In this document: positions 1-28,389 of the stretch, in pieces
Position numbering within the stretch: the stretch's first letter is position 1
How the letters are laid out: each line of letters begins with the position of its first letter
From: a virus
Direction: 5' to 3' (one strand)
Length of the DNA: 28,389 nucleotides
Virus record (IMG/VR): IMGVR_UViG_3300010354_000028
Location: 1 to 28,389 of that record
Made by a program: the position numbers and the translations under genes
The notes under the pieces: generated by a model
The model's database searches: none
Seen by the model: the letters and a program-made list of their open reading frames with translations, nothing else
Told to the model about the DNA's origin: nothing

Positions 1-123
1 CATGAACAGTCTACAAGAATTAAACACATTTGGCAGTGAAACATTAGATGTCTTAGACAATAGACCCAGTGGTGTTAAATTTAATCGTGAATATCCATTA
101 ATTGCTCAGGATCAAACATTTAC
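1..123. repeat. Direct terminal repeat, left copy
   Basis: These 123 bases are identical to 28267-28389. The match runs to the last base of the window. It means the sequence closes to a 28,266-bp circle, either because the molecule is circular or circularly permuted, or because an assembler left a word-length overlap. A true short packaged terminal repeat is possible but cannot be told apart here. The repeat begins one base before a start codon. Confidence 0.95.
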
Positions 124-2020
124 TGCTCTAGTAGATCCTTATGGTGGTCAAACATTTCAATCAATTGGTCCAGGCATTGAAATTGTTGAAATTATAAATT
201 ATCAAACTGCCAATGTGAGATATCGTGTTACTATAGTACCTGGTTCTACAACGCCATTAACTGGCAGCGCAATTTTATTCACTCCAACATTGCCCAGTGG
301 TGCTTCATTAACACAAGTGGGCAATGTATATACAATATCAGGTATTCACAGTGTGAGCGATTGGGATCAAGTAAAGAACTTTACTTGGCAATTACCTAGT
401 AATTTTAATACTTTTCCATTATGGTATTTAGAAGTCAGTGTAATTTATTATGATAGCGCACTAAGTCAAGATGTTACTAAGTCTTGGATAGCCTATGATG
501 ATAGATTTTATTACATAGCTGAATTACAAGCACAGGCCACAACTACAGCAATTATTGGTGTTAATTCACCTGCTGTGAGTTCATTAACTGGCAGTGCTTC
601 ATTACTTTGTGATATAAGAGTCATAGTTGATGCTGCCAGCAGTTTAAGTGCTACGGCTGCCTTTACATCAGATATCAATGTCAATGTAGATTATCTATCA
701 GCCACTGGGTCTATGACCAGCACTATTAGATTTACTGCTAATACTGCTGTGAATATAGGAGCCACTGCTAATGTAACCTGTAGTCCTACAGTCAGTGTAA
801 CAGGATTAACTAGTAGAACTTATACAGCCAATCAAGGTAATAATATATTTGGTACTAACACGCCTGTTGTTAGCACTCCCAATCCTGCTGATTCACTTAG
901 CATTACAATTAGCAGTTCATTAGGATATTTTACTTTAGGCAATGGCACAGTGCCTACAGGATCATTGACCATAACTGGCACAGCCAGTCAAATTAATTCA
1001 CAATTAATTCCCAGTTCTAGCTATGGTGTTTACTTTTATCCTACTAAAAATATCAGCAGTTCTGGAACTATTACATGGGCTCAAAGTCGCAATGGTACAT
1101 TAGAATTTACCACAACTATTCCCATAACAGGTTTTGCCGCTAGCGCAGATACATCTACTGTGACTATTACTACTAGTACAAATGATTATAGACCCACTGT
1201 TAATCAAGTATATTATACCACAGCAGATATACTAGTAGTTGGTGGCGGTGGCGGTGGTAGTTACACTGGCGGCGGAGGTGGCGGCCAGGTTAGATTGTTA
1301 AGTAATTTTGCTTTTGAATATGTCAATTATTCAATAACCATAGGCGCTGGCGGTACACAGGGCAGTGATTACGCATTTGATCCTAATAATCCGCCAGCTA
1401 CTATAGATGTTAGTGGTAGCACAGGTGGACAAACTACTTTTGCCAAAGAATCAGGAACAATTTACGCACAAAGCACTGGCGGTCAAGGTGCCCGTGCTGT
1501 TTATACTCGTACCAGTTTAATTTCTGGACCTCCTGTAACTTATAGATATGATACTATTGACGTATCAGGTGGTAGTTCGCCTGGATATGTTACGCCAAGT
1601 GGATCAAATGGCACACAGGCAGGTGCCAGCGTAATTGGTAATTTTGATTCTATTCAAGATAACTGGGTTTATGTTTTTGGCATTGGAGGAGGAGGAGCAG
1701 GTGCCAATAGTGCTAGACCTGTGTATCCAAATTTAGGTTATCAAACTGGTGGTAATGGTTATCAATGGACTGGCAGTTATGGAAATAATCAATATTATGG
1801 AGGTGGCGGTGGCGCAGTAGGTTACGCTGGTGGACTAGGCGGTGGCGGCACTGGTTGGAGTTATATAAATTATCTTGTAACACCTAACAGTGTACCTGGC
1901 ACAGCTAACACAGGCGGTGGAGGCGGTGGTGGTCAATATGAATCAGTTGCTGGCGTGCCAACTCCAAGACCACCAGCTGCTGGTGGCAGTGGCGTAGTTA
2001 TTATAAAATTCAGAGGATAA
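2..2020 (+). CDS. Glycine-rich receptor-binding tail protein inserted in the gpJ locus
   Basis: The product is 672 residues. Residues 1-20 (LNTFGSETLD region) look like the piece of a gpJ-like tail-tip protein that normally follows the domain ending in RYGAGI, which closes the upstream gene. Residues 30-180 are an unrecognised beta-rich segment; 180-400 are Ser/Thr/Ala-rich and resemble the Ig-like repeats of phage fibres. From about 410 to the end the protein is glycine-rich, with several GGGGGG runs and a C-terminal GGSGVVIIKF motif, as in glycine-rich phage adhesin tips. The likely role is host receptor binding at the tail tip. The start codon overlaps the upstream stop as ATGA (seen at 28268-28271), with GGAG about 11 bases upstream, so translation is probably coupled. 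The gene downstream is in the same frame after a single TAA. Function is inferred from composition and position. Confidence 0.8.
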   Translation: MNSLQELNTFGSETLDVLDNRPSGVKFNREYPLIAQDQTFTALVDPYGGQTFQSIGPGIEIVEIINYQTANVRYRVTIVPGSTTPLTGSAILFTPTLPSGASLTQVGNVYTISGIHSVSDWDQVKNFTWQLPSNFNTFPLWYLEVSVIYYDSALSQDVTKSWIAYDDRFYYIAELQAQATTTAIIGVNSPAVSSLTGSASLLCDIRVIVDAASSLSATAAFTSDINVNVDYLSATGSMTSTIRFTANTAVNIGATANVTCSPTVSVTGLTSRTYTANQGNNIFGTNTPVVSTPNPADSLSITISSSLGYFTLGNGTVPTGSLTITGTASQINSQLIPSSSYGVYFYPTKNISSSGTITWAQSRNGTLEFTTTIPITGFAASADTSTVTITTSTNDYRPTVNQVYYTTADILVVGGGGGGSYTGGGGGGQVRLLSNFAFEYVNYSITIGAGGTQGSDYAFDPNNPPATIDVSGSTGGQTTFAKESGTIYAQSTGGQGARAVYTRTSLISGPPVTYRYDTIDVSGGSSPGYVTPSGSNGTQAGASVIGNFDSIQDNWVYVFGIGGGGAGANSARPVYPNLGYQTGGNGYQWTGSYGNNQYYGGGGGAVGYAGGLGGGGTGWSYINYLVTPNSVPGTANTGGGGGGGQYESVAGVPTPRPPAAGGSGVVIIKFRG

Positions 2021-2023
2021 GCA

Positions 2024-3859
2024 ATGAGTACCATATTAAGTTCTAGTTGGCGCATTTCAGGACCAATTGATACCAGTAGGCCTGTCACTGAAAATATAGA
2101 CACCTTGGCCACAGCCAGTGGTTGCTGGGCTTCATTTGATATCAATACTGGTAAATGGGCAGTGATTATCAATCGTGCTGGAGCCAGTGTTAAAAGTTTC
2201 AATGATACCAATATCATAGGCAGTATTTCAGTAAGCGGCAGTGATCTCAATGAATTATACAATGCTGTTCAAGTAGATTTTCCACATAAAGATCTATTAG
2301 ATCAAAAAGATACCATTGTATACAGTATACCTTCAGGCGATAGATTTCCCAATGAACAAGATAATATATTGAATTTTTCATTGGACTGTGTCAATGAGCC
2401 TGTACAAATTGAAGCATTGGCCATAAGAGAATTAAAACAAAGTCGCATTGACAAGATCATTCAATTTCGCACTGATTTTACCAGTCTAGGTCTCAAAGCT
2501 GGAGATATTATAGATGTAACCAGCACCATGCTGGGATTTACAGCTAAAAAGTTTCGTATTCTCACTATCACTGAAGAAGACAATGAAGACAACACACTGG
2601 TCATTAGTATCACAGCATTTGAATATGATGATGCTGTGTACAATACCGCAGGCATTGTGAGAGAAGATAGAACACCTATCAATAATATCATAGATAAAAA
2701 TTGTAACGATGCTATCACTACCAAAGAAGATATAAATTTTGGCAGCACTCTGTTAAAATTGCTTGGTGCCAATATGGTCACTGGTTTATTAAACTCAGTG
2801 TTTACTAAAAACGCCATCACAGGTGCTGTTACACAGGCTCTAAGCAATACCACTGCTGGACAACGTGTTGAAGATGTTTTTGGTAATTCAATCAAAGGTG
2901 AATTACTGAAAAAAATAGATATTCCAGTAACTATTACAGGTCCTAGTTCAATTTGTGAAGGTAGCACACTGTCATTAATTATTGGTACTCCTTGTGATAC
3001 CTGCCTATTTCCTAATATTAATCAAGTTGACTTGCCCTACACCATTACAGGTGTACAAGCAGCAGATATTACATTTCCTTTAACTGGAACGTGTAGAATT
3101 GGTCAAACACTGTCAATACCCATTGTTGATGATGCCCTAGCAGAGTCAGAAACATTAGTGTTTACCTGTAATGGTACTAGTAAAAATGTGGTTATCAACA
3201 ATAGATTGACTTTTACCTATACCACTGATGCTAGTCCAACTACTATTACAGAAGGTTCAAGTTCTACAGTAACATTAACTACTACAGGTGTAAGTAATGG
3301 TACCACAGTGCCATATATAATCACAGGTGGTGGTACAGGTAGAGTTACTACACCATTAACTGGTACTGTAACTGTAAACAGTAATGTAGCCACATTGGTC
3401 ATAAACACCACAGATGATGCTGTATATACTGGCGCACAAAGTATTACAATTACATTTAATTCAGCACAAGCAGATCCTTGCGGTCAATTAGATAAAACTG
3501 CTAGTATTACTATCAATGATAATGATTCACCTCCAGTAGCAGATAAAACTTGTTTGTATGTCAGTGTACCTATAGTTTGGTGTGGTACTTATGATGGCAC
3601 AGACAATCAATTAAAAGGCATGACTGTGGCAAAAAGCATGATGTTGCCCAAAGCGCAAGCAGGTGAAGCCACTGTGAATGTGCCTAAAACAGTGAGTGTG
3701 ACCAAAGGTAATCCCAGCACAATCACTGTATTGACCACAGAAGCTGTGGCCAGTTCAGCAAGCTTAGGTGGACAACCTGCGCAAATTATAACCAGTTTTA
3801 ACACTGTGGCACCATTAGGTTTAATCACAGGTACAACTACAACAGTATATGGATACTAA
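2024..3859 (+). CDS. gpJ-like tail-tip protein, C-terminal part
   Basis: The product is 611 residues. Residues 8-230 match the middle of lambda gpJ-like central tail proteins as known from aquatic phages: RISGPIDTSRPVTENID, then GKWAVIINRAG, a DxNIIGSI segment, an LYNAVQVDFP segment, and a block where AGDIIDV precedes TAFEYDD. Residues 300-510 hold Calx-beta-like beta-sandwich repeats (VDDALAESETLVF, ITINDND). The protein would form part of the baseplate hub and central fibre. It lacks the N-terminal gpJ domain, which is encoded at 27513-28271. The start has AGAGGA 7 bases upstream, so it can be translated on its own. It is in frame with the preceding gene, separated only by TAA and GCA, so readthrough would yield one fused polypeptide. 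Confidence 0.85.
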   Translation: MSTILSSSWRISGPIDTSRPVTENIDTLATASGCWASFDINTGKWAVIINRAGASVKSFNDTNIIGSISVSGSDLNELYNAVQVDFPHKDLLDQKDTIVYSIPSGDRFPNEQDNILNFSLDCVNEPVQIEALAIRELKQSRIDKIIQFRTDFTSLGLKAGDIIDVTSTMLGFTAKKFRILTITEEDNEDNTLVISITAFEYDDAVYNTAGIVREDRTPINNIIDKNCNDAITTKEDINFGSTLLKLLGANMVTGLLNSVFTKNAITGAVTQALSNTTAGQRVEDVFGNSIKGELLKKIDIPVTITGPSSICEGSTLSLIIGTPCDTCLFPNINQVDLPYTITGVQAADITFPLTGTCRIGQTLSIPIVDDALAESETLVFTCNGTSKNVVINNRLTFTYTTDASPTTITEGSSSTVTLTTTGVSNGTTVPYIITGGGTGRVTTPLTGTVTVNSNVATLVINTTDDAVYTGAQSITITFNSAQADPCGQLDKTASITINDNDSPPVADKTCLYVSVPIVWCGTYDGTDNQLKGMTVAKSMMLPKAQAGEATVNVPKTVSVTKGNPSTITVLTTEAVASSASLGGQPAQIITSFNTVAPLGLITGTTTTVYGY

Positions 3860-3860
3860 T

Positions 3861-4100
3861 ATGAATCAAACGGAATCTTGCTGCGATCAAGAACAAGTGA
3901 ATATTGAACCTCAACAGATCAATATTCAAGATGAATCAGCATGGTATGTTGACAAAGAACAAAACAGTCAACAGAGATTAAACATCTGTAGAGATTGTGA
4001 TCAATTGATACCTGTGGTGTCAATTTGTCGTCAATGTGGATGTCTAATGAAAATTAAAACTAGAATTTACAGTTCTAGTTGTCCATTAGCCAAATGGTAA
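3861..4100 (+). CDS. Small zinc-ribbon phage protein
   Basis: The product is 79 residues. It has six cysteines in a conserved C-terminal pattern: C43-x2-C46, then C56-x2-C59-G-C61, and a final CPxxKW motif with C74. This layout is familiar from small proteins of T4-like and other aquatic phages, and the four-cysteine core should bind zinc. The N-terminal 40 residues are Gln/Asn/Glu-rich and look unstructured. ATG 3861 follows the upstream stop by one base; an in-frame ATG at 3849 would overlap the gpJ gene by 11 bases, and neither has a strong ribosome binding site. It lies between tail-tip and fibre genes. The function is unknown. Confidence 0.75.
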   Translation: MNQTESCCDQEQVNIEPQQINIQDESAWYVDKEQNSQQRLNICRDCDQLIPVVSICRQCGCLMKIKTRIYSSSCPLAKW

Positions 4101-4132
4101 ATCAATAAGTAAAACATTAAGGAGATATAAAG

Positions 4133-4528
4133 ATGACTGCTTTTAGCAATTATTTAGAAAACAAAGTTTTAGATCATACATTGAGAGGTGCGTCAGGCGC
4201 TTATACAGCACCTAGCACTATCTATGTGGGTCTTTTCACAGCCAGCCCAACTGATTCCAACGCAGGTACTGAAGTGGCAGGCAATGCCTATCAGCGTACA
4301 GCCATAACTTTTGGTACAGCAGCTGCCAGTGGCGCAATCAGTAACTCAGCTACCTGTACTTTTCCTACTGCCACTGGTACTTGGGGTACAATTACACACA
4401 TTGGCCTATATGATGCTCAGACTTCTGGCAATTTGCTCTATTGGGGAGCTGTTACTGTGAGTAAAACTATTCAAAATGGTGATACTTTCAGCATAGGTGC
4501 TGGTAATTTAACCATAACCTTAGATTAA
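4133..4528 (+). CDS. Conserved virion-associated phage protein
   Basis: The product is 131 residues. It follows a pattern common in tailed phages: an N-terminal SNYLENKVLDHTLRG, a YTAPSTIYVGLFTA segment, a YQRTAITFG segment, and near the end WGTITHIGLYDA and a SGNLLYWGAV strand. It is predicted all-beta with no membrane segment. Proteins of this type sit among tail and fibre genes and are thought to be structural. AAGGAGATATAAAG just upstream gives a strong ribosome binding site. A hairpin follows 4 bases after the stop, making this the last gene of its transcription unit. The exact role is not known. Confidence 0.75.
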   Translation: MTAFSNYLENKVLDHTLRGASGAYTAPSTIYVGLFTASPTDSNAGTEVAGNAYQRTAITFGTAAASGAISNSATCTFPTATGTWGTITHIGLYDAQTSGNLLYWGAVTVSKTIQNGDTFSIGAGNLTITLD

Positions 4529-4532
4529 GTTT

Positions 4533-4571
4533 TTAGTGGGTTTATCCTGGGTTTTTCCCAAGACCCACTAA
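4533..4571 (+). terminator. Bipartite hairpin after 4133-4528, possible terminator
   Basis: TTAGTGGGT (4533-4541) pairs with ACCCACTAA (4563-4571), and inside it TGGG (4548-4551) pairs with CCCA (4557-4560) around a T5 loop. The stem is strong, but no T-run follows; the downstream side runs into a TAAATATA element. It could be a weak terminator or a 3'-end protecting structure. Confidence 0.5.
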
Positions 4572-4574
4572 ATA
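4567..4574 (+). promoter_or_regulatory. Late-type promoter element ACTAAATA
   Basis: The octamer matches the last six bases of the T4 late -10 element TATAAATA and overlaps the distal arm of the preceding hairpin. It lies 57 bases before the next start codon. No -35 box is visible. It is one of nine such motifs in intergenic positions. Confidence 0.45.
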
Positions 4575-4584
4575 TATTAGCAGC

Positions 4585-4612
4585 ACTGAATATGGCCTTA
4601 GCGATATTCAGT
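4585..4612 (+). promoter_or_regulatory. 5' leader hairpin upstream of 4631-5155
   Basis: ACTGAATAT (4585-4593) pairs perfectly with ATATTCAGT (4604-4612) around a 10-base loop. A transcript starting at the element at 4567-4574 would carry this stem about 5 bases from its 5' end, with the ribosome binding site (TTAGGAG) just after it. It could stabilise the mRNA or modulate translation. Confidence 0.5.
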
Positions 4613-4630
4613 ATCCCTTAGGAGCGCACA

Positions 4631-5155
4631 ATGCCAGGTATCTTAAACTTCCAACAATATATTGGAGGGCCAGATAGTGTTCAAGTTGAGAACATTTTCC
4701 CTTCAAATCAAAAAACATTAATTTATACATTTAAAGATGATGCTGGTGCTCCACTAGATATCAATGGATGGATTTTCGCAGCAGATTATCAAACTATTGT
4801 CATAGACGAAATAGCATTTAATCGCAATACCAATAAACCAAATTTTGCCAACAGCACAGTAGTTGGATCATTTGCCAAGGTAGAAGTCACAGGCGGATTA
4901 GTTCCAAGTATAATCAGCGCAGCCGCAGGCACAGTTAAAGTGAATTTGCCTGCTAACATGTATACTGGTCCTATTATTCCAGATGCTAGAAAAAATGTGC
5001 CTATAACTGTGTTTAGTCTTACATGGACAGATGCTTCTACGCCCGCCCAGATTAACAGTCATCGTTGGGCTTTAGTAAATTGCTGGGAACCTGATGTTGT
5101 GGTGGGTGATCCCACATTGTCTGGGGGATATACTGCTCTTACTGTAGGAGCGTAA
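4631..5155 (+). CDS. Tail accessory protein, baseplate-upper-protein-like
   Basis: The product is 174 residues, largely beta-strand. The segment LIYTFKDDAGAPLDINGW, followed by AADYQTIVID, resembles the N-terminal Ig-like domain found in baseplate upper proteins (BppU type) and in tail-associated proteins of aquatic phages. A later segment (PITVFSLTW, HRWALVNCWEP) completes the sandwich. It sits at the start of the fibre operon, two bases before the first large fibre gene, so an adaptor that attaches fibres to the tail tip is a fair inference. TTAGGAG precedes the start. The family assignment is tentative. Confidence 0.65.
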   Translation: MPGILNFQQYIGGPDSVQVENIFPSNQKTLIYTFKDDAGAPLDINGWIFAADYQTIVIDEIAFNRNTNKPNFANSTVVGSFAKVEVTGGLVPSIISAAAGTVKVNLPANMYTGPIIPDARKNVPITVFSLTWTDASTPAQINSHRWALVNCWEPDVVVGDPTLSGGYTALTVGA

Positions 5156-5156
5156 A

Positions 5157-6959
5157 ATGTCTTATAATATCACCATAGAAGAAGTTCAAAATGGTATTGC
5201 TATAGACACAGCCAATGGACAAGGTATTAATGTAACTGTAGAAGAAGTGGTAAACGATATAGTCGTAACACCACCAGTGGTAAATCAACTTACAGTTAGT
5301 AATACCAATTATCCTATTGAAATCAATTACAATGGCATTCTCATTGAAGCAGGCGGAATAGCAGATAATGGATTACCAACTGGTGGTACTGTAGGACAAT
5401 TTTTAAGAAAAAGTTCTAGCACAGACTATGATGCTGGTTGGGTCAATATTACTGATGTTAATACTACCTATGGTATTTCAGCAGAAACTGCTACAGGCGG
5501 AGCTAATTTAAGACTTACTGGCAGCGATGCCACAATAGATAATGTAAAATTTGCTGATGGTTCAAATGTTACAATTACACGCACTGATGCTAACACAATT
5601 ACTTTTACTTCTACAGATACCAAATATGGTATTTCAGCAGAAACTGCTACAGGCGGTGTCAATTTAAGATTAACTGGCACAGATGCTACTACTGATGATG
5701 TTAAATTGGCCGCAGGTTCAAATATAACATTAACAAGAACAGATGCTAACACAATTACTATTGCTGGCACAGGTGTTACAGATATTGTACAAGATTTAAC
5801 ACCACAACTTGGTGGTAATCTAGATGTCAATGGCAAAGAAATTGTTTCTGTAAGCAATGGAAATATTACACTTGCTCCTAATGGTTCAGGCGACATAATT
5901 TTAAAACATACTGATGTATTCAATGGTCTTGGTATGGTTTTGGTTGGTCCAGGCACTGACCTGGGAATTATTTCTGCTAATGGCGCCAATGGCTTGTTAA
6001 TACAAGCAGACCCTAATAATGCTGCTGGAAGTGCCAATGTATTATTAGGTGTAAATGGATCAATAGATATAACTTCAGGTCCAACAGGAAAAATTTATAA
6101 CAAAAGCAACACTACTTTGTTTGGAGTTGGCAATGCCACAGCAAGAATTAGCAGTTACAGTAACCGCAATTTAGAAATAGTTACTAATGATGGTGTTAAT
6201 TCAGGTAGTATTATACTTAATCAAGGTGTTAATGGTAATATGTTGCTTGATGTTAATGGCAATGGTGTTATTGTTATTAACAATTCAGGTACTAATATAA
6301 ACATAAGTCGTAGATCAGCAAGCACAGGCACACAAAGTAATGCTCTAGGTGTTCAACGCAATTTTACTGCTAATACACTAAGCAATATGAATGATCATAT
6401 GGCTGCTGTGGCATTTAGTATGAGAGATTCAGCTGGTACACAGAGTTTTTTCACTCGTGTGGGTGGAGTTTACCGTACCAATAATGCTCACCAACTTGCT
6501 TTTGAATTATCAACTGATAATTTTACTAATTCAAAAAGATTCGCTACCCTTGCTGAAGGTGCCTTATTGTTAGGACATTCAACTGGTACTGAAGAACAAA
6601 ATATCTCCACTGTTACCGCACAAAATCTTGTATTATCAACTAATCAAGCAACTAATAGTGGTACAATTACTATTACTAACGGTGCTAATGGCAACATATC
6701 AATTACACCTAATGGTACTGGTAGTGTGGTCTTAGATGGATTAAGTTATCCACAAACAGATGGTACAGCAGGACAAGTATTAAAAACCAACGGATCTGGC
6801 GTTCTTTCTTGGGTTGACAAGCAAGATCCTACCATAGTGAATGACAGTCAACCCGCAGTCCAATCAACTGGTCAGCATTGGTACAGGCCTATGACAGGTG
6901 CGTTATATACCGCACGTAATAGTGCTTGGGAACCTATTAATGATGACGGGTTTTTTTAA
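5157..6959 (+). CDS. Repeat-rich tail fibre protein 1
   Basis: The product is 600 residues. Residues 1-60 hold two short beta repeats (NITIEEVQNG, NVTVEEVVND), a likely attachment domain. Residues 105-208 contain two tandem 52-residue repeats beginning YGISAETATGG. Then comes a PQLGGNLDVNGKEIVSVSNG linker of the kind common in aquatic phage fibres, and a 170-residue cassette from about residue 384 (RRSASTG to VLSWV) that recurs in the next two genes. The C-terminus has a short QHWYRPMTGALYTARN segment typical of fibre tips. TAGGAG lies just upstream of the start. A trimeric fibre or tail-appendage role is inferred from repeats and context; no catalytic motif is seen. Confidence 0.8.
   Translation: MSYNITIEEVQNGIAIDTANGQGINVTVEEVVNDIVVTPPVVNQLTVSNTNYPIEINYNGILIEAGGIADNGLPTGGTVGQFLRKSSSTDYDAGWVNITDVNTTYGISAETATGGANLRLTGSDATIDNVKFADGSNVTITRTDANTITFTSTDTKYGISAETATGGVNLRLTGTDATTDDVKLAAGSNITLTRTDANTITIAGTGVTDIVQDLTPQLGGNLDVNGKEIVSVSNGNITLAPNGSGDIILKHTDVFNGLGMVLVGPGTDLGIISANGANGLLIQADPNNAAGSANVLLGVNGSIDITSGPTGKIYNKSNTTLFGVGNATARISSYSNRNLEIVTNDGVNSGSIILNQGVNGNMLLDVNGNGVIVINNSGTNINISRRSASTGTQSNALGVQRNFTANTLSNMNDHMAAVAFSMRDSAGTQSFFTRVGGVYRTNNAHQLAFELSTDNFTNSKRFATLAEGALLLGHSTGTEEQNISTVTAQNLVLSTNQATNSGTITITNGANGNISITPNGTGSVVLDGLSYPQTDGTAGQVLKTNGSGVLSWVDKQDPTIVNDSQPAVQSTGQHWYRPMTGALYTARNSAWEPINDDGFF
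5469..5780 (+). repeat. Tandem 156-bp repeat inside fibre 1
   Basis: Two in-frame units of 156 bp (5469-5624 and 5625-5780) encode paralogous 52-residue segments. The first 32 bases of each unit are identical; the rest has diverged mainly at codon third positions and by a few amino-acid changes. It is a fibre-shaft duplication. Confidence 0.85.
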
Positions 6960-6971
6960 AAGGAGGCCAAG

Positions 6972-8513
6972 ATGGCTATAAGGATTAAACGTAGTTCAGG
7001 AAATACAGCCCCAGCCTTGCTTGAATCTGGCCAGTTGGCCTATGTAGAAGGTGCTACCAATGGAGGTACACTCTACTATGGAGAAATTGGTGGTACAGTT
7101 CGTGCTATTGCTGGTAAACAATATGTTGACAAATTAAATGGCATTGAGGCTGGTGCTCAAGTCAACACAGTTACTTCAGTGGCTGGACGAACAGGTGCTA
7201 TCACCCTAGCAGTAGCAGATGTTAGTAATGCTGAATCAACAGCCAACAAAGGTGCTGTCAATGGTTATTGCCCACTTGATTCAGGTGGTAAAGTGGCCAG
7301 CACATATCTACCCAGTTATGTAGATGATGTGCTTGAATACAATGATTTGGCCAGTTTTCCCGTCACTGGTACAGCAGGCATTATCTATGTAGCACAAGAT
7401 ACCAATAAGACTTATCGTTGGGCTAGTACAGTTTACGTTGAAATTTCAGCAAGTCCTGGTACTACAGATGCTTTAACTGAAGGTAGTGTAAACAAATATT
7501 ATTTAGATAGTCGTGCTCGTCAAAGTATTTCAGTAACTGATTCAGGTGGTGATGGCTCACTAAGTTATGATAATTCTACTGGCGTTATTACCTATACAGG
7601 TCCTAGTGCTACAGATGTTCGTGCTCATTTTTCAGCTGGTACTGCTATCAGTATTACCAATGGTCAAATTGATTTTACAGGTATACAAGCAACAGGTAAT
7701 GAATTAGAAAATATTGTAGAAGATACAACTCCACAACTTGGTGGTGCTCTTGACGTTAATGGTCAAGAAATTGTTTCTGTAAGCAATGGTAACATTGTGG
7801 TTGCTCCTAACGGTACTGGTACTATTGTATTAAACAAAGATGGTACTAGTTTTACTGTGGCTCGTCGTTCAGCAAGCACAGGCACTGTAAGCAATGCTGT
7901 AATAGTTCAACGTAATTTTACTGCTAACACATTAAGTAACATGGATGGACATACTGCTACTATGGCTTTCAGTGTTAGAGACAGTGTCGCAGCGCAGGCA
8001 GTGTTTGCTCGTGTTGGTGGTGAATATGCTACTGATAATGATCATAGCATAGTATTTGATCTTAGCAATAACAGTTTTACCAATAGCACAAGAATTTTTA
8101 CTCTTGCTGCCAATGCTGCGGTATTAGGTGCCACAGGTTCATCAACTGCTCAATCATTAACAACTTTAAGCACACAAGATTTAACTTTAAGTACTAATTT
8201 AGGTGTAGATTCTGGTACTATTACTATCACTGATGGCGCTAATCAGAACATAGCAATTACACCAAATGGTACTGGTAAAATCAGTCTTGATGGCATGTTA
8301 TGGCCCAATGCTGATGGTACTGTGAATCAGGTATTAACAACCAATGGTTCAGGTGTACTAAGTTGGGCAACAAATCCAGCAGGTGTTACTGCTTTTACTG
8401 GACTCAGTGATGTACCAACTTCTTACAGTGGCGCAGGTGGTTACTATGTTAAAGTTAACGCAGGTGCTACTGCTCTTGAATTCAGTCAGCACGTTGATGA
8501 CGGTACATTCTAA
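6972..8513 (+). CDS. Repeat-rich tail fibre protein 2
   Basis: The product is 513 residues. The N-terminus MAIRIKRSSGNTAPALLESG and the following QLAYVEG...LYYGEI pattern form the short head domain common to structural proteins of T4-like and other aquatic phages. Residues 45-90 (LNGIEAGAQVNTVTSVAGRTG) are a known fibre linker; 90-240 include the NKYYLDSRAR segment. Then follow the PQLGG linker and the same 170-residue cassette as in fibres 1 and 3, here the most diverged copy. The C-terminus ends VKVNAGATALEFSQ, as in many fibre proteins. AAGGAGG precedes the start and the gene follows fibre 1 by 12 bases, so they are co-transcribed. No enzymatic domain is visible. Confidence 0.8.
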   Translation: MAIRIKRSSGNTAPALLESGQLAYVEGATNGGTLYYGEIGGTVRAIAGKQYVDKLNGIEAGAQVNTVTSVAGRTGAITLAVADVSNAESTANKGAVNGYCPLDSGGKVASTYLPSYVDDVLEYNDLASFPVTGTAGIIYVAQDTNKTYRWASTVYVEISASPGTTDALTEGSVNKYYLDSRARQSISVTDSGGDGSLSYDNSTGVITYTGPSATDVRAHFSAGTAISITNGQIDFTGIQATGNELENIVEDTTPQLGGALDVNGQEIVSVSNGNIVVAPNGTGTIVLNKDGTSFTVARRSASTGTVSNAVIVQRNFTANTLSNMDGHTATMAFSVRDSVAAQAVFARVGGEYATDNDHSIVFDLSNNSFTNSTRIFTLAANAAVLGATGSSTAQSLTTLSTQDLTLSTNLGVDSGTITITDGANQNIAITPNGTGKISLDGMLWPNADGTVNQVLTTNGSGVLSWATNPAGVTAFTGLSDVPTSYSGAGGYYVKVNAGATALEFSQHVDDGTF

Positions 8514-8528
8514 TAAGTAAAAAAACAC

Positions 8529-8547
8529 AGGGGGTGAAATGCCCCCA
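8529..8547 (+). other. Intergenic GC hairpin without T-run
   Basis: GGGGG (8530-8534) pairs with CCCCC (8542-8546) around TGAAATG. No T-run follows, so termination is unlikely; processing or mRNA protection between fibre genes 2 and 3 is more plausible. Confidence 0.5.
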
Positions 8548-8574
8548 GCCTAATACATTTGATGAGGAAACTCT

Positions 8575-11500
8575 ATGGCCATAAGACATAAACGAACAAC
8601 AACCACAGGATACACTTGGCAATCAGGTGATACTGTAGAAGGCCAAATTGGTCTTAATCTAACAGATGGTACACTACACTTTAAAAAAGCCAATGGTGTT
8701 TATGTAAACATCAGTGAAGGCGGTGGTGGATTAACAGATATAGTTCAAGATACTACTCCACAGTTGGGTGGTAATCTAGATGTCAATGGCAACTCAATTG
8801 TTTCAGCGTCAAATGGAAATATCTCAATTACACCCAATGGTACTGGCAGTGTTGTTTTAGATGGCAGTGCGTGGCCTCAGGATCAAGGCATTGCGGATCA
8901 AGTGTTAATCACTGATGGTGCTGGACAAACAAGTTGGAGTGTGATTAAAACTATTCATAGTCTAGTCTATAACGCAGATTCAGTAACCATAAACAAAGGA
9001 CAGCCAGTTTATCTATTTGGTGCCAATGGTGCTAATCCTTCAGTAAAACTAGCAAATAATGTAGGTGATACGGCTTCAGCAACTACCTATGGTTTGGCCA
9101 ATGAAACGATTGCCGCAGGAGCAACTGGTGAAATAGTAACACAGGGCTTAATTAAGAATGTTGATACCAGCACTTATACCAGCGGTGATATCCTATATCT
9201 TGGTTCAACTGCTGGTTCATTAACTACTACTAAACCCTATGGTGGAAATCATCTTGTTTATATTGGTGTTGTAACCAGTGTAAATGCTGTAAGTGGACGA
9301 ATATTAGTTAACGTTCAAAACGGCTATGAAATTGATGAATTACATGGTGTAGATGTCAATCACACACTGGCATTGGCTGCTAATCATTATCTACGCTACA
9401 CAGGATCACTGTGGCAAAACGTAACACTAGACATCAGTCATGACACTACTCCACAACTGGGCGGCAATCTTGATGTAAATGGTAATTCTATTGTATCTAC
9501 ATCAAATGGTAACATTACCATTGCGCCTAATGGCACAGGCAAGGTTGTTATCTCAGGTGATTTACAAGTTGATGGCACAACTACAACTATCAATTCAACC
9601 ACATTAGACGTTGATGATATTAATATTACCATTGCCAAAGGTGCTGCCAATGCGGCTGCTGCCAATGGTGGTGGTATTACTCTTGAAGGTCCTACCACTG
9701 CTGCCACAATTACCTATGCGTCAGCAGATGATTCATGGAACTTAAACAAGAAAACTTCAGCACCAGAATTACAAATTGATAATATCAACATCAATGGTAA
9801 TACAATTATCAGCACAGACACTAATGGTGCTATTCAATTAACACCTAACGGTACAGGTGATGTTTTCTTAAATGCTGACACTGTGAATTTTGGTGATAGT
9901 GGTGGTAGTCTATTAAAAAGTTTTGGTACTAGCTATGAAATATCTACTACAACTACCAACGCAAGTAAAATTGTTACCACTGAAGGTGATGGTGGCATTA
10001 GTGCTATTAATAGCATACAATTAGCCACTGATCGTGTGTCCTTAGGAAAAACAGGCGGAAATGCCATAATACATGGTTTTACCAATAGTGGTAGTTTAAC
10101 CCTATGGGGTTATGCTGATGCTGTAGGTTCAGGTAGTGGTGGTAAAATTGACATAGGTTCTACAGCCAATAGTAATATTGAAATTGCTCCTAATGGCACA
10201 GGTGACGTATATCTTACTGCTGACACTGTTAGAGTGGGTGACAGTGGTGCCAATGCTACTATAACTACCAATGGCGCGGGTGATTTAATTTTAAACACTA
10301 ATTCAGGTACTAATTCTGGATCAATTACCATACAAGATGGTACTAACGGTAACATGTTGCTTGATGCCAATGGCACTGGTGTTATTGTGGTTAATAACGC
10401 AGGTACTGGAATAAGTCTTGTGCGTAGATCAGCAAGCACAGGTACACAAAGTAATGCTCTAGGTGTTCAACGTAACTTTACCGCAAACACTTTGGCTAAT
10501 ATGAATGATCATATGGCTGCTGTGGCATTTAGTATGAGAGATTCAGCTAGTACACAAAGCTTTTTCACTCGTGTAGGTGGTGTTTATAGTACCAGTAATG
10601 CTCATCAAATTGCTTTTGAAAGATCAACTGATAATTTTACCAATGCTACAAGATTTGCCACTATGGCCCCTAATTCCTTGTTGTTAGGACATTCAACTGG
10701 CAGTGACGCACAAAATATCACCACAGTTACCACACAAAATCTGGTATTATCAACTAATCAATCAACTAACAGTGGTACTATTACCATAGCCAATGGTGCC
10801 AACCAGAATATCTCAATTACACCAAATGGTACTGGTTATGTAACACTTGATGGTGTGAATTGGCCCAACACAGCAGGTACTAACAACTTTGTCTTAACCA
10901 CAAACGGCTCTAATCAAGCCAGTTGGACTAATCCACAAAGTGCTGTGTTTACCTATACTGCTACTAACGGTGGTTCATTTTCATTAACTAGTACCAGCAA
11001 TTATCTACAGCATATCTATGGTGGTTCAGCTGCCACAGTAACATTACCATCCACTGCTACTATGGCATTTGGGCAGGGCTTTAAATTTATCAACAATAGT
11101 GGACAAACTGCCACAATTAATACTTCTACCAGTGTGTTAGTTACAACTATACCAACTGGTGGCACAATGGAAGTGTTTTGTGTTAACACAGGATCAAACG
11201 CAGCTACCAGTTGGGTAGTGGCAAGATCTTTTGAAACTATTACTGGTACTGGTAATGCTGTATTAAGTGCCGCGCCCACTATTACAGGTAGTGCTGTCAT
11301 TGGCGGAACTACATTCCCTTCTGCCACTGGTACTACAGGACAGGTGCTGGCATTGTCAAGTGCTGGAACTGCTGCTTGGACTACATCAAGTGGAGGTGCT
11401 GCTGAAATAGCAGTGGCCTATGCTACTGCCTATTACAGTTATGCTAGCAATGAACAAAGATTAAATTGGTCTACAGAACATCGTGATCCAGGTAGTTGGT

Positions 11501-11817
11501 TAACATTGGGTACTTCAACAGCGGCAGGTCAATTCACTATAACCTCAGCAGGCACATATTTGATAGAATTGTTTGGTAGTGCTACTCACGGTGATAATGC
11601 CAGTGGTACTGCTCTTTATAATACCACTGGAGCAGCCAATTTACAAACACAACAGATGCCTTCAACTACAGCATCAACTGATTCATGGATTTGGCCTCAT
11701 TATTGTTATGCTCATACAATTACTACTAGCAATACCTATGAATTTAGACATAGTGGAGCAGGGTCTGGCCTAAAAACTGGTAGTAGAATGATATTAAAAA
11801 TTACTAAATTAGCATAA
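8575..11817 (+). CDS. Large repeat-rich tail fibre protein 3 with C1q-like tip
   Basis: The product is 1080 residues, the largest in the genome. It opens with the same head-domain type as fibre 2 (MAIRHKRTTTTGYTWQSGD). Three copies of a PQLGGNLDVNGNSIVS-type linker and several PNGTG motifs form the shaft. Residues 130-250 are a distinct beta domain (KGQPVYLFGANGANP), of a type seen in other phage fibres. From about residue 616 it carries the 170-residue cassette shared with fibres 1 and 2. The last 140 residues (from about 940; FTITSAGTYLIELFGSA, ending SRMILKITKLA) look like a C1q/TNF-type jelly-roll, a good candidate for trimerisation and receptor contact. GATGAGG precedes the start. The jelly-roll assignment is by pattern only. 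Confidence 0.8.
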   Translation: MAIRHKRTTTTGYTWQSGDTVEGQIGLNLTDGTLHFKKANGVYVNISEGGGGLTDIVQDTTPQLGGNLDVNGNSIVSASNGNISITPNGTGSVVLDGSAWPQDQGIADQVLITDGAGQTSWSVIKTIHSLVYNADSVTINKGQPVYLFGANGANPSVKLANNVGDTASATTYGLANETIAAGATGEIVTQGLIKNVDTSTYTSGDILYLGSTAGSLTTTKPYGGNHLVYIGVVTSVNAVSGRILVNVQNGYEIDELHGVDVNHTLALAANHYLRYTGSLWQNVTLDISHDTTPQLGGNLDVNGNSIVSTSNGNITIAPNGTGKVVISGDLQVDGTTTTINSTTLDVDDINITIAKGAANAAAANGGGITLEGPTTAATITYASADDSWNLNKKTSAPELQIDNININGNTIISTDTNGAIQLTPNGTGDVFLNADTVNFGDSGGSLLKSFGTSYEISTTTTNASKIVTTEGDGGISAINSIQLATDRVSLGKTGGNAIIHGFTNSGSLTLWGYADAVGSGSGGKIDIGSTANSNIEIAPNGTGDVYLTADTVRVGDSGANATITTNGAGDLILNTNSGTNSGSITIQDGTNGNMLLDANGTGVIVVNNAGTGISLVRRSASTGTQSNALGVQRNFTANTLANMNDHMAAVAFSMRDSASTQSFFTRVGGVYSTSNAHQIAFERSTDNFTNATRFATMAPNSLLLGHSTGSDAQNITTVTTQNLVLSTNQSTNSGTITIANGANQNISITPNGTGYVTLDGVNWPNTAGTNNFVLTTNGSNQASWTNPQSAVFTYTATNGGSFSLTSTSNYLQHIYGGSAATVTLPSTATMAFGQGFKFINNSGQTATINTSTSVLVTTIPTGGTMEVFCVNTGSNAATSWVVARSFETITGTGNAVLSAAPTITGSAVIGGTTFPSATGTTGQVLALSSAGTAAWTTSSGGAAEIAVAYATAYYSYASNEQRLNWSTEHRDPGSWLTLGTSTAAGQFTITSAGTYLIELFGSATHGDNASGTALYNTTGAANLQTQQMPSTTASTDSWIWPHYCYAHTITTSNTYEFRHSGAGSGLKTGSRMILKITKLA
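10423..10930 (+). repeat. Fibre cassette shared by three genes (third copy)
   Basis: A module of about 170 codons occurs in fibre 1 (about 6308-6813), fibre 2 (about 7862-8370) and here. The fibre 1 and fibre 3 copies are close at DNA level, with long identical stretches around the motif MNDHMAAVAFSMRDSA; the fibre 2 copy is much more diverged. Confidence 0.8.
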
Positions 11818-11826
11818 GGATCATGT

Positions 11827-12108
11827 ATGCCAAGAGAAACTATGAACAGCCGTGTTGCTGTATTGGAAACAAAAGTAGAAGCAATTAACAACAAATTAGA
11901 CGAAGTTAGAGAGGATATAAAAGCAGTTCATGCCTGTATTCACAAAACACGTGAACTTATCCTAGATGAAGTCAAAGCATTACGAGAAGAAGAAAAAGCT
12001 GTTCATAAAGATCAAGATAACAGACTTAAACTATTAGAAAATTGGCGCTGGTATGTTTTGGGCATGGCTGCTGCTCTAGCCATTATCATCAAATTCTTAC
12101 CTCAATAA
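11827..12108 (+). CDS. Holin-like membrane protein with N-terminal coiled coil
   Basis: The product is 93 residues. Residues 6-70 are highly charged with heptad spacing (VLETKVEAINNKLDEV), a clear coiled coil. Residues 73-90 (WRWYVLGMAAALAIIIKF) form one transmembrane segment close to the C-terminus. This coiled coil plus single terminal membrane helix resembles the XhlA type of holin-associated proteins and several phage holins, and its place directly after the last fibre gene is a usual lysis position. No endolysin follows. It could instead be a membrane anchor for another process. AAGGA lies upstream of the start. Confidence 0.6.
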   Translation: MPRETMNSRVAVLETKVEAINNKLDEVREDIKAVHACIHKTRELILDEVKALREEEKAVHKDQDNRLKLLENWRWYVLGMAAALAIIIKFLPQ

Positions 12109-12113
12109 ACTCA

Positions 12114-12138
12114 TGCTCCATAAGTAAGTGATGGAGCA
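12114..12138 (+). promoter_or_regulatory. Inverted repeat covering the start codon of 12131
   Basis: TGCTCCAT (12114-12121) is the perfect complement of ATGGAGCA (12131-12138), with a 9-base loop AAGTAAGTG. The second arm begins with the ATG of the next gene, so the start codon would be base-paired in the mRNA. The alternative GTG start at 12128 lies in the loop. Confidence 0.6.
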
Positions 12139-12520
12139 CGAAAAGTTTATCAAATTTTTACAAGAACACGCAGAACTTGAACAAGTAAGAGCGCCTATCA
12201 CTAGTCAACATCGCGAACCTAATGAACCAGAAACTGTTTGGCGTTTAGGTCAAGAAGTAGCCATTACTAAAAATTCAAATCCCACTCAAAGTGTAAAAAT
12301 TAAACGTCTTAAACCACAGGCCAAAATGTGTGAAGATTGCGGCAAGATCTGTGAAGATCGCGTAATTTATCGTAAATTATACACAGATCCTGTAAAACAT
12401 TGGCGAGAAACCTGTAATGGTTGTCAATTAACTAGAAATCCTACCACTAAACAATTTAGTATTTCAAATAGCATAGTTAATCACTATTTTCAACAGATTT
12501 TACAAAAACGTAATAAATAA
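12131..12520 (+). CDS. Putative zinc-binding protein of unknown function
   Basis: The product is 129 residues from ATG 12131 (a GTG at 12128 would add one). The N-terminal half is charged and helical. Two CxxC pairs (C67/C70 and C95/C98) with C74 and H90 between them suggest a zinc site of treble-clef or ribbon type. I do not recognise the family; the paired cysteines with nearby Arg/Lys residues would fit a nucleic-acid-binding or HNH-like fold, but the catalytic HNH residues are not evident. It has no clear ribosome binding site and its start codon lies in an inverted repeat. The stop codon overlaps a promoter-like AATAAATA. Confidence 0.6.
   Translation: MEHEKFIKFLQEHAELEQVRAPITSQHREPNEPETVWRLGQEVAITKNSNPTQSVKIKRLKPQAKMCEDCGKICEDRVIYRKLYTDPVKHWRETCNGCQLTRNPTTKQFSISNSIVNHYFQQILQKRNK
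12512..12519 (+). promoter_or_regulatory. Late-type promoter element AATAAATA
   Basis: The motif overlaps the stop codon of the preceding gene and has one mismatch to TATAAATA. T4-type spacing would start transcription near 12525, at the foot of the first stem of a structured RNA that ends in an intrinsic terminator. Confidence 0.45.
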
Positions 12521-12523
12521 TTG

Positions 12524-12708
12524 TGTAGATCGCGTTTGCCATTCGTGCTCTACAGATACTTCTGCCATAGTATCTTTGGACTGGGTCCCTTAGTCATGTG
12601 GGGTTCCTTTGAAATGTAGGCTGTCACTTATATTTCTCCTCTCTTCTACCAGTCCAACAACCTATCCTATGGGTTGGATACCCCCCAGCAATTGGGGGGT
12701 ATTTTTTT
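12524..12708 (+). ncRNA. Candidate structured noncoding RNA
   Basis: This gene-free stretch holds a series of perfect stems. P1 is TGTAGA (12524-12529) with TCTACA (12549-12554). P2 is AGATACT (12554-12560) with AGTATCT (12569-12575). P3 is TTGGACTGG (12576-12584) with CCAGTCCAA (12649-12657), enclosing 64 bases. P4 is CAACCTAT (12658-12665) with ATGGGTTG (12669-12676), including one G-U pair. The terminator hairpin follows at once. The stems abut each other almost without gaps, which is unusual by chance. No coding frame of note is seen. A TAAATA-type promoter sits just upstream. It may be an independent RNA of about 185 nt or a structured 3' UTR; no known RNA family was recognised. Confidence 0.55.
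12678..12708 (+). terminator. Strong intrinsic terminator
   Basis: ATACCCCCC (12678-12686) pairs with GGGGGGTAT (12694-12702) around AGCAATT, followed by seven T residues. This is a classic rho-independent terminator that ends the fibre/holin unit and the candidate RNA. Confidence 0.92.
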
Positions 12709-12719
12709 GCCTATTTGTC

Positions 12720-12748
12720 TTGACTTTTATGGTATTTTGCTAAATAAT
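12720..12748 (+). promoter_or_regulatory. Promoter with TTGACT, 17-bp spacer, AATAAT
   Basis: The -35 box TTGACT (12720-12725) and -10 box AATAAT (12743-12748) are 17 bases apart, the sigma70 optimum. The -10 region reads GCTAAATAAT and so also carries the TAAATA motif. It drives the gene starting at 12783, which has AAGGAG upstream. A near twin lies at 15760-15788. Confidence 0.75.
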
Positions 12749-12782
12749 AGTGCGTGACAGCATATCATTTTAAGGAGAATAC

Positions 12783-13538
12783 ATGAATAAATTAAACTCA
12801 AAAGAGATATTGGCTCGTATTTCTGCTGAAAAAAAATCAGCAGGCCGCGAATATAATATCAAGACACTAGACACTATAGACACTATAGATACTAAAAACT
12901 ATAAAACTAAAAACTATGACATCAGTAATGCTTTCGCAAATGACCCTGTCATTGACGCAAAGCAGTTGCCAATTGGCACTTCGTTATCTCTTGGCCAAGA
13001 GATAGAAGAGAAACTTGTTTCTCAAGTGAACCCTGGTGCCGTGATTTTGCCACCTGAAATCTGTTATCTAAGTGCCAGTCTCAAATCACCCAAAACAATT
13101 CGCAGAACTTTGAATGTGGATTTTCGTTTGACAACTACACCAGCAGGCGAATTTAATAAAATGGTATTCAGTCTTACACACAGCAGCAGAGGAAGAGAAT
13201 TTTTTAGCAACATTCCTGAACAATATCACAATGAATGGGAATACCAAGAAGCCTATGCGAAATTTATCATGATTAACAGTAGAGATAAATGGATTGGCAA
13301 AGGACGAGTTAGAGATAAGTTTGTTAAAGGAAATATATTTCGCAACAGCATTGAACTTGGGCTAGCATGTGTGTTAGAACAACGTCAAAGTGTTCCTGTT
13401 GCTCATCTTTGGATTGATGGCAAATATAGAGAAATTACTTTAATGCCAGTAGATAATGCTCAATATCCCTACAGATATGACAGCGAATCAAATTTGGAAA
13501 AAGTTAAGGTGTTGCCTAGAAGGAGCAGTTGGAAATGA
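12783..13538 (+). CDS. Unknown protein with TIDTIDT repeat, first gene of accessory operon
   Basis: The product is 251 residues. Residues 1-25 are basic and helical. Residues 28-45 are a low-complexity stretch (TLDTIDTIDTKNYKTKNYD) encoded by short direct DNA repeats. The remainder (60-251) has no motif I recognise; it is predicted mixed alpha/beta with a basic segment near 175-195 (KWIGKGRVRDKFVKGN). The gene follows a strong sigma70-like promoter and an excellent ribosome binding site, so it is probably expressed early and well, and it starts a run of overlapping genes. A DNA-replication or takeover role is possible from position alone, but nothing in the protein proves it. Confidence 0.7.
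   Translation: MNKLNSKEILARISAEKKSAGREYNIKTLDTIDTIDTKNYKTKNYDISNAFANDPVIDAKQLPIGTSLSLGQEIEEKLVSQVNPGAVILPPEICYLSASLKSPKTIRRTLNVDFRLTTTPAGEFNKMVFSLTHSSRGREFFSNIPEQYHNEWEYQEAYAKFIMINSRDKWIGKGRVRDKFVKGNIFRNSIELGLACVLEQRQSVPVAHLWIDGKYREITLMPVDNAQYPYRYDSESNLEKVKVLPRRSSWK
12863..12917 (+). repeat. Short direct repeats, iteron-like
   Basis: Four head-to-tail copies of a 7-9 bp unit, GACACTA, GACACTATA, GACACTATA and GATACTA (12863-12894), are followed by two copies of ACTAAAAACTAT (12891-12902 and 12906-12917). They lie in the coding region of the 12783 gene, 80 bases after its start. They could be a coding low-complexity tract or a binding array. Confidence 0.7.
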
Positions 13539-14191
13539 ATAATCCCAATGTTGAATATGATTGGGATGATGTTAATATTCCTGAAGAATACTATGACAGC
13601 GAAGAATGGTTAAACTTATTAGAGCAAGAAAGACAAGCAGACAAACCTGACTATTATGCTAGACCTGTCAATGAACAGATCTATGATCATAATTGGCAAC
13701 GACTTAAAGAAGAAAACGTGCTGCCTCCTGAACCTGAAAAACATGTTAAAAAAATCAGCAACTGTCGTTGTAGAGTTTGGTATAATAATGATCGCCCTAG
13801 CATTGAATATGATGTATTGTATTCTACTGGTCAACGACAATTAGGCAAAACCTTAAATGGCAGTTGGAGCAATGAAGAACCTAAGACGCCAGTAGAAGCA
13901 AGAGCCTATGACGCAGCATTGACCATGTTGGTTAGATTACTAAGCAAGAGCAAAATTAGATTCACTAGATTTTATGCCAAAGATCATGTTAAGAATCCCA
14001 TACGTGATATTAATCTTTTAGAAATACATCAGCAGTGTCAGCCACAGATAGCCTACTTTGTAGTTAATGATTTAATATATCCTGCTACATTGAATCAGTT
14101 AGGAGATCAATTTTACTATTGGAGTTTCAATGGCAGAAACAGCATGAGTCTACAAGAATTCTCAGATGTTTGTTGGCGTGCTGTGCCATGA
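13535..14191 (+). CDS. Unknown acidic protein
   Basis: The product is 218 residues from ATG 13535, which overlaps the upstream stop as ATGA and has AAGGAG about 9 bases before it; an in-frame TTG at 13529 is the alternative. The first 75 residues are very acidic (DWDDVNIPEEYYDSEEW) and probably extended. Residues 75-218 are mixed, with a basic patch (ISNCRCRVWYNNDRPS), a helical AALTMLVRLLSKSKIRF segment and a C-terminal YYWSFNGRNSMSLQEFSD. No family is recognised. An acidic N-terminus in a small early-region phage protein can mean DNA mimicry, but this is speculation. Translation is coupled to both neighbours. Confidence 0.7.
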   Translation: MNNPNVEYDWDDVNIPEEYYDSEEWLNLLEQERQADKPDYYARPVNEQIYDHNWQRLKEENVLPPEPEKHVKKISNCRCRVWYNNDRPSIEYDVLYSTGQRQLGKTLNGSWSNEEPKTPVEARAYDAALTMLVRLLSKSKIRFTRFYAKDHVKNPIRDINLLEIHQQCQPQIAYFVVNDLIYPATLNQLGDQFYYWSFNGRNSMSLQEFSDVCWRAVP

Positions 14192-14430
14192 CTCATATAA
14201 TTTTTCGCAAACCATTGCCTAGAGATCTATTGGATACATTTAGTCGCAATGACCCAGAAATGCTTTGTCATCTCATTGGAGAACCAGCTTGGCAAGCAGC
14301 ACAAGATCTAGGCTGCGAATTCCATTTCCATTTGGGCGCATGGAATATTGATGATCAAACCATAGACACAGCCATTTCTATCACAGGCCCCCCCAGATCA
14401 ATTACCTATTGGTTGATCAAGTACACATAA
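14188..14430 (+). CDS. Small unknown protein
   Basis: The product is 80 residues. ATG 14188 overlaps the upstream stop as ATGA, which argues for this start rather than one further upstream inside the preceding gene. The sequence is aromatic- and His-rich (CEFHFHLGAWNIDD), with no membrane segment and no recognised motif. It is the third gene of the translationally coupled set beginning at 12783. Confidence 0.6.
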   Translation: MTHIIFRKPLPRDLLDTFSRNDPEMLCHLIGEPAWQAAQDLGCEFHFHLGAWNIDDQTIDTAISITGPPRSITYWLIKYT

Positions 14431-14477
14431 TGGTTAAATGTTGCGATAAAACCACAGACTACTCAACCTAACTTCTA

Positions 14478-14483
14478 TATAAT
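14478..14483 (+). promoter_or_regulatory. -10 box TATAAT immediately before start codon 14490
   Basis: A perfect TATAAT lies 6 bases before the ATG. No -35 box is found at 16-18 bases. The start site would fall on the ATG itself, giving a leaderless transcript; no ribosome binding site precedes this gene. Confidence 0.4.
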
Positions 14484-14489
14484 TACACT

Positions 14490-14720
14490 ATGAAATATCA
14501 ACTAACACTACACAATCTTGACCAATACAGAGAATTCACTCTAGATCTACCAGTTGATCCTGAAATTACCTGGCAGGACTTTGTGGCTCTACGTAGTGTA
14601 AAAGATCTCTTATTAGCCAACCCTAACTATACTTTACTAGATGTTACACCTGAACTCACTGATGAAGACACTGATAATAACGCTGACCACTTTGACATTG
14701 ACAGCCTGCTCAACGATTAA
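14490..14720 (+). CDS. Small acidic unknown protein overlapping a lipoprotein gene
   Basis: The product is 76 residues. It has a beta-like N-terminus (MKYQLTLHNLDQYREFTLDL) and a strongly acidic C-terminal tail (DEDTDNNADHFDIDSLLND). There is no Shine-Dalgarno sequence; a TATAAT ends 7 bases upstream of the ATG. The last 59 bases are shared, in another frame, with the signal peptide of the downstream lipoprotein. It is not an i-spanin, since it has no membrane segment. The function is unknown. Confidence 0.6.
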   Translation: MKYQLTLHNLDQYREFTLDLPVDPEITWQDFVALRSVKDLLLANPNYTLLDVTPELTDEDTDNNADHFDIDSLLND

Positions 14721-14910
14721 AGATCCCTGTGTTGATACCACTGTGATCAATCACACCACTGCGGGACTACAAACTCGCATAGAAGGTGACAAGTTAGTAG
14801 TATGGGTAGAACCTTATAGAACTAATCAACCTAGATATTGTGGCTCTGCCTCAGGTAGAACTTACATTTATAACAGTCAAGGTCAACGCCAGGGCTGGAT
14901 TGCCAAATAA
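14662..14910 (+). CDS. Small lipoprotein with lipobox
   Basis: The product is 82 residues from ATG 14662. It has a textbook lipoprotein signal: MKT, a hydrophobic Leu/Thr/Ile core, then lipobox L13-T14-A15-C16. Mature residues from C16 include two more cysteines (C22 and C57) and end in a Tyr/Gln/Gly-rich tail. Signal peptidase II processing would anchor it to a membrane, in a Gram-negative host the outer membrane. Phage lipoproteins of this size act as o-spanins (lysis) or as superinfection-exclusion proteins such as T5 Llp; neither family is recognised here. Its start lies inside the preceding gene in another frame, a nested layout reminiscent of Rz1. A strong promoter begins right after its stop. 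Confidence 0.75.
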   Translation: MKTLIITLTTLTLTACSTIKDPCVDTTVINHTTAGLQTRIEGDKLVVWVEPYRTNQPRYCGSASGRTYIYNSQGQRQGWIAK

Positions 14911-14911
14911 C

Positions 14912-14939
14912 TTGATTGTTAGCGTAAACATGCTATAAT
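14912..14939 (+). promoter_or_regulatory. Consensus sigma70 promoter with extended -10
   Basis: TTGATT (14912-14917) is 16 bases from a perfect TATAAT (14934-14939), which is preceded by TGC, an extended -10. This is the best host-type promoter in the window. Transcription should start near 14946, exactly at the first base of a 9-bp stem, so the product is probably a small RNA. Confidence 0.85.
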
Positions 14940-14945
14940 ACTAGT

Positions 14946-15043
14946 ACTTTAAAGAAAGGAGGAGTGGTCTTGTTATTCCTTGTGCCTTTAAAGTGATTCT
15001 CTAAGATAGGTGTCTAGCCCCCTGAAATATGGGGGCTTTTTTT
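14946..15043 (+). ncRNA. Candidate small regulatory RNA, about 98 nt
   Basis: From the predicted start, ACTTTAAAG (14946-14954) pairs with CTTTAAAGT (14986-14994), closing a domain in which AAGGA (14956-14960) can pair with TCCTT (14977-14981). The closed domain contains AAAGGAGG, a perfect anti-16S-like purine tract. A single-stranded region leads to a terminator hairpin. No start codon in good context follows the purine tract before the terminator. The combination of its own strong promoter, 5' stem at +1 and terminator is the hallmark of an independent small RNA. No known family was recognised; the target is unknown. Confidence 0.7.
15016..15043 (+). terminator. Strong intrinsic terminator
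   Basis: AGCCCCC (15016-15022) pairs with GGGGGCT (15031-15037) around TGAAATAT, followed by a seven-T run. It ends the candidate small RNA, and is followed 7 bases later by a TAAATA promoter motif. Confidence 0.92.
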
Positions 15044-15050
15044 ATATTCT

Positions 15051-15058
15051 AATAAATA
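15051..15058 (+). promoter_or_regulatory. Late-type promoter element AATAAATA
   Basis: One mismatch to TATAAATA, located between the terminator at 15016-15043 and the start codon at 15076. T4-type spacing would give a leader of about 12 bases holding the GAGGAG ribosome binding site. Confidence 0.5.
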
Positions 15059-15075
15059 CATTGAGGAGAATAATT

Positions 15076-15465
15076 ATGCCAGAAGGAACTTATTACAAAC
15101 CCGCTCAAGTTAGACCAACCAAGTATGGTTGTACAGGACCTCGTCCACAGGTCTGGGTCAGTGGTCCAGATGTACTACGTCACGAACAACACATTGCCTA
15201 TATGCGACACAAAGCACAGGCCACGTGGAGAGGTGAAGCCTATGAACTCACATTGAATCAATGGTATGATCTTTGGCAACCTGATCTATGGGCCAGACGT
15301 GGTCGCAGTTCACACTGTGTGATCTTGACCAGACATGATGAAACACTGCCTTGGTCAATGACCAATTGTAAATTTATGACTAGAAAAGATCATCTAGTGA
15401 TACATGCCAAAAAGAACATAGGCAAACGCTATCGTACCAAGGCAAGGCTGGCCAATAATGAGTGA
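15076..15465 (+). CDS. Conserved-looking small phage protein, possible DNA-binding
   Basis: The product is 129 residues. ATG 15076 is chosen for its GAGGAG ribosome binding site; an in-frame start further upstream would run through the terminator. The central pattern (AQATWRGEAYELTLNQWYDLW, shown here to its first residues only, then an RRGRSS segment, CVILTRHD, PWSMTNCKFMTRKDH) resembles short proteins that recur in T4-like cyanophages and other phages, possibly related to HNH/AP2-type DNA-binding proteins; this is from memory and unverified. The C-terminus is basic (KKNIGKRYRTKAR). It could bind DNA. It overlaps the next gene by 8 bases. Confidence 0.7.
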   Translation: MPEGTYYKPAQVRPTKYGCTGPRPQVWVSGPDVLRHEQHIAYMRHKAQATWRGEAYELTLNQWYDLWQPDLWARRGRSSHCVILTRHDETLPWSMTNCKFMTRKDHLVIHAKKNIGKRYRTKARLANNE

Positions 15466-15673
15466 TTGGTGGCAATCAACTTGGGATCCCTATCAACTGT
15501 TGATAGATCACGGTAAGGCTCTGGCCAAGATAGATCACCAGCAGCGTGAATTGGCACAGATACAAAATCAATTGGCTGCCACCATGCGTGATCTTGTCAT
15601 ACAGCACAATGAATTGGTCTCAGTGATTAGAACACACAAACAGGCCATTGAACAATTAAACAAGGATAAATAA
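15458..15673 (+). CDS. Small coiled-coil protein
   Basis: The product is 71 residues. It begins MSDWWQSTWDPYQLLIDHG and continues as one long amphipathic helix (residues 20-70, HQQRELAQIQNQLAATM) with heptad spacing. The start overlaps the upstream gene. It contains no membrane segment or known motif. It may form an oligomer or partner the preceding basic protein. Its stop codon lies in GATAAATA, a promoter-like motif. Confidence 0.6.
   Translation: MSDWWQSTWDPYQLLIDHGKALAKIDHQQRELAQIQNQLAATMRDLVIQHNELVSVIRTHKQAIEQLNKDK
15665..15672 (+). promoter_or_regulatory. Late-type promoter element GATAAATA
   Basis: One mismatch to TATAAATA, overlapping the end of the small coiled-coil gene. A transcript from it would start near 15678 and run only to the terminator ending at 15749. 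Confidence 0.35.
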
Positions 15674-15675
15674 TT

Positions 15676-15692
15676 ATGCCAGTAACTGGCAT
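15676..15692 (+). promoter_or_regulatory. Perfect 17-bp palindrome
   Basis: ATGCCAGT and ACTGGCAT flank a single A. It could be an operator for a dimeric protein or a small RNA hairpin. It also begins a nine-codon reading frame (MPVTGIDIL) preceded by AAGGA. Confidence 0.5.
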
Positions 15693-15715
15693 TGATATTC
15701 TCTAAATCCACTCTG

Positions 15716-15749
15716 AACCCCCGTGAAGCAATTTGCGGGGGTTTTTTTT
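15716..15749 (+). terminator. Strong intrinsic terminator
   Basis: AACCCCCG (15716-15723) pairs with CGGGGGTT (15736-15743) around a 12-base loop, followed by a long T-run (to 15749). It ends the 15076-15673 unit. Confidence 0.92.
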
Positions 15750-15759
15750 ACCTAAAGTC

Positions 15760-15788
15760 TTGACAAAAGAGAGTTTTTAGTAAATAAT
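15760..15788 (+). promoter_or_regulatory. Promoter with TTGACA, 17-bp spacer, AATAAT
   Basis: TTGACA (15760-15765) is a perfect -35 box, with AATAAT (15783-15788) 17 bases on. Like its twin at 12720-12748, the sequence begins TCTTGAC and ends TAAATAATA. It follows the preceding terminator and drives the gene at 15807 and possibly the terminase genes. Confidence 0.8.
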
Positions 15789-15806
15789 ACAACAAAGGTG
15801 ACAAAC

Positions 15807-16214
15807 ATGACAAGACTAGAACAAGGCGTAGAATTATGGGGGCAATTTGCCCTAGCACAATTAGATATTAAACGGCGTTTGGGTCACATACCCAGAGACA
15901 ATAAACTAATTTGGGGAGAATATCTACATCGTTGGGACAATGAAGATTGGCGCATGGTATTAGAAGCAGTGGGAGAACTGTTAGAGCGTTATCCTGACCT
16001 ATTCACTACTTCACAGCGCAGAGCCTTTGTACACACAGTACAAACTCTGTTAAAATATGAACATGATCATGATCGTTGTCTAGATACCAAATTGACCAAA
16101 TCAACCACATGGGAAATGTCAATGGTATTGAGAGAACTGTGGGTCAAGTGTCAAGAACCCCTAAAGCCAAGACCAGTTAAAGGTCTAAGTTCATGGCAAT
16201 CACTGTTTGAATAA
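15807..16214 (+). CDS. Unknown helical protein upstream of the terminase
   Basis: The product is 135 residues, almost all helical and Trp-rich (MTRLEQGVELWGQFALAQL; IWGEYLHRWDNEDWRMVLEA). ATG 15807 has AAAGGTG 6 bases before it; an in-frame GTG at 15798 is less likely. No known family is recognised. It is transcribed from its own strong promoter, just ahead of the terminase small subunit, so a role in packaging or its regulation is conceivable. A weak AT-rich hairpin follows the stop. Confidence 0.65.
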   Translation: MTRLEQGVELWGQFALAQLDIKRRLGHIPRDNKLIWGEYLHRWDNEDWRMVLEAVGELLERYPDLFTTSQRRAFVHTVQTLLKYEHDHDRCLDTKLTKSTTWEMSMVLRELWVKCQEPLKPRPVKGLSSWQSLFE

Positions 16215-16255
16215 CTAAAAAACTGCCAATCTCGCTGAGGTTTTTTGTGGTATTC

Positions 16256-16263
16256 CATAAATA
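16256..16263 (+). promoter_or_regulatory. Late-type promoter element CATAAATA before terS
   Basis: One mismatch to TATAAATA. At T4-type spacing the start site falls on 16269, the A of the terS start codon, which has no ribosome binding site. A leaderless transcript is implied if the promoter is used. Confidence 0.45.
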
Positions 16264-16268
16264 ATATT

Positions 16269-16673
16269 ATGGAACAACCACAAGACATTGCCACCTCCAC
16301 AGAATCAGAAGCAGCAAAGACTGGCCCCAAGCCTAAAGAACTCACAGAAGGCACTATTATAGGCTTACCTGTGGGCAGAGACCGTACAGTAGTACCCCCA
16401 GATCAAGTTGCTGAATTGGCCAAACTGGGCTGTACTGATAGAGACATTGCCAACTTCTTTGGCGTCAAAGAAGACACACTGAGATATAACTTTGCGGATT
16501 ATCTCATAAAGGGCAGAGAAGAACTTAAGATCAGCCTACGCAGATCAATGTTAAAAGCAGCACATGGTGGCTCAGCTGCTGTGCTGATATTTCTTGCTAA
16601 GAATATTTTAGGCATGAGTGACGCACCTACAAATTCTGAAGACAAGAAACCACTACCTTGGTCTGACGACTGA
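16269..16673 (+). CDS. terS: Terminase small subunit
   Basis: The product is 134 residues. Residues 45-75 (DQVAELAKLGCTDRDIANFF) form a helix-turn-helix of the type used by small terminases to bind the packaging site, followed by a helical oligomerisation region (LRRSMLKAAHGGSAAVLIFL) and a charged tail. It overlaps the large subunit by one base, the usual arrangement. The ATG at 16269 has no Shine-Dalgarno sequence; a TAAATA element sits just upstream. Length and order fit the family. The assignment rests mainly on the HTH and its neighbour. Confidence 0.85.
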   Translation: MEQPQDIATSTESEAAKTGPKPKELTEGTIIGLPVGRDRTVVPPDQVAELAKLGCTDRDIANFFGVKEDTLRYNFADYLIKGREELKISLRRSMLKAAHGGSAAVLIFLAKNILGMSDAPTNSEDKKPLPWSDD

Positions 16674-17914
16674 TGCCACTGAGTCTAGCACAGAAAACTA
16701 TCACAGAAGATCCCGCACGTTTTCGTGTGGTCATAGCTGGGCGACGTTTTGGCAAAACACATCTTGCTATTAGAGAACTGTGTTATCATGCCAGAGAACC
16801 TGGCAAAGAAGTATGGTACATTGCTCCTACTTACAAAATGGCCCGCCAGATTGTATGGAAAAAATTAAAGAATAAATTATTAGATCTAAATTGGGTGGTC
16901 AAAACAAATGAAACAGAACTCACTATACAGCTTGTTAATGGCAGTGTTATTGCTCTTAAAGGCAGTGACAACTATGATAGTCTACGCGGTGTGGGCCTTG
17001 ATTTTATTTGTTGCGATGAGTTTGCTGATATTGACCCTGATGCTTGGTATGAAACTCTACGCCCTACTCTGTCTGATCGTCAAGGGCGTGCTCTTTTCAT
17101 TGGTACACCCAAAGGCACTAGCAATTGGAGTTATGAACTATATCAAACGGGTCTAAACACACCTGAATGGCGTAGTTTTCAATATACTACAATACAAGGT
17201 GGCAATGTCAAACCTGAAGAAATTGAAGCAGCACGTAGAGATCTAGATCATCGCACATTTCGTCAAGAATATGAAGCCACATTTGAAAGTTATCAGGGTC
17301 GCATAGCCTGGGCTTTTAACCGTGAATTAAATGTCTGCGCAGCACCACAGGCCTTAGACACACGCACACTGTTAGTAGGCTGTGACTTTAACGTAAGTCC
17401 TATCTGCGCTGTGATCATGCTGCGAGATGGAGATTTATTATATGCCATTGATGAAATCCAAATGTATTCCAGTAATACTCACGAACTGGCAGAAGAACTT
17501 AAGGCTAGGTATTCCGCTTCAAAAATATTCTGTTATCCAGACCCAGCAGGCAGTCAAAGAAAAACGTCAGGTGGCGGCCTTACTGACCACACCATATTAC
17601 AAAACGCAGGATTTATAGTAAAAGCACCTAGGGCACATACACCTGTTAAAGACAGAATCAATGCTACAAATTCAAGATTCTGTAATTCTGTAGGCATTAG
17701 ACAGTTGTTTATTTCGCCCAAGTGTAAATACACTATTGAATCACTAGAAAAATTCTGCTATAAAGAAGGCACACAAACACCAGATAAAGGGCAATGGGAT
17801 CATATGTTTGATGCCTTATCATACGCAGTAGATTATCTATTCCCAATACGTCGTGATATAGATCCTGCGTTGACTGTGCCACAGCGATTTGGTCACGCAT
17901 TAGCAAGGACATAA
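16673..17914 (+). CDS. terL: Terminase large subunit
   Basis: The product is 413 residues, normal for a compact terminase. The ATPase domain has Walker A AGRRFGKT (residues 22-29) and Walker B with D115-E116 in FICCDEF, followed by the coupling motif FIGTPKG. The nuclease domain begins near CDFNVS (acidic residue in the first strand), has YPDPAG in the middle and ends with WDHMFDALSYAVDY, giving the expected acidic metal ligands. It packages phage DNA into proheads through the portal and cuts it. It overlaps terS by one base and precedes the portal by five bases. Confidence 0.97.
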   Translation: MPLSLAQKTITEDPARFRVVIAGRRFGKTHLAIRELCYHAREPGKEVWYIAPTYKMARQIVWKKLKNKLLDLNWVVKTNETELTIQLVNGSVIALKGSDNYDSLRGVGLDFICCDEFADIDPDAWYETLRPTLSDRQGRALFIGTPKGTSNWSYELYQTGLNTPEWRSFQYTTIQGGNVKPEEIEAARRDLDHRTFRQEYEATFESYQGRIAWAFNRELNVCAAPQALDTRTLLVGCDFNVSPICAVIMLRDGDLLYAIDEIQMYSSNTHELAEELKARYSASKIFCYPDPAGSQRKTSGGGLTDHTILQNAGFIVKAPRAHTPVKDRINATNSRFCNSVGIRQLFISPKCKYTIESLEKFCYKEGTQTPDKGQWDHMFDALSYAVDYLFPIRRDIDPALTVPQRFGHALART

Positions 17915-17919
17915 AAAAT

Positions 17920-19404
17920 ATGAACGTAATTGAAACTATACAATCAGAAATTGCTGCCACAATTAGCGGCAATACTATCTATGACGCACAATATCCAATT
18001 TGGCGCTATTACCTAGAAAGTTATCTAGGTGGTGATGAATATCGTTCAGCAGGACATTTGACCAGATATCAACTAGAAACTGAAGTTGAATATCAAAATA
18101 GACTGAAAGCTACACCATTAGAAAATCACTGTCAAAGTGTAATATCAGTATATAATTCATTTCTATTTCGTGAAGAACCTGACAGAGAACTAGAATCATT
18201 AGAATATCTACCTGAAGTAGAAGATTTTCTCAATGACGCAGACATGGAAGGACGCAGTCTCAACGCATTTATGAAAGATGTGTCAACCTGGACCAATGTG
18301 TTTGGTCATGCTTGGATTGTAGTTGCCAAACCCAACGTAGGTGCTTTAACTCGTGCTGATGAACAGGCTCAAGGTGTGCGTCCTTATGTTAATCTATTAA
18401 CTCCCCTAGTTGTGTTAGACTGGTTGTGGAAGCGTTCACCGTCAGGACGCTTTGAATTAGTCTACTTCAAATATCTAGAAGATGTCAATGGTGATGTACG
18501 CACAGTCAAAGAGTGGACTCCAGAAACTATTACAACCACAGTGGTCAATCTAAAAGATCAAACAATTTCAGAAAAGATCGTTGAACCAAATGGTCTAAGC
18601 AAGATACCCGCAATCTGTGTTTACAATCGTAGATCAACTGTGAGAGGCATTGGTGTAAGTGCCATTGCTGACATTGCTGATCATCAAAAATATATCTATA
18701 ACAGTTACAGTGAAATCTTTCAAAGTGTACAAATGAATACACATCCCAGCCTAGTAGTTGCTGGTCAAACTCAGGTAGGCACAGGCTCTGGTGCTGTGAT
18801 ACGTGTAGAAGAAAATTCAGATCCTGGATTAAAACCCTATGTGTTAAACTTTGGATCAAGCGATATCAACAATATTTTATCAGCAGTTCGCCAATCAACA
18901 GATGCCATAGACAAAATGGCCAACACTGGTGCTGTTCGTGCTACAGAAAGCCGTACAATGAGTGGTGTTGCTATGGAAACAGAATTCCAATTGCTCAACG
19001 CACGTCTCAGTGAATCAGCAGATGAATTAGAACTTGCTGAAGAACAATTATGGAAATTATTTTCTGAATACATGGGCTATACCTGGGATGGCAGTATAGA
19101 CTATCCAGGATCATTTAATATTCGTGACACTGGATCAGAAATTGCTCAACTAGCACAGGCCAAATCAGCAGCCACAGATCCTAGAGTAATGAACATCATT
19201 GATGGTAGAATTGTAGAATGGTTAGGTGAAGAAGAAGACATCATCTTTGCTCAAGACATGGTGGGCGCAAGTGAGGGATTGCCTGCTGAAGCACCATTTG
19301 AACCACACATCATGAAAGATCTTGACACTGGCAAAGAATATATTGCTAGAACAGAACAAGAACATGAACAATATGCCGCACTGGGCTATGTTCACGAGGA
19401 TTAA
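17920..19404 (+). CDS. Portal protein
   Basis: The product is 494 residues, in the usual portal range. It follows terL directly. The N-terminal part (YRSAGHLTRYQLETEVEYQ, NRLKATPLENHCQSVISVY) and the later long helix-rich stretch (QSTDAIDKMANTGAVRATE, MSGVAMETEFQLLNARLSE) fit siphovirus portal proteins. Twelve copies would form the ring at the capsid vertex through which DNA passes and to which connectors attach. The C-terminal end (GKEYIARTEQEHEQYAALGY) is typical of the family in aquatic phages. I identify it by position and pattern rather than by a catalytic motif. Confidence 0.92.
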   Translation: MNVIETIQSEIAATISGNTIYDAQYPIWRYYLESYLGGDEYRSAGHLTRYQLETEVEYQNRLKATPLENHCQSVISVYNSFLFREEPDRELESLEYLPEVEDFLNDADMEGRSLNAFMKDVSTWTNVFGHAWIVVAKPNVGALTRADEQAQGVRPYVNLLTPLVVLDWLWKRSPSGRFELVYFKYLEDVNGDVRTVKEWTPETITTTVVNLKDQTISEKIVEPNGLSKIPAICVYNRRSTVRGIGVSAIADIADHQKYIYNSYSEIFQSVQMNTHPSLVVAGQTQVGTGSGAVIRVEENSDPGLKPYVLNFGSSDINNILSAVRQSTDAIDKMANTGAVRATESRTMSGVAMETEFQLLNARLSESADELELAEEQLWKLFSEYMGYTWDGSIDYPGSFNIRDTGSEIAQLAQAKSAATDPRVMNIIDGRIVEWLGEEEDIIFAQDMVGASEGLPAEAPFEPHIMKDLDTGKEYIARTEQEHEQYAALGYVHED

Positions 19405-19406
19405 TT

Positions 19407-19577
19407 ATGCCAGTACGTAAAGTTCCTGGAGGATATCAGTGGGGCACACAGGGTAAAGTATATCCCACTCGTGCGCAGGCAGCACGTCAAGGCCAAGCAG
19501 CCTATGCCAGTGGTTATAAAAAGGAGACTGTTATGGGTAGAGGTCGTGGAAGAGGCAAGAAGCCACCAAAGCGTTGA
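19407..19577 (+). CDS. Small basic phage protein after the portal gene
   Basis: The product is 56 residues and starts 2 bases after the portal stop. It reads MPVRKVPGGYQWGTQGKVY, then TRAQAARQGQAAYASGYKK, then an Arg/Gly/Lys tail. The N-terminal pattern is common in small phage proteins placed near portal or capsid genes. An internal ATG at 19533, in the same frame, has AAAAAGGAG seven bases before it and would yield a 14-residue basic peptide. It overlaps the following gene. The function is unknown; the basic tail may contact DNA. Confidence 0.7.
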   Translation: MPVRKVPGGYQWGTQGKVYPTRAQAARQGQAAYASGYKKETVMGRGRGRGKKPPKR

Positions 19578-19911
19578 TTGGCTCACATATTTCAAGAGCA
19601 TTCAAACACAGTGCCCTTGGAGTTTGGTAGCCTGGATCAAAGGCAAAATTGACGTTGTTCGCTATGAGGGGCGCAAACTGCCTCTCATGGAATATCGTGC
19701 TAGAATGTACTTGATCAACGCAGAACCTGCTGTGATAGAATCAATCTGCTCAGCATTGGACTATGATGACAAAGAATATGAATGGTTATTTTCATATCCT
19801 AGTTATGGAGAATATGCTACACCTGTGCCAGTTATAATACAACAGCGCAGAGCAGAATTAAATATGTTACGACAACACTTAAAAGCTGGGAGCGACGAAG
19901 ACGCACAGTGA
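19504..19911 (+). CDS. Conserved-looking phage protein of unknown function
   Basis: The product is up to 135 residues from ATG 19504; the start is uncertain (ATG 19471 and GTG 19546 are in frame), because this end overlaps the small basic gene. The conserved-looking core begins at VDWLTYFKSIQTQCPWSLVA and continues through WIKGKIDVV, YEWLFSYPSYGEYATPVPV and IIQQRR. I have an unverified impression that similar proteins occur in T4-like cyanophages. It lies between portal and scaffold genes. Its stop codon is part of the terminator stem at 19904-19938. No enzyme motif is visible. Confidence 0.7.
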   Translation: MPVVIKRRLLWVEVVEEARSHQSVDWLTYFKSIQTQCPWSLVAWIKGKIDVVRYEGRKLPLMEYRARMYLINAEPAVIESICSALDYDDKEYEWLFSYPSYGEYATPVPVIIQQRRAELNMLRQHLKAGSDEDAQ

Positions 19912-19938
19912 AAACTGATCAATTTCACTGTGTTTTTT
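19904..19938 (+). terminator. Intrinsic terminator before the capsid operon
   Basis: CACAGTGAA (19904-19912) pairs perfectly with TTCACTGTG (19924-19932) around an 11-base loop, followed by six T residues. The stem includes the stop codon of the preceding gene. Confidence 0.92.
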
Positions 19939-19947
19939 CACGCACAC

Positions 19948-19955
19948 TATAAATA
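19948..19955 (+). promoter_or_regulatory. Exact T4-type late promoter element TATAAATA
   Basis: This is the full consensus octamer, placed 10 bases after a terminator and 41 bases before the scaffold start codon, with no recognisable -35 box. It would drive the scaffold, capsid and tail-tube genes, which are the most highly expressed late products. Confidence 0.6.
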
Positions 19956-19988
19956 CGTTATTAACACTCAATAGGAGGCACGCCCACG

Positions 19989-20669
19989 ATGAGCGATCAA
20001 TCATTGGCCACAGAGGTAACAGATACCGCAGGTGATAACCTTGAAAATCTGGCAAGCGCAGCTAAAACTTACACGCAAGAAGAATTTGACCGTCACATGG
20101 CAGGCCTAAAGGCCAGTATTGCTAAGAAGTATGAAAAACAACTTGGCATTTACGCAGAGCTAGGTGATATTGAACAACTCAAGCAGCTCAAAACTGAAGC
20201 AGAAAAGCGTCAGCAAGAGCAACAGTTAAAGCGTGGAGAATTTGAAAAGATTCTTCAAGAAAAAGCGCAAAAATGGGAGTCTGAAATCCAACGCAGAGAT
20301 TCAGTTATTAAAGAGTACAAGGTCAACACTCCACTGTTGAGCGCAGCAGCAAACATGCGAGCTGTGGCTCCAGAACAAGTCAAAGCCCTACTCAATAATA
20401 ATGTTAGATTGAACGCAGATGGTGAAGTTGAAGTTGTGGATAGCAAAGGAGCCGTTCGCTATAGCGATAAAGGCAGTCCACTATCCGTGGAAGATCTAGT
20501 GCGAGAGTTCTTAGATTTAAATCCGCATTTTGTTCAACCAGCACCAGCAACTACTAATACAAAGAGTAGCCATGTTGCGGACAATGTCAAAATTGATATC
20601 TCTAAATTAGATATGCGGAATCCAGAGCATAGAAAGATCTATGCCGCTGCCACTAAGAAAGGCAGATAA
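19989..20669 (+). CDS. Capsid scaffolding protein
   Basis: The product is 226 residues. It is highly charged and helical, with a long coiled-coil stretch (about residues 30-115, QLKTEAEKRQQEQQLKRGEF), a small central globular part (APEQVKALLNNNVRLNADGE), and a basic C-terminal end (RNPEHRKIYAAATKKGR). It precedes the major capsid protein gene directly. These properties and position fit a scaffold that guides capsid assembly and then leaves. No protease domain is seen, and none is found elsewhere. The TAGGAGG site lies 9 bases before the ATG. Confidence 0.88.
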   Translation: MSDQSLATEVTDTAGDNLENLASAAKTYTQEEFDRHMAGLKASIAKKYEKQLGIYAELGDIEQLKQLKTEAEKRQQEQQLKRGEFEKILQEKAQKWESEIQRRDSVIKEYKVNTPLLSAAANMRAVAPEQVKALLNNNVRLNADGEVEVVDSKGAVRYSDKGSPLSVEDLVREFLDLNPHFVQPAPATTNTKSSHVADNVKIDISKLDMRNPEHRKIYAAATKKGR

Positions 20670-20705
20670 AATTTAATGCCACAATAATCAAGGAGATTTT
20701 TAATC

Positions 20706-21545
20706 ATGGCTAACACAAGTTCTATTAATAGCGAATTATTTGCTAACCTGGTAGGCGCTGCTCAATATGCTGCCTACGAAAACTCTGTTGCTCGTCAATT
20801 AGTAACAGTGTTTGACTTACCTGCCAACGCTGGTAAGACTGTTCAAGTTCCAGTATGGAGCTCTATTGCTGCTGAAACAATCGCAGACGAATCAGCTGCT
20901 ACTGCCAAGGACACTAACACAACTTCTGCTTCTATCACTATGAAAGAGCACGTTGTTTATCACAGAATCAATGACATGTTACGTGACTCAGCAGTCAGTG
21001 ACGTTATGGCACAAGTTGGTGATCAAAGTGGTCGTGCTATTGCTGAAGCAATGGACACACAAGTTTTTGCTGAATTTGCCAGCTTGAGCGGTAGTTCAAC
21101 TGCTATCGCTCTTGCTAGTTTTGGCAAAGACGACATCATGGATCGTGTAGCTACTCTACGTGCTAACAAGTTGGTTGGCCCATTTGTCTGCGTACTACAC
21201 CCATTAGCAGCTAACAAACTCAAGAAGAGCCTAACTGCTGTTGATTCTTACACAGCTAGCGGTGCTTATGCTGATAACATTCTTGCTAACTACTTCGTGG
21301 CTCAGTTCGCTGGTTGCCGCGTAATTGAGTCTAGCCTAGTTCCTTATGCTGCTGGTACAGGCGTTGCTACTTGCGCTGTGTTTGCTCCAAGTGCTCTAGG
21401 TCACGCAATGCGTGGTTCTATCACTATGGAAGAACAGCGTCAAGCTGCTGCTCGTGCTACTGATGTTGTTCTAACTGGTGTTGCTGGTGCTGCTGTTCTA
21501 CAAGCTGGCCACGGCGTCCTCATGAACGTTGACCTAGTAGCTTAA
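20706..21545 (+). CDS. Major capsid protein
   Basis: The product is 279 residues, HK97-fold-like in character: an N-terminal helix, then a P-domain-like segment (TVQVPVWSSIAAETIADE), a long helix (ISMKEHVVYHRINDMLRDS in part), and an A-domain-like region (VGPFVCVLHPLAANKLKKS). The C-terminal half (FAPSALGHAMRGSITMEEQ) fits too. It follows the scaffold gene. Its codons favour GCT, CGT, GTT and AAC more than those of its neighbours, as expected of the most abundant protein. AAGGAG lies upstream. No N-terminal delta domain is present, consistent with a separate scaffold. Confidence 0.92.
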   Translation: MANTSSINSELFANLVGAAQYAAYENSVARQLVTVFDLPANAGKTVQVPVWSSIAAETIADESAATAKDTNTTSASITMKEHVVYHRINDMLRDSAVSDVMAQVGDQSGRAIAEAMDTQVFAEFASLSGSSTAIALASFGKDDIMDRVATLRANKLVGPFVCVLHPLAANKLKKSLTAVDSYTASGAYADNILANYFVAQFAGCRVIESSLVPYAAGTGVATCAVFAPSALGHAMRGSITMEEQRQAAARATDVVLTGVAGAAVLQAGHGVLMNVDLVA

Positions 21546-21558
21546 TTGGAGATACGTA

Positions 21559-22065
21559 ATGGCTTTCATTAAATCAGGTACAACTGTAACCAGTTTCGCT
21601 GAGTATCAAGACGTTCTTGATCAAGATCAAAGACTGTTTGATGCTAATGAAGGCCTTACTGATGACATAGTTGAGCAACACTTAACAAGAGCCACAGAGC
21701 GTATACTTACACAGTTACGCATGACTGCTTGGTGGCAAGATTATTACATCAAGCGTGGCACTGGCAATATTGCCACTGTGGCTGACATTCCCGCATTGAA
21801 TCCCAGTAAGATCAAAGATCGTTATAACGATTTTACTGAACTTTGTGTTTCAATGGCATTGGCAGATTATATACTGCCCAATGTTGCTGACTTTTCCAAT
21901 GAAGATTCAGCAGAACGCAGAAAGATGGGCTATTACAAACAAAGAGCTGAAAATCTCTTTCAAGAATTAGTCACTGCGGGAGACTGGTATGACTTTGATG
22001 GCTCAGGAGCAATCTCAAGCGCAGAAAAGCAACCAGGCGTCTATAACTTAAAGAGAGTGAGATGA
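21559..22065 (+). CDS. Head-tail connector protein with EF-hand loop
   Basis: The product is 168 residues, mostly helical (residues 10-60 and 88-140), as in gp6-like head-tail adaptors that follow the capsid gene. Residues 145-156 read D-F-D-G-S-G-A-I-S-S-A-E, a full 12-residue EF-hand calcium loop with ligands at positions 1, 3, 5, 7, 9 and 12. A calcium-stabilised connector is therefore likely. It overlaps the next gene by 4 bases. The connector role is from position and fold impression; the calcium loop is seen directly. Confidence 0.8.
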   Translation: MAFIKSGTTVTSFAEYQDVLDQDQRLFDANEGLTDDIVEQHLTRATERILTQLRMTAWWQDYYIKRGTGNIATVADIPALNPSKIKDRYNDFTELCVSMALADYILPNVADFSNEDSAERRKMGYYKQRAENLFQELVTAGDWYDFDGSGAISSAEKQPGVYNLKRVR

Positions 22066-22454
22066 GAACTGCCATATATGATCATATAAAAGACCTCCAA
22101 TTGGGTTCATTTAGACTCAGTGATGAGAGACCTTTTAATGCTTCAGGTCAAGCATTATATCTTAAAAACATGAAGACGATCTATGTTGATCAAGCACAGA
22201 CCGTTCATGATAATTTGATATCAACGCTTGATGGTGTTGTCATTAACGCAGAAACTACCACAGTACGTGTCTACATGAGCACAGACGCTAAACAAATGCC
22301 TTCAAATTACCAATCATTAGTCGCTAATATCAAAACTGCTAGAAACTCTACAGATATTACAGGTGTAAACCGTAGAGAAGTTGATGTTTCTACCACTTAT
22401 GAAGAAGACAAAATGGTCACGGAATTTGAATTTAGATTTACCACTTTAACATAA
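22062..22454 (+). CDS. Tail completion / tail terminator protein
   Basis: The product is 130 residues. It has alternating helices and strands (MRTAIYDHIKDLQLGSFRLS; VVINAETTTVRVYMSTD; VTEFEFRFTTL), the pattern of lambda gpU-type tail terminators or neighbouring completion proteins. It lies between the connector and the tail tube genes, the expected site. Its start overlaps the connector stop as ATGA. The exact role among completion proteins cannot be fixed from sequence alone. Confidence 0.75.
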   Translation: MRTAIYDHIKDLQLGSFRLSDERPFNASGQALYLKNMKTIYVDQAQTVHDNLISTLDGVVINAETTTVRVYMSTDAKQMPSNYQSLVANIKTARNSTDITGVNRREVDVSTTYEEDKMVTEFEFRFTTLT

Positions 22455-22467
22455 GGAAGAAATTACC

Positions 22468-22983
22468 ATGGCTTATATTAATCCAGCACCTGGTACAACT
22501 AGTCAAATTGTTCTATCAATTGACACTGTAGCCAGTTCAACAATCACAGGAGATCCTCCTACTGCGATTGCTTTAGGTGCTAGCCCATTGGTTGTTCCAG
22601 CGATTCAAGATATCACTGTGAACGCTGCCAATGACGTTTTCACTTGGAGTCAATTAGACAGCACAGCAAAACAGCAGATCGCAACTACTTCTACTAACTC
22701 AGTTAGCATGAACATTGTTGTTGATGATGCTGCTTTCTTTGGCACTACCTTAGGTAGCGTACAAACTGACACTGTGGCTGCTCAAGGCCTATTAGGTCTA
22801 AGTCGCAACAAGACTTTCATTGCGTTTACATTAAAAATGCGTGAAAATGCCAGCACAGACAGAGTTCTAAAAGGACGAGGCTATATCACTGGTCTTGCTC
22901 CTACTGTGTCAGCTGACGCACCTGTGTGGGTTTCACCAATTACAATCACTGTAACTGGCGAATACCTAGTTGCCACATCCTAA
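22468..22983 (+). CDS. Major tail tube protein
   Basis: The product is 171 residues, beta-rich, and within the range of siphovirus tail tube proteins. The N-terminal segment (GTTSQIVLSIDTVASS), a central SVSMNIVVDDAAFFGT and the C-terminal end (PITITVTGEYLVATS) fit a tube fold. It comes after the completion gene and is the last gene before a strong terminator, as expected of an abundant product. AAGGAAG precedes the start. Confidence 0.87.
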   Translation: MAYINPAPGTTSQIVLSIDTVASSTITGDPPTAIALGASPLVVPAIQDITVNAANDVFTWSQLDSTAKQQIATTSTNSVSMNIVVDDAAFFGTTLGSVQTDTVAAQGLLGLSRNKTFIAFTLKMRENASTDRVLKGRGYITGLAPTVSADAPVWVSPITITVTGEYLVATS

Positions 22984-23002
22984 TCATACTGTTAGGTCAA
23001 TG

Positions 23003-23033
23003 AATAGGGGGCATTTCGCCCCCTATTTTCTTT
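23003..23033 (+). terminator. Intrinsic terminator after tail tube gene
   Basis: AATAGGGGGC (23003-23012) pairs with GCCCCCTATT (23018-23027) around ATTTC, followed by TTCTTT. It separates the capsid/tube unit from the tail assembly unit. Confidence 0.9.
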
Positions 23034-23039
23034 AGTTAG

Positions 23040-23047
23040 TGTAAATA
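23040..23047 (+). promoter_or_regulatory. Late-type promoter element TGTAAATA
   Basis: It matches the last six bases of TATAAATA, 7 bases after the terminator and 18 bases before the start codon at 23065. An overlapping TATAGT (23046-23051) could act as a sigma70 -10 box, but no -35 box is seen. Confidence 0.45.
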
Positions 23048-23064
23048 TAGTATAGGATTCATAG

Positions 23065-23247
23065 ATGTCAGTAATAGATTCAAAAAACGATCAAGAATTG
23101 CTAGAAAGTCTACTGGCAGAAGTTGCCAAAGCCACAAATGAACTACGTTGTGCCAAAGATGATCTAAACAAGATACAGAGTAGACTTAGTTTTGTGTTAG
23201 CAGTGGCTAACACTATGATTCGCAGACAAGGAGATACAAAGATATGA
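23065..23247 (+). CDS. Small coiled-coil protein before the tail chaperone
   Basis: The product is 60 residues, one helix with heptad spacing (ELLESLLAEVAKATNELRC). It overlaps the next gene by 4 bases as ATGA. It contains a hydrophobic patch (LSFVLAVANTMI) too short for a secure membrane helix. Function unknown; context suggests tail assembly. Confidence 0.6.
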   Translation: MSVIDSKNDQELLESLLAEVAKATNELRCAKDDLNKIQSRLSFVLAVANTMIRRQGDTKI

Positions 23248-23540
23248 AACTTAATCAATTAGCAGCAAAACCCAAATTAATCACAGTGACCATTGATGAT
23301 CAAGACATCATCACGGAATTTGGTGAACCCATTGAATTTTACACATGGGATCGTCAACCACTGGATATTTTTATGAAGTTGGCCAATGCCAGTCAACAAG
23401 ATCAAACACAGATGATTGACATTGTGCGTAAATTAATTTTAGATGAAAAAGGCAAAGAAATTGTCAATGATGAAGCCATGTTGCCTACTGCTTTGTTACT
23501 TAAAGCCATAGGTAAGATTGTAGAAAAGTTGGGAAAATAG
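23244..23540 (+). CDS. Tail assembly chaperone, short form (gpG-like)
   Basis: The product is 98 residues. It is the zero-frame product of a G/GT-type tail assembly chaperone, placed between tail tube and tape measure genes as in lambda. It has a beta-rich N-terminus (KLITVTIDDQDIITEFGEP) and a helical C-terminus (MLPTALLLKAIGKIVEKLG). The last codons before the TAG stop form the heptamer G-GGA-AAA, a classic -1 slippery site. Chaperones of this type coat the tape measure protein during tail assembly and are not part of the virion. Confidence 0.85.
   Translation: MKLNQLAAKPKLITVTIDDQDIITEFGEPIEFYTWDRQPLDIFMKLANASQQDQTQMIDIVRKLILDEKGKEIVNDEAMLPTALLLKAIGKIVEKLGK
23531..23537 (+). promoter_or_regulatory. 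-1 ribosomal frameshift site GGGAAAA
   Basis: The heptamer fits X-XXY-YYZ in the zero frame (G GGA AAA) and sits directly before the TAG stop. A -1 slip continues into an open frame of 89 codons ending at 23806. Lambda uses the closely similar GGGAAAG for gpG/gpGT. Confidence 0.88.
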
Positions 23541-23806
23541 TAGGCGAGGATCCAGACTGGTCAGATCAAACATTATTGTTATACATCAGTTTAGATAACC
23601 TCGCCCACAGATATCATATGTTGCCCAGTGAGGCATTGGCCAGAGCAACAACATTTGATCTATATGTGTTAGATCTTAGCAGCAAGTGGCAGCAACATCA
23701 AATAGATCTTGCTGCTGCTAAACAGGATGGTAAACCTCCTCCGCCGCCTAAATTAAGCACAGATCAAATGTTGGCCATGTTGAATAAAGCAAGGAACCAA
23801 GAATGA
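23537..23806 (+). CDS. Tail assembly chaperone, frameshift extension (T domain)
   Basis: After the -1 slip, translation reads 89 further codons (beginning IVGEDPDWSDQT), giving a fusion of about 187 residues. The T region has a helical core (LAHRYHMLPSEALARAT, TFDLYVLDLS), a proline run PPPPP and a closing helix (STDQMLAMLNKAR). The lone frame could start only at TTG 23576, without a good ribosome binding site, which supports synthesis as a fusion. The T part is expected to recruit the tape measure and tube proteins. Its end overlaps the next gene by 4 bases. Confidence 0.82.
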   Translation: MVGEDPDWSDQTLLLYISLDNLAHRYHMLPSEALARATTFDLYVLDLSSKWQQHQIDLAAAKQDGKPPPPPKLSTDQMLAMLNKARNQE

Positions 23807-24108
23807 GTATAACTTTTAGGATCATGTTAAATCAAAATTTGATTACACCAAATTTAAAAAAAATACAACAAGATCTCAATAATTTGCCCAGTGAAGTACA
23901 TAAATTTTTTGTTTCTGTAACTCCCAAGCGTACTGGTAATGCTCGTTCAAAGACCAAATTAACTAACAGTAATCGCAAAATACAGGCACAATATCCTTAT
24001 GCTGGTAGATTAGATCGTGGTTATAGTCGTCAAGCACCTGATGGTATGAGTAAACCTAGTAAAGAATTTATGCGACAAAGAATTAAACAAATTTTAAGGA
24101 AGCGATGA
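23803..24108 (+). CDS. HK97 gp10-like tail/neck protein
   Basis: The product is 101 residues and basic. The pattern VTPKRTGNARSKT, then YPYAGRLDRGYS, then QAPDGM, is that of gp10-like completion proteins of HK97-type phages. These usually lie near the connector genes; here the gene sits between the chaperone and the tape measure. The ATGA overlap with the T frame couples their translation. The assignment is by pattern, so it is moderately secure. Confidence 0.7.
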   Translation: MSITFRIMLNQNLITPNLKKIQQDLNNLPSEVHKFFVSVTPKRTGNARSKTKLTNSNRKIQAQYPYAGRLDRGYSRQAPDGMSKPSKEFMRQRIKQILRKR

Positions 24109-24109
24109 T

Positions 24110-26524
24110 ATGGCTGCTGGTGATTTAAATTATAATGTTAGCGTTGACACTAGTCAAGCTATACGCAATATTCAAAATCTTAATAATTCCTTAGGTGGAT
24201 TAACTACTGCGTTTAAAACTGCTTTTGCTGGTATATCAATTGCTGCTGTGACTAGATTCAGTGATGACATTACCAATTTGCGTAATAAACTGATGTTATT
24301 AAGTGATAGCCAAGAACAGGCTAATACACAATTTAAAGCATTGGCAGGCATTGCTGTTGGTGCTAGAACTAATTTAACTGCTGTTGGTGATTTATATTTT
24401 AGAATTGCTCGTTCAGCACGAGAACTAGGCATTAGTCAACAAGAAGCAGCAAATATCACAGACAGTTTGGCTAAAGCTATGACAGCCAGTGGTCTAAGTG
24501 CCAATGAAGCTGCTGGTCCATTGCTACAGTTAGGTCAAGCATTACAAAGTGGTGTGTTCCAAGGTGATGAATTACGTTCAATCTTAGAAGGCTTACCACC
24601 TGTGGCCAAAGCTCTAGCAGATCAACTAGGCGTTCCAGTTGGTGCTCTTAAGAAACTGGGCAGTGAAGGTCAAATCACAGCACAAGACTTTGTTCAAGCC
24701 ATGCGTAAAGCACGTGATGCCATTGAACAAGATTTTGCCAAAACAATTCCCACAATATCAGGCGCATTTAACACTCTAAAAACAACCACTGCTTTGGCCT
24801 TTGATGAATTTGAAAGAAATACTCAAGTTGGTCAAACATTTGCTCTTAGTATAGAATATGTGGCCTTTAAAATCTATCAATTAAGCAAGAGCATTGATCA
24901 AATTATTGGTCCTATTGGCATGTTGGTACAGGTAGTTGGCACATTAATTGTATTTTCTGTTGCTGGTAGGATCATAGCAGCTTTTGGTGCTGTGTTAGGT
25001 AGAATAGCCACTGGCTTTGGTAGTCTTACCATGTTTGTTAGAGAAACCATAGAAAGAATGGCTGACTTTGGTAAAACAATGACTGCTGCTGGTGGTGGCA
25101 TATTGGCCTTTGTCAGTACTGTAATTTTCACTCTAACCCCAATGGGTAGATTCTTAAAATATCTATTAAGCATTGGCGCTGCGGCAGCTGCTTGGATGGG
25201 CTTTGATAAAATTAAAGAAGGATTTAAAGATCTAGGCACTGAAGGCAGCGGATCAAGAACAGAATTAGAAAATTTCCGCAAGGAAATGGCCAATTTAAAA
25301 TCACAATTAGATACCACAGCTAGTGCTCCTGCTCCTAAATTCTTAGACCCTAAGGTCATGCGTCAGGCCAAAGATGAATTAGATCAAATAGTTATAAATT
25401 ATCAAAGACAAAATGGCGAATTGATCAAGCGTCTAAATCTAGAACAAGAATTGATAGGAGCCAGTGAACAACAACGTAGTGTTCGCCAAGCACTGTTTGA
25501 TTTAGAAAATAGTTATCTATCTGAAGTTAATAGATTAACTGATGACTATCGTAAAAAATCTCAAAGTAAGTCAGCAGAAGATCAAGCACAACTGCCTCTA
25601 ATACAAGAAGCACTGCGTAGAGTCACTGAAGAATATGCTAGTCAAATCAACATAGTTAAACAATTAACTAATGAAAATTATATTTTACAAGAAGCAGAAA
25701 AACGTAGATTGGCCTTAAGTGAATTCAGTATTAGAAGTCAATTAGATGGCAATAGAGAATTAAGAAAGATTCAAGATGACATTGCCAAAGTTGGCATGAC
25801 TGAAATAGAAAAGAAATACTATGATATTGCTCGTGCCAGCGAAGAAAGTGCTCGCGCACAGATAGAACAAGAAAATGCTCGTCGTCGTAGTCTAAAATTA
25901 ACAGAAATGACTGCCACTGAAGAACAAGCATATTACAAAGCTGCCAAGGCTAATAATGATAGTTTAATTGCCAGCACTGGGCAATTATATGAAAAGAGTC
26001 GTCAATTTAGCACAGGTTGGACTTCAGCATTTCAACAGTATCTTGATGAAGCTACCAATGGCGCCAAAGCAGCAGAAGCTATATTCCGTAAGGCCACACA
26101 GGGCATGGAAGATGCTATTATTAATTTTGCCAAGACTGGTAAATTTGAGTGGAAGAATTTTGTGATCAGCATGGCAGAAGAATTGCTACGCAGTCAAATA
26201 CGTCAATTGATGGCACAGCTATTCACAATTCAATCAGGTGGATCAAGCGGTGGCAACTTCTTTGCTAAATTATTAGGTTTTGCCAATGGTGGTGTTATAC
26301 CTACAAATAAACCTGTGCTAGTTGGCGAACGTGGTCCTGAAATTATCACAGGCGCAGCAGGAAGAACTGTGATACCCAATGAAGCATTAGGTATGGCTGG
26401 TTCAGTAACTTATTATATCAATGCTGTGGACGCTGCCAGTTTCAAGAGCCTAATTGCTCGTGATCCAGGTTTCATTCACGCAGTGGCACAACAAGGTGCT
26501 AAACTAACACCAGCAAGGAGATAA
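24110..26524 (+). CDS. Tape measure protein
   Basis: The product is 804 residues. Residues 30-215 match the conserved tape-measure N-terminal domain (LGLS-type motif here as ELGISQQEAANITDSLAKAM; FQGDELRSILEGLPPVAKAL). Hydrophobic segments at about 265-300 and 325-360 are usual in such proteins and may help DNA cross the inner membrane. Residues 380-680 are a charged coiled coil. The C-terminus has FANGGVIPTNKPVLVGERGP, standard for the family. It sets tail length: at about 1.5 angstrom per residue, roughly 120 nm. Confidence 0.95.
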   Translation: MAAGDLNYNVSVDTSQAIRNIQNLNNSLGGLTTAFKTAFAGISIAAVTRFSDDITNLRNKLMLLSDSQEQANTQFKALAGIAVGARTNLTAVGDLYFRIARSARELGISQQEAANITDSLAKAMTASGLSANEAAGPLLQLGQALQSGVFQGDELRSILEGLPPVAKALADQLGVPVGALKKLGSEGQITAQDFVQAMRKARDAIEQDFAKTIPTISGAFNTLKTTTALAFDEFERNTQVGQTFALSIEYVAFKIYQLSKSIDQIIGPIGMLVQVVGTLIVFSVAGRIIAAFGAVLGRIATGFGSLTMFVRETIERMADFGKTMTAAGGGILAFVSTVIFTLTPMGRFLKYLLSIGAAAAAWMGFDKIKEGFKDLGTEGSGSRTELENFRKEMANLKSQLDTTASAPAPKFLDPKVMRQAKDELDQIVINYQRQNGELIKRLNLEQELIGASEQQRSVRQALFDLENSYLSEVNRLTDDYRKKSQSKSAEDQAQLPLIQEALRRVTEEYASQINIVKQLTNENYILQEAEKRRLALSEFSIRSQLDGNRELRKIQDDIAKVGMTEIEKKYYDIARASEESARAQIEQENARRRSLKLTEMTATEEQAYYKAAKANNDSLIASTGQLYEKSRQFSTGWTSAFQQYLDEATNGAKAAEAIFRKATQGMEDAIINFAKTGKFEWKNFVISMAEELLRSQIRQLMAQLFTIQSGGSSGGNFFAKLLGFANGGVIPTNKPVLVGERGPEIITGAAGRTVIPNEALGMAGSVTYYINAVDAASFKSLIARDPGFIHAVAQQGAKLTPARR

Positions 26525-26527
26525 ACA

Positions 26528-26908
26528 ATGAGTTTCCAATGGATTATGGATCGTGCTGAATCATTTAGCATTAATAGAAAAAAGATAGTGGCCAGCACAC
26601 AAAGCCGTGATGGCACTGTGAGAGCAGTGAGTCGTGGCAATGCGCTAAAAAGATTTGAAGTTAAATTACCAGATGGTATTCCTTGGACAGATCTGCGCAC
26701 AAATATCATTGCTGCTGAAGCATTGGATCGCTATCAGACTGCCACTTTAACTATTCCTTATGCTAAATTTCCATGGTATTATGGTAATGTAGCACCAGGT
26801 AGTAATGAATCATATACTGTGATTTGTACACAATTTCCTGAATGGATTATATCAGCTAGAAATCAAGTTAGTTGGTCAGGTTCATTTATTTTTGTTGAGG
26901 TTGTCTAA
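26528..26908 (+). CDS. Minor tail protein (distal tail, gpM-like position)
   Basis: The product is 126 residues and beta-rich (RGNALKRFEVKLPDGIPW; QTATLTIPYAKFPWYYG; YTVICTQFPEWIISARN). It directly follows the tape measure gene, the position of lambda gpM, and should be part of the tail tip ring. AAGGAG precedes the start, and the stop overlaps the next start by one base as TAATG. The fold is inferred from position. Confidence 0.75.
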   Translation: MSFQWIMDRAESFSINRKKIVASTQSRDGTVRAVSRGNALKRFEVKLPDGIPWTDLRTNIIAAEALDRYQTATLTIPYAKFPWYYGNVAPGSNESYTVICTQFPEWIISARNQVSWSGSFIFVEVV

Positions 26909-27516
26909 TGCCTATTAATCTAAGCACATATGATAGTATAGAAACAGGACTATTTGTTCGCATTGAAGTAGACTACTATAAAACTAGTCCTAGTGCTACA
27001 CCCGCATCAACAGTATTAAGATTCAGTGATTACAAAGGCACAGTTACAATCAATGGTGAAAGTTATGTAGGACTGGGAAGTCTTTTGTCAATTACAGGCA
27101 GCAGCAGTGAACTAAAACCCACATCTGGTTCAGTCACAGTCACAGTCAGTGGTATTCCTAATACCAGCATTGCTGAAATTATTAACAGCCGTATGAAAGG
27201 CTGTCCAGTAGAAATATATCGTGTGGTATTTAATCCTGTAACAGGCACACAATTGGCCATTTCAGGTAATCCAGCAGGTCGTTTCTTTGGTATTGTAAGC
27301 AATTATACATTAGAAGAAGATTATGATCTAGACAACAGAGTGGCCACTAACACTATCAGCATGATCTGTACCAGCAACATTGATTTTCTACAAAACAAAA
27401 TTGCTGGACGCAAGACCAATCCTGAAAGTATGAAAAAATTCTATCCTACAGATGTAAGTTTTGATCGTGTGCCCAGTCTTGTTGGAGCAAATTTTAACTT
27501 TGGAGCAAAACAATGA
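26908..27516 (+). CDS. Minor tail protein (gpL-like position)
   Basis: The product is 202 residues. The N-terminal half has a beta pattern common in tail-tip proteins (VRIEVDYYKTSPS; RFSDYKGTVTINGESYVGLG; ITGSSSELKPTSGSVTVTVS), then AEIINSRMKGCPVEIYRVVF and GRFFGIVSNYTLEEDY, resembling hub-type proteins of the DUF2163/DUF1833 kind. It carries three or more cysteines, but no clear iron-sulphur motif like that of lambda gpL. It lies between gpM-like and gpJ-like genes, overlapping both. Confidence 0.75.
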   Translation: MPINLSTYDSIETGLFVRIEVDYYKTSPSATPASTVLRFSDYKGTVTINGESYVGLGSLLSITGSSSELKPTSGSVTVTVSGIPNTSIAEIINSRMKGCPVEIYRVVFNPVTGTQLAISGNPAGRFFGIVSNYTLEEDYDLDNRVATNTISMICTSNIDFLQNKIAGRKTNPESMKKFYPTDVSFDRVPSLVGANFNFGAKQ

Positions 27517-28271
27517 GTTGGATAGATGACATTGTAAGTTTAGGTAGTTCTGCTCTTAATTTTCTAGGTGGCAACACCATAGGCAGCGCATTGGCTCGCA
27601 CCGCAGTCACAGGATTGGTGTTGAATCAAGTGGCCAAAAGTATCAACAAAGACAATCAAGTAGAAGAAAAAGGCACTAGAGTACAAGTAGATCCTGATCC
27701 AGATTATCGTATACCTGTGGTCTATGGAGAAGCAGTGGTTTCAGGTGCTGTGGTAGATGCTCAATTAACCAATGGCAATACCACAATGTATTATTGCCTT
27801 GTGCTCAGTGAAAAAACAGGACGAGTAGCATTGGGCGCTGGTGGTCAAAGCACGTTCAATATTTTAGATGTCTATTGGAATGACAATAGATTGGTCTTTG
27901 GTTCAAATACCACAGTCAGCGGTTATGTTGATAAATCAAATAATTTCTGTGAAGATATTGCTGGTAAAATTTCTGTATATTTTTATGATGGCAATTCAAC
28001 CACACCAAGAGCACCCAGTGGATATCCTGTGGGCAGTATAGGTCCAGCTTATAATTATATGCCTAATTGGACTGTGAATCATAACATGACCAATTTGGTA
28101 TTTGCCATTGTTAGAATGGACTATGACGCAGAAGCCAAAACTACCAGCTTGGGTAATTTTAGATTTAAAATTAGAAATTCAATGAGTCAACCTGGTGATT
28201 GTCTCTATGATTACATGACCAATACACGTTATGGTGCTGGTATAGACCCTGCGGAGATTTACGCATCATGA
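27513..28271 (+). CDS. gpJ-like tail-tip protein, N-terminal part
   Basis: The product is 252 residues. It begins with an amphipathic segment (MSWIDDIVSLGSSALNFLG), then a beta domain with PDYRIPVVYGEAVVSGAVVD, as in lambda gpJ-like central tail proteins. It ends just after CLYDYMTNTRYGAGIDPAEI, a conserved gpJ point where the protein normally continues for hundreds of residues. Here a TGA stops it, and the ATG of the next gene overlaps that stop as ATGA. The continuation is at 2-2020 (short piece plus inserted adhesin) and 2024-3859. The three must meet in the tail tip if all are functional. Confidence 0.88.
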   Translation: MSWIDDIVSLGSSALNFLGGNTIGSALARTAVTGLVLNQVAKSINKDNQVEEKGTRVQVDPDPDYRIPVVYGEAVVSGAVVDAQLTNGNTTMYYCLVLSEKTGRVALGAGGQSTFNILDVYWNDNRLVFGSNTTVSGYVDKSNNFCEDIAGKISVYFYDGNSTTPRAPSGYPVGSIGPAYNYMPNWTVNHNMTNLVFAIVRMDYDAEAKTTSLGNFRFKIRNSMSQPGDCLYDYMTNTRYGAGIDPAEIYAS

Positions 28272-28389
28272 ACAGTCTACAAGAATTAAACACATTTGGC
28301 AGTGAAACATTAGATGTCTTAGACAATAGACCCAGTGGTGTTAAATTTAATCGTGAATATCCATTAATTGCTCAGGATCAAACATTTAC
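28267..28389. repeat. Direct terminal repeat, right copy
   Basis: This is an exact copy of bases 1-123. It contains the last codons of the gpJ N-terminal gene (stop at 28269-28271) and the first 40 codons of the gene that starts at base 2. The genes either side of the junction therefore overlap by ATGA in the circular map. Confidence 0.95.

Follow-up and report, generated by a model that had tools for sequence, protein, structure and literature searches.

Three genes for one tail hub

The DNA analysed here (the window, 28,389 nt of a single, uncultivated virus record, IMG/VR entry IMGVR_UViG_3300010354_000028) holds a single phage genome of 28,266 bp that is circular or terminally redundant. 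Positions 1-123 are identical to 28267-28389, and because of this exact terminal overlap the window ends can be joined and the junction between genes J1 and J2 reads continuously. The 5' end of J2 is found a second time at 28268-28389, since the genome is circular. The genome encodes terminase, portal, scaffold, capsid and tape-measure genes. A series of tail-tip genes crosses the window ends, running from the tape measure through an unnamed gene and a phrog_2048 tail gene to J1, J2 and J3 (Table 1). J1 thus follows the tape measure and other tail-tip genes, as is expected for a hub of the gpJ/pb3 family. The phrog_2048 product is a candidate for a gpL-type partner that would complete this hub. 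A search of genome contigs for a prophage or host link found no relative.

Table 1. Coordinates of the tail-tip genes, chain breaks and related features in the window
Feature	Position	Strand	Description or basis
Tape measure	24110-26524		
Unnamed tail-tip gene	26528-26908		follows the tape measure
phrog_2048 tail protein	26908..27516	+	weak match to phiJL001 Gp84 hub-attachment domain
J1	27513..28271	+	252 aa; N-terminal third of gpJ/pb3-like tail hub
GGAG, putative ribosome-binding site of J2	28253..28256	+	inside J1
Chain break 1, ATGA	28268..28271	+	J2 start over J1 stop
J2	2..2020	+	672 aa; middle gene, inserted adhesin subunit
J2 residues 1-21	2..64	+	hub-derived segment, proposed docking tag; alignment to unsplit and two-way relatives, model positions
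J2 residues 22-404	65..1213	+	stalk; AlphaFold2 model
J2 residues 405-671	1214..2014	+	glycine-rich tip domain ending GVVIIKF; Pfam PF21722
AGAGGA, putative ribosome-binding site of J3	2012..2017	+	
Chain break 2, J2 stop TAA	2018..2020	+	hub beta-hairpin turn
J3	2024..3859	+	C-terminal part of hub protein
J3 residues 1-225	2024..2698	+	remainder of hub core

The gpJ/pb3-type tail hub is split over J1, J2 and J3. J1 contains hydrophobic N-terminal helices followed by the first hub beta domains; it closes with the conserved LYDYMTNTRYGAGI..EI helix and has the C-terminus RYGAGIDPAEIYAS. J2 starts with MNSLQELNTFGSETLDVL and ends with GGSGVVIIKFRG. The TGA stop of J1 (28269-28271) overlaps the ATG of J2 (28268-28270), while J2 and J3 share a frame in the window and are separated by TAA GCA. 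A reading made from the sequence alone had given these coordinates and junctions (the ATGA overlap, the shared J2/J3 frame and the TAA between the two genes), and all of them were as claimed.

Consecutive segments of a gpJ-type protein

In a tblastn search J1 matched the gpJ of Methylophilaceae phage P19250A (E=5e-29) and also gpJ-type proteins of Pelagibacter phages; J3 matches the P19250A protein farther downstream (E=1e-23). A hub profile built from unsplit and split rows matches T5 pb3 (E=3e-22), the DT57C hub (9e-24) and T1 (1.4e-6). Judged by these matches, the locus is homologous to the gpJ/pb3 tail hub family, in split form. The Pfam model Phage-tail_3 (PF13550) scores 18.4 bits on J3, below the gathering cut-off of 23, and the relatives HTVC111P and HTVC112P pass that cut-off.

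On alignment with unsplit relatives, J1, the first 21 or so residues of J2, and J3 follow one another along a single hub, in support of the earlier proposal that the three genes encode adjoining pieces of gpJ. The loci make up a series of unsplit, two-way and three-way forms. For example, the unsplit locus L054 reads LYGASIDPSLINTSSFTALNTYSAQSVTYTTYPAQQRYAINGLLDTSRKVL across the junction region, and the two-way locus L027 has RYGAGIDPTEINT, a stop codon and then MNTLAQLNTFSDEPVSYTDELSSSVLTLSDRYQINGLLDT. The three-way window has RYGAGIDPAEIYAS and a stop codon, then MNSLQELNTFGSETLDVLDNRP leading into the insert, which ends in VVIIKFRG and a second stop codon, and finally MSTILSSSWRISGPIDTSRPV. 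In most three-way loci J3 begins at residue 277 of the unsplit hub of locus L102 (59-row alignment).

Break points on the hub fold

The unsplit hub of L102 (520 aa) was modelled with AlphaFold2 from 59 alignment rows, at a mean pLDDT of 84 and a pTM of 0.80. Compared with the PDB, the model matched T5 pb3 (E=4.5e-22, TM 0.61), lambda gpJ (6.3e-18) and the RcGTA megatron (2.9e-14). The gpJ/pb3 hub fold is thus found in the model of an unsplit relative, rather than in the window's own chains folded together.

On this model the first break falls at about residue 254/255, in the loop preceding helix 255-265. The second corresponds to the turn at 274-276, between strands 269-273 and 277-281. The two breaks are distinct and about 20 hub residues apart. 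A hub core in one chain from the RYGAGI helix onward, which is usual for the gpJ/pb3 family though not strictly defining, is therefore interrupted twice here. J2 residues 1-21 correspond to one helix and one strand of the unsplit model, and the first residue of J3 is residue 277, in the partner strand of the J2 strand. Given these break positions, J2 would contribute the helix and the first strand to the hub, the adhesin would leave at the turn, and J3 would open with the partner strand, if the separate chains dock as the model suggests. An insertion at a hub loop had been proposed before, and the model places it at a beta-hairpin turn. The earlier idea of separate, coupled chains agrees with the translationally coupled genes found here, with the modification that the two chain breaks fall at separate hub positions.

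Distribution and phylogeny of the split

We scanned IMG/VR with a J1 search (72 loci) and a profile search (80 loci), which overlapped in part. The 120 J1 loci comprise 71 three-way, 4 two-way and 18 unsplit forms, 22 split forms in which J3 was not reached and 5 truncated ones, class frequencies that are biased by the J1-based search motifs. After dereplication, 55 loci had the three-way architecture, and all three-way members are metagenomic contigs (0 isolates). The split is far beyond chance, since the same break points and the same coupling recur in dozens of independent contigs.

The three-way count includes a few loci with two J2-type genes as well as L004 and L115, in which J2 is apparently frameshifted. 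In the four-way relatives L031, L040 and L095, two J2-type genes follow each other, both starting with the proposed docking tag.

In a tree of 68 dereplicated hubs the split forms fall into one clade that includes the unsplit L102 (support 97/96), and the other unsplit forms lie outside it. L102 and three of the four two-way forms constitute a nested group (100/99), with the remaining two-way form, L070, placed separately. A single clade for all three-way forms was rejected (AU p=0.0015). Because they are nested within the three-way tree, the two-way forms appear to have lost the insert; a two-way split as evolutionary intermediate is not favoured. Four state changes suffice on the hub tree. 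The simplest reading is that the three-way form was gained once, that the insert was lost twice and that one re-fusion took place, so that the nested two-way forms and the one unsplit form look like reversals. Repeated insertion is a possible alternative history.

The middle chain and its exchangeable tip

In the hub-derived start of J2, all 51 dereplicated J2 proteins share M1, L7 and N8, and at least 90% of them keep S3, L4, D19 and R21. Farther downstream, W121 is nearly invariant. AlphaFold2 predicts two beta domains in the stalk with confidence, at about residues 37-170 and 265-395, connected by a low-confidence link. The stalk gave only generic Ig/cadherin-like fold matches in the PDB, at a TM of about 0.1, and a specific fold was rejected on these grounds. 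The tip belongs to Gly_rich_2 (PF21722; residues 405-671, E=4.6e-17, 63.2 bits against a cut-off of 24.3), with most of residues 523-634 modelled at a pLDDT below 50. The sequence-only reading had described a 650-residue glycine-rich adhesin; the insert is there, but its glycine-rich part covers only the tip domain and the rest is a stalk of about 380 residues. Among viral proteins, J2 has fold matches to phage glycine-rich proteins. A search of J2 against 50,697 phage records returned no match.

The tips of the 51 J2 proteins fall into several classes, with Gly_rich_2 in 21, FG-GAP_2 in 13, Laminin_G_3 in 3, and DUF285 and BNR_2 in 2 each. Pairs of closely related loci differ mainly in this part. 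For example, L037 and L103 are 89% identical in J1, 96% in the hub part of J3 and 85% in the remaining J3, but their J2 proteins share 65% over the first 75 residues and then about 20% or less. In the pairs L032/L107 and L046/L047, too, J2 is far less similar than the hubs. Tips are apparently exchanged by recombination at a fixed site while the surrounding hub is kept. The tip classes and the L037/L103 pair bear out the earlier suggestion of a modular swap, in which the inserted tip is an exchangeable module of adhesin type.

Domain type and variability suggest that the J2 tip probably binds the host. J2 could instead be docked in the hub with a tip that serves tail stability or polysaccharide degradation. 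A few J2 proteins carry BNR-like or DUF285 tips, and the R4C megatron has a mannanase-like peripheral domain (PMC10276861), both of which would fit such a role. The dominant classes (glycine-rich, FG-GAP and Laminin_G, together with the PA14 domain of HTVC112P) are however folds of the adhesion type, and a tip that is replaced at one fixed position agrees with selection on host recognition. We therefore regard a role other than receptor binding as unlikely.

Proposed assembly of the hub from three chains

We consider it likely that three co-translated chains form a hub of gpJ/pb3 type, the middle one bearing an exchangeable receptor-binding tip. J1, the first part of the hub, would stop in the loop that follows the RYGAGI helix. 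J2 would start as some 21 hub residues and exit through the beta-hairpin turn into the stalk and the glycine-rich receptor-binding tip, and J3 would start with the partner strand of the hairpin and complete the hub. Coupled translation, through the ATGA overlap and the ribosome-binding site at the end of J2, should match the amounts of the chains, which should then assemble non-covalently, the helix-strand tag holding J2 in its dock. The hairpin would serve as a socket at which tips are exchanged by recombination, possibly with a change of host range, while the hub around it stays. More tentatively, this helix-strand piece may have become a docking tag that gives the tail tip a true socket, into which different adhesin subunits plug non-covalently; in loci with two J2-type genes (L031, L040, L095) the two products could then compete and give phages with mixed tips.

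J2 might also be an independent tail-fibre gene that lies between the hub genes, with an incidental resemblance to the hub and with J1 and J3 pairing without it. Its tips do resemble ordinary fibre tips, and insert-free two-way and re-fused relatives exist. Against this, its first 21 or so residues are the missing hub segment itself, including the invariant L7 and N8. Moreover, in the loci aligned, this segment is absent from J3 when J2 is present and carried by J3 when J2 is absent. An unrelated fibre gene is improbable on this evidence, even more so than a different role of the tip.

Three docked chains also have to be distinguished from one polypeptide, made by readthrough of the J2 TAA, by a frameshift at the J1 stop, or by both. 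The sequence-only reading had offered a readthrough fusion as an alternative. The shared J2/J3 frame of the window recurs in 23 of 51 loci, and the relative frame of J1 and J2 is the same in 50 of 59, which would fit a fusion. In another 23 loci, however, J3 lies in frame +1 relative to J2, and in 5 in frame +2. At the first junction, the dereplicated two- and three-way loci show overlaps of -4 (38 loci), -1 (12) and -8 (8) and a spacing of +3 (1), and the overlaps of -4, -1 and -8 include a second frame. The J3 start is preceded in all 51 loci by an SD-like motif (AGG or GGA, 4-16 nt upstream), as compared with 17% of other ATGs in J1 and J2. In the relatives, TAAGGA typically overlaps the J2 stop. 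AGG, GGA or GAG is found upstream of the J2 start in 50 of 51. Overlaps such as ATGA and TAATG are a common form of start-stop coupling. The conserved J3 ribosome-binding sites and the mixed frames thus support independent initiation with coupling, and on the same grounds we rejected a readthrough or frameshift fusion, to which we assign very little probability. The core of the earlier interpretation is well supported by comparison; its readthrough variant is not.

The J1/J2 junction lies at contig ends, which might raise the suspicion of assembly or frame errors or of a decaying gpJ pseudogene, but sequencing error and pseudogene are ruled out by conservation among relatives, with virtually no probability left to them: the break points are identical in dozens of contigs, the junction is internal in others such as L002, the circular overlap is exact, and the closest relative has 70-73% protein identity in J1 and the J3 hub, with open frames.

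Comparison with known tail hubs

Hubs of pb3 type that extend over more than one gene are known from lambda, where the hub is divided between gpL and gpJ and the gene for the inserted plug module, gpI, lies between them (PMC10721106), and from JBD30, which has a similar two-protein hub (gp50/gp53; PMC11445458). In these phages gpL and gpJ are divided at the HDII-insertion region, whereas our locus has two additional breaks within gpJ itself, farther downstream, with an exchangeable adhesin as the middle chain. The megatrons of RcGTA and roseophage R4C are single-chain hubs of gp15 type with a large peripheral domain, mannanase-like in R4C (PMC7296036, PMC10276861). Their domains are ordered iris, adhesin-like, peripheral and central, so that the peripheral part lies between two hub parts and, judged from domain order and length, roughly at the J2 slot. 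They differ from our locus in that the hub is a single chain. Profile comparison did not yield a residue-level equivalence of the J2 slot and the R4C peripheral slot.

A parallel in position is gp47 of Pelagibacter phage HTVC112P, with a PA14/GLEYA insert in the same hub loop; unlike in the window, this insert is in frame within one intact gpJ. HTVC111P is without the insert. The gpJ of Pelagibacter phage Kolga was considered as a same-site case and discarded, as its inserts are at other hub positions.

Glycine-rich (brush) antireceptor domains have been proposed for the hubs of LSH1 and mycobacteriophages (PMC13243795). The LSH1 tip is likewise glycine-rich, borne by the hub and likely an antireceptor, but its place is at the C-terminus of the hub chain, not on a separate middle chain. 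In evolved Dit and similar siphophage tail-tip proteins, carbohydrate-binding modules are likewise inserted into a conserved tail-tip scaffold (PMC6669499, PMC10688798). To our knowledge, these cases involve a different scaffold and are without chain breaks. In the open-access literature we found no description of a gpJ cut into three chains with an adhesin as the middle one.

Few structural parts of siphophages are as conserved as the tail hub, and here it is stably cut in three across a large clade. Its middle chain is apparently an exchangeable cartridge for host recognition, a natural way of changing adhesins that leaves the hub fold undisturbed. Whether a short helix-strand tag can complete a hub in trans becomes testable. 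For annotation, short "gpJ" genes in such genomes should not be taken as broken.

Genome ends and fibre-like genes

The first and last 123 bp of the record form an exact terminal repeat (1-123 = 28267-28389), which shows the genome to be circular or terminally redundant; the cut falls at the J1/J2 junction. We observed three large, consecutive fibre-like genes (5157-11817) that have long diverged repeats in common, with 300-nt copies at 6183, 7737 and 10297. They match phrog_677 weakly and are probably paralogous fibres. The product of 4133-4525 strongly matches the Podophage GP4 fiber I protein gp80 (PF23140, E=1.7e-49), and PHROGs lists its family as a head protein. The phage carrying it looks long-tailed.

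Variation in hub architecture

Two J2-type (middle adhesin) genes in tandem were found in three relatives, giving four-way loci. Both copies start with the hub segment (for example MQTLNDLNTYSGESIQF and MSTFTTLNDYSADDVVL), and the second copy of L031 contains a Laminin_G_3 domain. In the hub tree, L031 and L095 form a single clade with another relative, L036.

Four-way hub loci
Locus	Position	Feature
L031	2707-5510	two successive J2-type genes
L095	2751-4390	two successive J2-type genes
L040	1116-4024	two successive J2-type genes

The third hub gene, J3, carries an extra ~650-bp insertion after hub residue ~52 in L006 (8944-10965) and L011 (8078-9970), which is a second insertion site of the hub; in L006 the insertion is a Laminin_G_3 lectin-like domain. 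The single-chain gpJ of Pelagibacter phage Kolga (gp15, L122) has a ~300-residue insert immediately before the LYDYLTN-type helix and another further along, both at sites different from the J2 slot. Finally, the unsplit 1136-aa gpJ of L102 (6001-9408) is nested within the two-way split forms in the tree and appears to be a re-fusion.

Follow-up and report, generated by a model that had tools for sequence, protein, structure and literature searches.

A conserved family of small structured phage RNAs whose loops may pair with the adjacent downstream transcript

The window—the whole stretch of DNA analyzed here, 28,389 bases long—is an IMG/VR virus record that carries, among its genes, those for a terminase, a portal and a major head protein. 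Its terminal 123 bases are identical (1–123 and 28267–28389), and the record is probably a circular assembly that is complete, at about 28.27 kb. No replication gene was recognized among the ten window proteins scanned. The subject of this report, a structured RNA of 184 nt (12525–12708, + strand), belongs to a family whose members lie between a small cysteine-rich gene and the transcription unit that follows, upstream of terL. The gene before it in the window (12131–12520, +) encodes 129 aa, with conserved CEDC and CxxC cysteines that look zinc-ribbon-like by inspection; a homologue precedes the RNA in L002, L004, L013, L014 and L087. The gene after it (12783–13538, +; 251 aa), its putative target, has a relative at the same position in L055, and matched no family in PHROG or Pfam.

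Searches at the protein level that used only the two flanking genes returned no matches, and DNA searches of isolate phage genomes and plasmids returned none of relevance; it was a search with terL, which yielded 80 loci, that opened the RNA family. No tRNA or tmRNA was found. Scans of the window and its relatives against Rfam gave no match at the gathering score, 6S and the phage packaging RNA families included, and nothing at E-values up to 10, the best sub-threshold hit being to anti-hemB (20.9 bits against the 49.5 needed), over the terminator part.

Folded as RNA, the + strand of 12512–12708 reaches −70.5 kcal/mol, compared with −46.5 ± 4.0 for 200 dinucleotide shuffles (z −6.0); the minus strand folds less stably (z −3.3). 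A first-pass annotation, made from the letters, had proposed a structured RNA here and a comparison of its free energy with that of shuffled sequence: all of the stems it named exist, and none of the 200 shuffles folds as well. Its text spoke of five stems and its title of four, and it is the text that agrees with the outer stems found, H1 to H5. H1 (12525–12553), where the RNA is assumed to start in giving its length as 184 nt, has 5 + 4 bp flanking a mismatch and the apical loop TTTGCCATT; H2 (12554–12575) has 7 bp and the loop TCTGCCAT; H3 is a closing stem of 9 bp (12576–12584 with 12649–12657); H4 (12658–12676) has 8 bp; and H5 (12677–12708) is an intrinsic terminator, as had been claimed for this end, with an 11-bp stem (12677–12703) and then a T-run. 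The arms of H3 were said to enclose 64 bases, and exactly 64 nt lie between them, but the account of that domain was incomplete, for it missed two hairpins: H3a (12587–12603), with the loop AGTCATGT at 12592–12599, and H3b (12611–12636), with 10 bp and the loop GCTGTCAC at 12620–12627.

Homologues occupy the same place in at least 23 other phage contigs. The set, extended to 24 with the window by motif and pattern searches from the terL loci, comprises three RNAs of a long type (window, L004 and L002), twenty of a short type, and one that is divergent (L055). L095, L158 and L163 closely resemble other members, and L151 and L161 have identical RNAs. Among the terL loci that extend far enough upstream, the homologue of the 129-aa gene is recognizable in L002, L004, L013 and L014, and in each its stop codon is followed directly by an ATAAATA-like sequence, a region of several hairpins, and a terminator. 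Pattern matches without the arrangement—L091, L092, L093, L099, L152, L154, L156, L157, L159, L160, L162, L168, L173 and L175, and all 35 from the genome collection—were treated as chance.

Preservation of the stems in relatives had been set beforehand as the test of the proposal, and the stems are kept, with compensatory changes. Among sixteen short-type sequences, 11 of the 23 consensus pairs have changed on both sides, and 97.8% of cells are paired, against 39–52% when the partners are slid by one to three columns; none of 500 shuffles reaches the observed percentage paired or the observed covariation score. In the hairpin around UAYUGCCAUU all six stem pairs vary, and the loop is constant. 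The long-type stems are mostly substituted with pairing retained: H1 is paired in L004 and L002 despite a different sequence, its loop keeping TGCCAT, and H3 has nine pairs in all three members (TTGGACTGG/CCAGTCCAA in the window, TGGATTGGC/GCCAATCCA in L004, GGTGTTAGG/CCTAACATC in L002). What is fixed across the family are the loop sequences UGCCAU and CUGUCA, and the order of these along the molecule is reversed between the short type and the long. UGCCAU is unpaired in nearly all members and CUGUCA in most, the latter being predicted wholly or partly paired in L013, L018, L090, L095 and L150. That the loops stay constant while the stems beneath them change suggests some contact made by the loops. 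The RNA at 12525–12708 is a member of a real, conserved, and previously undescribed family of phage small RNAs.

The octamer noted at the first pass just upstream of the stems, TAAATAAT at 12514–12521, is part of the probable promoter of the small RNA (12478–12521, +), which includes an upstream element (TAATCACTATTTTCA...), has a weak −35-like part, and overlaps the 3′ end of the 129-aa gene. The promoter of the next transcript (12720–12748, +) is a good sigma-70-like one, TTGACT-17-AATAAT, and contains the same octamer. A common bipartite element, roughly TCACATTTAACCCTGAT and then TAAATA, stands before the RNA and before the next unit; a profile of the downstream promoters, applied leave-one-out, fits best at the identical TAAATA spacing for 18 of the 24 RNAs, and only 12514, 12741 and 19950 lie above its threshold in the window. 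The upstream element falls partly in coding sequence, where some of the conservation may be protein-driven; we read it as promoter because it agrees with the non-coding downstream copy, and it is probable that the RNA and the next transcript are each served by this shared element.

Similar signals occur elsewhere in the window. The profile match at 19950 is just upstream of a gene at 19989, which precedes the major head protein gene. The octamer is present on the + strand at five places (12514, 12741, 15667, 15781 and 16258), all of them gene ends or starts. At 15667–15750, and at L004:4240–4330, a gene end is followed by TAAATAA, a short hairpin, a terminator and then a promoter, a layout that resembles in miniature the one at 12514. 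Finally, 14912–15037 has a promoter-like TTGATT-16-TATAAT, a terminator within 100 nt, and the pair ACTTTAAAG/CTTTAAAGT around AAAGGAGGA, and is a second small-RNA candidate.

The first-pass annotation had left the choice between a stand-alone RNA and a structured 3′ UTR. The former is strongly supported by the conserved stems with their compensatory changes, the shared promoter element, and the RNA's own terminator; a purely 3′-UTR role is made less likely by the conservation of the loops, and not of the stems alone. That the region is the ordinary 3′-UTR of the upstream operon—a hairpin stack protecting the 3′ end, plus a terminator—would account for its position directly after a stop codon and for the way it ends, but invariant loops, an order of loops that is permuted between types, and a shared promoter are unexpected in a passive 3′ end, and we consider this quite improbable.

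What the loops might contact is suggested by the start of the next transcript, a few bases past TAAATA, where most relatives have (G)TGACAG, which is complementary to the CUGUCA loop. In the window, the leader element GTGACAGC (12754–12761, +) is a perfect complement of the H3b loop, and the complementarity, GCUGUCAC/GUGACAGC, amounts to 8 bp. Where the leader varies, the loop is usually still complementary. The most telling case is the compensatory one of L023, in which the loop is CUGUUA and the leader UAACAG; in L155/L163 and in L170, a leader with CAGCAG is complementary, in a shifted register, to UUGCUG in the loop; and between the window (loop GGCUGUC, leader GACAGC) and L002/L004 (GGCCUGUC, GACAGGC) one base has been lost on both the loop side and the leader side. 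Within a 24-nt leader, and compared with 24-mers drawn at random from the same contigs, the contact has a combined p of about 2e-7 over 11 lineages, a value that is too optimistic since the lineages share ancestry, and from which L161 was left out because its leader had been picked by motif. Cognate loop–leader pairs bind better than swapped ones (permutation p 0.02), and the contact is weak or absent in L013, L055, L150, L158 and L169. The complementarity and its partial covariation are there to be seen; that the two RNAs do pair is what we infer from them, and for this the evidence is good but not final.

Three other explanations bear on the same sequences. The inverted CTGTCAC/GTGACAG repeat might be a DNA operator, a reading that is disfavored because the RNA copy of CTGTCAC sits mostly in an apical loop. 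Alternatively, the pairing might occur in cis: transcripts that read through from the upstream operon would hold both RNA and leader, and loop–leader pairing would then form an attenuator or a translation switch. The upstream gene's stop codon does mark the start of the RNA, which shares a strand with its target, but a strong terminator separates RNA from leader in the members examined, and each half carries its own copy of the shared promoter element, all of which makes a cis element rather improbable. The main rival is that the RNA binds protein, its repeated GYCA loop motif sequestering or localizing a phage or host protein in the manner of a CsrB-type sponge. GYCA occurs in all four apical loops of the window RNA (UGCCAU, UGCCAU, AGUCAU and UGUCAC) and in two or three of those of relatives, and loop sequence is far more conserved than the stems. 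A protein site, however, would not require the loop of L023 to change together with its leader, nor complementarity to the leader to recur across lineages, and there are no GGA loops like those of CsrB; we think protein binding unlikely.

If the RNA instead acts by pairing, a second contact may lie at start codons. The UGCCAU loop matches the AUGGCA start of the first downstream gene over 9 bp in L002, 8 in L013, 7 in L023, L088, L155, L163 and L169, and 6 in L087 (combined p 8.5e-5, again too optimistic for reasons of shared ancestry). AUGGCA begins four of six unrelated first genes, against a share of 10.6% among the gene starts of these contigs (p 0.0016), and in relatives that have no gene there UGCCAU mostly matches UGGCAA. 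The window (p 0.81), L004 and L055 show no contact through UGCCAU. In the window it is the H3a loop, AGUCAUGU, that is complementary to the ACAUGA spanning the next gene's start codon (ACATGA, 12781–12786, +), over 6 bp, a match that is weak alone. This loop is present in the window and L004 and replaced in L002. It also has 7 bp of complementarity (ACAUGAC), and the H3b loop 6 bp, to GTGACAAACATGAC at 15798–15811 (+), before and at the start codon of gene 15807–16214. L004, the other carrier of the loop, keeps ACATGAC at its copy of that gene, and L002 has neither the loop nor, by tblastn, a homologue of the gene; the co-occurrence is at most suggestive of a possible second target. The idea that UGCCAU loops block all phage gene starts was rejected for the window, where the generic complementarity of the loops to gene starts is not above background. 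Moreover, roughly half of the relatives lack a gene start close to the leader of the downstream transcript, and blocking of start codons therefore cannot account for the whole role.

In many relatives the downstream transcript is a second structured RNA. A non-coding RNA of ~390 nt occurs in the downstream unit of eight members (L002:3329–3733, L004:1682–2072, L014:945–1317, L018:3350–3735, L087:4912–5300, L095:7191–7577, L161:4446–4831 and L170:2827–3217, the last on the minus strand). Its covariation is strong, with changes on both sides in 26 of 92 consensus pairs. It had no match in Rfam in the loci scanned, nor in the isolate phage collection, and six loci with the small RNA and non-coding neighbors had none in Rfam at E-values up to 1. 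The study of the small RNA has thus led to a further phage RNA, undescribed and covarying. At its place in L090, L094, L150, L153, L166, L088 and L013 are other non-coding sequences, apparently of three further types; that of L090 looks similar by eye to a stretch of phage DSL-LC06 (L097, about 730–1300) that contains no genes. From the window the ~390-nt RNA is absent, and a protein gene occupies its place. Tentatively, and with more doubt than conviction, one can imagine a two-RNA system in which the small RNA serves these larger neighbors (~390 nt and other) as a dedicated partner or regulator, and in which, in the window's lineage, a protein gene has replaced the large RNA while the small RNA and the leader were kept.

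Our best reading, which we favor only slightly over its being wrong, is that the RNA at 12525–12708 acts as an antisense riboregulator on the transcript immediately downstream. The phage would transcribe the small structured RNA independently, and its hairpin loops would present two or more short conserved sequences, CUGUCA and UGCCAU, together with AGUCAUG in the window. The CUGUCA loop would pair with the first nucleotides of the adjacent transcript (GUGACAG), and a second loop with the sequence around the start codon of the first gene downstream, which is AUGGCA in most gene-bearing relatives and ACAUGA in the window. The likely effect would be to repress initiation of translation or to destabilize the neighboring transcript; that the direction is repression, and what purpose this might serve in the infection cycle, is supposition on our part. 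The first-pass annotation had guessed at packaging RNA, a decoy, or host regulation, and for none of these is there specific support, the evidence favoring a pairing with the next phage transcript. The RNA does lie a few kb upstream of terL in relatives that have both on a contig, as a packaging or virion RNA might. But there is no similarity to the packaging RNA families known in Rfam, and the data at hand give no pointer to packaging machinery or to host transcripts, so that a role in the virion, or on targets in the host, strikes us as very improbable.

Among known systems the nearest in concept is c4 RNA (RF01695), which is encoded just upstream of its target and on the same strand. The likeness lies in the complementarity of loops to the start region of a neighboring downstream mRNA, with exceptions. 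The RF01695 covariance model gave no match here at the gathering score or at E-values up to 10. In P1 and P7, short complementary sequences of c4, a structured RNA, are believed to occupy loops and to base-pair around a phage mRNA's ribosome binding site (PMC12197685), and c4, acting in trans, represses the synthesis of Ant (PMC8546580); Citron and Schuster 1992 (cited in PMC8546580) describe it in their title as a processed 77-base RNA. The window RNA, in contrast, has probable promoter elements of its own, and a terminator before the target, and its sequence argues against processing from a longer transcript. The contact would involve the very first nucleotides of the target, and the target gene here has no family match that would make it an antirepressor; in many relatives the target is a structured non-coding RNA. 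OOP RNA of lambda and sar RNA of P22 are phage antisense RNAs that lower the expression of a phage gene (PMC12197685), but they are transcribed from the strand opposite their targets and have long complementarity, whereas the window RNA is on the same strand, upstream, with loop contacts of 6–10 bp. CsrB/C RNAs have repeated GGA loops; the loops here are UGCCAU, UGCCAU, AGUCAUG and CUGUCA. GOLLD and ROOL are large structured non-coding RNAs of bacteria, phages and metagenomes (PMC12286853), and comparison with these concerns the ~390-nt neighbor of relatives only, not the 184-nt RNA. Most known antisense RNAs of phages come from temperate model phages. The structured small RNA described here is conserved across an uncultured phage group; its loops keep their sequence while the stems, and even the order of the loops, change, and it is tied to the neighboring transcript by complementarity, offering what may be a concrete regulatory pair in phages whose functional annotation is very sparse.
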